Made by a program: the position numbers and the translations under genes. From the NCBI RefSeq assembly GCF_001864835.1, contig NZ_MJGI01000023.1:11673-75672 (forward strand): 64,000 nt of DNA, read 5' to 3'. Positions 1 to 64,000 of the stretch are shown here, in pieces (the stretch's first letter is position 1; each line of letters begins with the position of its first letter). Under the pieces are notes generated by a model. The model had not been told where the DNA came from. It worked only from the letters and a program-made list of their open reading frames with translations, and did no database searches. This DNA comes from Curtobacterium sp. MCBA15_001. Lineage in GTDB: Bacteria; Actinomycetota; Actinomycetes; Actinomycetales; Microbacteriaceae.

Positions 1-2
1 GA

Positions 3-2606
3 CGCACGGGACGCACGGGAGGCACGGATCGCGTCGAGCGGACCTGGCACCTCCTCGACACGGCCGGGTCCCTGGCCGCGCTCGGCGTGGAACCGGTCGG
101 CACGCTGCTGTGCGTGCACGGCAACCCGACGTGGTCGTACCTGTGGCGCTCGGTGCTGCGCACCTCGCTCGAGGTCGCTGCCGCCGGCGGCCCCGCGTGG
201 CGCGTCGTCGCCGTCGACCAGCTCGACATGGGTTTCTCGGAGCGCACCGAGGCCGCCCGGAGGCTCGCCCAGCGCGTCGCCGACCTGGGTGCCCTGACCG
301 ACGAACTCGGCCTGTCGGGACCCGTGGTGACCCTCGGGCACGACTGGGGCGGTGTGGTGTCGCTCGGCTGGGCCGTCGACCACCCCGACCTCGTGGTGGG
401 CGTCGCGACGTGCAACACCGCCGTGCACCAGCCCGACGACGCCCCGATCCCGGCACCCCTGCGCCTTGCGCTCCGGCCGCAACTGCTCGGTCGCGCCACC
501 GTCGTGACGCCCGCGTTCCTCGAGACGACGCTGGCGATCGCACACCCGAAGCTCGACCGACCCGTGGCCGACGCCTTCCGCGCGCCGTACCGCGGTGCCG
601 CCCGCCGTGGGGGCATCGGCGGCTTCGTCGCGGACATCCCCGTCGACGGCGACCACGCGTCCGCGCCCGAGCTCGAGCGGATCTCCTCGGGGGTCGCTGC
701 GCTCGACGTCCCGGCACTGCTGATGTGGGGCCCGCGCGACCCGGTGTTCCTCGAGCGCTACCTGGACGACCTCACCACCCGCCTGCCGCACGCCGACGTC
801 CACCGGTTCGAGGGCGCCGGGCACCTGCTGCCCGAGGACGCCGACGTCGCCGGGACGGTCCTGGACTGGCTGGGCGACCGCCTGCCGGACGGCCACGCGC
901 CTGCCGGGGCCGAGCTGGGCCTCCCGTCCGCACCGGCCGTGGCGACGGACGCGAGCCGCCCGCTCTGGGCCGCACTCGACGACCTCCGCGACTCCGACGA
1001 GCCGGCCCTCGTCGAGATGGCGGCACCGGGCGGCACCCGCACGATCAGCTGGCGGCTGCTGGCCCGACGGATCGACGAGGTCGCCGCGGGCCTGGTCGAC
1101 GTCGGCGTGCGCCCGGGCGACCGTGTCTCCCTGCTCGTGACGCCGGGCGCCGACCTGACCGCGGCGCTCTACGCCAGCATCCGCGTCGGCGCGACCGTGG
1201 TCGTGGCGGACGCGGGTCTCGGGCTCCGCGGCCTCACGCGAGCCGTCCGGGGCGCGCGTCCGGACTGGGTCATCGGTGCGCTGCCGGGACTGGCCGCGGC
1301 GCGCGCCCTCGGTTGGCCGGGCCGTCGGATCGCGACGCTCGCGCTGCCCGCTCCCGCACGGGCGGCGCTCCGTGTCGAGCACACGCTGGCCTCCGTCGCC
1401 CGGCGAGGAGCGCGACGGCTCGCCGAGGGTGCCGCGCTGCCGGCCGTCCCGGGTCCGGAAACCCCGGCCGCGGTCCTGTTCACGTCCGGGTCGACCGGTC
1501 CGGCGAAGGGCGTCGTGTACACGCACGGCCAGCTCGGCGCCGTCCGTGACGTGCTCGCGGCGCAGTACGACATCGGCGTCGGCACGGGACTGGTCGCCGG
1601 GTTCGCACCGTTCGCGCTGCTCGGCCCGGCGCTCGGAGCCCGCTCTGTGGCGCCCGACATGGACGTCACCGCACCCCGCACGCTCACCGCGGGTGCGGTG
1701 GCGGACGCGGTCGTCGCGGCGGACGCCACCGTCGTCTTCCTGTCGCCGGCCGCGCTGGCGAACGTGGTGCGGACGGCTTTGGACCTGACCGCGGGCGACC
1801 GGCAGGCACTGGGGCGGGTCCGCCTGTTCCTGTCCGCGGGGGCGCCGGTCTCGGCGTCGTTGCTCGCGCGGGCGACCGAGCTCATGCCGAACGCCTCGGC
1901 GCACACGCCCTACGGCATGACCGAGGGGCTCCTCATGACCGACGTCGACCTGACGACGGTCCTCGCTGCGGCCCCGGGTTCGTCGGACGTGGGCGGGGTC
2001 TGCGTCGGCCGGCCCGCTGCCGGCGTCGACGTCCGCATCGCGCCGCTGTCGCCGTCCGGGGAGCCATCGGGTGCGCTGACCACCGAGGCCGACGTGACCG
2101 GCGAGGTCGTCGTCGCGGCACCCCACGTGCGCGAGCGGTACGACCGGCTCTGGCGCACCGACCGGGCATCCCGGCGAGGGGTGACCGACCCGCGTGGGCA
2201 CCGCACGGGCGACGTCGGGCACCTGGACGCCGACGGACGGCTCTGGGTCGAGGGGCGCCTGCAGCACGTCCTGACCACCCCGGACGGGGTCGTCACCCCG
2301 GTGGGGCCGGAGCAGCGCATCGAGCGGCTGCCCGGCGTCGGCCGGGTCGGCGTGACCGGGATCGGCCCCGCCGGCACCCAGCAGGTCGTCGTCGTGCTCG
2401 AGTCCCTGCCCGCGGTGCGTCGACCGGTCCTCGCGCCGTCGGCCCTGGCCGCCGCGGTCCGCGGTGCGGCGGGCGTGCCCGTCGCTGCTGTGCTCGTGGT
2501 GCCCGTGCTGCCCACCGACGTCCGCCACAACTCCAAGGTCGACCGTGCCCGACTGTCACGGTGGGCGACCGCCGTGCTCGCCGGGGGACGGATGACCCGC
2601 CCGTGA
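3..2606 (+). CDS. oleBC: OleBC fusion: beta-lactone decarboxylase plus beta-lactone synthetase (5' end outside window)
   Basis: The frame is open to the left edge, so the true start lies outside; 867 residues are visible. The N-terminal 290 residues are an alpha/beta hydrolase with HGNPTWSYLWR and GHDWGG, whose Asp (visible residue 114) sits where haloalkane-dehalogenase-type enzymes and OleB carry their nucleophile. The rest is an AMP-binding ligase with the P-loop TSGSTGPAKG near residue 494. In the Ole pathway OleC closes a beta-hydroxy acid to a beta-lactone and OleB decarboxylates it to a long-chain olefin; the two are naturally fused in many actinobacteria. oleD follows with a GTGA overlap, and oleA is expected just left of the window. 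A haloalkane dehalogenase fused to another acyl-CoA ligase is less likely given the neighbour. Confidence 0.88.
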   Translation, partial: RTGRTGGTDRVERTWHLLDTAGSLAALGVEPVGTLLCVHGNPTWSYLWRSVLRTSLEVAAAGGPAWRVVAVDQLDMGFSERTEAARRLAQRVADLGALTDELGLSGPVVTLGHDWGGVVSLGWAVDHPDLVVGVATCNTAVHQPDDAPIPAPLRLALRPQLLGRATVVTPAFLETTLAIAHPKLDRPVADAFRAPYRGAARRGGIGGFVADIPVDGDHASAPELERISSGVAALDVPALLMWGPRDPVFLERYLDDLTTRLPHADVHRFEGAGHLLPEDADVAGTVLDWLGDRLPDGHAPAGAELGLPSAPAVATDASRPLWAALDDLRDSDEPALVEMAAPGGTRTISWRLLARRIDEVAAGLVDVGVRPGDRVSLLVTPGADLTAALYASIRVGATVVVADAGLGLRGLTRAVRGARPDWVIGALPGLAAARALGWPGRRIATLALPAPARAALRVEHTLASVARRGARRLAEGAALPAVPGPETPAAVLFTSGSTGPAKGVVYTHGQLGAVRDVLAAQYDIGVGTGLVAGFAPFALLGPALGARSVAPDMDVTAPRTLTAGAVADAVVAADATVVFLSPAALANVVRTALDLTAGDRQALGRVRLFLSAGAPVSASLLARATELMPNASAHTPYGMTEGLLMTDVDLTTVLAAAPGSSDVGGVCVGRPAAGVDVRIAPLSPSGEPSGALTTEADVTGEVVVAAPHVRERYDRLWRTDRASRRGVTDPRGHRTGDVGHLDADGRLWVEGRLQHVLTTPDGVVTPVGPEQRIERLPGVGRVGVTGIGPAGTQQVVVVLESLPAVRRPVLAPSALAAAVRGAAGVPVAAVLVVPVLPTDVRHNSKVDRARLSRWATAVLAGGRMTRP

Positions 2607-3604
2607 GCGATCCGGACGTGCCCGTGGGCAGGCGCGTGCTCGTCACGGGGGCGAGCGGTTTCCTCGGGCGGGCCGTCGCCGCGGCCGTGCGCGATGCCGG
2701 GCACGAGGTCCGCACGTTCCAGCGTCGACCGTCCGGGGTGCCCGGCGTGACCGACGTGCTCGGGACGATGACGGACGCCGACGCCGTCGCCCGTGCGGTG
2801 TCCGGCGTGCAGGCCGTCGTGCACCTCGCCGCGAAGGTCTCGCTCGCCGGCGACCCGGCCGACTTCGCCCGCGTCAACGTCGACGGCACCCGGTCGCTGC
2901 TCGCCGCCGCGCGGGGTGCCGGTGTCGACCGTTTCGTGTTCGTCTCCTCGCCCTCGGTCGCGCACACCGGGTCGTCCATCGCCGGGGAAGGGGCCACCCC
3001 GGCCGACCCCGAGCACGCCCGCGGGGACTACGCCCGGACCAAGGCCCGGGCCGAACTGCTGGCGCTGGAGGCCGACGCCCCGGGGTTCGCCGTCGTCGCC
3101 GTCCGCCCGCACCTGGTCTGGGGACCGGGTGACACCCAGCTGGTCGGGCGCATCGTCGACCGTGCGGCCCGCGGTCGACTCCCGCTGCTCGACTCCGGCG
3201 CCGCGCTCATCGACTCCTGCTACGTCGACAACGCGGCGTCCGCGATGGTCGCTGCGCTCAGCCACGCCGCCGACGACGCCGTGCACGGCAACGCCTACGT
3301 GGTGACGAACGGGGAGCCGCGGCCCGTCGCCGAACTGCTCGACGGGATCTGTCGTGCCTCGGGCGTGCCGACGCCGCGGTGGCAGGTGCCCGCCGGGGTC
3401 GCGCGCGCGGCCGGGTCCCTGGTCGAGGCCGTCTGGCGTGTGCGTCCCGGGGTGGACGAGCCGCCGATGACGCGGTTCCTCGCCGAGCAGTTGTCCACAT
3501 CGCACTGGTTCGACCAGCGCCCGACCCGGCAGGACCTGCAGTGGGAGCCGGCGGTGTCGATCGACGAGGGGCTCGCTCGGCTGCGGGATGCCGCCACACC
3601 CTGA
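2603..3604 (+). CDS. oleD: OleD: NAD(P)H-dependent 2-alkyl-3-ketoalkanoic acid reductase
   Basis: This 333-residue extended short-chain dehydrogenase has the Rossmann motif VTGASGFLG at its start and a YxxxK-type active site (DYARTKARAE). In the Ole pathway OleD reduces the 2-alkyl-3-keto acid made by OleA to the beta-hydroxy acid used by OleC. I chose the GTG that overlaps the oleBC stop (GTGA); a start 42 bases upstream is possible but would add a charged stretch before the Rossmann fold. Direct coupling to the OleBC fusion is the main reason for the specific name; on sequence alone it is an NAD-dependent epimerase/dehydratase family member. Confidence 0.83.
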   Translation: MSDPDVPVGRRVLVTGASGFLGRAVAAAVRDAGHEVRTFQRRPSGVPGVTDVLGTMTDADAVARAVSGVQAVVHLAAKVSLAGDPADFARVNVDGTRSLLAAARGAGVDRFVFVSSPSVAHTGSSIAGEGATPADPEHARGDYARTKARAELLALEADAPGFAVVAVRPHLVWGPGDTQLVGRIVDRAARGRLPLLDSGAALIDSCYVDNAASAMVAALSHAADDAVHGNAYVVTNGEPRPVAELLDGICRASGVPTPRWQVPAGVARAAGSLVEAVWRVRPGVDEPPMTRFLAEQLSTSHWFDQRPTRQDLQWEPAVSIDEGLARLRDAATP

Positions 3605-3630
3605 CGCGACGCCGCTGCTGCGTGTCGGTC

Positions 3631-3636
3631 TAGTGT
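3631..3636 (+). promoter_or_regulatory. -10 box of leaderless tetR promoter
   Basis: TAGTGT is followed by 7 bases and then the GTG start at 3644. The same box-spacing arrangement precedes many genes in this window. Confidence 0.45.
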
Positions 3637-3643
3637 TGGTCGG

Positions 3644-4246
3644 GTGAGCGAAGAGGTCCGACCGACCCGACCGCACGGGCAGCAGCGGCGCCGTCAGATC
3701 CTCGACGTGGCTCTCGGGTTGTTCGCCGAGCGGGGGTTCACGAACGTCAGCATCGCGGACGTCGCGGGCGAGGTCGGCATCACGCCTGCCGGACTCCTGC
3801 ACCACTTCGGGACGAAGAACGCGCTGCTCATCGCCGTCCTGCAGGAGCGTGAGGCGCGCAACGAGCAGGCGGATGCACGACTGCGCGACGAGGGCATGGA
3901 CTGGCTCGAGACCTTCGTCGAACGGCTCGAGCACAACGAGGAGCAACCCGCCCTCGTCCAGCTGTTCGCGCTGCTGTCGGCGGAGAGCATCGCGCAGCAG
4001 CACCCGGCGCACGACTGGTTCGTGGACCGGTACCGAGCGCTCGCCGAGAAGTCCGCGCGGGAGATGACGGGTCTGCTCGACCCGGCGAAGCTCCCCGAGG
4101 GGATCACGGCGACGACGGTGAGCCAGTGGCTGGTGGGGCTTGCGGACGGCCTCCGGCTCCAGCAGTTGCTCAACCCCGGCTCGGTCGATCGTCACGAGTC
4201 GGTGCGGGCCTTCGTGCGACTCCTCGAGCCCTACCTGCGCCGCTGA
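3644..4246 (+). CDS. TetR/AcrR-family transcriptional regulator
   Basis: A 200-residue TetR-type repressor. The N-terminal helix-turn-helix covers about residues 10-55 (QILDVALGLFAERGFTNVSIADVAGEVGI, shown here only by its limits, then LLHHFGTKNALL), followed by an all-helical ligand domain. A TAGTGT -10-like box ends 7 bases before the GTG and there is no Shine-Dalgarno sequence, so it is probably leaderless and independent of oleD, 39 bases upstream. A 32-bp palindrome lies 37 bases past its stop, in front of the sulfatase operon, so it most likely represses that operon. It could instead also act on the ole genes. Confidence 0.85.
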   Translation: MSEEVRPTRPHGQQRRRQILDVALGLFAERGFTNVSIADVAGEVGITPAGLLHHFGTKNALLIAVLQEREARNEQADARLRDEGMDWLETFVERLEHNEEQPALVQLFALLSAESIAQQHPAHDWFVDRYRALAEKSAREMTGLLDPAKLPEGITATTVSQWLVGLADGLRLQQLLNPGSVDRHESVRAFVRLLEPYLRR

Positions 4247-4261
4247 CTCCGGCGGGCTGGA

Positions 4262-4283
4262 CTCGACAGCTCGTGCTGTCGAG
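4262..4283 (+). terminator. Hairpin after tetR
   Basis: A perfect 9-bp inverted repeat (CTCGACAGC, 4262-4270, and GCTGTCGAG, 4275-4283) closes a 4-base loop 16 bases after the tetR stop. There is no T-tract, as is usual for hairpins in this genome. It directly abuts the operator at 4284, so it could also serve as an extended regulatory site. Confidence 0.5.
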
Positions 4284-4315
4284 GACTAACCTACTGAACG
4301 CTTAGTAGGTTAGTC
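4284..4315. promoter_or_regulatory. 32-bp palindromic operator, probable TetR site
   Basis: Two perfect 12-bp arms, GACTAACCTACT (4284-4295) and AGTAGGTTAGTC (4304-4315), flank the 8-base centre GAACGCTT. The AT-richness contrasts with its surroundings, and the size and symmetry fit a site for a pair of TetR dimers. It lies between the TetR gene and the sulfatase leader peptide. Confidence 0.7.
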
Positions 4316-4351
4316 TTGCGCAGCACCACTGCCGACGACGACAGGAGCCCC

Positions 4352-4405
4352 GTGTCACCGACGACCGCCCCCCGGAACACCCACCCCGCAACGGCTGTGG
4401 TCTGA
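4352..4405 (+). CDS. 17-residue leader peptide translationally coupled to the sulfatase
   Basis: A GTG at 4352, preceded at good spacing by AGGAG (4343-4347), opens a 17-codon frame encoding VSPTTAPRNTHPATAVV. Its TGA overlaps the sulfatase ATG as TGATG. The sulfatase has no Shine-Dalgarno sequence of its own, so ribosomes probably load at the leader and re-initiate. The peptide has no recognisable domain; I infer a role in translation rather than a function for the product. Alternatively it is a chance frame and the sulfatase begins without a strong ribosome site. Confidence 0.45.
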   Translation: MSPTTAPRNTHPATAVV

Positions 4406-6237
4406 TGCGCGCCGTCGTCGTCCTGTTCGACAGCCTCAACCGGCGGTTCCTGCCGCCCTACGGAGCCGACTGGGTGCACGCGCCGAACTTCGCGCGTCTC
4501 GCCCGGCGGACGGTGCGCTTCGACAACTGCTACGCGGGCAGCATGCCGTGCATGCCGGCCCGCCGTGAGCTGCACACCGCACGTCCGAACTTCATGCACC
4601 GCTCCTGGGGTCCGCTCGAGCCGTTCGACGACTCCGTTCCCGAGATGCTCTCCGGGGCCGGCGTCTACACCCACCTCGTCACCGACCACCCGCACTACTG
4701 GGAGGACGGGGGAGCGACGTACCACAACCGGTTCGACACGTACGAGTTCTTCCGCGGGCAGGAGGGCGACGCGTGGAAGGGGCACGTGGCCGATCCGGCG
4801 GTGCCCGACAGCAGCAGGCGCGTCCGCCACGGCCTGTGGCGGCAGGACCTCGTCAACCGGCAGTACCTGCAGGACGAAGCCGACCATCCCCAGACCCGGA
4901 CGGTGGACGCCGGGTTGGAGTTCATGGCGACGAACCGCGAAGCGGACTCCTGGATGGTCCAGATCGAGTGCTTCGACCCGCACGAGCCGTACTTCTCCCA
5001 CCGCGAGTACCGCCGCCACTACCCGTCGCTCGATGCGTCCGGGTCGCAGGACAACGACTGGCCGGACTACAAGCGCGTCGACGAGCCTCCGGAGGCGGTC
5101 GAGCGCACCCGCGACGAGTACGCGGCGCTCCTGAGCATGTGCGACGCCTCGCTGGGCCGGATCCTCGACCGTTTCGACGACGAGGGGCTGTGGGAGGACA
5201 CCCTGCTCATGGTCTGCACGGACCACGGGTTCCTGCTCGGCGAGCACGGCTGGTGGGGCAAGAACGCACAGCCCTGGTACGACGAGACCATCCACACGCC
5301 GCTGTTCCTCTGGGACCCGGTGTCGGGCCGGTCCGACGAGTCCCGCGACCAGCTCGTCCAGACGATCGATCTCGGCCCGACGCTCCTGGACCTGTTCGGG
5401 GTCGCGCCGACCGAGCGCATGCAGGGACGCTCGGTGCTGCCGGTGATCCGGACGGCCGCGGCGGGGCACGACACCGCGCTCTTCGGCTCGTTCGGCGGGC
5501 ACGTCAACGTCACGGACGGTCGGTACGTGTACATGCGTGCCGCCTCGGGACCGGACAACGCGCCGCTCCACGAGCACACGCTGATGCCGACGCACATGAA
5601 CTCGCGCTTCACACCCGACGAGCTCGAGGGCGCGGAACTCGTCCCGCCGTTCCGGTTCACCCGCGGAGTGCCGCTCCTCCGCGTCCGGGGCACGGCCTTC
5701 AGCGACGCGTCGTCGTTCGGAACCGTCCTCTTCGACCTCGAGTCGGACCCGGAGCAGGAGCACCCGGTGCTCGACGACGACCTCGAGCTCCGGATGATCG
5801 GGCTCCTGCTGGACGCCATGCGCGCGAACGAGGCGCCCCTGTCGCAGTACGCGCGCCTCGGGTTGCCCGAGACCGGTGCGGCTGACCACGCGCACCTGCT
5901 GGCTCGGACGCAGCACGACCGGTACCTCGCCGCCCTCGAACCCCTCCCCATGGCCGACGAGTTCCCGACGGACCGGGCGGGCGTCCGGACCGCGATCGCG
6001 GAGCTCCTGGCACTGCCGGAGACGCGTGCCGTCCTCGTCGACGCGGTCGGGCCGGTCGTCGAGCGGCTCGCGACGCAGACGGGGTCGTCGACGCTGCTCG
6101 ACCTCGCACCCTTCACGCCGGCGCTCGCCGCCACCAGGTTGCGGGCGATCGACGCGCAGCTCGCGGCGGCGGTCCTCCCGGCGACCGAGGAACCGACCCC
6201 CGAGAGCACGGAGACCGCCGGCGCCGGGCACCGCTGA
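4405..6237 (+). CDS. Formylglycine-dependent sulfatase (alkaline-phosphatase superfamily)
   Basis: A 610-residue sulfatase without an evident signal peptide, so it probably acts in the cytoplasm. The activation motif CxPxR appears as CMPAR at residues 49-53; Cys49 would be oxidised to formylglycine. The early Asp of the metal site (FDSLN, Asp9) and the later metal-binding CTDHGFLLGEHG segment are present. The family hydrolyses sulfate esters or sulfamates; the substrate cannot be told from sequence. It heads an operon with an oligopeptide-type ABC importer, and the required maturase is encoded at 11646. The start is fixed by TGATG coupling to the leader peptide. The palindrome at 4284-4315 suggests repression until the substrate appears. 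Confidence 0.88.
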   Translation: MRAVVVLFDSLNRRFLPPYGADWVHAPNFARLARRTVRFDNCYAGSMPCMPARRELHTARPNFMHRSWGPLEPFDDSVPEMLSGAGVYTHLVTDHPHYWEDGGATYHNRFDTYEFFRGQEGDAWKGHVADPAVPDSSRRVRHGLWRQDLVNRQYLQDEADHPQTRTVDAGLEFMATNREADSWMVQIECFDPHEPYFSHREYRRHYPSLDASGSQDNDWPDYKRVDEPPEAVERTRDEYAALLSMCDASLGRILDRFDDEGLWEDTLLMVCTDHGFLLGEHGWWGKNAQPWYDETIHTPLFLWDPVSGRSDESRDQLVQTIDLGPTLLDLFGVAPTERMQGRSVLPVIRTAAAGHDTALFGSFGGHVNVTDGRYVYMRAASGPDNAPLHEHTLMPTHMNSRFTPDELEGAELVPPFRFTRGVPLLRVRGTAFSDASSFGTVLFDLESDPEQEHPVLDDDLELRMIGLLLDAMRANEAPLSQYARLGLPETGAADHAHLLARTQHDRYLAALEPLPMADEFPTDRAGVRTAIAELLALPETRAVLVDAVGPVVERLATQTGSSTLLDLAPFTPALAATRLRAIDAQLAAAVLPATEEPTPESTETAGAGHR

Positions 6238-6296
6238 CCCGCTCACCCCATCCCGTCCCACTCGGGCACCCGATCCATCCGTACAAAGGAGTACCC

Positions 6297-7826
6297 ATGC
6301 GCACACCACGCTTCGCCCTCGTCTCGGGCGCAGTCGCCGCGACACTCGCACTCACGCTGGCGGGCTGTTCCGGCTCGGGCGGTCCGTCCGGGTCGTCGTC
6401 GTCCTCGTCAACGCTGACCCTCGCCAACGCCGTCGACATCAACTCGTTCGCCCCGGCTGACTCCCGCGACGCCTACTACGTGCAGTACTACCAGCCGGTC
6501 TACGACACCCTGCTGCAGATCGCGCCGAACGGTGACTACGAGCCGGACCTCGCCACGAAGTGGTCGTACAACGACGACAACACCGTGCTCCACCTGACGC
6601 TCCGGAAGGGTGTGGAGTTCACCGACGGGACGGCGTTCGACGGCGACGCGGTCAAGGCGAACCTCGAGGCGACGCGGGGCGGCACCGGGACCTCGAGCGC
6701 CGCGTTCCAGAACATCACGGACATCACGGTGGACTCCGCGACGAGTGTCGACATCACGCTCGGGCAGGCCGACCCCGGGATCATCCGACAGCTCGCGCTC
6801 CCCGGCGGCGCGATGGCGAGCCCGAAGGCGATCGCTGCGGGCACGCTCGCGGACGCGCCGGTCGGATCCGGGCCGTACGTCCTCGACGAGAAGAAGACGA
6901 CGAAGACGGTGCAGTACACGTTCACGCGGAACGACGACTACTGGAACAAGAAGGCCTACCCGTACGACACGATCGTCATCAAGCCGATCACCGACGGCAC
7001 GGCCCGCTTCAACGCCGTCCGGAGCGGGCAGGTCGACGCCGGCCCAGGTGACGCGCTGAACGCCGACCAGGCGAAGTCCTCCGGGCTCACGGTGACGCAG
7101 TCGCCCGGTCCGGGGTTCCAAGGGCTGTTCCTGTTCGACCGCGGCGGTGCGATCGCGAAGCCCCTCGCTGACGAGCGGGTGCGGAAGGCGCTCAACTACG
7201 CCATCGACCGCAAGAGCATCCTGAAGACGCTGTACGACGGCAAGGGCACCGTGACGGACCAGACGTTCAACCCGAAGTCCGACGCGTACGACGCGTCGCT
7301 CGAGGGCACGTACCCGTACAGCCCGAAGAAGGCGAAGCAGCTCCTCGCCGACGCCGGGTACGCCGACGGGTTCACCCTGACCATCCCCGAGCCGGTGTAC
7401 CCGAACCTGGACCCGCTCCTCACGGCGCAGCTCGGCAAGGTGGGCATCACCGTGAAGTGGGCGCAGGTCCCGCAAGCGACGGTCAACGACGAGTACCTCT
7501 CCGGCAAGTACGCGCTCGTCTGGTACCAGCTGCAGTCCAGCGACCCCTGGCAGGCGATCAACTTCTGGGGTTCGAAGGACGCACCGTGGAACCCGCTGCA
7601 CAACGAGGACCCGGAGATCTCGGCCGCCATCGAGCAGGTGCAGGCGACGTCCGGTGCCGATCAGGTCGCCGCGTTCACCGCACTCTCGAAGCTGTACGTC
7701 GACAAGGCGTGGTTCGTCCCCGCCTACTTCCCGGATGCCGTGTACTTCGCGAAGTCGAGCGTCACGGTGAAGCCGCAGGCACTGCAGATCGTGCCGTCGA
7801 TCGCCAACTACGCGCCGGCGTCCTGA
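6297..7826 (+). CDS. ABC transporter substrate-binding lipoprotein, peptide/nickel type (SBP family 5)
   Basis: A 509-residue binding protein with a lipoprotein signal (LALTLAGCSGSGG; Cys about residue 23 becomes lipidated) and a Gly/Ser linker. The mature part has the family-5 pattern, including the DGTAFDGDAVKANLEAT segment and the later VRKALNYAIDRKSI segment. AAAGGAG precedes the ATG at good spacing. It captures the substrate of the importer encoded by the next three genes. Family-5 proteins bind peptides but also opines, oligosaccharides and glycosides; the sulfatase upstream suggests a sulfated ligand, which is inference. Confidence 0.9.
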   Translation: MRTPRFALVSGAVAATLALTLAGCSGSGGPSGSSSSSSTLTLANAVDINSFAPADSRDAYYVQYYQPVYDTLLQIAPNGDYEPDLATKWSYNDDNTVLHLTLRKGVEFTDGTAFDGDAVKANLEATRGGTGTSSAAFQNITDITVDSATSVDITLGQADPGIIRQLALPGGAMASPKAIAAGTLADAPVGSGPYVLDEKKTTKTVQYTFTRNDDYWNKKAYPYDTIVIKPITDGTARFNAVRSGQVDAGPGDALNADQAKSSGLTVTQSPGPGFQGLFLFDRGGAIAKPLADERVRKALNYAIDRKSILKTLYDGKGTVTDQTFNPKSDAYDASLEGTYPYSPKKAKQLLADAGYADGFTLTIPEPVYPNLDPLLTAQLGKVGITVKWAQVPQATVNDEYLSGKYALVWYQLQSSDPWQAINFWGSKDAPWNPLHNEDPEISAAIEQVQATSGADQVAAFTALSKLYVDKAWFVPAYFPDAVYFAKSSVTVKPQALQIVPSIANYAPAS

Positions 7827-7853
7827 TCCGGATGCGCACCTGTCGAACCCGTC

Positions 7854-7880
7854 GCGGGACGGGCGCCCTGCCCGTCCCGC
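7854..7880 (+). terminator. Intercistronic stem-loop between binding protein and permease
   Basis: An 11-bp perfect stem (GCGGGACGGGC, 7854-7864, and GCCCGTCCCGC, 7870-7880) closes a 5-base loop in the 72-base gap. Such structures after binding-protein genes often stabilise the upstream mRNA or partly stop transcription, giving more binding protein than permease. Confidence 0.55.
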
Positions 7881-7898
7881 CGCACCAGGAGGAGTGAC

Positions 7899-8840
7899 AT
7901 GATCGGCTTCGTCCTCAGACGTGTCGCCTCGGGCATCGCCCTGGTCGTGGTGATCGCGACCGTGACGTTCTTCCTGCTCCGTGCAGGGGGCACGAACGTC
8001 GCCCGCACGCTCCTCGGCGAGACCGCGACGCAGGACCAGATCGCCGCGAAGCTGCACGAGCTCGGGCTGGACCGGAACGTCCTGGTGCAGTACGGCGACT
8101 GGTTGTCGCACGCGGTCCGCGGCGACTTCGGGACGTCCTGGCTCACGAACCAGCCGGTCACGACCGCGCTGGTCGATCGTCTGCCGGTGACGCTGTCGAT
8201 CGCGATCGGCGCGGTCGTCCTGACCGCCGTGGTGAGTGTGCTCCTCGGTGTCCTGGCGGCGTACCGCCGCGGCTGGATCGACCGGGTCGTCCAGGTGCTC
8301 GGCATCGCCGGCTTCGCGATGCCGGGAGTCTGGCTCGCGCTCATCCTGATCCTGGCGTTCGCGATCAAGCTTGCCTGGTTCCCCGCGACCGGGTACGTAC
8401 AGGCGTCGCAGTCCCTGAGCGGATGGGCGATCGCCCTCGTGCTCCCGGTCGTCGCGATCGCCGTCAGTTCGGTGGCGTCGACGGCGCAGCAGGTACGCAG
8501 CGCGATGCTCGAAGTGCTGCAGAACGACTACGTCAGGACGCTCAGGAGTCGCGGGCTCAGCGAACGGAGCGTGGTGTTGCGGCACGCGCTCCGCAACGCG
8601 GCCCCCACCGGTCTGACGGTCATCTCGCTCGAGTTCATCAGCCTGCTCGGCAGCACGGTGGTCATCGAACGGATCTTCGCGCTGCCCGGGATCGGCTCGA
8701 TGGTGCTCGACGCGACCGTCGGTGGCGACAGCCCGCAGGTGCTCGGGGTCGTCGTGATGATGGTGATCGTGGTGGTCCTGGTCAACCTGGTGATCGACCT
8801 CCTCAACGGCTGGCTCAACCCGAAGGTGCGCGTGCGATGA
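7899..8840 (+). CDS. ABC transporter permease, DppB-like
   Basis: A 313-residue inner-membrane permease with about six hydrophobic segments; the first lies at residues 9-30. The binding-protein-dependent transport loop contains the EAA-like pattern around YVRTLRSRGLSERSVVLRH. AGGAGGAG stands just before the ATG. The DppB family pairs with a DppC permease, here fused to an ATPase in the next gene, which it overlaps by ATGA. The complex imports whatever the lipoprotein at 6297 binds. Confidence 0.9.
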   Translation: MIGFVLRRVASGIALVVVIATVTFFLLRAGGTNVARTLLGETATQDQIAAKLHELGLDRNVLVQYGDWLSHAVRGDFGTSWLTNQPVTTALVDRLPVTLSIAIGAVVLTAVVSVLLGVLAAYRRGWIDRVVQVLGIAGFAMPGVWLALILILAFAIKLAWFPATGYVQASQSLSGWAIALVLPVVAIAVSSVASTAQQVRSAMLEVLQNDYVRTLRSRGLSERSVVLRHALRNAAPTGLTVISLEFISLLGSTVVIERIFALPGIGSMVLDATVGGDSPQVLGVVVMMVIVVVLVNLVIDLLNGWLNPKVRVR

Positions 8841-10660
8841 GCGAGAACGAGAACGTCGTGCCGGTGGCGGGCGGGACACAGCGGGCCACCGGCGCCCCGA
8901 CGAACCGCGGCGTCATCGGTCGGCTGGCGCGGAACCCGTTGGCGGTCGCGTCCGTGATCGTGTTCGCGGCCGTGGTCGTCGTCAGCGTCGCCGCACCCCT
9001 GATCGCACCGTACGGACCGAACGAGGTCATCGCGGGGCTCGCCCGCAAGGCGCCCGGTCCCGGGCACCCGTTCGGCGGCGACGGTGCCGGTCGGGACGTC
9101 CTGTCGCGACTGGTGTTCGCGGGTCGCCTGACGCTGACGGGAGCGGCGGTGACCGTCGTCGTCGCGATGCTCGTCGGCATCCCGTCCGGCCTCGTCGCCG
9201 GGTACCACGGCAAGTGGTTCGACGGCGTGACGAGCTGGTTCGCGAACATCATCATCGCCATCCCCGGGATGGTCCTGCTGCTGGCCTTCATCGCCGCCGT
9301 GGGCCCACAGACGATCCCCGTCATGGCGGTCTTCGGCGTGCTGCTGTCGCCGGGCTTCTTCCGACTCGTGCGGACGGCGGTCCAGTCGGTGCGGAACGAG
9401 CTGTACGTCGATGCCGCGCGGATCGCCGGACTCTCCGATGCCCGGATCATCACCCGGCACGTCCTGAGCGTCGTCCGCGGACCCATCGTCATCCAGGCAG
9501 CGATCAGCGCCGGGGCCGCCGTCCTCATCCAGACGGGACTGCAGTTCCTGGGGCTCGGCGAGCAGGGGACGCCGAGCTGGGGGCAGATGCTCTCCGACGC
9601 GTTCACCAACATCTACTCGGCGCCGTACCTGGTCTTCTCCCCGGGCCTCACCATCGCGGTCACGGTGGCCGCTCTCGCGCTGTTCGGCAACGCGCTGCGC
9701 GACGCCCTGCAGGACCGACCGGTTCGGCGGCGACGTCGACGCCCGGGGCAGGCCGTGTCGTCCGTGACCGCAACCGCCTCCGCGCGTGCCGATCGATCGG
9801 CCGAGCGTCGGCAGCCCATCGGCGACGAGGCCCCACTGCTCTCGGTGCGTGGCCTGACGATCGCCTACCCGGCGGCGGACGGCGAACGGGCCGTGGTCTC
9901 CGACGTCGACCTGGCGATCGACCGCGGGCAGGTGCTCGGGGTGGTCGGAGAGTCCGGATCGGGCAAGACGCAGACCGCTTTCGCCGTCCTCGGACTGCTG
10001 CCTGGCGAGGCTCACGTGGCGGCGGGGTCGATCCGCTTCGATGACACCGAACTGGGGACGCTCGACCGGCGGGCACGCGCTGCACTCAGGGGGCGGCGGA
10101 TCGCGTACGTCCCCCAGGAGCCGATGTCGAACCTCGACCCGTCGTTCACGATCGGACACCAGCTCGTCGAGCCGATGCGTGCCGCCCTCGGCATCTCGCG
10201 TCCGGCCGCCAAGGAGCGCGCGCTCGAGCTGCTCGCCACGGTCGGCATCGTCGACCCGGCGCGGACCTTCCGTGCCTACCCCCACCAGGTGAGCGGTGGG
10301 ATGGCGCAACGCGTGCTCATCGCCGGTGCGATCTCGTGCGACCCGGAGCTGCTCATCGCCGACGAGCCGACCACCGCGCTCGACGTGACCGTGCAGGCCG
10401 AGATCCTCGACCTGCTGCGCCGACTGCAACGGGACCGCGGCATGGCGCTGCTTCTCGTCACGCACGACTTCGGCGTCGTGGCGGACATCTGCGACCGGGT
10501 CGTCGTGATGCAGAACGGCCGTGTCGTCGAGGAGAACGACGTCGCCACGGTGTTCTCCGCACCGCATCACGAGTACACCAGGATGCTGCTCGGGTCGATG
10601 CTGGACGACGCCGTCCCACGGCCCCCGCTCGCGTCCACCACCGCCGGGAGGCACGCATGA
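8837..10660 (+). CDS. Fused ABC permease (DppC-like) and ATPase (DppD-like)
   Basis: One continuous 607-residue frame joins two normally separate subunits. Residues 1-300 form a DppC-type permease with an N-terminal cytoplasmic tail, a first membrane helix at about 35-57 and the loop YVDAARIAGLSDARII. A charged Arg/Ala linker (about 300-335) leads to an ATPase with Walker A GESGSGKT, signature SGGMAQR and Walker B LLIADEPTTALD. The start overlaps the upstream stop as ATGA. The fusion occurs elsewhere in actinobacteria and locks one ATPase to one permease. The second ATPase is the next gene. No stop or frameshift is seen in the linker, so the fusion looks genuine. Confidence 0.9.
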   Translation: MSENENVVPVAGGTQRATGAPTNRGVIGRLARNPLAVASVIVFAAVVVVSVAAPLIAPYGPNEVIAGLARKAPGPGHPFGGDGAGRDVLSRLVFAGRLTLTGAAVTVVVAMLVGIPSGLVAGYHGKWFDGVTSWFANIIIAIPGMVLLLAFIAAVGPQTIPVMAVFGVLLSPGFFRLVRTAVQSVRNELYVDAARIAGLSDARIITRHVLSVVRGPIVIQAAISAGAAVLIQTGLQFLGLGEQGTPSWGQMLSDAFTNIYSAPYLVFSPGLTIAVTVAALALFGNALRDALQDRPVRRRRRRPGQAVSSVTATASARADRSAERRQPIGDEAPLLSVRGLTIAYPAADGERAVVSDVDLAIDRGQVLGVVGESGSGKTQTAFAVLGLLPGEAHVAAGSIRFDDTELGTLDRRARAALRGRRIAYVPQEPMSNLDPSFTIGHQLVEPMRAALGISRPAAKERALELLATVGIVDPARTFRAYPHQVSGGMAQRVLIAGAISCDPELLIADEPTTALDVTVQAEILDLLRRLQRDRGMALLLVTHDFGVVADICDRVVVMQNGRVVEENDVATVFSAPHHEYTRMLLGSMLDDAVPRPPLASTTAGRHA

Positions 10661-11526
10661 CCGACACGACGACCGGCACGGACCCGTTGCTCCGCGTCGA
10701 GCACCTCGACGTGGAGTTCCCCGGACGCGGATGGCGCGCCGAACCGTTGCGCGCCCTCCGTGACGTCAGCATCGACATCGCGCCGGGTGAGTGCCTCGGA
10801 CTCGTGGGGGAGTCGGGGTCGGGCAAGACGACGCTCGGCCGCGCGATCCTCGGTCTCGTCCCGGCGGCAGCCGGGTCGATCGAGTTCGACGGTGGTCGGC
10901 TGGACGGGATGCCGCGGCGGGAGCGCCGACGCCTGAGCAGTGAGATCCAGGTCGTGTTCCAGGACCCGTACACCTCGCTCAATCCGTCGATGTCGGTCGG
11001 GGACATCCTGGCCGAGCCCCTCACCGCGTCGGGGGTGTCACGCCGTGACGCCCGTTCCCGCATCGCCGAGCTGCTCGAGGCGGTGAACCTGCCGGCGGAC
11101 GCTGCGTCGCGCCTGCCACGGGAGTTCTCCGGCGGGCAACGGCAGCGCGTGGCGATCGCTCGGTCGCTGGCGCTCCGCCCACGGCTCATCGTCTGCGACG
11201 AGCCCGTCTCGGCGCTCGACCTGTCGACCCAGGCCCGGGTCCTCGACCTGTTCATCGAGATCCAGGAGCGCACCGGAGTGGCGTACCTGTTCGTGTCGCA
11301 CGACCTACAGGTCGTCCGACACATCAGTCACCGGGTCGCCGTCATGTACCACGGCGAGATCGTGGAGACGGGGCCAGGGGACAAGGTCACGAGCGAGCCG
11401 GACCACCCGTACACGCGGCGGCTGCTGCTGGCGGCGCCGGTTCCGGACCCGGCGCAACAAGCGCGGCGTCGCGACGCGCGCCAGCGGCTGGCGTCCGTGT
11501 CGGCGGAGACGACGCACGAGCGGTGA
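10657..11526 (+). CDS. ABC transporter ATPase, DppF-like
   Basis: A 289-residue ATPase with Walker A GESGSGKTT (about residues 50-58), signature SGGQRQR, Walker B LIVCDEPVSALD and the H-loop SHDLQVV. The C-terminal extension with DHPYTRRLL is typical of oligopeptide transporter ATPases. It starts inside the previous gene's stop (ATGA) behind GGGAGG. It is the partner ATPase of the fused subunit and completes the importer of the sulfatase locus. Confidence 0.9.
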   Translation: MTDTTTGTDPLLRVEHLDVEFPGRGWRAEPLRALRDVSIDIAPGECLGLVGESGSGKTTLGRAILGLVPAAAGSIEFDGGRLDGMPRRERRRLSSEIQVVFQDPYTSLNPSMSVGDILAEPLTASGVSRRDARSRIAELLEAVNLPADAASRLPREFSGGQRQRVAIARSLALRPRLIVCDEPVSALDLSTQARVLDLFIEIQERTGVAYLFVSHDLQVVRHISHRVAVMYHGEIVETGPGDKVTSEPDHPYTRRLLLAAPVPDPAQQARRRDARQRLASVSAETTHER

Positions 11527-11534
11527 CCCGGATC

Positions 11535-11576
11535 GGACAGGAGGCCGGTGGCGGGCCGGCACCGTGCCTCCCGTCC
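11535..11576 (+). terminator. Hairpin with the GGAGGCC repeat, after the ABC operon
   Basis: Starting 9 bases after the stop, GGACAGGAGGCCGGTG pairs imperfectly with CACCGTGCCTCCCGTCC across a short GC loop. It is a degenerate copy of the inverted repeat found perfect at 18222-18267 and 62831-62878. Confidence 0.55.
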
Positions 11577-11645
11577 GGTGTCCGGCAGCAGCGCGAGCGT
11601 CACGGCGTTCCCACGGGGACGTGACGGGGGAGGAGGGAAGATGAC

Positions 11646-12713
11646 ATGGTGACGGACCTCCACGATGACCACGGACACGACTGCTGCGCGCCGATCGGCC
11701 GTGCTGCCGTCACGACGGACGGACGGATGCCGACCGCGCCGCCGGATGCCGAGCCAGCGGTACAGCCCGTCGTGGCCGTGCTGCCGGGCGCCGAGGGCGG
11801 CCACGCGGTCGAGCAGGTCCGGGTCCCGGCGCAGACGTTCCTGATGGGGGACGCGCACGGCGACGGCCGGTGGGGCGACGGGGAGACCCCGGTGCACGCG
11901 GTGGCCCTCGACGCGTTCGACGTCGACGCCACGAGCGTGACCAACGACGACTTCGGGCGCTTCGTCGCCGACACCGGCTTCCGGACCGAGGCCGAGACCT
12001 TCGGGTACTCAGCGGTGTTCCACCTCGCGCTCGCCGCCGACCAGGTGGACGTCCTGGGACAGCCACCGCAGACCCCGTGGTGGTTCGGCGTGCGTGGCGC
12101 GGACTGGCGGCACCCCGGTGGACCGCGATCGTCGGTCGTCGGGCTGGGTGACCACCCCGTGGTGCACGTGTCGTGGAACGACGCGGTCGCCTACTGCGAC
12201 TGGGCCGGGCGCGCGCTGCCGACCGAGGCGCAGTGGGAGGCGGCATCCCGAGGTGGACTGCAGCAGGCGCGGTACCCGTGGGGTGACGACCTCGGCGCAA
12301 CGGACGGCGACGGCCGCGCGTGGCGGGTCAACGTCTTCCAGGGTACGTTCCCGACGTCGAACACACTCGACGACGGCCACCTCACCACGGCGCCGGTGCG
12401 GAGCTACCAGCCCAATGCCTACGGTGTCTGGCAGACCGTCGGCAACGTGTGGGAGTGGTGCTCGGACGTGTTCGACGTCCGGACCTACGAGCGCGACGCG
12501 GCCGCGGGCACGGTGACGGAGCCGTCGGGGCCTGCTGCGGCGACACCGGAGACACCGAGGGTGATGCGCGGCGGTTCGTACCTGTGCCACGACTCCTACT
12601 GCAACCGGTACCGGAACGCGGCCCGGTCGCAGAACACGCCGGACTCGTCGATGGGGAACGCCGGGTTCCGCACGGTGTCGCGAGCCGTACCCGTGTCCGG
12701 CAGCCCAGCCTGA
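11646..12713 (+). CDS. Formylglycine-generating enzyme (sulfatase maturase, SUMF1 family)
   Basis: A 355-residue FGE-sulfatase domain protein that oxidises the CxPxR cysteine of sulfatases to formylglycine using oxygen and copper. The C-terminal active site reads GGSYLCHDSYCNRYRNAAR; Cys314 and Cys319 match the catalytic copper-binding pair of bacterial and human enzymes. Family hallmarks WNDAVAYCDWAG, LPTEAQWE and GNVWEW are present. The Cys-rich N-terminus (HDCCAP) is common in actinobacterial FGEs. AGGAGG at 11631-11636 precedes the ATG. It is encoded 5.4 kb downstream of a sulfatase with the motif it needs, on the same strand, so they form a functional pair. It lies behind a hairpin and may have its own promoter. 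Confidence 0.92.
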   Translation: MVTDLHDDHGHDCCAPIGRAAVTTDGRMPTAPPDAEPAVQPVVAVLPGAEGGHAVEQVRVPAQTFLMGDAHGDGRWGDGETPVHAVALDAFDVDATSVTNDDFGRFVADTGFRTEAETFGYSAVFHLALAADQVDVLGQPPQTPWWFGVRGADWRHPGGPRSSVVGLGDHPVVHVSWNDAVAYCDWAGRALPTEAQWEAASRGGLQQARYPWGDDLGATDGDGRAWRVNVFQGTFPTSNTLDDGHLTTAPVRSYQPNAYGVWQTVGNVWEWCSDVFDVRTYERDAAAGTVTEPSGPAAATPETPRVMRGGSYLCHDSYCNRYRNAARSQNTPDSSMGNAGFRTVSRAVPVSGSPA

Positions 12714-12748
12714 CGACCGTCGCCGACCCAGTACCGAGGCGGGACCCG

Positions 12749-12754
12749 TACCGT
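12749..12754 (+). promoter_or_regulatory. -10 box, leaderless promoter of the NmrA-like gene
   Basis: TACCGT is followed by 7 bases and the ATG at 12762. Confidence 0.45.
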
Positions 12755-12761
12755 GTCCGGC

Positions 12762-13670
12762 ATGACCACTGCAGTCCTCGTTGCCGGCGCGTCCGGCGAC
12801 CTCGGCGGACGTGTCGTCCGCGAACTCCTGCGACACGACACGACGGTGCGCGTCCTCACCCGGCAGGCCGGCGCGGTCGCGCCCGGCCTCGCCGAGCAGG
12901 ACCGCGTCGAGGTCGTCGTCGCCGCGTACGACGAACCCGCGGCGCTCCGTCGGGCGATGCAGGACGTCGACGTCGTCGTCTCCGCGATCAGCGGCACCCG
13001 CTCGGTGATCGTGGACGCGCAGCGCGCCCTGCTCGCGGCCGCCGTCGACGCCGGTGTGCAGCGGTTCATCCCGTCCGACTACGCCGCCGACTACCGGTCG
13101 GTCACCCCGGGGACGAACCGCAACTTCGAGCTGCGCCGCGAGTTCGCCGCCGCCGTCGACGCGGCGCCGCTCCGTGCCACCTCGGTCCTCAACGGCGCCT
13201 TCGCCGACATGCTCACCGGGCAGGCGCCCCTCGTCCTGTTCGACCGGCAGCGCGTGCTGTTCTGGTCGTCGCCGGACCAGGTGCTCGACTTCACGACCAA
13301 GGACGACGTCGCGTGGGTGACGGCCCAGGTGGCACTGGACCCCGACGCCCCGCGCGTGGTCGAGGTGGCGGGGGACCGGGTGACCTCCCGCAGCATCGCC
13401 GACACGATGTCCCGGCTGACGGGGACGCCCTTCCGCCTGCAGTGGGCCGGCACCGCGGGGACGCTGTCCGCGATGGCCCGTGTCGGGCGACGCCTGTCAC
13501 GGCCCTCGGACGAGCCCTTCCCGGCGTGGCAGGGGATGCAGTACTTCGTGAGCATGTTCAGCGGGGAGGCCGAGTTGCACCACGTCGCGAACGACCGGTA
13601 CGGCGCGCACCCGTGGACCACCGTCGAGGACGTCCTCGCCGCCCACCTCGGCGTGCTGCCTGCACGCTGA
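12762..13670 (+). CDS. NmrA/isoflavone-reductase-like NAD(P)-binding protein
   Basis: A 302-residue atypical short-chain dehydrogenase with the dinucleotide motif VAGASGDLGGRV at the N-terminus and the FIPSDYAADY segment typical of the NmrA/isoflavone-reductase branch. Members are reductases of aromatic substrates or redox sensors; the substrate is unknown here. TACCGT ends 7 bases before the ATG with no Shine-Dalgarno, suggesting a leaderless transcript. An in-frame GTG nine bases upstream overlaps that box and is less likely. There is no operon link to its neighbours. Confidence 0.78.
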   Translation: MTTAVLVAGASGDLGGRVVRELLRHDTTVRVLTRQAGAVAPGLAEQDRVEVVVAAYDEPAALRRAMQDVDVVVSAISGTRSVIVDAQRALLAAAVDAGVQRFIPSDYAADYRSVTPGTNRNFELRREFAAAVDAAPLRATSVLNGAFADMLTGQAPLVLFDRQRVLFWSSPDQVLDFTTKDDVAWVTAQVALDPDAPRVVEVAGDRVTSRSIADTMSRLTGTPFRLQWAGTAGTLSAMARVGRRLSRPSDEPFPAWQGMQYFVSMFSGEAELHHVANDRYGAHPWTTVEDVLAAHLGVLPAR

Positions 13671-13716
13671 GCCGCCTGCGTCCGTCCTCGTCGGCCGTGG
13701 GCGGTACCGTCGGAGC

Positions 13717-14250
13717 ATGGACAGGTCGGAGATCCTCGCAGCAGCCGCTGCCGCCCACGCCGCACGCATCGCCGCGGCCGGTGGTGACGACGCGGCCGCA
13801 CGCGACCGTGCCGACGCCGCTGCGGCTGCCCCCGCCGACCACAGCCGCGTGGACGAGTCCGGACGCGCTGCCGACCGGACCGAAGGCGCCATGGCGTCGG
13901 ACTGGCACCGGATGGGCACCCGACGCGGCGTCACCCCGGACGCGCAGGTCCGCGCGGCCTGGTCCGTCGCGGGCGTGCCCGACCCCGGCGCTGGACGGGC
14001 CCTGGCGAACGTCGTGCTGTCGACCGCCAGCCACGCGGGCCGGGTCGCGGATGCCGCCCGGCGGAACGCGAACCTGAGCGGTGCCGCCAGCTCGGCTGCG
14101 CGGCGGACCGTCCGGCGGTACACCGACCACGGCGCCGACATGGCTTCCCTCGGCGACCTGTTCGCCGAGCAGGCGAGCGAGCGTCCGTCGGACCCGGGGC
14201 CGTCGGACCAGCGGCCGTCGGGCCAGGAGCCGTCGGGCGATCCGGCGTGA
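13717..14250 (+). CDS. Ala-rich hypothetical protein
   Basis: A 177-residue protein I do not recognise. The first 60 residues are Ala/Asp-rich and likely helical, the middle (about 60-150) contains MASDWHRMGTRRGVTPDA and a helical Arg/Ala region, and the tail is a low-complexity run with SDPGPSDQRPSGQEPSG. There is no signal peptide or membrane segment. TACCGT sits 6 bases before the ATG (13705-13710), the local leaderless pattern. A strong hairpin follows the stop. Third-position GC is high throughout, which supports real coding. Confidence 0.6.
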   Translation: MDRSEILAAAAAAHAARIAAAGGDDAAARDRADAAAAAPADHSRVDESGRAADRTEGAMASDWHRMGTRRGVTPDAQVRAAWSVAGVPDPGAGRALANVVLSTASHAGRVADAARRNANLSGAASSAARRTVRRYTDHGADMASLGDLFAEQASERPSDPGPSDQRPSGQEPSGDPA

Positions 14251-14252
14251 TC

Positions 14253-14293
14253 GGACCGCTCCACCGCTGACCTGGGGTTTCGTGGAGCGGTCC
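14253..14293 (+). terminator. 12-bp stem-loop terminator
   Basis: Perfect arms GGACCGCTCCAC (14253-14264) and GTGGAGCGGTCC (14282-14293) enclose a 17-base loop, two bases after the stop of the Ala-rich gene. Confidence 0.6.
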
Positions 14294-14319
14294 ATTGTGC
14301 CTGACATGAGAATGACCGG

Positions 14320-14347
14320 TTGACAGGACAAAGTATCCGACTACCAT
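14320..14347 (+). promoter_or_regulatory. Sigma-70-type promoter of the sugar symporter
   Basis: TTGACA (14320-14325) and TACCAT (14342-14347) are separated by 16 bases. Transcription would begin near 14354, about 40 bases before the ATG at 14393. Confidence 0.6.
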
Positions 14348-14392
14348 CGGCAACACGCACCGACGCGTGATCACGGACGAAGGAGTCACCGA

Positions 14393-15850
14393 ATGGTCGA
14401 CATGAAGCCGGCAACGACGAGTGCCGCACTCCCGCCGCTCGGCACGGGAGCACACCGCCGACGCCTCGGCGTCCTCGCACTGGTCGCCACGTTCGGCGGC
14501 CTGCTGTTCGGCTACGACACCGGCGTGATCAACGGAGCGCTGCTCCCGATGAAGCAGGAGCTCGGGCTGACGAACCTCACCGAGGGCGTCGTGACGAGCT
14601 CGTTGCTGTTCGGCGCGGCGATCGGCGCCATGCTCGGTGGCCGGATCGCCGACGGCTGGGGCCGCCGCAAGACGATCATCGCCCTCGCCGTCACCTTCTT
14701 CCTCGGCACGCTCATCTGCGTGTTCTCCCCGACCTTCGGCGTGATCGTCGTCGGTCGTGTGCTGCTCGGCCTCGCGGTGGGTGGTGCGTCGACCGTCGTG
14801 CCGGTGTTCCTGGCGGAGCTCGCGCCGTACGAGATCCGCGGGTCGCTGTCCGGCCGCAACGAGCTCATGATCGTGATCGGGCAGCTCGCCGCGTTCCTGG
14901 TCAACGCCGTCATCGGCAGCCTGTGGGGCGAGGGCAACGGCGTCTGGCGTGTGATGCTCGCCGTCTGCGCCCTGCCCGCGATCGCGCTGTTCATCGGGAT
15001 GCTCCGGGTGCCGGAGTCCCCGCGGTGGCTGGCGTCGAAGGGTCGGAACGACGAAGCACTCGAGGTGCTCGGACAGATCCGGACGCGGGAGCGCGCCGCT
15101 GCCGAGCTCGAGGACATCAAGCGCACGAACGACTTCGAGGCGAAGATCCAGCGCGAGAGTGGCTGGCGCGTCCTGCTCGGCAACAAGTGGCTGATCCGCA
15201 TCGTGCTCATCGGCGCGGGCCTGGGGGTCGCCCAGCAGCTGACGGGCATCAACTCGATCATGTACTACGGCCAGACCGTCCTGATCGAGTCCGGCTTCCA
15301 GGCATCAGCAGCGCTCATCGCCAACATCGCTCCGGGTGTCATCGCGGTGATCGGTGGCGTGATCGCGATCGCCAACATGGAGCGGATCAACCGGCGCACG
15401 ACGCTCATCATCGGCTTCACGCTCACGACGGTCTGCCACTTCCTGATCGGCATCGCGTCGGTCGCCCTGCCCGAGGGCAACCCGGCCCGCCCGTGGGTGA
15501 TCCTGTTCCTGGTCGTCGCGTTCGTGGGGTCGATGCAGACCTTCCTCAACATCGCGGTCTGGGTCGTGCTGTCCGAGATCTTCCCGACGCAGATCCGAGC
15601 ACTCGGCATGGGCATCGCGGTCTTCTGCCTCTGGATCGCGAACGCGTTCCTCGGGCTGTACTTCCCGACGATCGTCGCCGCGACGGGCATCACCGGCACG
15701 TTCTTCGGGTTCGGCATCGTCGGTCTGCTGGCGCTGTTCTTCATCTGGAAGTTCGTCCCGGAGAGCCGCGGTCGCACCCTCGAGCAGGTCGAGGAAGGCG
15801 TCACGACCGGCAACATCTTCACCGTCGACAAGGCCGGTCGCCGCGCGTAG
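14393..15850 (+). CDS. MFS sugar:proton symporter (sugar porter family)
   Basis: A 485-residue transporter with twelve expected membrane helices and all sugar-porter signatures: GYDTGVINGALL in helix 1, GRIADGWGRRK between helices 2 and 3, PESPRWLASKGR at the end of helix 6, QQLTGINSIMYYG in helix 7 and PESRGRTLEQVEE after helix 12. Close relatives carry xylose, arabinose, galactose or myo-inositol; the sugar cannot be fixed from sequence. AAGGAG precedes the ATG. It is monocistronic, with its own promoter and a strong terminator after it. Confidence 0.9.
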   Translation: MVDMKPATTSAALPPLGTGAHRRRLGVLALVATFGGLLFGYDTGVINGALLPMKQELGLTNLTEGVVTSSLLFGAAIGAMLGGRIADGWGRRKTIIALAVTFFLGTLICVFSPTFGVIVVGRVLLGLAVGGASTVVPVFLAELAPYEIRGSLSGRNELMIVIGQLAAFLVNAVIGSLWGEGNGVWRVMLAVCALPAIALFIGMLRVPESPRWLASKGRNDEALEVLGQIRTRERAAAELEDIKRTNDFEAKIQRESGWRVLLGNKWLIRIVLIGAGLGVAQQLTGINSIMYYGQTVLIESGFQASAALIANIAPGVIAVIGGVIAIANMERINRRTTLIIGFTLTTVCHFLIGIASVALPEGNPARPWVILFLVVAFVGSMQTFLNIAVWVVLSEIFPTQIRALGMGIAVFCLWIANAFLGLYFPTIVAATGITGTFFGFGIVGLLALFFIWKFVPESRGRTLEQVEEGVTTGNIFTVDKAGRRA

Positions 15851-15864
15851 CGGTCGTCGCGCAA

Positions 15865-15906
15865 GCACACCGGGCTCGGTGCCGACTGGCACCGGGCCCG
15901 GTGTGC
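15865..15906 (+). terminator. 19-bp stem-loop terminator after the symporter
   Basis: GCACACCGGGCTCGGTGCC and GGCACCGGGCCCGGTGTGC pair with a single wobble across a GACT loop. It ends seven bases before the MarR -10 box. Confidence 0.7.
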
Positions 15907-15924
15907 GTCCGACAGGATGGAGGC

Positions 15925-16389
15925 ATGGCTGACACCGCGCCCCAGGGCACCGACGAACTGCTCGCTGCATCACGAGGGCTGCTCGGTGTCGTCGCGCGGT
16001 CGCTCGCGCCGGCGCTCGAGGACGTCACGGTGCCGCAGTTCCGGCTCATCGTCCTGGTGGTCACGCTCGGGCCGACGCGGTCGGGTGACCTGGCGGAGCG
16101 GCTGGCGGTCGGGCCGTCGACGCTGACGCGGAACGTCGACCGTCTGGTCTCGGGTGGCTGGGTCGAACGCCGCCCCGGCGAGGAGAGCCGTCGCGAGGTC
16201 CTCATCGCGGCGACGCCCCGCGGGAGTGCACTGGTCGACGAGGTCACCGCGCGGCGTCGGCGCGAGCTCGAGGACGTGTTGCAGCGGGTGCCCGCCGCGG
16301 ACCGTGCTGCTGCGATCGCCGGGATGGCCGCGCTGCGGCGCGCGATGAACGAGCCGTTGCCGGAGGAGATCTCGGCCTTCGGCGGCTGA
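15925..16389 (+). CDS. MarR-family regulator, likely controlling the ClC channel
   Basis: A 154-residue winged-helix MarR protein. The DNA-binding region covers about residues 50-100 (LAERLAVGPSTLTRNVDRLV and wing ERRPGEESRREVLIAATPRG), with dimerisation helices at both ends. CAGGAT ends 6 bases before the ATG, fitting the local leaderless pattern, though GGAGG also lies close by. The 45-bp palindrome directly after its stop overlaps the promoter of the next gene and is the obvious target. Its ligand is unknown. Confidence 0.83.
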   Translation: MADTAPQGTDELLAASRGLLGVVARSLAPALEDVTVPQFRLIVLVVTLGPTRSGDLAERLAVGPSTLTRNVDRLVSGGWVERRPGEESRREVLIAATPRGSALVDEVTARRRRELEDVLQRVPAADRAAAIAGMAALRRAMNEPLPEEISAFGG

Positions 16390-16440
16390 TTGCCCGGGTT
16401 GTTTGCATGAGTACAATGATTGTGTTCATGCAAGCAACCC
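16390..16440 (+). promoter_or_regulatory. ClC promoter embedded in a large MarR-type operator
   Basis: Arms GGGTTGTTTGCATGA (16396-16410) and TCATGCAAGCAACCC (16426-16440) differ at one position and flank a 15-base AT-rich centre that contains the smaller palindrome ACAAT-G-ATTGT. TACAAT (16412-16417) makes a good -10, with TTGCCC at 16390-16395 as -35 at 16-base spacing. A bound MarR dimer would therefore cover the promoter. Confidence 0.7.
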
Positions 16441-16449
16441 TGGAGGACC

Positions 16450-18222
16450 GTGTCCGCGACCACTGCGACCCGACTGCACCTGCACACCGCCAGCACCCGC
16501 TTCGGGAGCGCTGCCGCACGACTCGCCCTGCCGGCGCTGGTCGTCGGCGCCGGAGCCGGGGTGGCGGCCGTCGTCTTCCGGTGGCTGATCGAACACGCGA
16601 CGCTGCTCTTCACGGGCCACGCGGACTACGCAGCCGTCTCCGGACACCCGGCGAACCCCTGGGTGCCGTGGCTGGGGCCTGCGTTCGTGGTCCTGGCCCC
16701 GGTGGTCGGCGGTCTGCTCTACGGGCCGCTCATCCAGCGGTTCGCGCGTGAGGCCCGGGGCCACGGCGTCCCCGAGGTGATGTTCGCCGTGTCGCGGAAG
16801 GGCGGGCGCATCCGCGGCAGCGTGGCGGTGGTGAAGGCCCTGGCGAGCGCGATCTGCATCGGTGCGGGCGGTTCGGTCGGGCGCGAGGGGCCGATCATCC
16901 AGATCGGGTCCGCCCTCGGCTCGACGATCGGCCGCTGGATGCGGATGCCCGAGGTCCGCCTGAAGACCCTGGTGGCCTGCGGCGCGGCCGGTGGGATCTC
17001 GGCCACCTTCAACGCACCCGTCGCCGGCGTGTTCTTCGCACTCGAACTGCTGCTGCGGGACTTCACGCCGACGTCGTTCGGTGCCGTCGCCATCGCGAGC
17101 GTGACCGCGGCACTCATCGGTCGGGCGGTCTTCGGCGACACCGCGTTCCTGCACCTGCCGGTGATCGGCGGGGTCACCCCGTCGGAGTACCTCCTGTTCG
17201 CCCTGCTGGGACTCCTCGCCGGGGCGATCGGCATCGGCTTCACGCGGGTGCTCTACCTGGTCGAGGACCTGTGCGACGTCCGCTGGAGGGCGACCCGCGG
17301 TCCCGAGTGGCTCCGCCCGGTCGCCGGTGGGGTGCTGCTCGGGGCGCTGCTGCTCGCGCTGCCGCAGATGTACGGCGTCGGGTACCCCGTGCTGGAACGT
17401 GGGGTCGCCGGGCAGTACGCGCTCGGGTTCCTGGCGGTGCTCGTCGTCGGCAAGGTGCTCGCCACGTCGCTGACCCTGGGCATCGGGGGCTCCGGGGGCG
17501 TGTTCGCACCGTCGCTGTTCGTCGGCGCGATGACGGGTGCGGCGTTCGGTGAGGTGATCGGTGCGCTCGTCCCGGGGATGCACGGGCAGATCGGTGCGTT
17601 CGCCGTGGTCGGCATGGCGGCGGTGTTCGCCGGATCGACGCGGGCGCCCATCACCGCGGGGATCATGCTGTTCGAGCTCACCGGGGACGAGTCGCTGATC
17701 CTGCCGGTGGTCGTCGCCGTGGTGATCGCCACCGCCGTGTCCCGAGCGCTGTCCCGCGACACGATCTACACGCTCAAGCTCAGCCGTCGCGGCGTCGACC
17801 TGACCGACTCAGCTCCCAGTGGCCCGCAGCGGACGGGCGTGAGCGCCGGGGTGTCCGCACGGCCGCTCGGAGCCGTCGTCACCACCGAGGCGTCTGCGGC
17901 GCATGCGCTGGGGATGCTCGAGGACCACGCCGGTCACCCCGTCGTGGTGGTCGACGAGGACGGGCGGTTCGCCGGGGTCGTCTCCGCGCGGAGCGTCGGG
18001 GACGCCGTGCTGGGGGACTCCGGTTCCGCGTCGCGACCGGTGCTCGACGTGGTCGCGGACGTCCGTCCGGTGCTCGCCTCGGCCGCGCTCGAGGAGGTCG
18101 TCACCGACGTCCTCGACGCGGACGAGACCTCGGGCCTGCCCGTCGTCGACGCGGCCGGCCGGCCGGTGGGGTGGCTCGGCCAGGCCGACGTCCTGCGGGC
18201 CCTGGTCCCGGTCACCACGTGA
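16450..18222 (+). CDS. ClC-family chloride channel or H+/Cl- antiporter with CBS domains
   Basis: A 590-residue membrane protein. The ClC signatures GREGP (within GSVGREGPIIQIGS), the GSGGVFAPSLFVG filter segment and the helix-end motif GxFNAP-like region around SATFNAPVAG are present in the N-terminal 440 residues. The C-terminal 130 residues hold two CBS repeats (HPVVVVDEDGRFAGVVSARS and SGLPVVDAAGRPVGWLGQ), which usually bind adenine nucleotides and gate the pore. I chose the GTG at 16450 behind GGAGG; a TTG 30 bases upstream would put the operator inside the gene. It is probably repressed by the neighbouring MarR protein. Confidence 0.88.
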   Translation: MSATTATRLHLHTASTRFGSAAARLALPALVVGAGAGVAAVVFRWLIEHATLLFTGHADYAAVSGHPANPWVPWLGPAFVVLAPVVGGLLYGPLIQRFAREARGHGVPEVMFAVSRKGGRIRGSVAVVKALASAICIGAGGSVGREGPIIQIGSALGSTIGRWMRMPEVRLKTLVACGAAGGISATFNAPVAGVFFALELLLRDFTPTSFGAVAIASVTAALIGRAVFGDTAFLHLPVIGGVTPSEYLLFALLGLLAGAIGIGFTRVLYLVEDLCDVRWRATRGPEWLRPVAGGVLLGALLLALPQMYGVGYPVLERGVAGQYALGFLAVLVVGKVLATSLTLGIGGSGGVFAPSLFVGAMTGAAFGEVIGALVPGMHGQIGAFAVVGMAAVFAGSTRAPITAGIMLFELTGDESLILPVVVAVVIATAVSRALSRDTIYTLKLSRRGVDLTDSAPSGPQRTGVSAGVSARPLGAVVTTEASAAHALGMLEDHAGHPVVVVDEDGRFAGVVSARSVGDAVLGDSGSASRPVLDVVADVRPVLASAALEEVVTDVLDADETSGLPVVDAAGRPVGWLGQADVLRALVPVTT

Positions 18223-18267
18223 CGGACGGGAGGCCCGGTGCCAGCTGGCACCGGGCCTCCCGTCCGT
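18222..18267. terminator. Perfect 46-bp palindrome, bidirectional terminator
   Basis: Two 23-base arms meet without a loop: ACGGACGGGAGGCCCGGTGC... (18222-18244) and its exact reverse complement (18245-18267). It begins on the last base of the ClC stop codon and ends 12 bases before the stop of the convergent reductase gene, so it can serve both. Confidence 0.8.
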
Positions 18268-18279
18268 GTGGTGAGCGCG

Positions 18280-19278
18280 CTACGGGCGCAGGAGCACCTT
18301 GCCGACGCGGCCGGCGGTGTCGCTGGCGCGAGCAGCGTCGCGGGCGTCCTCGAAGACGAAGGTCTCGGAGACGGGGAGCGTCAGCGAGCCGTCGAGCACG
18401 CGGGTGATCAGCTCACCGAAGAGCTGGCCCTTGAGCTCGCCGGGCATCGTCTTGCTGACGACGGCGCCCCAGAAGCCCTTGATGGTGAGCTGGCCGAAGA
18501 TGACCTTGCCGGACGGGATCTCGAGCGTGGGGGACGCCATGGCGCCGAACACGACGAGGGTGCCGTTCTCGCCCATCACTGAGGCGATGTCACCAGCGGC
18601 CTTGCCACCGACGGACTCGACGCCGGCGATGATCGGCGCGCCGCCGGTGATCGCGGCGACCTGGTCCTTCCAGTCGTCCGCGTCGGTGGCGACGATGCGG
18701 TCGATGCCCTGCTCGCGGAGCTCCTCGACGCCCTCGGCGCGGCGGACCAGCCCGATGACGTTGATGCCACGGGCCTTGCCGAGCTGCGCGACCATGCGGC
18801 CGACCGCTCCGTTGGCGGCGTTCTGGATGATCCAGTCGCCCTCGTGCAGGTCGAGCGAGTGCAGCAGGCTGATGGCGCTGAACGGCATCGACACGAGCTG
18901 CGCCGCGGCCTCGTCGGGCATCGCGTCGGGGACGGGGACGAGCCCGGCCGCGTCGGCGACGTAGTACTCGGCCCAGACGCCGAAGGTCCCGCCGGCGACG
19001 CGCTGGCCGACCTGCAGGCGGTCGACGCCGTCACCGAGGGCCTCGACGACGCCGAGCGCCTCGGTGCCGCTGGCGGCGGGCAGCTCGGGCTTGAAGCCGT
19101 AGGTGCCGCGGATGGTCCACAGGTCGTGGTTGTGGATCGGCGAGAGGACGGTCCGGACCAGCACCTGGCCGGGGCCGGGGGTCGGGACGGGGCGCTGCTC
19201 GACGGTCAGGACGTCGGCGGGCTCGCCGAACTCGGGGTGGACCACGGCGCGCATGGTGGTGGAGGTGGTGTCGGTCAT
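18280..19278 (-). CDS. Zinc-independent MDR-family oxidoreductase (quinone/enoyl reductase-like)
   Basis: A 332-residue medium-chain dehydrogenase/reductase. The nucleotide-binding region includes NAANGAVGRMVAQLGK (about residues 155-170) and the N-terminal GroES-like fold includes PGPGQVLVRTVLSPIHNHDLW. The catalytic and structural zinc ligands of true alcohol dehydrogenases are absent, so it is more like quinone oxidoreductases or enoyl reductases that use NADPH. It starts 3 bases after the ohr stop on the same strand and so belongs to the ohrR-ohr operon, suggesting a role in removing reactive carbonyls or quinones during peroxide stress. Confidence 0.82.
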   Translation of the reverse strand: MTDTTSTTMRAVVHPEFGEPADVLTVEQRPVPTPGPGQVLVRTVLSPIHNHDLWTIRGTYGFKPELPAASGTEALGVVEALGDGVDRLQVGQRVAGGTFGVWAEYYVADAAGLVPVPDAMPDEAAAQLVSMPFSAISLLHSLDLHEGDWIIQNAANGAVGRMVAQLGKARGINVIGLVRRAEGVEELREQGIDRIVATDADDWKDQVAAITGGAPIIAGVESVGGKAAGDIASVMGENGTLVVFGAMASPTLEIPSGKVIFGQLTIKGFWGAVVSKTMPGELKGQLFGELITRVLDGSLTLPVSETFVFEDARDAARASDTAGRVGKVLLRP

Positions 19279-19281
19279 GGA

Positions 19282-19704
19282 CTAGTCCTCCGAGACGGTG
19301 ATGGTGACGTCGATGTTGCCGCGCGTCGCGTTCGAGTACGGGCACACCTGGTGGGCGGCGTCGGCGAGGGCCTGGGCCTGGTCGTGGTCCATGCCGGGGA
19401 TGACGACCTCGAGCGTGACGGCGAGCTGGTAGCCGCCCTGGCCGTTCGGGCCGATCTGCACGCGGCCGCCGACGGACGAGTCGGTGATCTTCACCTTCTG
19501 CGCGCGGGCGACGCCCTGCAGCGCGGAGTGGAAGCACGCGCTGTAGCCGGCGGCGAACAGCTGCTCGGGGTTGGCGCCGTTGCCGGAGCCGCCCATCTCC
19601 TTCGGGATGGCCAGGTCGAAGTCGACCGTGCCGTCGCTGGTGGTCACGTGGCCGTTGCGGCCTTCGCCGGTGGCGAGGGCCTCTGCGGTGTAGAGGACGT
19701 CCAT
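19282..19704 (-). CDS. ohr: Ohr: organic hydroperoxide reductase
   Basis: A 140-residue OsmC/Ohr protein that reduces organic hydroperoxides with a reactive cysteine pair. Cys57 (YSACFHSALQ) and Cys121 (VCPYSNATRGN) are in place, and the Ohr-specific IPKEMGGSGNGANPEQLFAAGY segment separates it from OsmC. AAGGAA precedes the ATG. The gene lies 22 bases after ohrR, in the classic arrangement, so it should be induced by organic peroxides. Confidence 0.93.
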   Translation of the reverse strand: MDVLYTAEALATGEGRNGHVTTSDGTVDFDLAIPKEMGGSGNGANPEQLFAAGYSACFHSALQGVARAQKVKITDSSVGGRVQIGPNGQGGYQLAVTLEVVIPGMDHDQAQALADAAHQVCPYSNATRGNIDVTITVSED

Positions 19705-19726
19705 GTGGTTCCTTTCCTTCGTGAGG

Positions 19727-20185
19727 TCAGTGGTCCGCGGGGGCGGTCGCCGCGGGGCTGGCGACCGCGTGCATCGTCTCGGTGAGGCGTTGCAGCGTGC
19801 GGATGAGGTCGGTGGCGGCCTCGGCGTCGGTGAGTCCCATGCCGGCGGCGATGCGCCCGGGGACGTCGGCGAGCTCGGCGCGGATCGACCGGCCGCGTTC
19901 ACCGGTGGTCACGGTCACGACGCGCTCGTCGCTGCTGCGGCGTTCCCGGCGGACCAGGTCGGCCTGCTCCATGCGGCGGAGCAGCGGCGACAGGGTGCCG
20001 GAGTCGAGCTGCAGGTGCTCGCCCAGGGTGGAGACGGTCTGGTCGCCCTCGACCCAGAGGGTCACGAGGACGAGGTACTGCGGGTACGTCAGTCCCCAGG
20101 GTTCGAGCATCGTGCGGTAGGCCTGGGTGGTCGCCCGGGTCGCCGCGTAGAGCGAGAAGCACACCATCTCGTCGGTCACCGGCAT
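19727..20185 (-). CDS. ohrR: OhrR: MarR-family organic peroxide sensor
   Basis: A 152-residue MarR protein of the OhrR group. The peroxide-sensing cysteine near the N-terminus is Cys9 (MVCFSLYAATRA), and the YPQYLVLVTLW segment that contacts it is conserved. The winged helix covers about residues 55-105. No second conserved Cys is evident, suggesting a one-Cys mechanism. It is the first gene of the operon, with AACACT six bases before the ATG, and two dyads lie in the promoter, so it represses itself, ohr and the reductase. Confidence 0.92.
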   Translation of the reverse strand: MPVTDEMVCFSLYAATRATTQAYRTMLEPWGLTYPQYLVLVTLWVEGDQTVSTLGEHLQLDSGTLSPLLRRMEQADLVRRERRSSDERVVTVTTGERGRSIRAELADVPGRIAAGMGLTDAEAATDLIRTLQRLTETMHAVASPAATAPADH

Positions 20186-20194
20186 ACGACAAGT

Positions 20195-20221
20195 GTTGCA
20201 CGCAACTCAGTTGTGCACAAC
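20195..20221. promoter_or_regulatory. OhrR operator pair
   Basis: GTTGCACGCAAC (20195-20206, imperfect dyad) and the perfect palindrome GTTGTGCACAAC (20210-20221) stand three bases apart, covering the region just upstream of the ohrR -10 box. TTGC-N2-GCAA-type dyads are typical of actinobacterial OhrR sites. Confidence 0.65.
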
Positions 20222-20280
20222 CCACATGGGCGTCGAGCGGACCGGCGTCGGTGTGGCCCGTTAGGCTGGCCGGACCAACG

Positions 20281-21258
20281 ATGACCAGCAACCACCCAGC
20301 CGATGCACGACCAACGGGACCCCGAGTCGGGTCCGCGTCGTCCCACGGCAAGACGATCCTGATCGGCGAGCACGCCGTGGTGTACGGCGAACCCGCACTC
20401 GTGCTGCCGGTCAACGACGTCCGGGTCGCCGCGACGGTCACGCCCGTGGCCGACAGCGCCGGCAGTGGCCTGCAGTCCGCCGTGCACACCGGCCCGTTCG
20501 ACCTGGCTCCGGCGGCCGTGATGCCGACCGTCACCGCCGTCACCGCGACGCTGCGGCACCTGCACGCCGAGCACCAGCACGTGCACGTCCGCGTCGACAG
20601 CGACGTGCCGACCGCCCGGGGGATGGGGTCGAGCGCCGCCGTTGCCGCTGCCGTGACGGCCGCGGTCGCCGATGCGTTCGGGGTCGTCCTCGACCCGGAG
20701 ACCCACCACGAGCTCGTGCAGGAGTGCGAGCGCGTCGCCCACGGCCGGCCGTCCGGGCTCGACGCCCGCGGGGTCGTGGCAGACGTGCCCGTCTGGTTCG
20801 AGGGTGGTCGGATCGAGCCCGTGCAGCTCTCCGGCGCGTTCGCCTTCGTCGTCGCGGACACCGGCGTCCCGGGCCACACCCGACAGGCCGTCGCCGCCGT
20901 CCGCGCCCGACGTGACGGCAACCCGACGCGCATCGATGCGGTCATCGGACAGATCGGCGACCTGGCACGACGGGCACGGGGGACACTGGTGGACGGCGAC
21001 GCCCAGGGCCTGGGTGCCACCATGGACGCCGCGCACGCACTGCTGACCACACTCGACGTGTCGAGCGACGACCTGGACCACCTGGTCCACGCGGCACGCG
21101 CCGCAGGCGCCCTGGGCGCCAAGCTCACCGGTGGCGGACGCGGCGGGTGCGTCCTCGCCCTCGCCACCGACGGCGAGCACGCGGACCGGATCGCCGCCGC
21201 ACTCCGCGGCGCCGGCGCCGCCGCCACCTGGACCACTCGGATCGGAGACCGTGCCTGA
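20281..21258 (+). CDS. mvk: Mevalonate kinase
   Basis: A 325-residue GHMP kinase that phosphorylates mevalonate with ATP. Motif 1 is GKTILIGEHAVVYGEPA (about residues 23-39), motif 2 the phosphate loop RGMGSSAAVAAAV, and motif 3 TGGGRGGCVLAL near the C-terminus. It is the first gene of a five-gene operon. TAGGCT (20262-20267) would start the transcript about six bases before the ATG; no Shine-Dalgarno is present. The gene order MK-MDD-PMK matches the Streptomyces CL190 mevalonate cluster. Confidence 0.93.
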   Translation: MTSNHPADARPTGPRVGSASSHGKTILIGEHAVVYGEPALVLPVNDVRVAATVTPVADSAGSGLQSAVHTGPFDLAPAAVMPTVTAVTATLRHLHAEHQHVHVRVDSDVPTARGMGSSAAVAAAVTAAVADAFGVVLDPETHHELVQECERVAHGRPSGLDARGVVADVPVWFEGGRIEPVQLSGAFAFVVADTGVPGHTRQAVAAVRARRDGNPTRIDAVIGQIGDLARRARGTLVDGDAQGLGATMDAAHALLTTLDVSSDDLDHLVHAARAAGALGAKLTGGGRGGCVLALATDGEHADRIAAALRGAGAAATWTTRIGDRA

Positions 21259-22259
21259 TGACCGCCACCGCCGTCGCGCACCCCAACATCGCCCTCGTCA
21301 AGTACTGGGGCAAGGCCGACGCCGAGCTCGCGCTGCCCGCGACGGGCAGCGTCTCGATGGGCCTCGACGTCTTCCCGACCACGACGTCCGTCACCCTGCT
21401 GGACAGCCAGGAGGCCCGTGACGGGTTCGTCCTGAACGGTCGCGCTGTCGAGGACGGTGCCCTGACGCGTGTCGAGCAGTTCCTGGACCTGGTCCGACAG
21501 CTCGCGGGCAGCGACGTCCGTGCCCACGTCGACTCGACGAACACGGTGCCGACGGGTGCCGGACTCGCCTCGAGCGCGTCCGGCTTCGCGGCGCTCGCCA
21601 CTGCCGCTGCTGCCGCCTACGGACTCGACCTGTCGATGCGTGACCTGAGCCGACTGGCCCGGCGCGGTTCGGGATCGGCCACGCGGTCGATCCCCGGCGG
21701 CGTCGCGGTCTGGCACGCCGGTGACGACCAGGGCTCGTTCGCCGAGACCGTCCCCGCTCCGCCGATGGCGATGGTCGTCGTGACGATCGACGACGGCCCG
21801 AAGGCGATCGGCTCGCGCGAGGCCATGCGCCGCACGATCGCGACGTCGCCGTTCTACCCCGCCTGGGTCACCTCGACCACCGAGACCGTCGGCGACATGC
21901 TGACCGCGTGCGCCGCCGGTGACTTCACCCGGATCGGCGAGCTGACCGAGAGCAACGCGCTCCGGATGCACGCCACGATCGAGGGTGCCTTCCCGCCGAT
22001 CCGCTACCTGAACGCCCGCAGCGTCGCCGTGTTCGACGCCGTGGCCGCCCTCCGTGCCGCCGGGACCGAGGCCTACGCCACCGCCGATGCCGGTCCGAAC
22101 GTCGTGGTGCTCGTGCAGCCGCAGGACCGCGTCGTCGTCGCCGCCGCCCTGGCGCACCTGGGCACCGTCATCGAGTCCGGCACCGGACCTGCCGCCCGTC
22201 TGGTCGGCTCCGAAGGAACGGGGACACATCGACCCGTCCAGGAGGAGTCCGCCGAGTGA
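21258..22259 (+). CDS. mvaD: Diphosphomevalonate decarboxylase
   Basis: A 333-residue GHMP-family enzyme that converts mevalonate diphosphate to isopentenyl diphosphate with ATP use and CO2 loss. The N-terminal motif HPNIALVKYWGKAD and the loop PTGAGLASSASGFAALA are diagnostic, and the later SIPGGVAVWHAG region fits the substrate site. TGATG coupling to the upstream gene fixes the start. Confidence 0.93.
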   Translation: MTATAVAHPNIALVKYWGKADAELALPATGSVSMGLDVFPTTTSVTLLDSQEARDGFVLNGRAVEDGALTRVEQFLDLVRQLAGSDVRAHVDSTNTVPTGAGLASSASGFAALATAAAAAYGLDLSMRDLSRLARRGSGSATRSIPGGVAVWHAGDDQGSFAETVPAPPMAMVVVTIDDGPKAIGSREAMRRTIATSPFYPAWVTSTTETVGDMLTACAAGDFTRIGELTESNALRMHATIEGAFPPIRYLNARSVAVFDAVAALRAAGTEAYATADAGPNVVVLVQPQDRVVVAAALAHLGTVIESGTGPAARLVGSEGTGTHRPVQEESAE

Positions 22260-23338
22260 TCGAGTTCCGCGCCCACGGCAAGTTGTTCGTCGCGGGGGAG
22301 TACGCCGTCGTCGAGCCGGGGCAGCCCTCCGTGCTCATCGCCCTCGACCGCGCCATCACGGCCCGCGTCACCGAGGGCCACGGGTCCGGCAGCGTGCACT
22401 CCGAGGAGTACGGCCACCTGCCGCTGACGTGGACCCGCGACGAGGACGGCCTGGCGCTCGACCGTGAGCACCACCCCTACGACTACGTGATGGCGACGAT
22501 CGACCTCGTCGAGAAGCTCCGGGCCGAGCGCGGGATCGCACCGCGCTTCCACGACCTGCGGATCATGAGCCAGCTCGACGACGCCAGCGGGCGGAAGTTC
22601 GGGCTCGGGTCCTCGGCGGCCGTCACCGTGGCCACGGTCGGCGCCCTCGACCGCTTCTACGGCATCGGCCTGTCCCAGCGGCAGCGCTTCCAGGTCGCCC
22701 TGCTCGCGACGGTCCGGGTCAACCCGCGCGCGTCCGGCGGGGACCTGGCGGCGAGCACGTTCGGCGGGTGGCTCCGCTACAGCGCCCCGGACCGCGAACG
22801 CCTGGTCGAGCAGCTCGGCACCAGCTCGGTGTCCGCGATCCTGGACGACGCCGACGCCTGGACCGGGTTCGACGTCGAGCGGCTGCCCGCCCCGACGGAC
22901 CTGCGGCTGCTGGTCGGCTGGACCGGCTCGCCGGCGTCCACCACGAAGCTCGTGGGTGCCGTGCGTCGGCACCGCAACGGCGGGTACGGGACGTTCCTCG
23001 ACGACAGCCGGGCCTGCGTCGACGACCTGACCACGGGCCTCCAGACCGGCGACGCCGAGCAGACGCTCGACGCGCTCCGCCGTGCCCGCGTGCTCATGCA
23101 GCGGCTGGGCGACAGCGTCGGCTCCCGCATCGAGACCGACCGCCTGACCACCCTGTGCGACGTCGTCGAACGCTCCGGCGGGGCGGCGAAGCCGTCCGGT
23201 GCCGGCGGCGGCGACTGCGGCATCGCGCTCGTCCCGGCCGACCTCGACACGGCCGCCGTCTTCCGCGAGTGGGAGGCCCACGACATCCGGCACCTCTCGG
23301 TCGCCGTCCAACCCCCGGAAGGGCCGCTCGATGACTGA
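22256..23338 (+). CDS. mvaK2: Phosphomevalonate kinase
   Basis: A 360-residue GHMP kinase that phosphorylates 5-phosphomevalonate. It carries KLFVAGEYAVVEPG at the N-terminus, the loop KFGLGSSAAVTVATV at about residue 115 and a C-terminal GAGGGDCGIAL motif. The GTG start overlaps the previous stop as GTGA. Size and motifs fit the actinobacterial and Gram-positive type. Confidence 0.92.
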   Translation: MIEFRAHGKLFVAGEYAVVEPGQPSVLIALDRAITARVTEGHGSGSVHSEEYGHLPLTWTRDEDGLALDREHHPYDYVMATIDLVEKLRAERGIAPRFHDLRIMSQLDDASGRKFGLGSSAAVTVATVGALDRFYGIGLSQRQRFQVALLATVRVNPRASGGDLAASTFGGWLRYSAPDRERLVEQLGTSSVSAILDDADAWTGFDVERLPAPTDLRLLVGWTGSPASTTKLVGAVRRHRNGGYGTFLDDSRACVDDLTTGLQTGDAEQTLDALRRARVLMQRLGDSVGSRIETDRLTTLCDVVERSGGAAKPSGAGGGDCGIALVPADLDTAAVFREWEAHDIRHLSVAVQPPEGPLDD

Positions 23339-24413
23339 CACGACCACGGTCGACAAGACCGTCACCCAGACCCCGATCCCCACGCGCTGGGTCGGCCCGC
23401 TGCGCGTCAGCGGCAACGCGGTGCAGGGCGAGCACGCCGTGCCGCTGGCCACCTACGAGACGCCGCTGTGGCCCTCCGTCGGCCGTGGTGCCCGCATCTC
23501 GCGCATGGTCGAGGGCGGCATCGTCGCGACCGTCGTCGACGAGCGCATGACCCGGTCCGTCGTCGTCCGCGCGACCAGCGCAGCGGCCGCCCACATCGCG
23601 GCCGGGCAGATCCTGGCGCGGCAGGCCGAGCTCGAGGCCGTCGTCGCCGGGCAGAGCCGGTTCGCCAAGCTCATCGAGGTGCACCCGGAGATCGTCGGGG
23701 ACCTGCTGTTCCTGCGGTTCGCGTTCACCACGGGCGACGCCTCCGGCCACAACATGGTCACCCAGGCGGCGGACACGCTCCTGCCGACGATCCTCGGCTG
23801 GCACCCCGACCTGTCCTACGTGTCGATCTCCGGCAACTTCTGCTCGGACAAGAAGGCCACCGCGGTGAACGGCATCCGCGGGCGCGGGCGCAACACCATC
23901 GCCGAGATCGTGCTGCCCGGGCAGGTCGTCGAGCGGTTCCTGAAGTCCTCGACCGAGCGCATCGTCGACCTCAACACGGCGAAGAACCTGGTCGGGTCGA
24001 CGATCGCCGGGGCCCTGCGCTCCGCGAACGCGCACTACGCCAACATGCTGCTCGGGTTCTACCTGGCGACGGGGCAGGACGCGGCGAACATCGTCGAGGG
24101 CTCCCAGGGCATCACGTTCGCCGAGGCCCGCGGCGACGACCTGTACTTCTCGTGCTCCCTCCCGCACCTCATCGTCGGCACGGTCGGCAACGGCAAGGGC
24201 AACGACCTGCCCGTCGTCGAGGACGCCCTCGTGCGCCTCGGCTGCCGCGAAGACCGGGAACCCGGCGCGAACGCCCGTCGCCTCGCAGCACTCTGCGCAG
24301 CGACGGTCCTCTGCGGCGAGCTGTCCCTGCTCGCCGCGCAGACGAACCCCGGCGAGCTGATGGCGGCACACGTCGCCCTCGAGCGCGGCGGCAGGAAGGG
24401 TGGTCAGGCATGA
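23331..24413 (+). CDS. hmgR: HMG-CoA reductase
   Basis: A 360-residue HMG-CoA reductase lacking membrane segments, close to the soluble Streptomyces enzyme. Motifs seen are the substrate-side YETPLWPSVGRGA, GDASGHNMVTQAAD, the catalytic-Lys segment SDKKATAVNGI and GQDAANIVEGSQG near the C-terminus. It reduces HMG-CoA to mevalonate with NADPH. The ATG overlaps the PMK gene by eight bases. In the CL190 cluster a type-2 isomerase gene stands between PMK and HMGR; here nothing fits between them. Confidence 0.94.
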   Translation: MTDTTTVDKTVTQTPIPTRWVGPLRVSGNAVQGEHAVPLATYETPLWPSVGRGARISRMVEGGIVATVVDERMTRSVVVRATSAAAAHIAAGQILARQAELEAVVAGQSRFAKLIEVHPEIVGDLLFLRFAFTTGDASGHNMVTQAADTLLPTILGWHPDLSYVSISGNFCSDKKATAVNGIRGRGRNTIAEIVLPGQVVERFLKSSTERIVDLNTAKNLVGSTIAGALRSANAHYANMLLGFYLATGQDAANIVEGSQGITFAEARGDDLYFSCSLPHLIVGTVGNGKGNDLPVVEDALVRLGCREDREPGANARRLAALCAATVLCGELSLLAAQTNPGELMAAHVALERGGRKGGQA

Positions 24414-25639
24414 CCGGCATCGGCATCCACGACATCGCGGTCGCGACCGGGCACCACGTGCTCGAGCTCGACGACCTCGCGGTGCAGCTCGGGGTGGACC
24501 CCGCGAAGTACCACGTCGGCATCGGACAGGACGCCTTCAGCGTGCCGGCCCCGGACGAGGACATCGTCACGATGGGCGCCGCCGCGGCCAAGCAGGTCGT
24601 CGACCGGCACGGGGTGGAGGGCATCCGCACGGTGCTGTTCGCGACCGAGTCCGGCATCGACCAGTCCAAGGCGGCCGGGGTGTTCGTGCACGGGCTGCTC
24701 GGCCTGCCGCAGAACGTCCGCACGGTCGAGCTGAAGCAGGCCTGCTACGGCGGGACCGCCGCGCTGCAGCTCGCGCTCGGCATCGTCGCGCGGAACCCCG
24801 CCGAGCGCGTGCTCGTCATCGCCGCCGACGTCGCCCGGTACGACGTCGACACCGCCGCCGAGCCCACGCAGGGTGCCGGGGCCGTGGCGATCCTGGTGAG
24901 CGCCGACCCCGACCTGATCGAGATCGAGCCGGTCGCGGGGCTCTTCACCGCGGACGTCGACGACTTCTGGCGGCCGAACGACCGCTCGACCGCGCTGGTC
25001 GACGGCCGGCTGTCGGTCAGCGCCTACGTCGACGCGTTCATCGGCGCGTGGGACGACCTGGCGTCGCGCGGCGGTCCGGCGTACGACACGATCGACCGGT
25101 GGGTGCACCACCAGCCCTTCACCAAGATGGCGCTCAAGGCGCACCGGAAGCTCACGCAGCACGTCGGGGCCGACTTCGACGAGACCGAGCTCCGCACCGG
25201 CTTCACGTACAACCGGCAGGTCGGCAACACCTACACGGCCTCGCTCTGGATCGCGCTGGCCGCGGTGCTCGACCTGGACGACGACCTGGCGGGCAAGCGC
25301 ATCGGCATGTTCAGCTACGGCTCCGGCAGCGTCGGCGAGCTCGTGACCGGCGTCGTCCGACCCGACCACCAGCGCCACCGTCGGGTGGGTGCGGTCCGTG
25401 CCGACCTCGACGCGCGGGTCCGGCTCTCCGTGCCTGAGTACCGGGCCCTGCACGCCGCGGGTGCCGCGACGAGCGAGGACACCGAGCGACCGCGCGTGAC
25501 GGCGGCGCCGTTCCGGTTCAGCGGCGTGCTCGGCGGCGCACGGCACTACGAGGCGACGGCGGCAGCGACCGCGACGACAGCGACGGCGGCAGCGACCGCG
25601 ACGACAGCGACGGAGGCGGCGGGCACCGCGGGGGAGTAG
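24410..25639 (+). CDS. hmgS: HMG-CoA synthase with repetitive C-terminal tail
   Basis: A 409-residue thiolase-fold enzyme that condenses acetoacetyl-CoA and acetyl-CoA. The catalytic triad is visible: Glu80 (ATESGID), Cys112 (KQACYGGTAAL) and the His pair at 233-234 (WVHHQPFTKM). It starts within the HMGR stop (ATGA) and ends the operon. The final 25 residues are a low-complexity Ala/Thr tail encoded by an exact 27-bp tandem repeat, absent from typical family members and probably dispensable. Confidence 0.94.
   Translation: MTGIGIHDIAVATGHHVLELDDLAVQLGVDPAKYHVGIGQDAFSVPAPDEDIVTMGAAAAKQVVDRHGVEGIRTVLFATESGIDQSKAAGVFVHGLLGLPQNVRTVELKQACYGGTAALQLALGIVARNPAERVLVIAADVARYDVDTAAEPTQGAGAVAILVSADPDLIEIEPVAGLFTADVDDFWRPNDRSTALVDGRLSVSAYVDAFIGAWDDLASRGGPAYDTIDRWVHHQPFTKMALKAHRKLTQHVGADFDETELRTGFTYNRQVGNTYTASLWIALAAVLDLDDDLAGKRIGMFSYGSGSVGELVTGVVRPDHQRHRRVGAVRADLDARVRLSVPEYRALHAAGAATSEDTERPRVTAAPFRFSGVLGGARHYEATAAATATTATAAATATTATEAAGTAGE
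25553..25606 (+). repeat. 27-bp tandem repeat, two exact copies, in the hmgS 3' end
   Basis: Two identical 27-base units (25553-25579 and 25580-25606) are followed by a partial third. The unit length keeps frame, adding nine Ala/Thr residues per copy, so copy number could vary without inactivating the enzyme. Confidence 0.8.
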
Positions 25640-25647
25640 ACAGACCC

Positions 25648-26031
25648 ATGGGTCAGCTCATCTACTCCGGGCAGGCGCTCGACCTGCACATCGACGACCG
25701 TGCCCTGACGCACCTGCAGATCGTCATCGTCAACATGCTCCGCCGCGATCACCGCTTCGTGTTCTCGTGGAAGGACGACGCGCTGCACGGCGACGGTCGG
25801 TCGAGCATCTGGTTGCACCCGAACGTCAGCCTGCACTTCAAGTTCGCGGGCAGCCGGACGCCGTCGATCAACCGGTCGTGGCTCGAGGAGCTCTACGCCT
25901 CGGCGTCCTCCGGGGCCGGGCTGGTCCTGACGCCCGAGCCGAACGACACGAGCGTCGGCGAGGACTCCCCGTGGTCGCGCGCGGTCGCCCCGGGCGGGAC
26001 CGAGGACCTGCAACACGGGGCCGACGGCTAG
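25648..26031 (+). CDS. Small conserved actinobacterial protein (DUF7882-like)
   Basis: A 127-residue protein resembling small Microbacteriaceae proteins that start with MGxLxYxxxxxxxxIDDRALxHL and carry RRxxxFxFSW; here MGQLIYSGQALDLHIDDRALTHLQ is present as two adjacent pieces and FVFSWKDD follows. Databases often call relatives ATP-dependent DNA ligase, but there is no nucleotidyltransferase motif (no KxDG lysine), so I do not use that name. It lies 8 bases after hmgS and could be its last operon member. Function unknown. Confidence 0.72.
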   Translation: MGQLIYSGQALDLHIDDRALTHLQIVIVNMLRRDHRFVFSWKDDALHGDGRSSIWLHPNVSLHFKFAGSRTPSINRSWLEELYASASSGAGLVLTPEPNDTSVGEDSPWSRAVAPGGTEDLQHGADG

Positions 26032-26316
26032 CAGGAACGGACCGCCAGGTCGCGGACCGGTCGCGCCGCGGCGCTCCGACTCGTACAGCAGGACCAAGGA
26101 TTCCCAGTCAACGGGTACCCGCGAAGCGCGCAGATCGCGTACATTCATGAGGACCACTCCGCAGTACGGCTCCGTTCCCGGCTCAGGGCGCCGCGCGGAC
26201 ACGGGAATCCTGGATCAGGGGATTCTCACGGACTCGAGTGGTCAGGTCGCCGCCCCACCCGCGGATTCGGGTTCCAGACGGTGGGACGGCGACCACCCAT
26301 CCGGGTCAGGGCCGCG
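26032..26316. other. 285-bp gap between convergent genes with inverted repeats
   Basis: Less GC-rich than its surroundings. AGGATTCCC (26097-26105) and GGGAATCCT (26203-26211) are exact inverted copies about 100 bases apart, CGGGTACCCG (26112-26121) is a palindrome, and GAATCC/GGATTC (26205-26225) form a small hairpin. A minus-strand frame beginning at 26148 runs into the antisense of the gene at 25648 with poor codon bias, so I do not call it. The region probably holds terminators for both flanking genes. Confidence 0.4.
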
Positions 26317-28098
26317 TCAGTAGACGTCCCGCACGTAGCGCTTCGCCCGGCGCAGGTCCGCCAGGTACTCGGCCGCGTCGTCGTCGCCCTTCCCGCGCTG
26401 CTCGGCGATGACCGCCAACAACGCCGTCTCGACGTCCTTCGCCATCCGCGAGGCGTCACCGCACACCGTGAAGGTCGCGCCGTCCTCCAGCCACGCGTAC
26501 AGCTCGCGGGACTGCTCGCGCATGCGCGTCTGCACGTAGACCTTCTCGGCCTGATCGCGCGAGAACGCCAGGTCCAGGCGGGTCAGCACGCCCTGGTCCT
26601 GCAGTTGCTCGAGCTCGTCGCGGTAGACGAAGTCGGTGTCCCGGTGCTGGTCGCCGAAGAACAGCCAGTTCGCCCCCGTCGCCCCGCGGGCGGCCCGCTC
26701 GTGCAGGAAGCCCCGGAACGGCGCGATGCCCGTCCCCGGCCCGACCATGACGAGCGGCGCGTCGTCGGCCGGCACGCTGAAGGCGGCGTTCGGCTGCAGG
26801 TACACGCCGACCTGGTCCCCGACGGCCACGCGGTCCGCCAGGTGGGTGGACGCGACACCGGCGTGCCGGCGGTTGACGTCCCCGTACCGGACCGACGCCA
26901 CGGTCAGGTGGACGTGACCGGGGTGCGCGAGCGGGCTCGACGAGATCGAGTACTGCCGGGCCTGCAACGGACGGAGGAACGGCAGCAGCGCATCGAGTCC
27001 CGGCGCGTCCGTCCCGGCGTCACGGAGCAGGTCGAGGACGTCACGGCCCCAGAGCCACCGGTCCAGCTCGTGCTTGTCGCCGTGCGCGACGACCGCGGCC
27101 AGCTCGCTCGCCGGCGCGCGCTGCACCAGGTCCGCGATCAGGTCCTTCGACGGCGTCCGGACCTCGCGGTCCGTCCGGAGCAGCTCGCGCACGGTGCGTC
27201 CGTCGAACGTCTCGTCCCCGGTCGCAGCGAGGTGCGTCAGGAGCTCGTCGACCAGGCCGTCGTCGTTCTGGGGCACGACGGCCAGCGCGTCGCCCGCCGC
27301 GTACTGGATGCCGCTGTCGCCCAGGTCGAACTCGTAGTGCCGGATCTCCTTCGCGCTGCGCGGGCCGGAGAGCAGCCGGTTCGCGACCAGACGCGCCGGG
27401 TACGGGTTGCGCTTGGTCCACTGCGACCCCGGCCGGGAGGCCCGGCTCGTCCCCGCCACGTCGGCTGCGGTGGCACCCGTGGCCGCGGCGCCGCCGGGGG
27501 CGGACGCTCCGGTCGCCCCGACCGTGGTGGCGATCCGGTCGAGGACGGCGGCGGTCCACATCGCGGCGGGGTCCTCGAAGTCCACGTCGCAGTCGACGCG
27601 GTCGTGGACGCGGGTCGCGCCGAGCTGCTCGAAGCGGGTGTCGATGAGCTTGCCGGCCTGGCAGAACTCGTCGTAGCCGGTGTCGCCGAGCCCGAGCACC
27701 GCGTACTGCAGGCCCTCGAGCCGCGGCACGGTCGATGCCTGCACCGCGTCCCAGAACAGGGCGGCGTTGTCGGGCATCTCGCCCTCGCCGTACGTCGAGG
27801 TGACGACGAGGACGTGCGACATCGTGGCGAGCTGCTCGGGGGAGACGTCGTCGAGCGCGGTGGCACGGGCGCCGAGTCCGCGGGCCTTCGCACCCGAGAC
27901 CAACGCGTCGGCGAGGGACTCCGCGGTGCCGGTCTGGGTGCCGAACAGGACGTCGATCGTCGTCGTGGGAGCGGGCGCGGCGGTCTTCTTCCCCGCAGCG
28001 GCGATCCCGGCGATGAACCCGGCGAGCCAGGACTCCTGCGCGGCGGAGAACGGGGCGTCGACCGGGATCAGGGCGCCGGTCGGGGGCAGCAGGCTCAC
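26317..28098 (-). CDS. CysJ-like diflavin reductase coupled to glutamate synthase
   Basis: A 593-residue NADPH diflavin reductase. An FMN flavodoxin domain (about 47-190) carries FGTQTGTAE and STYGEGEMPDN; an Ala/Gly/Thr linker follows; the FAD domain (about 230-435) has RQYSISSS; the NADPH domain has GPGTGIAPFRGF and the C-terminal RDVY ending of sulfite reductase flavoproteins. By sequence it is CysJ-like, which normally feeds electrons to the CysI haemoprotein, but no cysI is in the window. Instead its GTG overlaps the stop of the glutamate synthase gene (GTGA). I infer it may supply electrons to that enzyme; it may equally serve a sulfite reductase encoded elsewhere. Confidence 0.88.
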   Translation of the reverse strand: MSLLPPTGALIPVDAPFSAAQESWLAGFIAGIAAAGKKTAAPAPTTTIDVLFGTQTGTAESLADALVSGAKARGLGARATALDDVSPEQLATMSHVLVVTSTYGEGEMPDNAALFWDAVQASTVPRLEGLQYAVLGLGDTGYDEFCQAGKLIDTRFEQLGATRVHDRVDCDVDFEDPAAMWTAAVLDRIATTVGATGASAPGGAAATGATAADVAGTSRASRPGSQWTKRNPYPARLVANRLLSGPRSAKEIRHYEFDLGDSGIQYAAGDALAVVPQNDDGLVDELLTHLAATGDETFDGRTVRELLRTDREVRTPSKDLIADLVQRAPASELAAVVAHGDKHELDRWLWGRDVLDLLRDAGTDAPGLDALLPFLRPLQARQYSISSSPLAHPGHVHLTVASVRYGDVNRRHAGVASTHLADRVAVGDQVGVYLQPNAAFSVPADDAPLVMVGPGTGIAPFRGFLHERAARGATGANWLFFGDQHRDTDFVYRDELEQLQDQGVLTRLDLAFSRDQAEKVYVQTRMREQSRELYAWLEDGATFTVCGDASRMAKDVETALLAVIAEQRGKGDDDAAEYLADLRRAKRYVRDVY

Positions 28099-31000
28099 GC
28101 GGACACCGCCTCGACCGGCGCCTGCGGGGCGCGCCGGGCGATGTCGTCGAGCGCCGCGGTCGCGAGCAGCTCGTCGAGGCGGGCCGCCCGCAGACGTCCG
28201 TCGTTCTTGGCGTTCTGGTGCATGATCCAACCGGTGGTGCCGGGTGCGTCCATGCTGCGGTTGTTCCGCTGCGTGAGCGCACGCTTGTGGTCGTCGAGGC
28301 GCTTGACCGCGATCAACGTCGCGAGCTCGTCGTCGCCGAAGCGGTCGAGGGTCCCGCGCAGGTACTTCACGACGCGCTGCTTGACGAAGAAGTCCTCGGT
28401 CAGGACCAGGTTCCGCACGGCCGCGGCGACGCGGGGGTCCGCCGGGTCGGTCGCACCGGGGACCCGCTCGAGCGCCAGGTCCTGGGCGACACCGAGCACC
28501 GTGTACGACGACAGGAGCGAGAACATGTCCGCGCCCTGGTCGCCGAGCGCCGGGGCCCGCCCGTCGAGCACCGTGCGGCGGTCGCGGTAGTCGGTCTTGA
28601 ACGCGCGGAGCTTGTCCGTCGCGGCCCCGGTCGCCAGTTCGTCGAGCAGCTCGGCGCGGGTGCTGGCGGCCGTGATCGCCTCGGCGTCCTGTGCGAGCAG
28701 GAGCGCGCGGGGCATGCCGACGTAGACGTGCGTCCGCGTGGCGGCCCAGTCGGCGAGCAGCCGTCCGGCGAGCGGCGATCCCGTCGCGTCGTGGTGCCAC
28801 TCGAGCAGCAGTCGTGCGGCGTCCTCGTGGAACGCGCCGTACGCGGTGTCCGTGAGCGGGAAGACCAGCAGCGAGTCGGTGCTGGCGCGCTCGGTGACCT
28901 GCCCGCTCGGGTCGTACTGGTACAGGAAGCCGCCGGACATGCCGTTGCCCAGGCCCTTGCCGAAGCCGCCCGTGTTGAACACCGCGCCGCCGGTCATGTA
29001 CTCGCAGCCGAAGTCGCCGAAGCCCTCGACCACCGCGGTGGCGCCGGAGTTCCGGACGGCGAACCGGTCGCCGGCCTCGCCCTCGACGAACGTGCGGCCG
29101 CCCGTCGCGCCGAACAGCGCGAAGTTGCCCACCAGGACGTTGCCGCCGCGTGCCGTGCTGCCGCCACCGGGCGCGCGCACGACGATCCGACCGCCGCTCT
29201 GGCTCTTGCCGAGGCCGTCGTTCGCGGTGCCGGTGTGCGTCAGCGTCACGCCGTCGTTCGTGAAGACGCCGTAGGACTGGCCCGCCGAGCCGCTCGTGTG
29301 GATCGTCACCGCGCCGTCGACCAGACGTCGGCGGCCACGGTCGTCGGTGCTGACCGCGGGGGCGTCCTGCACCGCCGCGGCGTCGAGCTCGTGGTTGAGG
29401 AGCCGCTCGAGGTCGATCCCGAGCTGCCCGCCGACGGACTTGTCGGCGTTGCCGAGCACCACGCCGTCGATCGTGACGCTGTGCTCGTGCCGGGTCAGCA
29501 GCGCCGTCCGGACCTGCTCGATCAGGGCGTCGTCGGTGCGGTAGTCCTTCTCCAGGTACTCCGGGTCGGTGACGACCTTCTCGGGCACCCGCGCGAGCAG
29601 GTTCCGCACGTCGAGCCGCCCGACGCTCGCCGGGTGGTCGAGCAGCTGCAGCAGGTCGGTGCGTCCGCGCGCCTCGCGCAGCGACCGCAGGCCGAGGCGG
29701 GCCAGGATCTGCCGGACGTCGTGGGCGATGTTGAGCAGGTACTGCGCGAGCGCGCGGGGGTCGCCCTCGAACGCCTCGGCGTTCGTGGTCAGGCCCGCCG
29801 GGCACTTCACGTTGCAGTTCTTCGCCATCACGCAGCCGAGCATCATCAGCGCGGTCGTGCCGAACTCGAACGAGTCGCCGCCGAGCAGCGCACTCGTGAC
29901 GACGTCCGACCCGGTCTGGTGGGCTCCGGAGCACCGCAGGGTGACCTTCTGGCGCAGGCCGTTCGCGACGAGGGCCTGGTGGACCTCGGCCACGCCGATC
30001 TCCGCCGAGCGCCCCGCGTACTTCAGGCTCGTGACCGCGGCGGCACCCGTGCCGCCGGTGTTCCCGGCGACGTTGATGACGTCGGCGCCGGCCTTCGCCA
30101 CGCCGACGGCGATGGTGCCGATGCCCTCCGACGAGACCAGCTTCACGACCACCCGGACACGGGCGGCCTTGCAGTCGTGGATCAGCTGCGCCAGGTCCTC
30201 GATCGAGTACGTGTCGTGGTGCGGCGGCGGCGAGATGAGCTCCACGCCCGGGGTGCCGCCACGTGCTGCGGCGATGTCGACCGTGACCTTCGGCGCGGGC
30301 AGCTGTCCGCCCTCGCCGGGCTTGGCGCCCTGGCCGATCTTGATCTCGAGCTCCTCGAGCATCGGGTCGGCCAGGTAGCCCGCCCAGATGCCGAACCGGC
30401 CGGACGCGAACTGCTTGATGCGCGAGCCGCGGATCGTGCCGTAGCGGGAGTGGTGCTCGCCGCCCTCGCCGGAGTTCGACATGCCGCCGACCATGTTCGT
30501 GCCGTGCGCAACGGCCTCGTGCGCGGTGGCGACGAGCGCGCCGTGGCTCATCGCCCCGGACGCCAGGGTCCGCGTGACCTCGTGCGCCGGCTGCACGTCG
30601 GCCAGGTCGACGCTCGCGGGAGCGCTCTCGAGCAGGGCCAGCAGCGCGACCGCCGAGCCGGTGGCGCGGAGCGTCACCTGGTCCGCGTCGACGGAGTCGA
30701 CGTCGACCTGACCGGGGAAGAGCAGGGCGAGGGCGTCCGCGAGGGCCGTGTGGCGCTCCGTGCCCAGCGACCCCGTGGACGTGAGCCGCAGGCGGAACCG
30801 CACCGGGCCTCCCGGCTGGGTGTCACCGGAACCGACGCGTGATCCGAGCAGGCCGCGCACCGTGACGCTGGTGTTGCCGGTGAGCGAGAACCGGCCGAGC
30901 TCGCGCGCGAAGTCCTCGGCGGTGTCGATGCCGGTGACGTCGGCGGGCAGCGCGAGCACGTCGCGGAGCGCGCTCGGGCGGCGGGACCGCTCGTCGTGCG

Positions 31001-33656
31001 TGGTCTGCAGGAACGTCCGGTAGCCGGGCGTGATGCGGAAGGCGTCGATCTCGGCGTCACTGAGCCGGTCGTACCCGGTGTTGCGGTAGGCGGCGTCGGT
31101 GATGCCGAACGCGTCGTCGAGCTGGCCGAGCGTCAGGAGCCGGAGGGCTTCGCTGTCGCCGGAGCGCTCGAAGGTGGGGCGCTCCTCGGTCATGCCGCCG
31201 AAGCCGCGGACGCTCGCGACGCCGAACGAGTGTCCCGCCCCGTCCGAGCGCTCCTTGAACAGGCCGAGCAGCGGCACCTGGGCGTCGTTCTGCACGCTCC
31301 GCGCCCGCTCGTGCCACTCGGTCGCGGCCTGGGCGATCCGGGCGAACCCGACCCCACCGACCGGGGCGTCCATGTGCGGGAAGACCGTCGCGAACAGGTC
31401 GTCGCGGGTGTCGAGGTAGTTCGGCTCGAAGAACTCGCCGCCGATGTAGCTCTCGGCGGTGCACAGCCCGACGCGGCCCATCGTCTTGGCGAGGGCCTTC
31501 TCGGCGGCCTTGCGGAAGCGCTTCAGGGCCTCGTCGGTGGCGGTCAGCTCGCCGGCCGGGGCCGGGGCGGCGGGGTACTGCTCCTCGGCGCGGAGCCTGG
31601 CGGACAGGCTGTAGACGGCCGACGCACCGAACCCGAGCGCGGTGGCGACGTGGTGCGAGGACGGCAGCTGCCCGCTCTCGGCGACGACCGAGACGCGCAG
31701 CCGGAGCCCGGTCTCGATGAGCCGCTGGTTGACGGCCGCGACCGCCAGGATCACCGGCAGGGCGGCGTGCGTGCTCGACACGCTGCGGTCGGTGACGACG
31801 GCGATGCCACCGCTGGTGCGGGCGAAACGCTCGACGGCGTCACTCAGTGCGGTCACGGCGTCGCGGACGGCGTCGGCGTTCGCCTGTTCGTCGCCGAGGA
31901 CCGGGACGTAGAGCATGTCGAAGCGCTCGAGCGGGACGATGGTCTGGTCACGCAGGCGCACCATGTCGAGGTGGCCGAGGATCGGCGACTGCACCACGAG
32001 CTGGCGGGAGGGGGTGCCCGTGCCCGTGCCGTCCGGCTTGCTCCCGAGGGCCACCCGCATGCTCATGCCGTCGGCTTCGCGGATGGAGTCCAGCGGCGGG
32101 TTCGTGACCTGGGCGAAGCGCTGCGAGAAGTACTTCGCCATGCCGCCCTCGGTGTCGCTCAGGGCGTTGATGGCGTTGCCGTAGCCCATCGCCGAGATCC
32201 GCTCCGACCCGTTCTGCAGCATCGGGTCGAGCATGAACCGGAAGCTCTCCTGGTTCAGCGACCACGCCACGTACCGGCCCTGCAGCGTCAGGTCGCCGTC
32301 GTAGCCGAGCGTGTTCGTCGTCCGGTCGTAGTCCGGTGCGGGCAGGTCGTCCAGGTCCACCCGAGCGGCCTCGAGCAGCGTGCCGTAGTCACGGCGGGCG
32401 GCGAGCATCGCCAGGACCTCGTCGGTGCGCATGAGCGTGCCCGTGCGGTGGTCGACGACGAGCATGCCGCCGGCCTCGATGCGGCCGCGGTGCGTGACCT
32501 CGTCGTCCGCGAACGTCACCTGGCCGGCCTCGGACGCCACGATGAGGTACTCGTCCGTCTGCACGGTGCGCAGCGGACGGAGTCCGAGTCGGTCCAGGCG
32601 GGCGCCGACCACGTCGCCGTCGCTGAAGATGACCGCTGCCGGGCCGTCGTTCTTCTCCTCGTACAGCGAGAAGTACTCGAGCATCGCGCGGACGTCGTCG
32701 GTCAGGGTCCGGTCGTTCTCCCACGCCGGCGGCATGAGCGACACCACGGCCTCGACGATCTCGAGGCCGTCGTCGAACACGCGGCTCTGCAGGATCTGGT
32801 CGAGCCGGCTGGAGTCCGACTGCCCGGGCGGCCGGACGATGCTGCGCGTGCGGGCCTGCGCGAGCGCCTCGTCGGAGAGCCGGTTCTTGCGGTCGGTGTT
32901 GAGCTCGCCGTTGTGCGCCATCAGGCGGAACGGCTGCGCCATCGTCGGGTGCGGTTCGGTGTTCGTCGAGAAGCGCGTGTGGAAGTACAGGGTGCGGACC
33001 GAGTGCCGTGGGTCGGCGAGGTCGGTGAAGTAGCCGATGACCTCGCTCGAGTTGAGGCGGCCCTTGAGCACCTGCGTCCGGGCGCTCAACGACAGCGGCG
33101 ACAGGGCGGCGTGCGGCAGGTGGCGCTCGGCGGCCTCGCCGTACGCGATCGACTCGATCGCCAGCAGGGCACGGTTCGCGGCGGCGTCCACCTCGGTGCG
33201 GGTCCAGTCCGACGGGGCGCGGAAGACCCACTGCACGATCGGCAGTTGGTACTGCTCGGCCTCGGGACGGGCGACGGTGTGGTCGACCGGGACGTCGCGG
33301 ACCAGCAGGAGCTCGAAGCCCTGGGCTGCCAGCTGCTCGGTGACGGTCTGCACGGCGCGGTCGCGCTCGCGCGTCTCGCTCGGGACGAAGCAGTTCGCGA
33401 CGCCGAAGTGGCCGCTGACCAGCTCGACACCGGTCAGGGCGCTGAAGAACTCCACCGACAGGTCGACACTGATCCCGGCGCCGTCACCGACACCCTCGGC
33501 CGACTTGCCACCGCGGTGCGGGATCGAGCACAGCGCCTCGTCGCCCTTGCGGATGACGTCGTGGCTCGGGGTGCCGTCCAGGCGCGTGATGAAGCCGACG
33601 CCGCAGTCGGAGGATTCGCGGGCAGGGTCGTAGAGACCGAAGGGGGAGGGGTTCAC
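28095..33656 (-). CDS. gltB: Glutamate synthase large subunit (GltB-like) with C-terminal extension
   Basis: A protein of 1853 residues from the GTG at 33656. The mature nucleophile Cys18 (SSDCGVGFI) opens a class II glutamine amidotransferase domain; central and FMN-binding synthase domains follow (GQGAKPGEGGQLPAPKV), then an iron-sulfur segment with Cys1275, Cys1281 and Cys1285, and a GxGxG beta-helix (about 1500-1600). The spacing C-x5-C-x3-C differs from the usual C-x5-C-x4-C. After the canonical end (about 1655) come roughly 200 extra helical residues, absent from ordinary GltB (about 1500). No gltD is present; a diflavin reductase overlaps the stop. A start at 33824 is open but its first 55 codons have poor GC bias and overlap a TATACC box, so I prefer 33656. 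Confidence 0.88.
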   Translation of the reverse strand: MNPSPFGLYDPARESSDCGVGFITRLDGTPSHDVIRKGDEALCSIPHRGGKSAEGVGDGAGISVDLSVEFFSALTGVELVSGHFGVANCFVPSETRERDRAVQTVTEQLAAQGFELLLVRDVPVDHTVARPEAEQYQLPIVQWVFRAPSDWTRTEVDAAANRALLAIESIAYGEAAERHLPHAALSPLSLSARTQVLKGRLNSSEVIGYFTDLADPRHSVRTLYFHTRFSTNTEPHPTMAQPFRLMAHNGELNTDRKNRLSDEALAQARTRSIVRPPGQSDSSRLDQILQSRVFDDGLEIVEAVVSLMPPAWENDRTLTDDVRAMLEYFSLYEEKNDGPAAVIFSDGDVVGARLDRLGLRPLRTVQTDEYLIVASEAGQVTFADDEVTHRGRIEAGGMLVVDHRTGTLMRTDEVLAMLAARRDYGTLLEAARVDLDDLPAPDYDRTTNTLGYDGDLTLQGRYVAWSLNQESFRFMLDPMLQNGSERISAMGYGNAINALSDTEGGMAKYFSQRFAQVTNPPLDSIREADGMSMRVALGSKPDGTGTGTPSRQLVVQSPILGHLDMVRLRDQTIVPLERFDMLYVPVLGDEQANADAVRDAVTALSDAVERFARTSGGIAVVTDRSVSSTHAALPVILAVAAVNQRLIETGLRLRVSVVAESGQLPSSHHVATALGFGASAVYSLSARLRAEEQYPAAPAPAGELTATDEALKRFRKAAEKALAKTMGRVGLCTAESYIGGEFFEPNYLDTRDDLFATVFPHMDAPVGGVGFARIAQAATEWHERARSVQNDAQVPLLGLFKERSDGAGHSFGVASVRGFGGMTEERPTFERSGDSEALRLLTLGQLDDAFGITDAAYRNTGYDRLSDAEIDAFRITPGYRTFLQTTHDERSRRPSALRDVLALPADVTGIDTAEDFARELGRFSLTGNTSVTVRGLLGSRVGSGDTQPGGPVRFRLRLTSTGSLGTERHTALADALALLFPGQVDVDSVDADQVTLRATGSAVALLALLESAPASVDLADVQPAHEVTRTLASGAMSHGALVATAHEAVAHGTNMVGGMSNSGEGGEHHSRYGTIRGSRIKQFASGRFGIWAGYLADPMLEELEIKIGQGAKPGEGGQLPAPKVTVDIAAARGGTPGVELISPPPHHDTYSIEDLAQLIHDCKAARVRVVVKLVSSEGIGTIAVGVAKAGADVINVAGNTGGTGAAAVTSLKYAGRSAEIGVAEVHQALVANGLRQKVTLRCSGAHQTGSDVVTSALLGGDSFEFGTTALMMLGCVMAKNCNVKCPAGLTTNAEAFEGDPRALAQYLLNIAHDVRQILARLGLRSLREARGRTDLLQLLDHPASVGRLDVRNLLARVPEKVVTDPEYLEKDYRTDDALIEQVRTALLTRHEHSVTIDGVVLGNADKSVGGQLGIDLERLLNHELDAAAVQDAPAVSTDDRGRRRLVDGAVTIHTSGSAGQSYGVFTNDGVTLTHTGTANDGLGKSQSGGRIVVRAPGGGSTARGGNVLVGNFALFGATGGRTFVEGEAGDRFAVRNSGATAVVEGFGDFGCEYMTGGAVFNTGGFGKGLGNGMSGGFLYQYDPSGQVTERASTDSLLVFPLTDTAYGAFHEDAARLLLEWHHDATGSPLAGRLLADWAATRTHVYVGMPRALLLAQDAEAITAASTRAELLDELATGAATDKLRAFKTDYRDRRTVLDGRAPALGDQGADMFSLLSSYTVLGVAQDLALERVPGATDPADPRVAAAVRNLVLTEDFFVKQRVVKYLRGTLDRFGDDELATLIAVKRLDDHKRALTQRNNRSMDAPGTTGWIMHQNAKNDGRLRAARLDELLATAALDDIARRAPQAPVEAVSA

Positions 33657-33787
33657 GAGCGGGTCCAGTTGGCGTGTGCCGGCAGCGGACGACGGAGGCT
33701 GCAACTCTGGAGCGCTCGCCGCGGGCGGACCGGTGGTGACGGCGTGGCCCTGTGGGGGTGTGGTGCGGTGAGGCGATGCTACGGCTT

Positions 33788-33793
33788 GGTATA
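33788..33793 (-). promoter_or_regulatory. Possible -10 box of the gltB operon
   Basis: On the minus strand TATACC lies about 130 bases before the chosen gltB start. No convincing -35 accompanies it, so support is modest. If real, the transcript has a leader of about 125 bases. Confidence 0.35.
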
Positions 33794-33815
33794 CCGCCGC
33801 CGCAACACAGTGACG

Positions 33816-33850
33816 CCGGTCCACCTCGCGGAGTTCGCGAGGCGGACCGG
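33816..33850 (-). terminator. 15-bp stem-loop after the small acidic gene
   Basis: CCGGTCCACCTCGCG (33816-33830) pairs with CGCGAGGCGGACCGG (33836-33850) with one wobble across a GAGTT loop. It lies 17 bases past the stop of the gene at 33868 and upstream of gltB, separating the two units. Confidence 0.65.
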
Positions 33851-33867
33851 CGCCGGTCGGACAGGGG

Positions 33868-34023
33868 CTACTCGGAGCCCTCGTCCTCCTCCTGGTTGAA
33901 GTGCGAGTCGTCGTCGGAGAACCCGGCCGCGACGCCCTCGGGGTGGTCCGGGATCGTGCTGTCCTTCCCCAGGCCGCCGGGCTTCTCGGTGCCGTCCGGG
34001 TCGGGTGTGCTCGTGTCGGTCAT
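33868..34023 (-). CDS. Small acidic hypothetical protein
   Basis: A 51-residue hydrophilic protein, MTDTSTPDPDGTEKPGG... ending HFNQEEDEGSE, rich in Asp, Glu, Pro and Gly. GAAGGAG stands five bases before the ATG, the best ribosome site in the neighbourhood, and a strong hairpin follows, so I consider it a real gene despite its size. No domain is recognised; it is probably cytoplasmic and intrinsically disordered. Confidence 0.65.
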   Translation of the reverse strand: MTDTSTPDPDGTEKPGGLGKDSTIPDHPEGVAAGFSDDDSHFNQEEDEGSE

Positions 34024-34120
34024 GTGCGGCTCCTTCGCTGCGAGGGGTGGAGCCGCCACGGTACTCAGCCGTGCTGCCGGGGTGCTGCGCGGTGCCTGTT
34101 CCGCTGCGTGGGTGGCCGGA

Positions 34121-34303
34121 CCTCGCACGGTGCGAGATCGGGCGGGATCGCACGGGGTCGCACCGTGCGCGGTTGCCCTCTGGTGCGCGCTGAGCGGCTC
34201 GGTGCGAGGTCGTTCCCGTGCACGGGGCCGCCAACCGCGCACCGATGGAGAACCCCGCACCGTGCGCGCTCCGCACGGGGGCGCCGACCTCGCACGGTGC
34301 GCG
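34121..34303. repeat. Nested palindromic array of TCGCACGGTGCGA-type repeats (copy 1)
   Basis: Variants of GCACGGTGCGAG recur at least five times. CCTCGCACGGTGCGAG is at 34121-34136, and the exact inverted arms GTGCGCGGTTG (34165-34175) and CAACCGCGCAC (34232-34242) enclose further copies. It occupies the gap between the gene ending at 34308 and the one starting at 34023. Similar arrays lie at 44501-44600 and 57213-57343. Confidence 0.75.
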
Positions 34304-34307
34304 GTCC

Positions 34308-35582
34308 TCAGGCGCGCGGGGCCGGACGGGAGGCCGTGGCCGGGTCCGCCACGACGGTCACCGGGGCCGCGGCTGCCGTCCCGGGCGTCACGAGCTCCGG
34401 CCGCCGCCGCGTCCGGAAGACCCAGGCCTTGAACAGCACGAACCGGACCAGCGTGGCGAGCAGGTTCGCTGCCGTCAGCACGGCGATCTCCGCACCGTGC
34501 GAGGCTCCCGGCGCCGTGGCGTGCAACACGACCAACGACCCCGCCGTGATGGCCCACGCGATCCCGAAGACGACGAGCCCCTGCACCTGGTGCCGTCCGG
34601 CGCCAGCTCGGCCGCGCATCCCGAAGGTGAACCGGCGGTTGAGCGCGGTGTTCCCCACGGCGGTGACCAGCAGCGCCACGAAGTCCGCCGTCTGCGCGCC
34701 GATCGCCGGGCGGAACAGCGCGTAGAGCAGCGCGAACGCGATCGTCGAGACGACCCCGATCGCGCCGAAGCGCAGCACCTGCTCGAGGATCCCGACGTGC
34801 GGCGTGGAGAACGGCTGCCGCCCGATCGCCCGGTACACCGGTGCGATGGGGATGCGCCCGGTCGCCAGTCCCCGGGACACCCGCCACATGCCGCGCAGGT
34901 CCTCGGTCGCGGTCGAGGTGATGTCGACCGAGGAGTCCACGTCGTCCACCCAGTCCACCGGCACCTCGTGCACGCGCAGTCCGGCGTGTTCGGCGAGCAC
35001 GAGCAACTCGGTGTCGAAGAACCACGCGTCGTCCTCGCACAGCGGCAGGAGGTGCTCGGCGGCTTCGCGCGTGATCGCCTTGAAGCCGCACTGCGCGTCG
35101 GAGAACGAGACGCCCATCGTGCTCCGCAGCAACAGGTTGTACGAGCGCGAGATGAACTCCCGCTTCCCACCGCGGACGACCCGCGACGACCCGGCCAGCC
35201 GCGTGCCGATCGCCAGGTCCGAGTGACCGGACAGCAGCGGGGCCACCAGGGGCTCGAGCGCGGCCAGGTCCGTCGACAGGTCCTCGTCGAGGTACACGAG
35301 CACCCGCGCCGGGGACGCTCCCCACACGGCCTTGAGCGCGCGACCGCGGCCCTTGAGCGGCAGGTGGACGGCGTGGACGCCGTCGAGCATCGCCGCCAGG
35401 TCGTCCGCGATGCGGGGCGTGTCGTCCGTCGAGGCGTTGTCGGCGATCGTGATCCGCCACGATCCGGGCAACGAGCTCCGGCAGAACGCGTGGAGCCGGC
35501 GGACGTGCGCCGCCAGGGTGTCCTGTTCGTCGTGGCAGGGGACGACGATGTCGATGTCGAGGGTCTGGTCCGTCTCCGTCAT
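34308..35582 (-). CDS. Family 2 glycosyltransferase fused to a GtrA-like membrane domain
   Basis: A 424-residue protein. Residues 1-250 are a GT-A fold of the dolichol-phosphate mannose synthase type (VVPCHDEQDTL, metal-site YLDEDLSTD, and DAQCGFKAITREA). Residues about 270-400 hold four hydrophobic segments of the GtrA family with FGAIGVVSTIAF and NRRFTFG. Such proteins transfer a sugar from a nucleotide donor to polyprenyl phosphate and help move it across the membrane for wall or lipoglycan decoration. Its 3' end contains one arm of the local terminator repeat (GGACGGGAGGCC, 34324-34335). It is monocistronic. Confidence 0.86.
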   Translation of the reverse strand: MTETDQTLDIDIVVPCHDEQDTLAAHVRRLHAFCRSSLPGSWRITIADNASTDDTPRIADDLAAMLDGVHAVHLPLKGRGRALKAVWGASPARVLVYLDEDLSTDLAALEPLVAPLLSGHSDLAIGTRLAGSSRVVRGGKREFISRSYNLLLRSTMGVSFSDAQCGFKAITREAAEHLLPLCEDDAWFFDTELLVLAEHAGLRVHEVPVDWVDDVDSSVDITSTATEDLRGMWRVSRGLATGRIPIAPVYRAIGRQPFSTPHVGILEQVLRFGAIGVVSTIAFALLYALFRPAIGAQTADFVALLVTAVGNTALNRRFTFGMRGRAGAGRHQVQGLVVFGIAWAITAGSLVVLHATAPGASHGAEIAVLTAANLLATLVRFVLFKAWVFRTRRRPELVTPGTAAAAPVTVVADPATASRPAPRA

Positions 35583-35761
35583 GTCCCGATGCTCGGCAGC
35601 GGGGCAGTGGGGACCGGAGCACCCGGCTGTGGTGGCGGTAAGAACGCCGAGCGACCGTTCCGCCGGTGTTCACCTGCCGCGCGGACAGGGGGTGGACCGA
35701 TCGGTACGCTCCGACATGCGACACCTGTCGATCAGCGGGCAGGTGCTGACGGAGGGGCACC

Positions 35762-36505
35762 GTGGCCGCACCAGACGACGACCGCCGGACACCGGCGCTG
35801 CTGCCGGGGGAACGCCTGGGCCTCGGGCTCGACGACCGGTGCGACGAGTTCGCGCGCCTGCTGCTCGAACCGCCCCTCGACGGCATCGACCCGGACGGCC
35901 GAGCCTGGCTCCACGAGCGGTACGCCGAGATCGTCCCGGTGGTCCTGCCGGCGGCGCTGCACGCGGTGGAGCATGGCACGCCGGTGGCGCCGGAGGCCGT
36001 CCTGGCGCTCCGAGCACTCGCGGCCGACCGGGCATCGGACCCCCGGGCGGCCGCCCCCGTCGCGCTCCGTGGTGCACTGCCCGCCCTGCGCGTCTTCACC
36101 CTGGTGATGCGCTCGGCCGGACACGAGCACGTCGGCCGCTCGATGCTGGCGATGGGCCGTGCCTCCCTGGTCGCGCACGAGCTCGGGACCTGCTGGTTCG
36201 AGGCGTGGATTCACGAGCGCCGGCGGGCACCGGTCGCGGACGCGGCGGAGACCACGGTCGACCTGGTCGCGCGGGTGCCCGGGCTCGACGCCACCGAGGA
36301 GCAGATGCTGGCGCTCGCCGCCGAGGGGATGTCGAACGATGCCATCGCGCAGGAGACCGCGTACAGCCGGCAGGCGGTCGCGTGGCACCTCGGACGCCTG
36401 ATGCGTGCCTGCGGGGCTCCGAACCGCACCGCCCTGGTCTCGGTGGCGTTCTGTCGGGGCTGGCTCCGGGCCCGGCGACGCCCCGGACGCACGGACACCC
36501 CGTGA
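35762..36505 (+). CDS. LuxR-type helix-turn-helix regulator
   Basis: A 247-residue protein whose last 75 residues form a GerE/LuxR helix-turn-helix (LDATEEQMLALAAEGMSN, then DAIAQETAYSRQAVAWHLGR and a short tail). The N-terminal 170 residues are helical and unrecognised; no receiver aspartate is seen, so it is not a typical response regulator. GGAGGGG precedes the GTG. No target is evident; the divergent glycosyltransferase 180 bases upstream is a possible one. Confidence 0.72.
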   Translation: MAAPDDDRRTPALLPGERLGLGLDDRCDEFARLLLEPPLDGIDPDGRAWLHERYAEIVPVVLPAALHAVEHGTPVAPEAVLALRALAADRASDPRAAAPVALRGALPALRVFTLVMRSAGHEHVGRSMLAMGRASLVAHELGTCWFEAWIHERRRAPVADAAETTVDLVARVPGLDATEEQMLALAAEGMSNDAIAQETAYSRQAVAWHLGRLMRACGAPNRTALVSVAFCRGWLRARRRPGRTDTP

Positions 36506-36527
36506 GACCCGGCGCTCCGGACGCACG

Positions 36528-36563
36528 GACACCCCCTGGGACCGCGAGGCCCCAGGGGGTGTC
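36528..36563. terminator. 13-bp stem-loop between convergent genes
   Basis: GACACCCCCTGGG (36528-36540) and CCCAGGGGGTGTC (36551-36563) are exact inverted copies around a 10-base loop. A 19-base direct repeat, CCGGACGCACGGACACCCC, occurs at the end of the upstream gene and again into the first arm. Confidence 0.75.
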
Positions 36564-36578
36564 GGCGTGGTGCGCGGG

Positions 36579-37073
36579 TCAGCCGCCGTTGACGCTGATG
36601 ACGTTGTCGGTGCGCGAGATGTTCCCGAAGACGCCCCAGTTGAGGTAGCCGCCGTCGCCGTTGTTCGTGACCTTGCCGGGGCCCTTGAACCAGTAGATGA
36701 CGTAGTTGCCGCCCTTGATGTCGATCGACTGCGCGTCGGCGACGTCGCCCTCGACGGTGATCGGCTGGTCCTTGTTCACGACCGCGACCGTCAGGCGGTC
36801 GGGGTTGCCGGCGTTCCAGTAGCCGACGTCGAGCGCCGCCTGGACGGCCCCGCTGCGGTCGCTCTGGTCGTTCACCGCGTCCTTGATGGCGTTGACGATC
36901 GCCACCGGGTCGAGGTTGACGTTGACGCTCCCGCCGACGCTGCTCGAGGGGGAGGACGTGGGTGCGGGCTCTGCCGCGTGGGCCGGTGCGGCGACGAACG
37001 CGCCAGCGACCAGTGCGCCGCCGAGGGCGGTGCCGGCGAGGGTCTTCATTGTCTTCGACTGGAAGGAGTTCAT
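36579..37073 (-). CDS. Exported hypothetical protein
   Basis: A 164-residue protein with a clear Sec signal peptide: MNSFQSKTMKTLAG, a hydrophobic core and the cleavage site AHA-AE near residue 33. The mature part of about 130 residues begins with a Ser/Pro stretch, then NLDPVAIVNAIKDAVNDQ and a Gly/Asn-rich beta-like C-terminus ending ISVNGG. I do not recognise the family; relatives seem to be secreted actinobacterial proteins of unknown role. A start further upstream would bury the signal peptide. Confidence 0.7.
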   Translation of the reverse strand: MNSFQSKTMKTLAGTALGGALVAGAFVAAPAHAAEPAPTSSPSSSVGGSVNVNLDPVAIVNAIKDAVNDQSDRSGAVQAALDVGYWNAGNPDRLTVAVVNKDQPITVEGDVADAQSIDIKGGNYVIYWFKGPGKVTNNGDGGYLNWGVFGNISRTDNVISVNGG

Positions 37074-37220
37074 GATCTGGTTCCCATCTCTGCAGGTGTG
37101 GCCGGTGTGGCCGTCGTGCTCGGACATGACCCATCCTGCGAGCCGCCCGGCGCCGGTGCACGTGATCGGCCCGGACGTTGGACGATCGTCTGACACCGGG
37201 GCGACGGCGCCCGCGGCGTG

Positions 37221-38771
37221 CTACTGCGCGGGCAACGCCACCGTGAACGCGGTCCGCCCGGGCTCGGAGGACACCCGCACCGTGCCGCCGTGCGCCTCGA
37301 CGACCGCGCGGACGATCGCCAGGCCCAGGCCGCTCGTGCCGACCTCCCGTGAGCGCGAGGCAGCGCCCCGGGTGAACCGGTCGAACAGCGTCGGCAGGGC
37401 GTCGGCGGAGATCGTCGGCCCGTCGTTCGTCACGACGAACCGGACCGTCGCCGTGCCGTCCGGTTCGTGGGACCGTCGCAGCGACACCACGACGGCCGTG
37501 TCCGGCGGAGTGTGCGTCCGGGCGTTGGCGAGCAGGTTCGTGACGACCCGGTGCAGCTCGCCGGCGTCGCCCGGCACGACGAGCGGCTCGTCGTCGACCT
37601 GCAGCGTCCACCGGTGCGTGGGCGCGGTCGCGCGGGCGTCCATGGTCGCCTCCACCACGATCGAGGTCAGGTCGACCGGTCCGGCGCGGTCCGGACGGGA
37701 GGCCGTGCTCGGCCCCGCCGCGAGCGCTGCGGCATCGAGACGCGCGAGCAGCAGCAGCTCCTCGACCAGGTCGCCCATCCGCACGGCTGCCCGCTCGATC
37801 CCCGCGACGTTGCGGTGGATCGCGTCGACGTCCGACGAGGTGGCGGACAGCTCGGCGTACGCACGCACGGTGGCGATGGGCGTCCGGAGCTCGTGGGAGG
37901 CGTCGGCGACGAAGGTCCGCATCCCGGCCTCGGCGTCGCTGCGCACCCGGAGCGCCCGCCCGACGTGCCCGAGCAGCCGGTTCAGGGCGGTGCCGACGGC
38001 GCCCACCTCGCGGTTGCGCACGAGGTCGGAGTCCGCCACCCGGGCGGCGATGTCGGTGTCCCCGCGCTCGAGGTCGAGCGCGGTGACGCTCGACGCGACG
38101 GCAGCGACGTGCTCCAGCGGCCGGAGCGAGCGTCGGACGAGCATCGCGCCCGCCCAGACGGCGACGAGCAGTCCGACGAGGGTCACGCTGCCGACCACCA
38201 CCACGAGCTGCACGACCGAGGCCCGCAGGTCCCCGAGCGGCAGCGCCGTCACGAAGACGTCCCCGTCCGAGCCGACGGCCTCGGCGCGGTAGGACCCCAG
38301 CGACCCGAGCGACACCGTGACCGGCTCGCCGTCGGTGGCGACCGCCGCCAGGGTCCGTTCCTGCGCGGTGGTGAGGCTGTGCTGCTGCCCGTGCGCGTCG
38401 GTGTACCCGGCGAGCACGGTGCGCGCTCCGCGGAAGATCGCGATGACGGTGTCGGCGGACTGACCGGGCGCCCCGATGACGTCGTTCCCCGGGTCCGGCC
38501 GGTCGGACGACGCGGAACCGGACGACGACGACCCGGACGACGACGACCCGCTCTCCGGCGGCGGCTGCCCGTTCCCGGGGCCCAGGGTCCGACCGGCCGC
38601 CGTCGCGAGCTCGGCGTCGAGCCGTCCCACCAGGTACCCCCGGTAGGCGACGACGGTGACGACCCCCACGACGACGTTCGTCAGCACGAGCAGCAGCGCC
38701 ACCGCCCCGACGATCCGCCACCGCAGCGACGGCACCCGCCGGGTTCCGGCGGAGGCCCCGACACGCGTCAC
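37221..38771 (-). CDS. Membrane sensor histidine kinase
   Basis: A 516-residue HisKA kinase. A membrane helix near residues 15-38 and another near 190-215 bracket an extracytoplasmic sensor with a Ser/Asp-rich stretch; a HAMP domain follows, then the H-box FVADASHELRTPIATV with His293, an N-box (VVTNLLANARTHT) and G-boxes (DRFTRG, GLGLAIVRAVVEAHGG). The GTG start overlaps the stop of the response regulator (GTGA). It senses an unknown cue at the cell surface. Confidence 0.9.
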   Translation of the reverse strand: MTRVGASAGTRRVPSLRWRIVGAVALLLVLTNVVVGVVTVVAYRGYLVGRLDAELATAAGRTLGPGNGQPPPESGSSSSGSSSSGSASSDRPDPGNDVIGAPGQSADTVIAIFRGARTVLAGYTDAHGQQHSLTTAQERTLAAVATDGEPVTVSLGSLGSYRAEAVGSDGDVFVTALPLGDLRASVVQLVVVVGSVTLVGLLVAVWAGAMLVRRSLRPLEHVAAVASSVTALDLERGDTDIAARVADSDLVRNREVGAVGTALNRLLGHVGRALRVRSDAEAGMRTFVADASHELRTPIATVRAYAELSATSSDVDAIHRNVAGIERAAVRMGDLVEELLLLARLDAAALAAGPSTASRPDRAGPVDLTSIVVEATMDARATAPTHRWTLQVDDEPLVVPGDAGELHRVVTNLLANARTHTPPDTAVVVSLRRSHEPDGTATVRFVVTNDGPTISADALPTLFDRFTRGAASRSREVGTSGLGLAIVRAVVEAHGGTVRVSSEPGRTAFTVALPAQ

Positions 38772-39484
38772 GGCGCCGGCCGCAGCACGTACCCGGCCCC
38801 GCGCACGGTCTGCACGAGTGGCGTCCGCCCGGCGTCGAGCTTCTTCCGGAGGTACGACACGTACATGTCCACGAGGTTGGACGATGACCCGAAGTCCATG
38901 CCCCACACGTTCGTCAGGATGTTCTCGCGCGACAGCACCCGGTTCGCGTTCCTGGCGAGGTAGCGCAGCAACGCGAACTCCGTCGGGGTCAGGTCGACGG
39001 GGGAACCCGCACGCGTCACGGTCCGGCTGTCCTCGTCGAGCACCATGTCGCCGACCTGGATCCCACTGGCAGCAGCCGCGACCCGGGCCGAGGTCCGCGC
39101 CAGGATCCGCGCCCGCACCAGCAGCTCCGCGACGCCGAATGGCTTCGTCAGGTAGTCGTCGCCACCACGGGTGAGTCCGGCGAGACGGTCCTCGGACGCG
39201 TCCCGCGCGGTGAGGAACAGCACCCGGACGTCGTCGCGCCCCGCACGCAACCGGTCGAGCACCTGGAACCCGTCGAGGTCCGGCAGCATCACGTCGAGCA
39301 CGATGACGTCCGGCTGGAACTCCCGCGCGGCGAACAGGACGTCCCGCCCACGGTGCACCGCGCGCACGGACCAGCCGTCCGCCTCGAACGCGAGGCGGAC
39401 GGCTTCGGCGAGCGCGTGCTCGTCGTCCACGACGAGGGCACGGACGGGGGATCCGTCGGTGCGCTGCAGGGGTCGGTCGGCCAT
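38768..39484 (-). CDS. OmpR/PhoB-family response regulator
   Basis: A 238-residue regulator. The receiver has the acidic pair in VVDDEH, phospho-acceptor Asp64 (IVLDVMLPD) and Lys114 (YLTKPFG); the C-terminal winged helix has LTPTEFALLRYLARN and SYLRKKLD and ends TVRGAGYVLR. It begins 11 bases after the glycosyltransferase stop and is coupled to the kinase gene, so the three form an operon. It likely regulates envelope genes including its own operon, which is inference. Confidence 0.92.
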   Translation of the reverse strand: MADRPLQRTDGSPVRALVVDDEHALAEAVRLAFEADGWSVRAVHRGRDVLFAAREFQPDVIVLDVMLPDLDGFQVLDRLRAGRDDVRVLFLTARDASEDRLAGLTRGGDDYLTKPFGVAELLVRARILARTSARVAAAASGIQVGDMVLDEDSRTVTRAGSPVDLTPTEFALLRYLARNANRVLSRENILTNVWGMDFGSSSNLVDMYVSYLRKKLDAGRTPLVQTVRGAGYVLRPAP

Positions 39485-39495
39485 CGGCGCCGAGC

Positions 39496-41643
39496 CTACT
39501 TCCCGCTCGTCAGGTCGTAGACGGTCTGCCCGCCGACTGTGGATGACGCGTAGTTCGCCGCGACCCACTCCTGGATGGCGCTCGCCGTGGAGGACCCGCC
39601 GCCCATGCCGCCGCCGTTCCCGGAGGCGATGTAGTAGCTGATGTCGCCAGCAGCGACGTCCGCCTGGAACTCGGCCAGGGTCGGCGTCGGGTCGCTCGAC
39701 CAGCCGCCGATCGCCATCACCGCGGTGTCGGAGTCGAGTTCGAGCTGCGCCGCGGACTGCGATCCGTTGACCGCTGCCGCCCACTTCGTGGCCGTCGCGG
39801 CGAGCAGCTTCGTGAGGGCCGAGGACGTCGAGGCGCCCTCGCCGCCGCCGATCCCACCACCGGACGGGAGGCTCGTCCCCGACTCCGACCCGGACGTCCC
39901 GTCCTCGGTCGTCCCGTCCGGCGCTGTGCCGTCCGGCGCTGTGCCGGAGGTGCCGCCGGGAGGCGTCCCACCGGGACCCGCTTGCGAACCGGAGTCCGTG
40001 CTGTCGGAACGGTCGCTGTCGGAACCGGACGTGGTCCCGCCGGGTTCACCCGAGCCTCCCGGCATGCCGCCGCCCATCCCGCCACCGGACGAGCCCGACG
40101 GGCCGACACTCGGGATCGAGCCGGAGTGCGCGACGGTCGTGGTGGCCAGCGCGGAGGCGGTGGTGCCGGTGAGTCCGAAGAGGGTCCCCGCGAGGACGCC
40201 GACGGCGACGAGCTTGCGGAGCGACGGGACGCTGCCGACGACGACGGCGATGGCGGAGAGCAGGCCTCCTGCGAGCATCACCCACCGGAGCCACGGCAGC
40301 CAGGTCGGGTTCTCGTTGAGCAGGCACCAGCCCCAGAACGCCGTGCTGCCGATCATCGCGGCGAGGCCGAGCCGTCCGGTCATCCGGTTCCTGGCGTTCC
40401 AGAGGAGTGCGCCGCCGGTGCCGACGAGTCCGGCGATCGCGGGGACGAGGGCGACCGTGTAGTACGGGTGGATCGTGCCGGACATGTACGAGAACACGAG
40501 CCCGGTCACCAGGAGCCAGCCGCCCCAGAGGACGAGTCCGGCGCGGGCCGGATCGGCGAGGTGTCGACGGCCGATGACGACCAGGCCGAGGACGAGTGCG
40601 ACGAGGGCAGCGGGCAGCAGCCACGAGACCTCGAGGCCCATCTCGGACGAGAACAGCCGGTCCAGGCCGGTCGATCCGCCGAACGACGATCCAGCGGTGC
40701 CGCCGGTCGTGCCGCCGCCTCCTCCGCCGCCGTTGCCCGAGCCGCCGAAGATCCGGCCGAGACCGTTGTAGCCGAACACCAGGTCGAGCACGGTGTTGTT
40801 CGTCGACCCGCCGATGTACGGCCGGGCGGACGCCGGCCAGAGTGCGACGGCGAGCACCCACCACCCGGCGGCGACCACGAGCGAACCCGCTGCGATCAGC
40901 AGACCGACGATGCGTTTCGGCCACGTGGTGCGGGCAGCGACCAGGGAGACCAGGCCGAACGCCGGCAGCACGAGCAGTCCCTGCAGCATCTTCGTCAGGA
41001 ACGCGAACCCGAGGGCGACACCGGCGAGGGCGATCCACCGCCAGCTGCCGCGGGGGAGTGCCCGCACCGTGCAGTACGCGCCGGCGGTCATCAGCATCAC
41101 GAGGAGCGCGTCCGGGTTGTCGAACCGGAACATCAGCGCGGCGGCCGGGGTGGCCGCGACGACGAACCCGGCGAGGAGCGCACCGACGTTCGCAGTGGTG
41201 GAGCCGGTGCGTGCGAGGGTGCGGCGGACCGTGCCCCAGACCAGCGCCACCGACCCGACGGCCATCAGCGCCTGGGGGAGCAGCAGACTCGTGCTCGAGA
41301 AGCCGAACAGCCGGGCCGACAGCACCATCACCCACAGCGACGCCGGGGGCTTGTCGACGGTGATGAAGTTCGACGAGTCGAGCGAGCCGAAGAAGAACGC
41401 CTCCCACGACTTCGTGCCGGCCTGCACGGCGGCGGCGTAGAAGGAGTTCGCGTACCCGGACATGCCGATGTCCCAGCAGTACACGACGGCGGTCACGACG
41501 AGGAGCAGCCAGAACGCCGGACGGAGCCAGCGGGCGTCGGTGCGCTCGCCGAGGAAGAGCCGGGGGACGGCTCGGCGACGGGTCGGCTCCGACGGGTGCC
41601 GGCGGTCGCGACGGTCGGTCACGGGGATCGGGTACGTGGTCAT
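39496..41643 (-). CDS. Family 39 glycosyltransferase (ArnT/PMT-like) with low-complexity periplasmic loop
   Basis: A 715-residue membrane glycosyltransferase. The N-terminus has the GT39-like first loop YCWDIGMSGYANSFYAAAVQ with Asp and the DNPDALLVM and TVDKPPASLWV segments that bind polyprenyl-phosphate sugars, and about ten hydrophobic helices follow to residue 490. Two loops are Gly/Ser/Asp-rich (about 335-365 and 500-595), the second followed by a compact C-terminal domain of about 110 residues. It would transfer a sugar from a lipid carrier on the outer face of the membrane. An ATG 12 bases upstream is also possible. The two-component genes follow in the same operon. Confidence 0.86.
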   Translation of the reverse strand: MTTYPIPVTDRRDRRHPSEPTRRRAVPRLFLGERTDARWLRPAFWLLLVVTAVVYCWDIGMSGYANSFYAAAVQAGTKSWEAFFFGSLDSSNFITVDKPPASLWVMVLSARLFGFSSTSLLLPQALMAVGSVALVWGTVRRTLARTGSTTANVGALLAGFVVAATPAAALMFRFDNPDALLVMLMTAGAYCTVRALPRGSWRWIALAGVALGFAFLTKMLQGLLVLPAFGLVSLVAARTTWPKRIVGLLIAAGSLVVAAGWWVLAVALWPASARPYIGGSTNNTVLDLVFGYNGLGRIFGGSGNGGGGGGGTTGGTAGSSFGGSTGLDRLFSSEMGLEVSWLLPAALVALVLGLVVIGRRHLADPARAGLVLWGGWLLVTGLVFSYMSGTIHPYYTVALVPAIAGLVGTGGALLWNARNRMTGRLGLAAMIGSTAFWGWCLLNENPTWLPWLRWVMLAGGLLSAIAVVVGSVPSLRKLVAVGVLAGTLFGLTGTTASALATTTVAHSGSIPSVGPSGSSGGGMGGGMPGGSGEPGGTTSGSDSDRSDSTDSGSQAGPGGTPPGGTSGTAPDGTAPDGTTEDGTSGSESGTSLPSGGGIGGGEGASTSSALTKLLAATATKWAAAVNGSQSAAQLELDSDTAVMAIGGWSSDPTPTLAEFQADVAAGDISYYIASGNGGGMGGGSSTASAIQEWVAANYASSTVGGQTVYDLTSGK

Positions 41644-41747
41644 GGCAGTGAGCATCCGGGGCGTTCCCCGAACGCGGCCATGCGCCTGCTGTGGGCCGGG
41701 TAAGGAGTGTGGCGCAGAATGCTGCCCGCGCGCACACGGTGCGCGCG

Positions 41748-42560
41748 TCAGGCGTAGCGACGTGCTGCGCGCAGGGCAGCGTCGGTGTACGAGCCGCCGA
41801 ACAGCAGCACGTGCAGCAGCAGGGGTGCCAGCTGGTGCAGCTCGACGCGCTCCTGCCACCCCGGGGCCAACCGCGACTCGGCGTCGTACGCGGCGAGGAC
41901 GGTCTCCAGTCGGGGGAGCCCGAACAGCGCCAGCAGTGCCAGGTCCGTCTCGGCGTGCCCACCGTGCGGGGTCGCGTCGATGAGCACGGCTCCCGTCGGC
42001 TCGGTTTGGTCCCGCGGCCACAGGACGTTCCCCGCCCAGAGGTCGCCGTGCAGCCGCGCGGGGCCGTCGCCCACCAGCGCCGGCTGCGGGGAACCGAGCG
42101 TGCCGTCCTCGAGCCGGGCGCACACTCGTTCGAACACCGCGGCCTCGGCGCCGTCGTACCCGCCGGCGTCGACGATGCGCGCCACGAAGTCCCGGATCCG
42201 GTACTCGGCGAAGAACGCGCCCCAGGTGTCCGGGGCGTCGACCGCGGCGACGAACGGCGTCCGGGAGCGCCCGACCCGCAGCGCCCCGACCGCGGGGAAC
42301 CCCGGCGAGGGTGCGCCCCAGTGCGAGGCACCGGCTGCGTGGGTGTGCGCGAGCGACCGTCCGAAGCGCTCTGCCTGGGCAGCGGTGGGCGCGGTGTCGG
42401 AGACGAACTCCAGCTCGAGCACGGTCGGTCGCGGCCTGCCGAGCACCCGGGCGACACGGGTCCCGCCGGCGTCCGACGCCTCGGCGAGCCACTCGAGCCC
42501 AGCGGCCTCGGCAGCGGCTTCGTCCGGGTCGGTGAAGGTCTTGACGTAGGTCTCGGGCAT
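41748..42560 (-). CDS. Fructosamine/ketosamine-3-kinase-family protein
   Basis: A 270-residue aminoglycoside-phosphotransferase-fold kinase of the fructosamine-kinase group. It has the catalytic loop HGDLWAGNVLW and the metal-binding LIDATPHGGHAETDLALLALFG. The family phosphorylates ketosamines so that glycated proteins or amines are repaired. CAGGAT lies six bases before the ATG, the local leaderless pattern. An earlier start is open but would overlap that box. It is the only member of its transcription unit in view. Confidence 0.83.
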   Translation of the reverse strand: MPETYVKTFTDPDEAAAEAAGLEWLAEASDAGGTRVARVLGRPRPTVLELEFVSDTAPTAAQAERFGRSLAHTHAAGASHWGAPSPGFPAVGALRVGRSRTPFVAAVDAPDTWGAFFAEYRIRDFVARIVDAGGYDGAEAAVFERVCARLEDGTLGSPQPALVGDGPARLHGDLWAGNVLWPRDQTEPTGAVLIDATPHGGHAETDLALLALFGLPRLETVLAAYDAESRLAPGWQERVELHQLAPLLLHVLLFGGSYTDAALRAARRYA

Positions 42561-42594
42561 CACTCCATCCTGCCGACCCACCCTCCGCGGATCG

Positions 42595-43443
42595 TCAGAC
42601 CGCGTCGACGAGGGCCTTCGCCAGCGGGTGCCACGGCCGCGACGACGGCCCGCTCAACACCAGCGTCCGCTCGAGTCGCGGCGTCGTCGGAACCATCACC
42701 AGGTCGTCCGGCAGCATCACCCGGCCGAGCGACGGCACGATCGACACCCCCTCGCCGCGCTGGATCATGCCGAACATCGTGCTCATCTCCCGCACGCGGT
42801 GGGCGTACCGGAACGGCTGCCCGGCCAGCTCGTGCATCCGCTCGATCTGGTACTCGCAGCCGCCGCCCCCGGCGACCAGGCCGTCCTCGTGCAGGTCGTC
42901 GAGCGTCAGGGCCGCCGCGTCGGCGAGCGGGTGGTCCCGCCGGACGACCGCGGCCATCTCGTCCTTCGCGACGACGACGCCGCCGTCGGGCACGACGGAC
43001 GGGTCGACCAGGACCGCCGCGTCCACGGTGCCGGCCTCGAGCCACTCGGGCATCTCGTCGTCGTCACCCTCGTAGACCTGGACGTCGACGTCGGGCAACA
43101 CGACCGCCCAGAGTTCGCGCAGCCGCGGCAGCAGGCCCTGGCAGACGGTGGGGACGGCGGCGAGCCGCACGGTGCCGCGCGCCGTGCCGGGCCGGACCAC
43201 GGCCTCCAGGGCGTCGACCGAGGCGAGCGCGCTGCGGGCGTGACCGAGCAGGCGCTCGCCGAGGGGTGTGGCGGCGGCGACCGCGCCGCGGACCACGACG
43301 GGGCCGCCCAGTTCGCGCTCGAGCCCGGCGACGGCGTGCGAGACCGCGGACTGGCCGACGCCGAGGTCGCGCGCCGCAGCGGTGAACGAACCGGAGTCCA
43401 CGGTGGTCACCAGGGCCCGGAGCTGCGCGATCGTGACGGCCAT
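42595..43443 (-). CDS. LysR-family regulator divergent from an EamA exporter
   Basis: A 282-residue LysR protein. The N-terminal helix-turn-helix (residues 1-60) includes LVTTVDSGSFTAAARDLGVGQSAVSHAVAGLE, quoted here in pieces (TVDSGSFTAAARDLG and GQSAVSHAVAGLE), and the effector domain follows. It is transcribed away from a drug/metabolite transporter 70 bases off, with a three-half-site operator between, so it most likely activates that exporter in response to its substrate. Confidence 0.9.
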   Translation of the reverse strand: MAVTIAQLRALVTTVDSGSFTAAARDLGVGQSAVSHAVAGLERELGGPVVVRGAVAAATPLGERLLGHARSALASVDALEAVVRPGTARGTVRLAAVPTVCQGLLPRLRELWAVVLPDVDVQVYEGDDDEMPEWLEAGTVDAAVLVDPSVVPDGGVVVAKDEMAAVVRRDHPLADAAALTLDDLHEDGLVAGGGGCEYQIERMHELAGQPFRYAHRVREMSTMFGMIQRGEGVSIVPSLGRVMLPDDLVMVPTTPRLERTLVLSGPSSRPWHPLAKALVDAV

Positions 43444-43450
43444 GCGTCCT

Positions 43451-43489
43451 CCTCATGGGGACATGAGGCGGATGCGTTTGCCTCATGTC
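43451..43489. promoter_or_regulatory. LysR operator with three CCTCATG half-sites
   Basis: CCTCATG (43451-43457) and CATGAGG (43462-43468) form one dyad, and GACATGAGGC (43460-43469) with GCCTCATGTC (43480-43489) a second, perfect one of 10-bp arms around 10 bases. The sites lie between the two start codons. Confidence 0.7.
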
Positions 43490-43513
43490 GGTCGGTGGCT
43501 CGACACTAGCGGC

Positions 43514-44434
43514 ATGAACGGCATCCTGTTCGTCCTCGTGGCGCTGACCTGGGGGTCGAGCTTCCTCTTCATGAAGATCGGTCTCGAGGGCCTCTCACCG
43601 CAGCAGGTCGCGCTCGGACGCGTGCTCCTCGGGGCGCTCACCCTGCTCGTGATCCTGTTCGCGACGCGGCGTCGGTGGCCCCGAACGAAGGCGCTCTGGG
43701 GGCACCTGCTCGTGCTCGCGGTGTTCCTCAACGCGGTGCCGTCGTCGCTCGTGGCGTGGGCGGAGCAGACCGTGCCGAGCGGGCTGGCGAGCATCTACAA
43801 CGCCACGACGCCGATCATGGTGCTGCTGGCGCTGCCGTTGCTGCTGCCCGCGGAACGCCTGCGCGGGCGGCAGCTCGCTGGTGTCCTGATCGGGATCGTC
43901 GGCGTGCTCGTGCTGGTCGGCCCGTGGGACCTGATCGGCGACCCGGCGGTGCTGGCGACGGTCCCCGCCCAGGTCGCACTGCTCGGCATGACCGCCTGCT
44001 ACGGGTTCGGTCTGGCGTACATGCGGCGCTTCGTCGCGGGCAGCGGACACGACGCGGTCACGCTCACCGCGGTCCAGCTGACGCTGGCCGCCGGGTTGAT
44101 GCTGCTGATCGCGCCGGTGACCGCGACCGCGCCGATGCAGCTGGACTGGAGGATCGTGGCCGCGATGGTCGCCCTCGGTTGCGTCGGCACGGGGCTGGCC
44201 TACATGTGGAACACGGGGCTGGTGCAGGCGTGGGGCGCGGCGCGGGCCTCGACGGTCACGTACCTGACGCCCGTCGTGGGCGTGGTGCTCGGCGTGCTGG
44301 TGCTCGGGGAGCGCGTGCGGTGGAACGAGCCGGTCGGTGGGGTCGTGATCCTGGTCGGGATCGCCCTGGCGTCCGGGGTGCTGCTCCGGCGCCGTGCGGC
44401 GGTCGAGGTGCCGGCGGCGGCCCGCGGCGCCTGA
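43514..44434 (+). CDS. EamA/DMT-superfamily transporter
   Basis: A 306-residue inner-membrane protein with ten expected helices in two EamA repeats. The first begins at residue 4 with FVLVALTWGSSFLFMKIG; the C-terminal repeat contains YLTPVVGVVLGVLVLGE. The family exports amino acids, nucleosides or other small metabolites. GACACT ends six bases before the ATG with no Shine-Dalgarno. The divergent LysR regulator is its probable activator. Confidence 0.88.
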   Translation: MNGILFVLVALTWGSSFLFMKIGLEGLSPQQVALGRVLLGALTLLVILFATRRRWPRTKALWGHLLVLAVFLNAVPSSLVAWAEQTVPSGLASIYNATTPIMVLLALPLLLPAERLRGRQLAGVLIGIVGVLVLVGPWDLIGDPAVLATVPAQVALLGMTACYGFGLAYMRRFVAGSGHDAVTLTAVQLTLAAGLMLLIAPVTATAPMQLDWRIVAAMVALGCVGTGLAYMWNTGLVQAWGAARASTVTYLTPVVGVVLGVLVLGERVRWNEPVGGVVILVGIALASGVLLRRRAAVEVPAAARGA

Positions 44435-44440
44435 CGGCCG

Positions 44441-44500
44441 GTGCGCTGGCGCTCGGTGTGTTGGCGGTCGGAGCGCTGGCGCTCAGTCTGTTGGCGCTCG
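44441..44500 (+). repeat. 30-bp tandem repeat (two copies)
   Basis: Units at 44441-44470 and 44471-44500 agree at most positions (GCGCTGGCGCTC shared) and lead straight into the nested palindrome at 44501. They begin six bases after the stop of the exporter. Confidence 0.65.
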
Positions 44501-44600
44501 GTGCGAGGTTCTGCGCTCCGTGCGAGGCAGCGACTCCGCACGGAGGCCGCAACCTCGCACGGTCGGCTGACGCATCTCGCACGGTGCGAGGTACGACGGC
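44501..44600. repeat. Nested palindromic array (copy 2)
   Basis: Outer arms GTGCGAGGTT (44501-44510) and AACCTCGCAC (44551-44560) are exact inverted copies, and inside them CTCCGTGCG (44516-44524) pairs with CGCACGGAG (44537-44545). TCTCGCACGGTGCGAGG follows at about 44574-44590. It lies between two convergent genes. Confidence 0.78.
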
Positions 44601-44622
44601 GCGACCGTGTGACCGCGGCGCG

Positions 44623-45459
44623 TCAGCCGACCCGCTCGACCCGGACGTCCCAGCCGAGGTCGACGGCGCGACGCTCGAGCTCGGAGACGTTCGACCGACA
44701 CAACGACGACCCCGCGCCGGGGTAGTACCGACGGATGGCCGATGCGGGCACGAACCGGCCGCCCAACGGGTCGTCCGTCCGGCGCACCTGCCACCACCGC
44801 GCCGTGGCCTGTTCGAGCGCGGCGTCGAAGGACACCTCGACGTCGACGATCCGCAGCCGGTCGTAGCCCGCGTCGTCGAGCTCGGACAGCAGGTCGTCCA
44901 GGTAGTCCACGCTCGACAGGGTGCCGTGCACGACGACGTTCTCGCCGTCGCGCAGGGACCGCCGGCGCAGGGTGTCCGCGACGGCGGTGGACTCGGCGTG
45001 CACGAAGGCGGCGAGTTCGCGCGGCCGGACCGGGGCGCCGTCGGCCAGCTCGTGCGCGGTCCAGGCGTCGAGCAGCCCGTCGGCCGCAGCGCGTTCGAGC
45101 AGTGCGTCCTTGAAGTCGTCGGCGTCGATGTGACGGTAGGTGTCGAGCTCGGGCATCCGCGCGAGGGCCGTCGTCTTGCCCGCGCCCGGAGGCCCGGCCG
45201 TCACCACCACCGCCAGGGTGCCGTCGTCCGACGGGGCCGGCGTCCGCGCAGCGTGCGCGGCGAGCAGCGACTCGTGCAGCCGCAGGCGCTCGGCGGTGTA
45301 CAGGAACCCGTCCGGGGCGTACCGCAGGCGGGTGCTGCCGCTCGGGTCCTCGGTCCAGGGGTCGTCGAGGCAGGACGCCTGCAGGAACGCGGCGAGGTCG
45401 GCGGCCGTCCGGTCGCGCAGGACACGGTCCGCATCCTCGGACTGCTGCGCCGCGCTCAC
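44623..45459 (-). CDS. Zeta-toxin-like P-loop kinase
   Basis: A 278-residue protein with the Walker A motif GPPGAGKTT at residues 89-97 and the zeta-type IDADDFKDALLE motif shortly after it; VVHGTLSS could be the base-binding segment. Zeta and PezT toxins phosphorylate UDP-N-acetylglucosamine and block wall synthesis, while other members of the fold are harmless kinases. The GTG start overlaps the stop of a small HTH protein (GTGA), as in many toxin-antitoxin pairs. The 80-residue N-terminal helical region precedes the kinase core. No epsilon-type antitoxin is present. Toxicity is not shown by sequence. Confidence 0.75.
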   Translation of the reverse strand: MSAAQQSEDADRVLRDRTAADLAAFLQASCLDDPWTEDPSGSTRLRYAPDGFLYTAERLRLHESLLAAHAARTPAPSDDGTLAVVVTAGPPGAGKTTALARMPELDTYRHIDADDFKDALLERAAADGLLDAWTAHELADGAPVRPRELAAFVHAESTAVADTLRRRSLRDGENVVVHGTLSSVDYLDDLLSELDDAGYDRLRIVDVEVSFDAALEQATARWWQVRRTDDPLGGRFVPASAIRRYYPGAGSSLCRSNVSELERRAVDLGWDVRVERVG

Positions 45460-46004
45460 CGGGTGCGGGCCCGGCCGAGGCGCCCGGCGATGGCCTTGCG
45501 GACGGTCTCGTACTCGCCCTCGCTGATGAGGCCGTCCTGGAACGCGGCCGCGAGTTCCTTCGCGGTGCCCGTCTGTGCGGCGGCGCTGTCGTACCCGGAG
45601 TCGCGGGCCGGGATGCGGTGCGTCATCGCCATCGTCGACAGCTCGCGCACCATGGTGTCGGAGTCGATCAGTCCCGCCTGTCGCTGCGAGATCACCTCGC
45701 GCGGACTCGGGCGTGATGCGGTGAGCCCCCGGCGGGTCAGCCGCCGTGCGACCTCGGCCTGCGAGATGCCGGCGAGTCGGGCGATGTCGCGCTCGGCCAC
45801 CCCGAGGTCGGCCAGCTCGAAGATGCCGCGCCGCAGTTCCATCTCGGCCAGGTGCTGCTGCTCGCGGCTGTGCAGCACGCTCAACACCGCCGCGCGGACC
45901 GAGGCGGTGTCGCCGTCCATCCGCGTGGTCAGGGCATCGACCAGTGTCTCAACGTCGTGTCGTGTCCGTCGCCCGGCTCCGCGTCGGGGGTCGAGGTGCT
46001 CCAT
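45456..46004 (-). CDS. HTH protein with SHOCT-like tail, putative antitoxin or regulator
   Basis: A 182-residue protein. Residues 67-92 form a helix-turn-helix (LGVAERDIARLAGISQAEVA). Two short repeats containing GLI follow, QRQAGLIDSDTMVREL (107-122) and AFQDGLISEGEYETVRKAI (154-172), which look like SHOCT oligomerisation motifs. The start behind GGAG gives a compact protein. It is co-translated with the zeta-like kinase, so I infer a PezA-like job: binding DNA for autoregulation and restraining the kinase. It might instead be an unrelated regulator. Confidence 0.68.
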   Translation of the reverse strand: MEHLDPRRGAGRRTRHDVETLVDALTTRMDGDTASVRAAVLSVLHSREQQHLAEMELRRGIFELADLGVAERDIARLAGISQAEVARRLTRRGLTASRPSPREVISQRQAGLIDSDTMVRELSTMAMTHRIPARDSGYDSAAAQTGTAKELAAAFQDGLISEGEYETVRKAIAGRLGRARTR

Positions 46005-46045
46005 GCTGGCTCCGTTCCCGCTGCCGCCGATCGTACCGTCAGGTC

Positions 46046-46784
46046 TCAAGCGCCCGGCGGCAGCGCGATCTCGCGCGACCGGTCCCACGGCTCGGCCCAC
46101 CCGAGTCGGGTGAACAGCGCGTCGAGCAACGAGGCGGTGAACCCCCAGACGACGTGCTGCCCGGAGTCCGAGTCGACCGTGAACGCCGGTCCACGCCACT
46201 CCCGGCCGTCCTGGCGCAGCACCGTGACCCCGCGGTGTGCCGGGTCGAGCAGGTCGGCCACCGGAGCCCGGAACACCGCGGCGGACTCTGCAGCGTCCAC
46301 GACCCGGACCGGCGAGGGAGCACGCCACCAGCCGAGCACCGGCGTGACCAGGTGGCGCGAGAACGCCAGCGGCACGGCGGGCATCGCACCGAGCACCTCG
46401 ACGCCGGCGGGGTCCAGCCCGGTCTCCTCCCGGGCCTCGCGCAGGGCGGCCGCTGTGGCGTCCGTGTCCCCGGGGTCGATGCGTCCGCCGGGGAACGCGA
46501 CCTGCCCTGGGTGGGCACGGAGGGTCGTTGCCCGCGCGAGCAGCAGGACGTCGAGGTCCCGCGAGACCGCGTCGTGGTCGGCAGGGCGGTCACTCGGGAC
46601 GTCGTCCAGGACGCCGAACAGCATGAGCACCGCGGCGCGACGGGGTGACTCGGCCGCCGGCGCGACGGGGTGACTCGGCCGCCGGCACGTCGGTGACGAG
46701 CGCGCGCCGGTCGTCACGAGCGAGGGCGGCGAGCTCGGCCCGTGCGCTGCGTGCGGTCGCCCGGTGCGGATGTGCGGTGGTCAC
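46046..46784 (-). pseudogene. NUDIX hydrolase, CoA-pyrophosphatase type, frameshifted by a 25-bp duplication
   Basis: The GTG at 46784 has TAGGCT six bases before it and begins VTTAHPHRATARSARAELA; after PAAESPRRA the frame goes wrong and stops after about 64 residues. A second frame, covering about 210 residues to 46046, continues with AVLMLFGVLDDVPS and carries the Nudix box GGRIDPGDTDATAAALREA, interrupted in print here, REETGL. An exact 25-bp tandem duplication (46633-46682) separates them. Removing one copy restores a single frame of about 237 residues. CoA pyrophosphatases hydrolyse CoA and its derivatives. The 3' part has a possible GTG at 46717 and might still be expressed. Confidence 0.85.
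46633..46682. repeat. Exact 25-bp tandem duplication in the NUDIX gene
   Basis: Units 46633-46657 and 46658-46682 are identical (CGGCGCGACGGGG, then TGACTCGGCCGC). Because 25 is not a multiple of three, the second copy shifts the frame by one base. Confidence 0.92.
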
Positions 46785-46793
46785 GTCCGGAGC

Positions 46794-47333
46794 CTACGAC
46801 CTGCCAGCGTCCGAGCCGGCGCCCCCGGCGACCCCGGCGCCCCCCGCACCCTCGGCGACCCCAGCGCCCCCGGCGTCCCCGGTGACCCCGTCGGTGCGCA
46901 GCGCGTGGACCATGCTCCGCAGCGCCGCCGTCGCGACGGTCTGCTCGTCCGGGCTCATCCCGCCGAGCATGCGCACCTCGACCGCACGCACCGCTGCCGT
47001 CGCCTGCGCGAGCTTCCGTTCCCCCGCCGGGGTCAGGCGTGCCGGCAGGGCCTTGCCGACCGGGGCCTCGGCGGGCCGGGTGACCTCGCCGGCACGCTCG
47101 AGTGCCTGCAGCAGCACGTTCATCGACTGCCGGGTGACGAAGGCGCCGCGGGCGAGGTCCGAGTTCGACAGGCCGGGCCGCTGCGCCAGGAGCTCCAGGC
47201 ACGAGTAGTGCGTGATGGTCATGTCGAGCGGTCGGAGGGCTGCCTCCATCGCCGTTCGCAGCGCACTCGCGGCCTCCTTCAGCAGGTAGCCCATCGAGTG
47301 GTCCAGGTCGATCCCCGCACGGTCTTGACGCAT
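46794..47333 (-). CDS. MarR-family regulator with Gly/Ala repeat tail
   Basis: A 179-residue MarR protein. The winged helix spans about residues 50-105 (LARGAFVTRQSMNVLLQALE and a Pro/Ala-rich wing), flanked by dimer helices. The last 30 residues are low-complexity (GAGVAEGAGGAGVAGGAG) and unlike the family. Two palindromes separate it from the divergent glyoxalase gene, and the nearer one covers its start codon, so it probably represses both. The -10 box of the downstream NUDIX gene overlaps its stop codon. Confidence 0.83.
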   Translation of the reverse strand: MRQDRAGIDLDHSMGYLLKEAASALRTAMEAALRPLDMTITHYSCLELLAQRPGLSNSDLARGAFVTRQSMNVLLQALERAGEVTRPAEAPVGKALPARLTPAGERKLAQATAAVRAVEVRMLGGMSPDEQTVATAALRSMVHALRTDGVTGDAGGAGVAEGAGGAGVAGGAGSDAGRS

Positions 47334-47378
47334 GTCAGTAGTCTGACATAGGTTTTCCTGTGTCAGACAACTGACACA
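47332..47378. promoter_or_regulatory. Twin MarR operators between marR and the glyoxalase gene
   Basis: ATGTCAG-TAGT-CTGACAT (47332-47349) and TGTGTCAG-ACAA-CTGACACA (47359-47378) are both perfect dyads with a 4-base centre, their midpoints 28 bases apart. One covers the marR start codon, the other lies just upstream of the glyoxalase ribosome site. Confidence 0.78.
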
Positions 47379-47395
47379 GATCGAAGGAGCACCTC

Positions 47396-47764
47396 ATGCC
47401 CGCCACCGGCCCCGACTTCATCTCGCTGCAGGTCACCGACCTCGACGCCTCGCAGGCGTTCTACGAGCAGTACCTCGGCCTGGTCCGCTCACCGGCCGGC
47501 CCGCCGCACGCCGTGGTCTTCACCACCAGCCCGATCGCCTTCGCGCTGCGCGACGTCGTCGCCGGCACCGACATCGCCGGACAGGCACAGCCCGGCATCG
47601 GTGCGGCGCTCTGGCTCCACGCCACGGACGTCCAGGCGATCCACGACGCACTCGTGGCCGACGGGCACCGCATCGTCGCCGATCCGATCGACGGCCCCTT
47701 CGGCCGCACGTTCACCTTCGCCGACCCCGACGGGTACCACGTCACGCTCCACGACCGCGCCTGA
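47396..47764 (+). CDS. VOC-family (glyoxalase/bleomycin resistance-like) protein
   Basis: A 122-residue vicinal oxygen chelate protein with paired beta-alpha-beta repeats (FISLQVTDLDASQAFYEQYLG at the start, given here as FISLQVTDLDASQAFYEQ, and FADPDGYHVTLHD at the end). Potential metal ligands include a late Glu/His pair only in part, so enzymatic activity is uncertain. AAGGAG precedes the ATG. The twin dyads and the divergent MarR gene suggest it is induced by a toxic small molecule. Confidence 0.82.
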   Translation: MPATGPDFISLQVTDLDASQAFYEQYLGLVRSPAGPPHAVVFTTSPIAFALRDVVAGTDIAGQAQPGIGAALWLHATDVQAIHDALVADGHRIVADPIDGPFGRTFTFADPDGYHVTLHDRA

Positions 47765-47872
47765 CCAGCGCGCAGGCGGAGCGCCGCGCCGACCCGCCGC
47801 CCGCGCCACCGCGCGCCGCCGACCCGCCGCGTCCGACGCCCCGCGTTGATGCTGCGTCCGTAGGCTCGGACC

Positions 47873-48727
47873 ATGTCGTCACCGGTGCGCCTGCTCCTCG
47901 CCTCGTCGCACCCCGGCCCGACGGTCACGGTCACGGTCCTCGCCGCGGTGATCGCCGCCGCGGTCGGGCACCCGGTCGGACTCGTCGTCCTCGTCGCGCT
48001 GACGGTGGTGGCGGGACAGCTGTCGATCGGCCTGGCGAACGACTGGATCGACGCCGACCGGGACCGAGCCGTCGGGCGGTCGGACAAGCCCGTCGCACGC
48101 GGGCTGATCGCCGCGAGCACCGTCCGGAACGCGGCCTTCGGCACGGCGGCCGCCTCGGTCGTGCTGTCGCTGTTCCTCGGCCCGCTCGCCGCGGTCGCGC
48201 ACCTGGTCCTGGTGGCGGCCGGCTGGGCGTACGACGCCGGGCTCAAGCGGTCGGTCGCGTCGGTCGTGCCGTTCGTCGTCGCCTTCGGGCTGCTGCCCGT
48301 CGTGGCGGTCGCGGCCGGTCCCGAGGCGCAGCTGCCGGCGGCTTGGGCGATCGCGACGGGTGCGGTGTTCGGCGTCGCCATCCACTGCACGAACGTGCTG
48401 CCCGACCTGGTCGACGACGCGGCCACCGGGGTCCGGGGCTTCCCGCACCGGCTCGGCCTGCACGCGTCGGGCGTCGTCGCCTTCGGTGCGCTGGTGGTCG
48501 CGGCCGGCCTGGTCCTCGTCGGCCAGCTGACGAGTGGCGACCCGGTGCGCGGCTCTGGCGTCGTCCTCGCGGTGGTGGGGACGGTGGTGGTCGTCGTGCT
48601 GGCGGCCGTCGGGATCCGTCTCGTGCTGACCGGGCCGCCGACCCGCACGCTGTTCCGGCTGGTCATCGCGTCCTCGCTGGTGCTGGTCGTCGAGCTCGGC
48701 CTCGCCGGCGCACGGCTCGTGGCCTAG
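47873..48727 (+). CDS. UbiA-family prenyltransferase
   Basis: A 284-residue integral membrane protein with eight to nine hydrophobic helices. The first Asp-rich motif is NDWIDADRDRAVG at about residue 57, and the second is the DLVDDAATG segment at about 180. These bind prenyl diphosphate through magnesium. UbiA enzymes prenylate aromatic or polyol acceptors in quinone, haem, lipid or carotenoid synthesis; the acceptor is not evident. TAGGCT sits six bases before the ATG, so it is probably leaderless. It converges on the monooxygenase gene with only 12 bases between. Confidence 0.84.
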   Translation: MSSPVRLLLASSHPGPTVTVTVLAAVIAAAVGHPVGLVVLVALTVVAGQLSIGLANDWIDADRDRAVGRSDKPVARGLIAASTVRNAAFGTAAASVVLSLFLGPLAAVAHLVLVAAGWAYDAGLKRSVASVVPFVVAFGLLPVVAVAAGPEAQLPAAWAIATGAVFGVAIHCTNVLPDLVDDAATGVRGFPHRLGLHASGVVAFGALVVAAGLVLVGQLTSGDPVRGSGVVLAVVGTVVVVVLAAVGIRLVLTGPPTRTLFRLVIASSLVLVVELGLAGARLVA

Positions 48728-48739
48728 GCGCGGCGTCGT

Positions 48740-49900
48740 TCACGCCCAGCGCATCGCGTACTGCCGCGCGAGCAGACCGCCACCAGCCGGGAGGCCCAAC
48801 ACCGCCCGCAACAGCAGCTCGCGTCCCAGGACGGCCGGTCCCACGGCCCGCGCGCCGAGTGCCATGTTCGCCTCGGCCTGCCACGCGGCCCGGCGCGCCG
48901 CGGCCTGGCGGCGCGCGGCGTACGCCGGCCACGGCCCGGCAGCACCGGTGCGGACGGCCTCGACGAGCAGCGGTGCGAGTTCCGCGGCGTCGAGCCACCC
49001 GAGGTTCATGCCCTGTCCGCCGATCGGACTGATCTCGTGCGCGGCGTCCCCGACCAGGACGACCCGGCCGACGCCGACCCGCACGGCCTGTCGACGACGG
49101 ATCCGGAACGCGCTCGTCATCGTGCTGGTCGACGCGTCCACGGTAGCTCCGGTTCGACGCTGCACGGTGTCCGCGACGCCCGCGGCGTCCGGCGTCGCGG
49201 GGTCGCCACGACCCGCCAGCGTGACGAAGCGCCGCCGCCCGCCGGGCAGCGGGAAGGACTCGACCACGCCTGCCGGTCCGACGTCGACGAGCGCGTCCGA
49301 CCGTGCCGCGGACGGCTCCGGGTCGGCGAAGTCGCCCATCAGGTACCGGCCCGGGTACTCGCGGCCGGTCGTGCCGATGCCGAGCAGGTCCCGCACGGTG
49401 CTCCGTGCGCCGTCCGCGCCGATGACGAACGACGCCCGCACGGTCGCGGGCGTCCCCTCGGGGCCGGTGCCGACCGCGTCGACGTGGTCGCGGTGCCGGT
49501 GCAGTGCCGTGACCTGCGTCCCGGGCAGCAGTGCTCCGGGAGCCAGGGCAGCCAGTCGTCCTCGCAGCACCGACTCCGTCCGGTGCTGGTCGAGCGTCGC
49601 GACGTAGGGGTGGGTGTCCGAGGCGCCGGCGAACGACAGGGTGCCGAGGGTCCGCCCGCGGCTCGTGGCGACGCCCCGACGGACGAGGACGGCCTCGGCG
49701 AGCAGCGGCACGGCGGCCTCGATCGCGGCGAAGGCGTCGAGCGACGGCGGGTGGATGCCGATCGCCCGCGACCCCGACGGCGCGGCATCGCGACGCTCCC
49801 ACACCTGCACGTCGACCCCCGCGTGGGCGAGGAGTGCGCTGAGGAACACCCCGACGGGGCCGCCGCCGACCACCAGGACTCCGGTCCGCGCAACGGTCAC
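48740..49900 (-). CDS. FAD-dependent aromatic-ring monooxygenase-like protein
   Basis: A 386-residue class A flavoprotein. The N-terminal GxGxxG-like LVVGGGPVGVFLSALLAHAG binds FAD; GADGARSTVRD matches the DG motif and LVGDAAHEISPIGGQGMNLG the GD motif for the FAD ribityl chain. Family members use NAD(P)H and oxygen to hydroxylate aromatic or polyketide substrates. The start is the GTG at 49900 with TAGGCT seven bases upstream. A direct redox partner or pathway is not seen nearby. Confidence 0.85.
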   Translation of the reverse strand: MTVARTGVLVVGGGPVGVFLSALLAHAGVDVQVWERRDAAPSGSRAIGIHPPSLDAFAAIEAAVPLLAEAVLVRRGVATSRGRTLGTLSFAGASDTHPYVATLDQHRTESVLRGRLAALAPGALLPGTQVTALHRHRDHVDAVGTGPEGTPATVRASFVIGADGARSTVRDLLGIGTTGREYPGRYLMGDFADPEPSAARSDALVDVGPAGVVESFPLPGGRRRFVTLAGRGDPATPDAAGVADTVQRRTGATVDASTSTMTSAFRIRRRQAVRVGVGRVVLVGDAAHEISPIGGQGMNLGWLDAAELAPLLVEAVRTGAAGPWPAYAARRQAAARRAAWQAEANMALGARAVGPAVLGRELLLRAVLGLPAGGGLLARQYAMRWA

Positions 49901-49977
49901 GCGCCCGAGCCTACGGACCGGTCCACGCCGGGACGCAGGTGGCGGCCCGGCGGAGCCGGTGCGGGGCGCCCCGCGCC

Positions 49978-51237
49978 TCAGCTGGCGGTGTGGCGGGCCG
50001 AGCGTTCCGCTGCCATCAGGCGCCGGGCCTCCCGGAACCGACGGCGGAGCTTCTCCACCGGGACCTCGACCGCGTAGGCCGCGCCGACGGCCACCAGGAC
50101 CGCTGCGCCGAGCAGCCAGACCCAGTCGAACGCGCCGAACAGGCTCGACGTGACCGTCCCGAGCAGGGCGATCACGAGCGGGTGCCACAGGTACGCGGAG
50201 TACGACACGCGCCGGCCGAACCAGGCCATCGGCGTCCACGACAGCGCGATCGACAGCGGGCTGCGCACCGACACCAGGCCGCCGATCAGCAGCGCGGACA
50301 CCAGCCCGGTCGCCGGCAGCAGCACGCCGAAGGTCCACGCGTGCTGCGTCCAGTCGTCGTCGATCCAGAACTGCACCGCGGCGAGCATGCCGATCCCGAG
50401 CCAGGTCCCGAGGTGTCCGGCGATGCCGGCAGCCCAGGTGCGGACCCGCTCGTCGTCGAGCAGCAGCGCCAACAGGCACCCGGTCGCGAGCGGCACCAGG
50501 CCGAGCACGGGGGAGAAGTACACGTCCGGGGTGGAGCCGCCGTTCGGCGTGCGGTAGCTCGCCCACGACCCGATCGACGCGGCCACGATCACCACGGCCA
50601 GGCCGGCCATCAGCACGCGGCGACGGGCGCGGAGTGCGAAGAGCAGCACCAGGACCGGCGGCCAGACGAGGTAGAACTGCTCCTCCATCGACAGGCTCCA
50701 CGTGTGTGCGAAGACGCCCTGCGTGGTGTCCCAGAACGAGCGGAACAGGTTGCCGGTGTAGCTCAGCGCGATGAAGGCGGCCTCGCCGGGGGAGAACGAC
50801 GCACCCTTGTAGCCGCCGACCCAGGACCACAGGGCGAGGCCCGCGGCCACCATCACGAGCAGCGCTGGGTACAGGCGGAGCAGGCGCTTCACCCAGAACG
50901 AGCCGAGCCGGACCGTTCCCGTGCGACGGTGCTCGCCCAGCAGCAGGGTGGTGATGAGGAAGCCGGACAGCACGAAGAAGACGGTGACGCCGATGAAGCC
51001 GCCCTCGAACCCGGTGACGTGCAGGTGGTAGAGCATCACGATGACGATCGCGACGGTGCGCAGCCCGTCGAGTGCGGTGGCGCGGGTGGCCAGGGGCGCG
51101 GCCGTGCCCTTGCCGGTGGTCGTGCCCGTGCCGGTCGCGGGCGCGGTGGTCGGTGCGGGCGCGATGGTCCGCGTGGTCGGTGCGGGCGCGATGGTCCGCG
51201 TGGTCGCGGTGCCGTTCTCCAGCGTGCTCGAGGACAT
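49978..51237 (-). CDS. Acyltransferase family 3 (OafA/YrhL-like) membrane protein
   Basis: A 419-residue protein with about ten membrane helices. It has the family start LDGLRTVAIVIVMLYHL with the catalytic His, and the GVTVFFVLSGFLIT motif that follows. Such enzymes acetylate or succinylate cell-surface glycans using a cytoplasmic acyl donor. The first 45 residues are low-complexity and contain a duplicated TTRTIAPAP unit. No SGNH domain is fused at the C-terminus. It is a single gene. Confidence 0.87.
   Translation of the reverse strand: MSSSTLENGTATTRTIAPAPTTRTIAPAPTTAPATGTGTTTGKGTAAPLATRATALDGLRTVAIVIVMLYHLHVTGFEGGFIGVTVFFVLSGFLITTLLLGEHRRTGTVRLGSFWVKRLLRLYPALLVMVAAGLALWSWVGGYKGASFSPGEAAFIALSYTGNLFRSFWDTTQGVFAHTWSLSMEEQFYLVWPPVLVLLFALRARRRVLMAGLAVVIVAASIGSWASYRTPNGGSTPDVYFSPVLGLVPLATGCLLALLLDDERVRTWAAGIAGHLGTWLGIGMLAAVQFWIDDDWTQHAWTFGVLLPATGLVSALLIGGLVSVRSPLSIALSWTPMAWFGRRVSYSAYLWHPLVIALLGTVTSSLFGAFDWVWLLGAAVLVAVGAAYAVEVPVEKLRRRFREARRLMAAERSARHTAS
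51146..51199. repeat. 27-bp tandem repeat, two exact copies, in the acyltransferase 5' end
   Basis: Units 51146-51172 and 51173-51199 are identical and in frame, each encoding nine residues of the Thr/Pro/Ala-rich cytoplasmic tail. Confidence 0.8.
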
Positions 51238-51271
51238 CGGCCCAGGATGCTCCGCCCGCCCATGAGCGACC

Positions 51272-51844
51272 TCAGTGTCCGGGGTGCACGAGCTCCGTCA
51301 GCGCGCTGAGGCGTTCGTGCGTGATGGCCTCCATCGACCGCGTCTCACCCGGCGCGATCCACTGCTGGAACGACAGGTGGAACACCGTGATCCCCGTCTC
51401 CGCGGCGAGTGTGGCGGCCGGCTCGGGGACACCCCGTGCGCGCAGGACCTCGCCGATCCGGACCGTGGCCATCGCCAGCTTGCCGAGTTCACGTTCCCTC
51501 AGGGACGGTTCGGCCTCGATGATCGGTTGCCGCAGGCGCGACCACGCTCGGCGGTCGTCCGCGAAGAACGCACCGGTGTGCTGCAGGGCCCGGGCGACCA
51601 GGTCGAACGGAGGCGTGTCCGCCGGCGCCTGGTCGATCGGGTCGGTGAACAGGGCGACGAAGTCGTCCTGGCCGGCGAACAGCACCTCGCGCTTGTCGGC
51701 GAAGTGCCGGAAGAAGGTGCGTTCGGTGACCTCGGCCGCTGCGGCGATCTCGGCGACGGTGGTCTGCTCGAACCCGTGCTCGGCGAACAGCTGCAGGGAG
51801 ACGGCCTGCAGGCGATCTCGGGTGCCGGGTTGCCAACGGGCCAT
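51272..51844 (-). CDS. TetR-family regulator divergent from an epimerase-like gene
   Basis: A 190-residue TetR repressor with a canonical N-terminal helix-turn-helix (LFAEHGFEQTTVAEIAAAAE, then TFFRHFADKREVLF) and a C-terminal helical sensor domain. TAGACT lies six bases before the ATG. The palindrome at 51889-51909 lies between it and the divergent epimerase, which is likely its target. Confidence 0.87.
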   Translation of the reverse strand: MARWQPGTRDRLQAVSLQLFAEHGFEQTTVAEIAAAAEVTERTFFRHFADKREVLFAGQDDFVALFTDPIDQAPADTPPFDLVARALQHTGAFFADDRRAWSRLRQPIIEAEPSLRERELGKLAMATVRIGEVLRARGVPEPAATLAAETGITVFHLSFQQWIAPGETRSMEAITHERLSALTELVHPGH

Positions 51845-51888
51845 GGGGAGAGTCTACTGATGACAGCGGCTGACATCCGGGTGTACGG

Positions 51889-51909
51889 TGATGTCAGTGC
51901 ATGACATCA
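51889..51909. promoter_or_regulatory. TetR operator between regulator and epimerase-like gene
   Basis: TGATGTCA (51889-51896) and TGACATCA (51902-51909) are exact inverted arms around GTGCA. A weaker related dyad lies 10-30 bases to the left, near the regulator's promoter. Confidence 0.7.
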
Positions 51910-51974
51910 GGTTGTGCACACCCCGCGTCTCGCACTCATGAGCGGCGTGACGCGGCACCTGGAAGGACTGCAGC

Positions 51975-52880
51975 ATGCACGTGTTCGTCACCGGAGCCTC
52001 CGGCTGGATCGGCTCAGCCACCGTCGACGACCTGGTCGCCGCCGGACACCACGTCGTCGGGCTCGCCCGGTCGGACGCTTCCGCCCGAGCCGTTTCGGCA
52101 GCGGGGGCGACCCCGCTGCGCGGTGACCTCGACGACCTCGAGGCCCTGCGCCGGGGTGCGTCCGAGGCCGACGCCGTGGTGCACCTCGCCAACAAGCACG
52201 ACTGGTCGAACTCGGCTGCGACGAACGCCGCCGAGCGTGCCGCGGTCGAGGCCATCGGCGAGACGCTCGTCGGCACGGACCGACCGTTCGTCGTCGCCTC
52301 GGGCATCGCTGGCCTGGCACCCGACCGGCCCGCCGTCGAGTCCGACGCCTCGCCCTTCACCGGTCCGGACGCGCCGCGCGGTGGCAGTGAGGCCCGGGCG
52401 TTCGACTTCGTCGCCGACGGCGTCCGCACCATCGCGGCCCGGTTCGCCCCGACGGTGCACGGCGTCGGCGACCACGGCTTCATCGCGCTCATCACCGCTG
52501 CCGCCCGGACGCACGGGTTCGCCGCGTACGTCGGGGACGGCACGAACTCCTGGTCCGCCGTGCACCGCTCGGATGCGGCGCGGTTGGTGCGGCTCGGAGT
52601 CGAGCAGGCTCCTGCCGGCACCCGGCTGCACGCCACGGCGGAGACCGCGGTCCCCACGCGGGAGATCGCCGAGGCCATCGGTGCGTCGCTCGGGCTGCCC
52701 GTGCGGTCGATCGACCCGGCCGATGCCGTGGCGCACTTCGGGTTCGTCGGGCAGTTCTTCGGGATGGAGATGTCGGGCGACTCCACCGCGACGCGGTCGC
52801 TGCTCGGGTGGGATCCGGTCGGGCCGACGCTCGTCGAGGACATCGCCGCCGGTGCGTACGCGGGTGCGGCCGCGCGGTAG
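51975..52880 (+). CDS. NAD-dependent epimerase/dehydratase-family protein
   Basis: A 301-residue extended short-chain dehydrogenase. MHVFVTGASGWIGSATV provides the Rossmann motif; the catalytic Tyr-x3-Lys of the family is not clear, and the segment FAPTVHGVGDHGFI resembles the SDR_a group of nucleotide-sugar or unknown substrates. GGAAGG precedes the ATG. Control by the divergent TetR protein suggests induction by a small molecule, perhaps one it modifies. Confidence 0.8.
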   Translation: MHVFVTGASGWIGSATVDDLVAAGHHVVGLARSDASARAVSAAGATPLRGDLDDLEALRRGASEADAVVHLANKHDWSNSAATNAAERAAVEAIGETLVGTDRPFVVASGIAGLAPDRPAVESDASPFTGPDAPRGGSEARAFDFVADGVRTIAARFAPTVHGVGDHGFIALITAAARTHGFAAYVGDGTNSWSAVHRSDAARLVRLGVEQAPAGTRLHATAETAVPTREIAEAIGASLGLPVRSIDPADAVAHFGFVGQFFGMEMSGDSTATRSLLGWDPVGPTLVEDIAAGAYAGAAAR

Positions 52881-52884
52881 GGAC

Positions 52885-52926
52885 GGGCGGTAGGGCGGGC
52901 GGGCGGTAGGGCGGGCGGGCGGGCGG
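52885..52926 (+). other. G-run repeat with G-quadruplex potential
   Basis: A 16-base unit (GGGCGGTAGGGCGGGC) occurs twice, at 52885-52900 and 52901-52916, and is followed by more GGGC units, giving at least seven runs of three G on the plus strand. It begins four bases after the epimerase stop codon. Confidence 0.6.
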
Positions 52927-52945
52927 CGCCAGCGCTGACCCCGAA

Positions 52946-52981
52946 CGACAGATTCGATGTCGTACGACGTCGGATCTGTCG
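52946..52981. repeat. 36-nt quasi-palindrome, copy A
   Basis: CGACAGAT...ATCTGTCG arms surround the exact core GTCGTACGAC; the two mismatches are G-U compatible in RNA. It lies between convergent genes. Confidence 0.75.
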
Positions 52982-53017
52982 CGGCACCCGCCCACGCCCG
53001 GCGCCGCACGACCCTCG

Positions 53018-53053
53018 CGACATCATCGATGTCGTACGACAGCGGTGATGTCG
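53018..53053. repeat. 36-nt quasi-palindrome, copy B
   Basis: Same length and core (GATGTCGTACGAC) as copy A, with different outer arms CGACATCA...TGATGTCG, starting exactly 72 bases downstream of the start of copy A. One mismatch is G-U compatible, the other not. Confidence 0.75.
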
Positions 53054-53123
53054 TTCCGAGTCGGCAGCGCCCGCCCCGCCTCGCGCCCGCAGCGCCCGCA
53101 GCGCGCCCGCGCCCGCAGCGCCC

Positions 53124-54422
53124 CTACTCGGCCTTCTGCATCTGCCAGGGCTCGGGCTCGCGGTCGCCGTTGGGCCGCACCGGCCGGACGTCGCCCACGA
53201 TCGGGATCGAGCGCTTCCGCATGAACCACAGGTAGCGGACGAAGAAGTGCGACAGCGTCGACAGCCGGTTGCCGTTGCCGAGCAGCGACGCGATGTGCAC
53301 GGCGACCCAGGCGGCCCACGCCACCGGCCCCACCATCGTGATCCCACCGCGCAGCTGCGCGACGGCGGCGTTCGTGCCGATCGTCGCCATCGTGCCCTTG
53401 TCGAAGTACTTCAGGTGCTCGGTCGGCTTGCCGTGCAGCGTGCGGACGATCTGCTTGGCGATGTGCTTGCCGCCCTGCAGCGCCGGTTGGGCAAGCTGCG
53501 CGAGGGCGTCGTCCTGCGCGGCGATGTCGCCGGCGGCCCAGATGCCCTCGACGCCCTTCACGCTCAGGTCGTCGTTCACCTGGATGCGTCCGCCATGGGT
53601 CTGCGGCATGCCCCAGTTCGAGACCTCCTTGTGCGCGGCCACGCCCGTCGCCCAGATCACCTGCGAGGCGGGGATGAACTCGCCGCTCGCCGTCATCACG
53701 CCGTCGGGGCGGACCTCGGACACGCCGGTGTTCAGGCGCAGCACGACCCCGCGCTTCCGCAGCACCTTCGCCGCGTACCGCCGCAGCCGCGGTGCGAAGG
53801 GCTTCAGCAGCTCACCGCTCCGGTGCACGAGCGTGATGGTGATGTTGCCGCGGAGGATCTCCGGGTACGCACCCTCGAGCGCCTGGTCGCGCAGCTCGGC
53901 GAGCGCCCCCGCCATCTCGACGCCGGTCGCGCCGCCGCCGACGATGACGACGCGGATCTCGTCGGGACCCTGCTTGGCGGCGGCCTGCTCGAGCCGGGTG
54001 AAGAGCTCGTCACGGATGCGGAGCGCCTGCGACCGGGAGTACATCGAGTACGCGTACTCGTAGGCGCCCGGGGTGCCGAAGTAGCTCGTGTTGACGCCGT
54101 TCGCCAGGATGAGGTGGTCGTACGTCAGGTGCTCGCCGTCGGACATCTCGGCGATCTTCTCGGCCGGCCGGATGTTCGTCAGCAGCCCGTGCCGGAACTC
54201 GGCGTTGTCCTGTCGTGCCCGCAGCGAGCGCAGGAAGTAGGTCACGTCGCCGGCGTTCAGGCCGCCCGTCGCCACCTGGTACATGAGGGGCTGGAACATG
54301 TTGTAGACGTGCCGGTCGACGAGCGTGATGCGGACCGGTGCGTCGGCGAGCTCGCGCATCGCGGCGATGCCGGCGAATCCACCGCCGACGATGACGACGT
54401 GCGGGCGGGTGTCCTGCGGCAT
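53124..54422 (-). CDS. ndh: Type II NADH dehydrogenase (NDH-2)
   Basis: A 432-residue flavoprotein that passes electrons from NADH to quinone without pumping protons. FAD binding is by VIVGGGFAGIAAMREL at the N-terminus and VEGIWAAGDIAAQ; NADH binding by VVIVGGGATGVEMAG at about 165. The AQPALQGGKHIAK segment is typical of NDH-2 quinone-site helices. The C-terminus carries amphipathic and hydrophobic stretches for membrane attachment. GGAG precedes the ATG; a start 39 bases further upstream lacks a ribosome site. Confidence 0.92.
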   Translation of the reverse strand: MPQDTRPHVVIVGGGFAGIAAMRELADAPVRITLVDRHVYNMFQPLMYQVATGGLNAGDVTYFLRSLRARQDNAEFRHGLLTNIRPAEKIAEMSDGEHLTYDHLILANGVNTSYFGTPGAYEYAYSMYSRSQALRIRDELFTRLEQAAAKQGPDEIRVVIVGGGATGVEMAGALAELRDQALEGAYPEILRGNITITLVHRSGELLKPFAPRLRRYAAKVLRKRGVVLRLNTGVSEVRPDGVMTASGEFIPASQVIWATGVAAHKEVSNWGMPQTHGGRIQVNDDLSVKGVEGIWAAGDIAAQDDALAQLAQPALQGGKHIAKQIVRTLHGKPTEHLKYFDKGTMATIGTNAAVAQLRGGITMVGPVAWAAWVAVHIASLLGNGNRLSTLSHFFVRYLWFMRKRSIPIVGDVRPVRPNGDREPEPWQMQKAE

Positions 54423-54502
54423 GGTGGGCTCCGTGGGTGATGCGGTCAACGGCAGCACCAACGGTACGCGCGTCCGGCACCTCCCGATGACGCGCGGGCG
54501 AC

Positions 54503-54530
54503 GGACGGGAGGCCCGGCTCGCCTCCGTCA
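54503..54530. terminator. Degenerate GGGAGGC inverted repeat at the end of the RibD-like gene
   Basis: GACGGGAGGC and GCCTCCGTC flank a short GC loop and overlap the stop codon of the gene ending at 54528. One base is missing from the second arm relative to the perfect copies elsewhere. Confidence 0.5.
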
Positions 54531-55076
54531 GTCCCCGAACGGCCCGTAGGTGCTCAGGACGTTGCCCTTGCTCGTCACGGTGCTGCCGACCAGGCGCAGG
54601 CGCGTGGGCGGGTCGGTCGGCTCGAAGAGCTTCCGTCCCGAGCCGGCGATCGCCGGGTGCACCATGAGCTGCAGTTCGTCCAGCAGCCCGGCGAACAGCA
54701 GGCTGCGGACGAGCGTGACGCTGCCGCACACCGCGATGTCGCCGCCGTCCTGCTGCTTCAGGTCCCGCACGAAGGCGTGGACGTCGCCCTGGATGAGCGC
54801 GGCGTTCTGCCACGTCAGGTCGCCGGTCAGCGTGGTCGAGGCGACGTGCTTCTCGATCGGGTTGATCCACTGGCCGAAGGGGTCGTCGGGGTGGGCGGGC
54901 CACCACTCGGACCACTCCGCGTAGCTGTTGCGTCCGAGCAGCACCGTGTCCGTCCGGCCCATGAACGTGCCCATCGCCGCGCCGAGCTCGTCGTCAAAGC
55001 TGTCGTACTGGAAGTTGTACGGGTCCTGCACGACGCCGTCGACCGACGCGAACAACCCCGATGTCACCTTGCGCAT
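54528..55076 (-). CDS. RibD C-terminal/dihydrofolate-reductase-fold protein
   Basis: A 182-residue NADPH-binding reductase of the RibD_C family. It begins MRKVTSGLFASVDGVVQDP, has the pyridine-nucleotide region GGDIAVCGSVTLVRSLL and ends in a beta strand with KLFEPTDPPTRLRLV. Stand-alone members are widespread in actinobacteria, mostly of unknown substrate, and do not make riboflavin alone. TACCCT lies six bases before the ATG, so it is probably leaderless. Confidence 0.83.
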   Translation of the reverse strand: MRKVTSGLFASVDGVVQDPYNFQYDSFDDELGAAMGTFMGRTDTVLLGRNSYAEWSEWWPAHPDDPFGQWINPIEKHVASTTLTGDLTWQNAALIQGDVHAFVRDLKQQDGGDIAVCGSVTLVRSLLFAGLLDELQLMVHPAIAGSGRKLFEPTDPPTRLRLVGSTVTSKGNVLSTYGPFGD

Positions 55077-55092
55077 GCTCGGAGGGTAGCGC

Positions 55093-55608
55093 TCAGCCGT
55101 CCTGACCGGAACTGCCCGGGAACCGCTCGGTGCCGCCGCCCTGCCCGGGGAACCGGTTCGTGCCGCCGGGGAACTGCGGGGTCGACTGCGACTGGTGGGA
55201 GCCGATGGCGTGCCCGATCGCGAAGCCGACACCACCGCCGGTCAGCACCGCGGCGACGCCGACGGCCACCGCCACCACCGGCCAGAACCACGGCGGCCGG
55301 GGCTTCGTCGTGCGCTGTGTCGGCGCACCCGACCAGGTCGACCAGGCAGGCGGCCCGGCGTACGGACCGGCCGGCGGCCCTGCCTGCGGTGCTGCCTGTG
55401 GACCGGCCGGCCCGGCGGCGCCGTTCCAGGCGCTCGGCCCGGCCGGCGCCCCGGTGCCGTACCAGGCGCTCGGCGCGGCCGGCGCGGCGGTGCCGTACCG
55501 GTCGCTCGGCCCGGTGGGGGTGCTTCCCCAGCCCGCGTCGGTGCGGACGGGTTCGTGGTCCTGGGGAGCGGGGGCGTCCGCGCGGGGGAGGTCGTTCATG
55601 CCCGACAT
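55093..55608 (-). CDS. Pro/Gly-rich single-pass membrane protein
   Basis: A 171-residue protein I do not recognise. The first 100 residues are disordered, rich in Pro, Gly and Ala, with repeated GPSAWYGTGAP/GPSAWNGAAGP units; a single membrane helix follows (WFWPVVAVAVGVAAVLTG, about 113-138), and the external tail is Gln/Gly/Pro-rich (QFPGGTNRFPGQGG). GGAGG stands seven bases before the ATG; another ATG three codons in is possible. The architecture resembles actinobacterial anchors that recruit partners through a Pro-rich cytoplasmic tail. Confidence 0.68.
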   Translation of the reverse strand: MSGMNDLPRADAPAPQDHEPVRTDAGWGSTPTGPSDRYGTAAPAAPSAWYGTGAPAGPSAWNGAAGPAGPQAAPQAGPPAGPYAGPPAWSTWSGAPTQRTTKPRPPWFWPVVAVAVGVAAVLTGGGVGFAIGHAIGSHQSQSTPQFPGGTNRFPGQGGGTERFPGSSGQDG

Positions 55609-55686
55609 CCCACGCCCTCCAGGCAAGAGGACCCGATGACGAAGCTGTCGAGCACCTGGGGAGGAGCGCCTGCGTACGCTCGAGGT

Positions 55687-56460
55687 GTGCGCGCGCTGGT
55701 GGAGACGGTCTCGGTGGACGGCATGCCCGTGCGGCTCCGGACGATGGCGCCCGCGGGCCGTCGTCGTGACGCGCTCGCGCCGACGATCGTCCTGGTGCAC
55801 GGGATCGGGATGTCGCACCGGTCCTTCGCCCGGTCGCAGCGGGTCCTCGCCCGGAAGCACCGCACCGTCGCGGTCGACCTGCCGGGCTTCGGTGGCCTGC
55901 CCGCGGTGGGGCGACGGCTCGAGGTACCGGAGCTCGGGGACGTCGTGATGCGGGCGATCAGAGCCGTCGGTGTCCGCGAGAGCGTGCTGGTCGGACAGTC
56001 GATGGGCTCGCAGGTCGTCGTCGCGGCGGCGCTGCACCACCCGGACGAGGTCCTCGCCGTGGTCCTCGTCGGGCCCGTCGTGGACGACCGACACCGTTCG
56101 CTCCTCTGGCTCGCGGGCGCACTCGGGCGCGACGGCCTGGTCGAGGACGCCCGGATGAACGTCGTGCTCCTCACCGACTACTTCCGGAGCCTGCGGCAGT
56201 ACGTCCGTGAACTCCGCCCGATGCTCCGGTGGCCGATGGCCGACGCCGTCGGTTCACTGCGCGTCCCGGTGCTCGTCGTGCGTGGCACCCGGGACCCGAT
56301 CGCGCGCAGCGCGTGGGCGGGACGTCTGGCGCGGGCCGCCCGCGACGGCGCGATGGTCGAGCTGTACGGGGCGCACCACGTGCAGGAGCACCAGCCCGGA
56401 GCGTTCGCCGAGTTGGTCGACGAGTTCCGCCGCGCGCAGTCGCTGCAGGCGACCCGATGA
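55687..56460 (+). CDS. Alpha/beta hydrolase
   Basis: A 257-residue hydrolase with the oxyanion motif VLVHGIGMSHRSF near residue 30, nucleophile elbow VGQSMGSQVV and a late catalytic His in GAHHVQEHQP; an acidic residue in GTRDP completes the triad. The substrate is unknown. I chose the GTG at 55687 because TACGCT ends six bases before it; the ATG at 55636 is also open but its codons show poor GC bias. It overlaps the next hydrolase by ATGA, so the two act together. Confidence 0.78.
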   Translation: MRALVETVSVDGMPVRLRTMAPAGRRRDALAPTIVLVHGIGMSHRSFARSQRVLARKHRTVAVDLPGFGGLPAVGRRLEVPELGDVVMRAIRAVGVRESVLVGQSMGSQVVVAAALHHPDEVLAVVLVGPVVDDRHRSLLWLAGALGRDGLVEDARMNVVLLTDYFRSLRQYVRELRPMLRWPMADAVGSLRVPVLVVRGTRDPIARSAWAGRLARAARDGAMVELYGAHHVQEHQPGAFAELVDEFRRAQSLQATR

Positions 56461-57185
56461 CCGGCCCGGCCACGGACGGTGGCGAGCCGACGCGGACGGG
56501 GTGGGTCAAGCCTCCCACCCGGGTGGGCGTGGTGCGGCGGTCCTGGTGGGCTGTCCTGGACTGGGTCTACGCCGCGGTGTGGCAGGTCCGCAGCCTGGGA
56601 CCGACGACCGCCGACGACTACCTGAGCGGCGACGGCGCACCCGTGGTGGTGGTGCCGGGCGTGTACGAGACGTGGCACTTCATGCGGCCCCTGATGGACG
56701 CGCTGCACGACGCCGGGCACCCGGTGCACGTGCTGGCCTCGCTGCGGCACAACCTGCGACCCGTGCCGGTCTCGGCCGCCGAGGTGATGGCCTCGATCGA
56801 CGAGCTCGACCTGCGCGGCGTGCTGCTCGTGACCCACAGCAAGGGCGGGCTGATCGGCAAGTACGCGATGGCGGAGCTGGACCCCGACGGCCGGATCGAC
56901 CGCATGGTCGCGGTGTCGACGCCGTTCGCGGGGTCGGTGTACGCGAACCTGGCACCCGTGGCGCACCTGCGGGTGTTCCGGGCCGCGGACCCCGTGTTGG
57001 CGGCGCTGGCGCAGGAGCGCGACGTGAACGGGCGGATCACCTCGGTGTACGGGGTGTTCGACACGCTCATCCCGGGCGGCAGCGAGCTGGCGGGGGCCAC
57101 GAACGTGCGGGTGCCCGTCGGGGGGCACTTCCGGATCCTCGGCGACCGGCGGACCCGCGACGCTGTGCTCGCCGCCGCGCGCTAG
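56457..57185 (+). CDS. Lipase-like alpha/beta hydrolase
   Basis: A 242-residue protein coupled to the preceding hydrolase. After a basic stretch and the hydrophobic WWAVLDWVYAAVW it shows the strand VVVVPGVYETWHF, the nucleophile elbow VTHSKGGLIG and a C-terminal VGGHFRILGDRR with the likely catalytic His; Asp may come from FDTLIPGG. Relatives are often called triacylglycerol lipases or PGAP1-like. The start sits in the previous stop (ATGA). Membrane association through the N-terminal hydrophobic segment is possible. Confidence 0.8.
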   Translation: MTGPATDGGEPTRTGWVKPPTRVGVVRRSWWAVLDWVYAAVWQVRSLGPTTADDYLSGDGAPVVVVPGVYETWHFMRPLMDALHDAGHPVHVLASLRHNLRPVPVSAAEVMASIDELDLRGVLLVTHSKGGLIGKYAMAELDPDGRIDRMVAVSTPFAGSVYANLAPVAHLRVFRAADPVLAALAQERDVNGRITSVYGVFDTLIPGGSELAGATNVRVPVGGHFRILGDRRTRDAVLAAAR

Positions 57186-57212
57186 CCCGCGCTGCCGCGC
57201 GGGCCGGCGAGA

Positions 57213-57343
57213 CTCTGCACGGTGCGTGGTTGCGGGCCCGTGCGAGCGTGATCGGGTGGTGCGGCGTCGGTACCTCGCACCACCCGCGCAACCTCGCACG
57301 GTGCGACCTCGCACGGCGGGAATCTGCACGGTGCGAGCGCGCT
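57213..57343. repeat. Nested palindromic array (copy 3)
   Basis: GGTTGCG (57228-57234) pairs with CGCAACC (57287-57293), and inside it GGTGGTGCG (57255-57263) with CGCACCACC (57276-57284). CTGCACGGTGCG and CCTCGCACGGTGCGACC variants stand on both sides. The array fills the gap between convergent genes and reaches the end of the lacI-type gene. Confidence 0.78.
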
Positions 57344-58368
57344 CAGCGCGGGCGGACGCTCGCGCGCTCGACGATGCGGTGCGGGATGACGACCGTGGAC
57401 GGGGGAGCGTCGCGGTCGGCGATGCGCGACGCCAGCAGGTCGAGGGCGGCGTCCGCGAAGGCCCGGCGGTCGAAGGCCACCGTCGTCAGGGCGGGGATCG
57501 CGAACGCCGCACCGTCGACGTCGTCGAACCCGATGACGCTGACCTGCTCCGGCACGCGGATGCCCCGCGCCGCCAGGACGTGCAGCACGCCGAACGCGAT
57601 CGAGTCGGAGAACGCGAAGACCGCGTCCGGCAGCGGCCCCTCGAGTGCTGTGAGCCACGCGTCGAACGACCCGGCCGCGTCCGCCGTGGTCCACCCGGAC
57701 AGCGGCACGCGCAGTGCCGGGTCCGGCGAGACCCCGGCAGCCCGGAGCGCTGCGTCGTACCCGCTGACGCGCAGCTCGCTCGTGGCCGTCCGGCGACGCC
57801 CGTCGGCCGTCGGGTCGGGGGCGCCGACGGCAGCGATCCGGCGGTGGCCGCGGTCGAGCAGGAACGTCGTGACCTCCTGTGCCGCGGCGACGCTGTCGAC
57901 GTGGACCTGGTCGACGTGCTCGGGTTCGACCTCGCCGATGACGACGGTGGGCGGCAGACCGACCGTGGACGCCAGGACGCTCGCGCTGAGGGTCACCGGG
58001 TTGAGGATCAGCCCGTCCACCAGGTGTGCCCGGGCGCGCGAGACCAGCTGGCGTTCGCGTTCGGGGTCGTTCGCCGTCTGGTCGAGCTGCACGACCCAGT
58101 CCCGGTCGCGGGCGAGCTCGACGAACCAGCGGGCGAGCTCGGCGGAGTACGCGCTGCTCATCTCCGGCAGGGTCAGGGCGATCGCGCCGGACCGGCCGTT
58201 GCGCAGCCCCCGGGCGGACAGGTTCGGCACGTAGTCGAGCTGGGCGAGGGCGGCCTCGACGCGTTCGCGGGTGTCCGGACGCACGACGACCCCGCCGTTG
58301 ACCACGTTGGAGACGGTCTTCGGCGAGACCCCGGCCAGGGCCGCGACGTCCCGCACGGTGGCTCGCAT
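57343..58368 (-). CDS. LacI-family transcriptional regulator
   Basis: A 341-residue LacI/GalR repressor. The N-terminal helix-turn-helix is MRATVRDVAALAGVSPKTVS followed by the hinge helix; residues 60-341 form a periplasmic-binding-protein-like sensor with VIGFDDVDGAAFAIPALTTV. TACGGT lies six bases before the ATG. A perfect 15-bp dyad upstream of the ABC operon 0.9 kb away (59198) is the type of site such proteins bind, and the sugar transported there is the likely inducer. Confidence 0.88.
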   Translation of the reverse strand: MRATVRDVAALAGVSPKTVSNVVNGGVVVRPDTRERVEAALAQLDYVPNLSARGLRNGRSGAIALTLPEMSSAYSAELARWFVELARDRDWVVQLDQTANDPERERQLVSRARAHLVDGLILNPVTLSASVLASTVGLPPTVVIGEVEPEHVDQVHVDSVAAAQEVTTFLLDRGHRRIAAVGAPDPTADGRRRTATSELRVSGYDAALRAAGVSPDPALRVPLSGWTTADAAGSFDAWLTALEGPLPDAVFAFSDSIAFGVLHVLAARGIRVPEQVSVIGFDDVDGAAFAIPALTTVAFDRRAFADAALDLLASRIADRDAPPSTVVIPHRIVERASVRPR

Positions 58369-58396
58369 GGAGTCACCGTAGCGCGCCGCGCGGTGG

Positions 58397-59125
58397 TCAG
58401 GGCCGGGTGAACCGGTGCGCGTGCGTGACGTACGGCACCCGGACGGTGGCGCCGGAGGTCGACGGCGCCCGGTCGAGCAGGTCGTCGACGTCCCGCAGCA
58501 GCGCCGCGCGGTCGTCCGGCGCCATCACGATGACGTAGCTGCGCGAGGCGATCATGTCGAGGAAGTCCGCCCGCGACTGCTCGTGGACCCACGGGAACGT
58601 CTCGTGCTGCTCGACGTCGAATGGGGCGCCGATCATCGGCCGGTCGTACGACATGATCCGCGACTCCGGACGCTTGATGAGCTCACCGAGCTCCGCCGCC
58701 CACGGATCGGCCTCGTCGCGGATGTTCCACACCAGCCCGAGCACGCCACCGGGTTGCAGCACGCGGGCGACCTCACGCGCCCCGTCCTCCGGGTCGACCC
58801 AGTGCCAGGACTGCGCGAACGTCACCAGGTCGGCGCTGGCGTCCGGCAGCGGGAGTGACTCGCCGGTGCCGTCGAGCACGCGGACGTCGGGCAGCGCAGT
58901 GGACAGTTGTGCGCGCATCTCCGGATCGGGTTCGATCGCGGTCACCTCGGTCGCGGCGGGCAGCAGCGTCCGGGTGAACTTGCCCGTGCCAGCTCCCACG
59001 TCGACCGCCAGTCTGGTGGGCTCCGGCGCGAGCCAGGCTGCGACCGCCGCGGGGTAGCTCGGACGTCCGCGCTCGTAGGCTGCTGCTGCTGCGCCGAAGG
59101 ACCGTGCGTGCTGCTCGAAGGTCAT
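58397..59125 (-). CDS. Class I SAM-dependent methyltransferase
   Basis: A 242-residue methyltransferase of the UbiE/type-11 group. Motif I is VDVGAGTGKFTRTLL at about residue 41, motif II around TAIEPDPEMRAQL, and the SWHWVDPEDGAREVARVL segment matches a trans-aconitate or small-molecule methyltransferase branch. CAAAGT lies six bases before the ATG. It is divergent from the ABC operon and unlikely to belong to it; the substrate is unknown. Confidence 0.83.
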   Translation of the reverse strand: MTFEQHARSFGAAAAAYERGRPSYPAAVAAWLAPEPTRLAVDVGAGTGKFTRTLLPAATEVTAIEPDPEMRAQLSTALPDVRVLDGTGESLPLPDASADLVTFAQSWHWVDPEDGAREVARVLQPGGVLGLVWNIRDEADPWAAELGELIKRPESRIMSYDRPMIGAPFDVEQHETFPWVHEQSRADFLDMIASRSYVIVMAPDDRAALLRDVDDLLDRAPSTSGATVRVPYVTHAHRFTRP

Positions 59126-59197
59126 GCCCCCACTTTGGCACTGCTGGAAGTGAGCGGTCACTGGACCCCTCCATCGGCTTACAACGATGGAAACGGA

Positions 59198-59212
59198 TGG
59201 CAACGGTTGCCA
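59198..59212. promoter_or_regulatory. LacI-type operator of the carbohydrate ABC operon
   Basis: TGGCAAC and GTTGCCA are exact arms around a single G. A TACAAC box lies about 13 bases upstream, so bound repressor would sit just downstream of the promoter. Confidence 0.65.
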
Positions 59213-59268
59213 CCGCGTTGCCGTCCACGCCAGGGTCGCAGCAGGAATCCAACGGAGGAGGCCCGCCT

Positions 59269-60264
59269 GTGACGAAGCTCGACGACCGCGTGCGACCGCC
59301 CGCGACCGGCACGGAGGGGTCCCCGCCGGCCCGCCTGCCGCGTCGCCGCACGACGTGGGAGCGCGTCCGCCGCGACCGGGTCCTGCTCTGGATGGGGCTG
59401 CCGGGTGTCGCGCTGCTGCTGGCGTTCCAGTACCTGCCGCTGCTCGGCAACCTCATCGCCTTCCAGGAGTACCTGCCGTTCGTGCCGCTCGGCCGGAGTC
59501 CCTGGGTCGGGTTCGACAACTTCGCGGTCGTGTTCAACGGCGACCCGGAGTTCCTCGGCGCGCTGCGGAACACGCTCGTCATCACCCTGGTGCAGGTCGT
59601 GTTCGTGTTCCCGGCGCCGATCGTCCTGGCGCTCATGCTCAACTCGCTGCTGTCGGAGCGGATCAAGCAGGTCGTGCAGTCGATCCTGTACCTGCCGCAC
59701 TTCCTGTCGTGGGTGATCGTCGTCGCGGTCTTCCAGCAGATCCTCGGCGGCTCGGGGTTGATCAACAACGCGATCCGCGCCTCGGGCGGCACAGCGATCG
59801 ACTTCCTCGGCAACCCCAACGGCTTCATCGCGCTGCTGACCAGCCAGGTGATCTGGAAGGACACCGGCTGGGCGACGATCCTGTTCCTGGCGGTGCTGTC
59901 CCAGATCGACTCGAGCCTGTACGAGGCCGCGAAGATGGACGGCGCGAGCCGGTGGCGGCAGCTCTGGCACGTCACGCTGCCCGGCATGCGCGGCATCATC
60001 ATCCTGCTGCTGATCCTGCGGCTCGGGGACTCGCTCACCGTCGGGTTCGAGCAGATCCTGCTGCAGCAGGCCTCGGTCGGCCGAGCCGCCAGCGAGGTCC
60101 TCGACACCTACGTCTACAACAACGGCGTGCTCGGCGGGCAGTGGGGCGTCGCCGCTGCCGTCGGGCTGGTCAAGGGCGTCGTCGGCGTCCTGCTGGTCCT
60201 CGGTGCGAACAAGGTCGCCCACGTGTTCGGCGAGGCCGGCGTCTACCAGAAGGAGTCCCGATGA
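59269..60264 (+). CDS. Carbohydrate ABC transporter permease (LplB-like)
   Basis: A 331-residue MalF-superfamily permease with six hydrophobic segments, the first at about residues 45-65. The EAA loop is YEAAKMDGASRWRQLWHVTLP, in pieces EAAKMDGASRW and LWHVTLPGMRG. Relatives of LplB/YtcP type import oligosaccharides or unusual glycans. GGAGGAG precedes the GTG at 8 bases. The first gene of a three-gene operon; the ATPase must come from elsewhere, as is common for such systems, which share an MsmK-type ATPase. Confidence 0.88.
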   Translation: MTKLDDRVRPPATGTEGSPPARLPRRRTTWERVRRDRVLLWMGLPGVALLLAFQYLPLLGNLIAFQEYLPFVPLGRSPWVGFDNFAVVFNGDPEFLGALRNTLVITLVQVVFVFPAPIVLALMLNSLLSERIKQVVQSILYLPHFLSWVIVVAVFQQILGGSGLINNAIRASGGTAIDFLGNPNGFIALLTSQVIWKDTGWATILFLAVLSQIDSSLYEAAKMDGASRWRQLWHVTLPGMRGIIILLLILRLGDSLTVGFEQILLQQASVGRAASEVLDTYVYNNGVLGGQWGVAAAVGLVKGVVGVLLVLGANKVAHVFGEAGVYQKESR

Positions 60265-61193
60265 CCGCCACCCAGAGCGTCACCGTCCCGCGGGACAACA
60301 GACGGAAGCCGAAGCGCGGCGGCCCCGACACCGCTCCGCTGCCCGGACGCCTGCTCACCGGCTTCGTGCTGCTCGTCATCTGCCTGGTCGTCCTGCTGCC
60401 GTTCCTGGGGATCGTGTCCACCAGCCTCGCCCCGTCCAGCCAGGTGAACGGCGCCGGCGGGTTCGTGCTGTGGCCGACCGGGCTCGACTTCGGCGCGTAC
60501 GAGAGCATCTTCGCCGGGGGCGTCGTCACCCGGGCCCTCGTGGTGAGCATCGGCATCACGGTCGTCGGCACGCTGATCAGCCTGTTCGTCACCGCGATGC
60601 TCGCATACGCCCTGAGCCGTCCGGGCTCCTACGGGCACGGCGTCGTGCTGAGCCTGGTGCTCGTCAGCCTGCTGTTCGCCCCGGGGCTCATCCCGAACTA
60701 CCTCGTCGTGAAGCAGTTCGGGCTGCTCGACTCGTACTGGGCGCTCATCCTGCCGACGGCGCTCAGCGCGTTCAACGTCATCGTGATGCGGTCGTTCTTC
60801 ATGGCGATCCCGAAGGAGCTGATCGAGTCCGCCCGCATCGACGGTGCCGGCGACTTCGGCGTGTTCCTGCGCATCGTCCTGCCGCTGTCGAAGGCCGTCC
60901 TCGCCGTGATCGGGCTGTTCTACGCCGTGGGCTACTGGAACGCGTTCTTCAACGCCCTGCTCTACATCAACGACACCGCGAAGTGGCCCCTGCAGCTCGT
61001 GCTCCGCACCTACGTCATCAACAACGCCCAGCTCGGGGGCGCCGACCTCGGCACGAGCTCGGACGCACTGCCCCCGCAGGCGTCGATCCAGATGGCGATC
61101 CTCGTGGTGTCGATCGTCCCCATCCTCATCGTCTACCCGTTCCTGCAGCGGCACTTCGCCAAGGGTGTCCTGACCGGCGCGGTGAAGGGCTGA
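60261..61193 (+). CDS. Carbohydrate ABC transporter permease (LplC/YtcP-like)
   Basis: A 310-residue partner permease. After a basic N-terminus come six hydrophobic segments; the EAA loop is ELIESARIDGAGDFGVF, ending RIVLPLSKAVL. Its ATG overlaps the previous stop. It ends five bases before the binding-protein gene. With the previous permease it forms the membrane channel for the substrate delivered by that lipoprotein. Confidence 0.9.
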   Translation: MTATQSVTVPRDNRRKPKRGGPDTAPLPGRLLTGFVLLVICLVVLLPFLGIVSTSLAPSSQVNGAGGFVLWPTGLDFGAYESIFAGGVVTRALVVSIGITVVGTLISLFVTAMLAYALSRPGSYGHGVVLSLVLVSLLFAPGLIPNYLVVKQFGLLDSYWALILPTALSAFNVIVMRSFFMAIPKELIESARIDGAGDFGVFLRIVLPLSKAVLAVIGLFYAVGYWNAFFNALLYINDTAKWPLQLVLRTYVINNAQLGGADLGTSSDALPPQASIQMAILVVSIVPILIVYPFLQRHFAKGVLTGAVKG

Positions 61194-61198
61194 CCCAC

Positions 61199-62818
61199 AT
61201 GACGCAGCTGAGCCGCCGCGCACTCATCGCGACCGGTCTCGGCGTCGCAGCCACGAGCCTCCTGGCCGGCTGTGACACCGTGACCCGCTCCACCGACGTG
61301 CGCGCCATCAACAAGCCCGTGACCCTGCCCGACTACGTGCCCTGGACCGGCGGACCCGAGCCGGTGCTGCCGAAGACCAGCCCGCTCATGCCCAGCGCGT
61401 TCCGGAAGCTGCCCAGCAGGCTCGTGCCGACGAAGGGCGTGCCCGGCGACGGCTCGACCCTGCACGGCAGCGTCCCGACGAACTCGCCCGTGCCACCCGC
61501 CAAGGCGAACAACCCGTACTGGCAGGGCCTCGACAAGCGGATGGGCGTCGACCTCGACCTGACGATCACCCCGAACGCCGACTGGGGCAACAAGTTCGCC
61601 ACCCAGGTCGCCGGCGACACCCTCGGCGACGTGTTCACCGTGTTCGGGACGTTCTCGTACCTGCCGCAGTTCCTCGAGGCCAAGGCCCAGAACCTGACGT
61701 CACTGCTGTCCGGCAGCGGCATCCGGGACTGGCCCTACCTGGCGAACCTCCCCACGGCGTCGTGGCGCGGGACCGTGTTCTCCGGTGGCATCTACGGCGT
61801 CCCGGTCCCGCGCGGGCCACTCACGACCGGCGTGCTGCACCGCCGCCAGGACCTGTTCGAACGGCTCGGGGTCGATCCGTCGTTCGGGTCGCTCGACGAG
61901 TTCACCGCGCTCTGCCGCGAGCTCACCGACCAGAACCGGAACCGCTGGGCGCTCGGGTCGGTGCCGACGAACATCCTGGCGTCGATGCTCGGCGTGCCGA
62001 ACCAGTGGGACGAGCAGGGCGGGAAGCTCACCCACATGTACGAGGTCGACGCGTACCAGGACATGCTCGAGGTCTCACGCGGGCTGCTCGCCGACGGGCT
62101 CGTGCACCCCGACAGCGTCACCGCCTACAACGGCAAGGTCTGGTTCGTGCAGGGCTCCGCCGTGATGCTGCAGGACAGCTACAGCGCCATCCCCGGGCTG
62201 CTGCAGCAGGCGGAGCCCGGCAGCGGGTTCGCGATGACCCAGGCGCCGTTCGTCGGACCCGGCGGTGCGAAGCCGAAGCCCTGGCTCGGCGACCCGAACA
62301 ACGCGATCACCGCCCTCGCCGCCGGCAGCGAGGACCGCATCCGCATGGTGCTCGACGTGCTGAACTGGTGCGCGTCGCCGTTCGGCACCGAGGCCTGGAC
62401 CTATCGCAAGTTCGGCATCGAAGGCCGCGACTTCGAGTACCGCGACGGCGCTCCCGTCCTGACGAAGACCGGCAACAGCGAGACCGCGCTCGGCGAGTTC
62501 CCGCTGCAGTACTTCACCGAGTGCCCGTTGCCGCTGTTCTACGCCGGCTTCCCCGAGATGACCGAGGTCGTCTACGACTCGCTGGCCTCGTGGCTCGACG
62601 ACGGCATCACGAACCCGACCTACGGGCTCTACTCGCCGACGAACTCCACGAAGGGCCCGGCCGTCGGCACGTTCGCGACGAACGCGATCAACGACGTGCT
62701 GCTCGGTCGGGCGCCGGTGTCGTCGTGGGGGGACACGGTGCGCGAGTGGCGGCGCCGGGGCGGCGACGCGATGCGTCGGGAGTTCGAGCAGGCGCTCGCG
62801 GCGCGCGCCGGGTCCTGA
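61199..62818 (+). CDS. Extracellular solute-binding lipoprotein with twin-arginine signal
   Basis: A 539-residue family-1 binding protein of the LplA type. The N-terminus MTQLSRRALIATGLGV carries a Tat-like RR pair, and LLAGC is a lipobox with Cys at about residue 25. The long mature part has WFVQGSAVMLQDSYSAI and many aromatic residues for stacking on sugars. It is longer than most maltose-type binding proteins, as is usual for LplA relatives. No glycosidase gene follows in the window. A strong hairpin ends the operon. Confidence 0.88.
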   Translation: MTQLSRRALIATGLGVAATSLLAGCDTVTRSTDVRAINKPVTLPDYVPWTGGPEPVLPKTSPLMPSAFRKLPSRLVPTKGVPGDGSTLHGSVPTNSPVPPAKANNPYWQGLDKRMGVDLDLTITPNADWGNKFATQVAGDTLGDVFTVFGTFSYLPQFLEAKAQNLTSLLSGSGIRDWPYLANLPTASWRGTVFSGGIYGVPVPRGPLTTGVLHRRQDLFERLGVDPSFGSLDEFTALCRELTDQNRNRWALGSVPTNILASMLGVPNQWDEQGGKLTHMYEVDAYQDMLEVSRGLLADGLVHPDSVTAYNGKVWFVQGSAVMLQDSYSAIPGLLQQAEPGSGFAMTQAPFVGPGGAKPKPWLGDPNNAITALAAGSEDRIRMVLDVLNWCASPFGTEAWTYRKFGIEGRDFEYRDGAPVLTKTGNSETALGEFPLQYFTECPLPLFYAGFPEMTEVVYDSLASWLDDGITNPTYGLYSPTNSTKGPAVGTFATNAINDVLLGRAPVSSWGDTVREWRRRGGDAMRREFEQALAARAGS

Positions 62819-62830
62819 CGGCGACCACCA

Positions 62831-62878
62831 GCCGGACGGGAGGCCCGGTGCGGGCCCGCCACGGGCCTCCCGTCCGGC
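62831..62878. terminator. 17-bp stem-loop with GGACGGGAGGCC arms
   Basis: GCCGGACGGGAGGCCCG (62831-62847) and CGGGCCTCCCGTCCGGC (62862-62878) are exact inverted copies; ACCACC and GGTGGT just outside extend the stem. It lies 13 bases past the stop of the binding-protein gene. Confidence 0.8.
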
Positions 62879-62924
62879 CGGTGGTCACTGCTCAGCCGCC
62901 CAGACCGGCCTTCCTTCTGGTACC

Positions 62925-62972
62925 TGACGAATCCGGTCGGCTCCGTCGGGGATCCGCGGACCGGATTCGTCA
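62925..62972. terminator. 13-bp inverted repeat after the minus-strand gene
   Basis: TGACGAATCCGGT (62925-62937) and ACCGGATTCGTCA (62960-62972) are exact inverted copies around 22 bases. It lies about 30 bases past the stop of the gene at 63004 and would end it; an operator is also possible because its sequence is unlike the other terminators. Confidence 0.5.
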
Positions 62973-63003
62973 ACCGCCGATCCGGATCAGGACGGGCCGG
63001 TGG

Positions 63004-63666
63004 TCACGCGATGCGCCAGGCGGGCGACGGGTCTGCCGCCGTCGCGAGGAGCTCGCTGGTCGAGCTCTCGGCGTCCGGGAGCTCGGCCATGGCTCCCGAG
63101 AAGAAGTCCTCGTACAGCTCGGACAGGACGCTGAGTTCGGACAGCGGGCCGACGTGGTCCCAGCCGACGACGGATCGGACCCAGCACCCGACCTCCCAGC
63201 CGGTCGCGGTGCCGGCGAGCGTGTTCGCCGACCACGCCCGTGCCGCGAAGAGCGCCGCCGCGTCTCGGGGAAGGGCTGCGGTCTCCCAGCCGAGGTGTCG
63301 GAGCGCCTCCACGAGGTGTTGCTCGACATGCCACGGGTCGGCGTCCCGGTAGGAGGACGCGAGCTCGACGAGCGCCGAGCCGTCGATGCCGTCGGCGACC
63401 GCAGCGGTCGCGGCGTCGACCGCGAACCGGGACTCGGTCGGGCCGAGCACCTGTAGCGCGCGGACGAGCAGGAGTCGCCGGACGGCCGTCGGCGCACCGA
63501 GCGGCTCGGGGCCGGGGGCGTCGATCCGTCCGCGTGGGGCGACGAGTGACTGGACGACCTCCGCGCTCGGGGGTGGGTACGGCGTCCAGCGGGCGGCGCG
63601 AGGTCGTCGATGCTCCCACAGTCGAGCCCGTCGTCGCGCCCGAAGCCGACCGAACAGACCGGTCAC
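63004..63666 (-). CDS. Hypothetical protein
   Basis: A 220-residue soluble protein I do not recognise. The N-terminus is very basic (RLRARRRARLWEHRRPR), the rest mostly helical with EQHLVEALRHLGWETAAL and a Trp-rich GWEVGCWVRSVVGWDHVG segment. There is no signal or membrane helix. It begins four bases after the stop of the acetyltransferase-like gene and is probably co-transcribed with it. GC bias supports coding. Confidence 0.62.
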   Translation of the reverse strand: MTGLFGRLRARRRARLWEHRRPRAARWTPYPPPSAEVVQSLVAPRGRIDAPGPEPLGAPTAVRRLLLVRALQVLGPTESRFAVDAATAAVADGIDGSALVELASSYRDADPWHVEQHLVEALRHLGWETAALPRDAAALFAARAWSANTLAGTATGWEVGCWVRSVVGWDHVGPLSELSVLSELYEDFFSGAMAELPDAESSTSELLATAADPSPAWRIA

Positions 63667-63670
63667 CGGG

Positions 63671-64000
63671 TCAGCCGAGCCAGGACGGATCGGCGAACAG
63701 GGCCTCGATCTCGGCGAGCAGTCGGGTGGTGTGGAAGCCGTCGGCAGCCGCGTGGTGGACCTGCACCGAGAGCGGCAGGAACGTGCGGCCGTCCTGCTCG
63801 TGGTGGCCGCCCATCGTGAAGATCGGCAGCAGGTGGTCCCAGCCCTCGTGGACCTGCAACGAGAACCCCGAGAACGACGACCACGGCAGGGTCGACACGT
63901 CGAACAGGTTCGCCGGGCGGGGCTGCTGCGGGAACATCGTCGTCGCCGAGCGGTGGGTGTCGAGTGCCTCGGCAGCGGCGTCGTGGAACGTGGCGAAGTC
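63671..64000 (-). CDS. Chloramphenicol O-acetyltransferase-like protein (5' end outside window)
   Basis: The last 109 residues of a CAT-fold protein; the frame runs off the right edge. The active-site motif QVHHAAADGFH matches the family's HHxxxDGFH with catalytic His, and the LPWSSFSGF and LPIFTMGG segments also fit type A CATs, which acetylate chloramphenicol using acetyl-CoA. Some homologues act on other substrates, so resistance is not proven. Confidence 0.82.
   Translation of the reverse strand, partial: DFATFHDAAAEALDTHRSATTMFPQQPRPANLFDVSTLPWSSFSGFSLQVHEGWDHLLPIFTMGGHHEQDGRTFLPLSVQVHHAAADGFHTTRLLAEIEALFADPSWLG

Follow-up and report, generated by a model that had tools for sequence, protein, structure and literature searches.

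The window, by which we mean the whole 64,000-nucleotide stretch of Curtobacterium sp. MCBA15_001 DNA that was analyzed, carries on its minus strand a NUDIX gene interrupted by an exact 25-bp tandem duplication (Table 1). The gene product matched the Pfam NUDIX family (PF00293) with 52.2 bits, above the gathering cutoff of 21.1, and there are 20 PF00293 matches in the genome with the broken gene included. The best NCBIfam match was the CoA pyrophosphatase equivalog NF007980/PRK10707, at 88.7 bits. Because this score lies under the equivalog cutoff of 134, we name the predicted product CoA-pyrophosphatase-like only. Among solved structures, the top match was Nudix hydrolase 11 (E = 3.2e-17), followed by CoA diphosphatases (E = 2.1e-15 to 9.5e-14) that included the Deinococcus CoA pyrophosphatase and NUDT7. 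With CoA pyrophosphatases of the PRK10707 type (D. radiodurans 1NQZ; NUDT7), the product shares the NUDIX domain and the RATTLRAHPGQVAFPGG and REAREETG stretches, which we take to be marks of CoA-type NUDIX enzymes. It differs from that type in scoring below the cutoff, and CoA is a predicted substrate only. Near the NUDIX gene, also on the minus strand, lies a Zeta-toxin/AAA-type kinase-like open reading frame (ORF) (window positions 44623 to 45459; Pfam Zeta_toxin, 45.7 bits), which was seen in just 2 of the 29 genus loci compared, where flanks were short.

Table 1. Features of the interrupted NUDIX gene, in window coordinates
Feature	Position	Strand	Basis
Predicted leaderless-type promoter -10 element: TAGGCT and 6-base spacer ahead of GTG	46785..46796	-	Read in the sequence; TANNNT at equal spacing in genus orthologs
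Original start frame from GTG 46784; in frame with the N terminus of relatives as far as the repeat and out of frame beyond it	46590..46784	-	Translation
Alternative 223-aa ORF from internal GTG 46717, in the NUDIX frame, lacking the conserved N-terminal helix	46046..46717	-	ORF listing; structure model of an intact ortholog
CGGC, 4-bp microhomology; third occurrence, lengthens the identity run to 29	46683..46686	-	Direct comparison
Copy 1 (transcribed first), 25 bp	46658..46682	-	Tandem Repeats Finder, direct comparison
Copy 2 (transcribed second), 25 bp, identical to copy 1	46633..46657	-	Tandem Repeats Finder, direct comparison
NUDIX (CoA-pyrophosphatase-like) frame past the break, uninterrupted as far as its stop at 46046	46046..46657	-	Translation; PF00293; PRK10707; solved-structure similarity

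Anatomy of the duplication and its reading frames

Tandem Repeats Finder reported a period of 25 from position 46633, and direct comparison gave a period-25 identity run of 29 bases from the same position; the whole repeat spans 54 bp of the NUDIX gene. An identity run of 29 bp with a unit of 25 bp indicates a 4-bp microhomology, CGGC, at the duplication junction. The exact tandem copy of the 25-bp unit and the junction CGGC together place the event among microhomology-mediated tandem duplications. Perfect duplications with units of 15 to 60 bp occurred six times in the 64-kb window and not once in twenty third-order Markov versions, and the 25-bp duplication is therefore not a product of chance. 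An unusual DNA fold was sought in the repeat and none was found (z = 0.80 and 0.14 for 54 nt; z = 0.19 and -0.85 for 25 nt). Along with the translations, the repeat search and direct comparison confirmed what a sequence-only reading had proposed, namely, that two identical adjacent 25-base copies sit exactly where the reading frame of the gene changes.

Positions 46784 to 46659 of the start frame translate as VTTAHPHRATARSARAELAALARDDRRALVTDVPAAESPRRA, up to the repeat. The N-terminal ARAELAAL of this stretch is similar to that of orthologs, and its last in-frame residues before the break are ...PAAESPRRA. Read onward from GTG 46784, the frame reaches a stop at 46592 to 46590, after 64 codons. 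Positions 46657 to 46049 translate in the NUDIX frame as AAESPRRAAVLMLFGVLDD... and are stop-free; from the other repeat copy, the NUDIX frame reads AAESPRRAAVLMLFG.... Each copy encodes AAESPRR in its own frame, as is predicted for a duplication within a coding segment. The idea that the gene carries more than one lesion was rejected on the basis of the downstream frame, which is open to its stop and under coding constraint.

The TAGGCT-N6-GTG arrangement that had been read at the gene start is present at GTG 46784. A consensus scan for sigma-70 promoters, which has other promoter types outside its coverage, found none for the NUDIX gene. Of 57 genus orthologs searched for an in-frame TANNNT-N6-GTG, 36 carried it, while this pattern was not found in the two nearest relatives by identity (L004 and L005). 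Translation of the gene is probably leaderless.

Relatives and duplications elsewhere on the contig

We compared the locus across 66 Curtobacterium genomes, one per species and its own included. The gene had a match in 64 of these genomes, again counting its own. Matches were only weak in three (G002, G042, and G043) and absent from two (G024 and G057, the latter 88% complete), and an ortholog was found in 60 of the 65 other-species genomes. The repeat site could be read in 59 of the 60 orthologs; the remaining one, in G049, stops at a contig edge. All 59 had 30 or more open codons in the NUDIX frame ahead of AAVLxLFG. A perfect tandem duplication (unit of 9 to 59 bp) was found at the site in none of them; run on the window as a positive control, the same script recovered the 25-bp unit. 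The comparison with related genomes that had been suggested to look for a single-copy, intact gene thus returned an open frame across the site, with no tandem copy, throughout the readable orthologs. A second set of 80 named loci, drawn partly from the same genomes, contained 78 that were readable in the region, none with a perfect tandem repeat of unit 9 to 59. On these two counts, the repeat was rejected as a feature of the family. Relative to the other species among the genomes compared, the duplication appears to be private to its lineage. The three nearest loci preserved the order of the gene relative to MarR and its downstream neighbor, L006 with approximately 1 kb extra in between. One other ortholog (G010:C1:3766759-3767369) is split mid-gene between two frames; with that genome listed at 65% completeness, this is possibly a sequencing error.

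The part of the gene after the repeat was compared with the three nearest relatives, giving pairwise dN of 0.075 to 0.078, dS of 0.63 to 0.76, and dN/dS of 0.10 to 0.12. Comparisons between intact relatives gave ratios that were about the same or higher. Because a pairwise dN/dS spans mostly the time before the break, all that these values exclude is a prolonged decay. The remaining gene is without decay, and the duplication event therefore looks recent.

The survey of such duplications covered 464 kb of the 483-kb contig, made up of the window and a further 400 kb. This span held 15 perfect duplications with units of 15 to 100 bp. Tandem duplications are thus commonplace in this genome, at approximately one per 31 kb surveyed. 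Eight of the 15 units are divisible by three, and all four of these that lie in the window were checked and fall within long ORFs. Among the seven units that are not divisible by three, the 25-bp duplication in the NUDIX gene is the sole one read as being in a gene; the other six were read as outside genes from the ORF listing, with the L153 and L163 cases judged by eye. A frame-breaking duplication inside a gene is the exception. The longest identity run among the perfect duplications in the surveyed 464 kb (51) belongs to a different 25-bp unit in three exact copies, at L162 8192 to 8267 (own contig), which lies between an ORF judged deaminase-like by eye and a convergent ORF. Two 27-bp perfect duplications in the window (51146 to 51206 and 25553 to 25613) have an identity run of 34, keep the frame, and lie within long ORFs.

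Origin and consequence of the interrupted allele

We consider it very probable that the locus holds a recent, lineage-private, and possibly reversible loss-of-function allele that arose from a slippage duplication. Two CGGC motifs (CGGCRCG) would have stood 25 bp from each other in the 5' region of the NUDIX gene, and during replication the polymerase would have slipped between them and copied the segment twice. The presence of CGGC at each end of the unit is consistent with slippage of this kind at microhomologies. Since 25 is not divisible by three, a message from GTG 46784 would leave the NUDIX frame at the repeat, after approximately 42 codons, and terminate at codon 64. The premature end would leave little or no working NUDIX enzyme. 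Activity has probably been lost or strongly reduced, with leaky activity possible, since the internal in-frame GTG 46717 leaves an unbroken 223-aa ORF from which some enzyme could still be made. As with any young tandem duplication, the allele could revert through slippage loss of one copy. The accident behind the break may be reversible, with restoration of the frame through loss of a copy a plausible prediction from its anatomy. So understood, the locus would offer a clean, recent instance of gene loss through replication slippage.

The same internal start underlies the proposal that the gene still works, in which translation from GTG 46717 (or from 46630 or 46624) makes the duplication a mere swap of a dispensable N terminus. 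The uninterrupted ORF in the NUDIX frame speaks for this proposal, as does the variability of the family in the first 30 residues. However, no purine-rich ribosome site was seen by eye ahead of GTG 46717, GTG 46630, or ATG 46624. For the intact ortholog L065, an AlphaFold2 model with a mean pLDDT of 89.7 was confident for a helix at residues 11 to 21 and a strand at residues 37 to 46, with block means of 93 for residues 11 to 20 and 92 for residues 31 to 40, and the conserved ARAxLxAL sits in that helix. Judging from this model, a start at 46717 would drop the ARAELAAL helix, and starts at 46630 or 46624 would cut into the strand. We regard a still-functional gene as improbable. An assembly or sequencing artifact, in which the chromosome holds a single copy, is very improbable: the assembly is a draft of 27 contigs, but the 54-base repeat fits inside one ordinary short read, listed completeness is 99.99%, and assemblers are more prone to collapsing repeats than to adding them.

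The sequence-only reading had left open whether the duplication was a very recent knockout or a phase-variation switch. Of these two, the knockout has held up, given the open frame in all 59 readable orthologs and the lack of decay, while the switch gained no positive evidence. With a switch, the 25-bp copy would be gained and lost repeatedly, and selection would have favored this as a means of turning the NUDIX gene off and on. Consistent with this, the unit length is not divisible by three, and the copies are exact and lie close to the 5' end of a gene that is free of decay elsewhere. Duplications in the pneumococcal capsule genes cap3A, cap8E, and tts (Waite et al. 2001, 2003, as cited in PMC4243769, PMC2995930, and PMC4022640) also lend it some plausibility, as passages of PMC4243769 describe them as reversible and passages of PMC2995930 tie those in cap3A to high-frequency phase variation. 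Yet the duplication occurs in none of the 59 readable genus orthologs, each from another species, and copy number does not vary among them. Only two copies are present, and no alternative, one-copy form exists in the genome's own assembly, where the nearest match elsewhere is 46 bases at 80%. Perfect duplications are common in the genome, the repeat has no unusual fold, and a 4-bp microhomology flanks the unit, as in an ordinary slippage event. A NUDIX hydrolase is not a typical contingency gene, and this one is apparently dispensable, its ortholog not having been found in 5 of the 66 genomes (one of them 88% complete). A literature search pairing Curtobacterium with phase variation returned no paper with either term in its title or abstract. 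We hold a phase-variation switch to be unsupported and very unlikely. We give equally little credence to the related idea that cells might toggle CoA turnover by slippage between two 29-bp identity arms, with the duplication persisting in this lineage as a reversible off-state of an enzyme that degrades CoA.

Comparison with known duplication alleles

A recent slippage allele of the kind that we favor invites comparison with simple-sequence-repeat contingency loci, which are built of numerous short units and differ from strain to strain. In both, a change in repeat number would shift the frame; in contrast to those loci, the NUDIX gene has two 25-bp copies and no variation among 59 relatives. 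The case illustrates the difference between a young duplication allele and an evolved switch. A eukaryotic counterpart is found in ssp1 of fission yeast. Passages of a review (PMC13207564) describe microhomology-mediated tandem duplications in fungi, ssp1 among them, with the same geometry and call them reversible. As described in those passages, the ssp1 duplications share with the NUDIX allele a short tandem duplication in a coding region, bounds of a few bases of microhomology, and a premature stop, whereas the reversibility of the NUDIX allele is predicted from its anatomy only.

With the pneumococcal cap3A, cap8E, and tts duplications, as far as the cited passages describe them, the NUDIX allele shares a duplication within an ORF that turns the gene off and can be reversed, the reversal being only predicted here. 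Phase variation is reported for the capsule genes, while the NUDIX allele is known from a single static assembly and affects a metabolic gene. If reversion is real, the pneumococcal type of duplication switch would extend to a metabolic gene in an actinobacterium. A passage of PMC4022640 expects reversion at 1e-5 or below for insertions no longer than nine bases; the 25-bp unit may revert more often than that, although this is a guess. Phase-variable promoter repeats in another actinobacterium, as presented in passages of PMC12817950, are a different arrangement.
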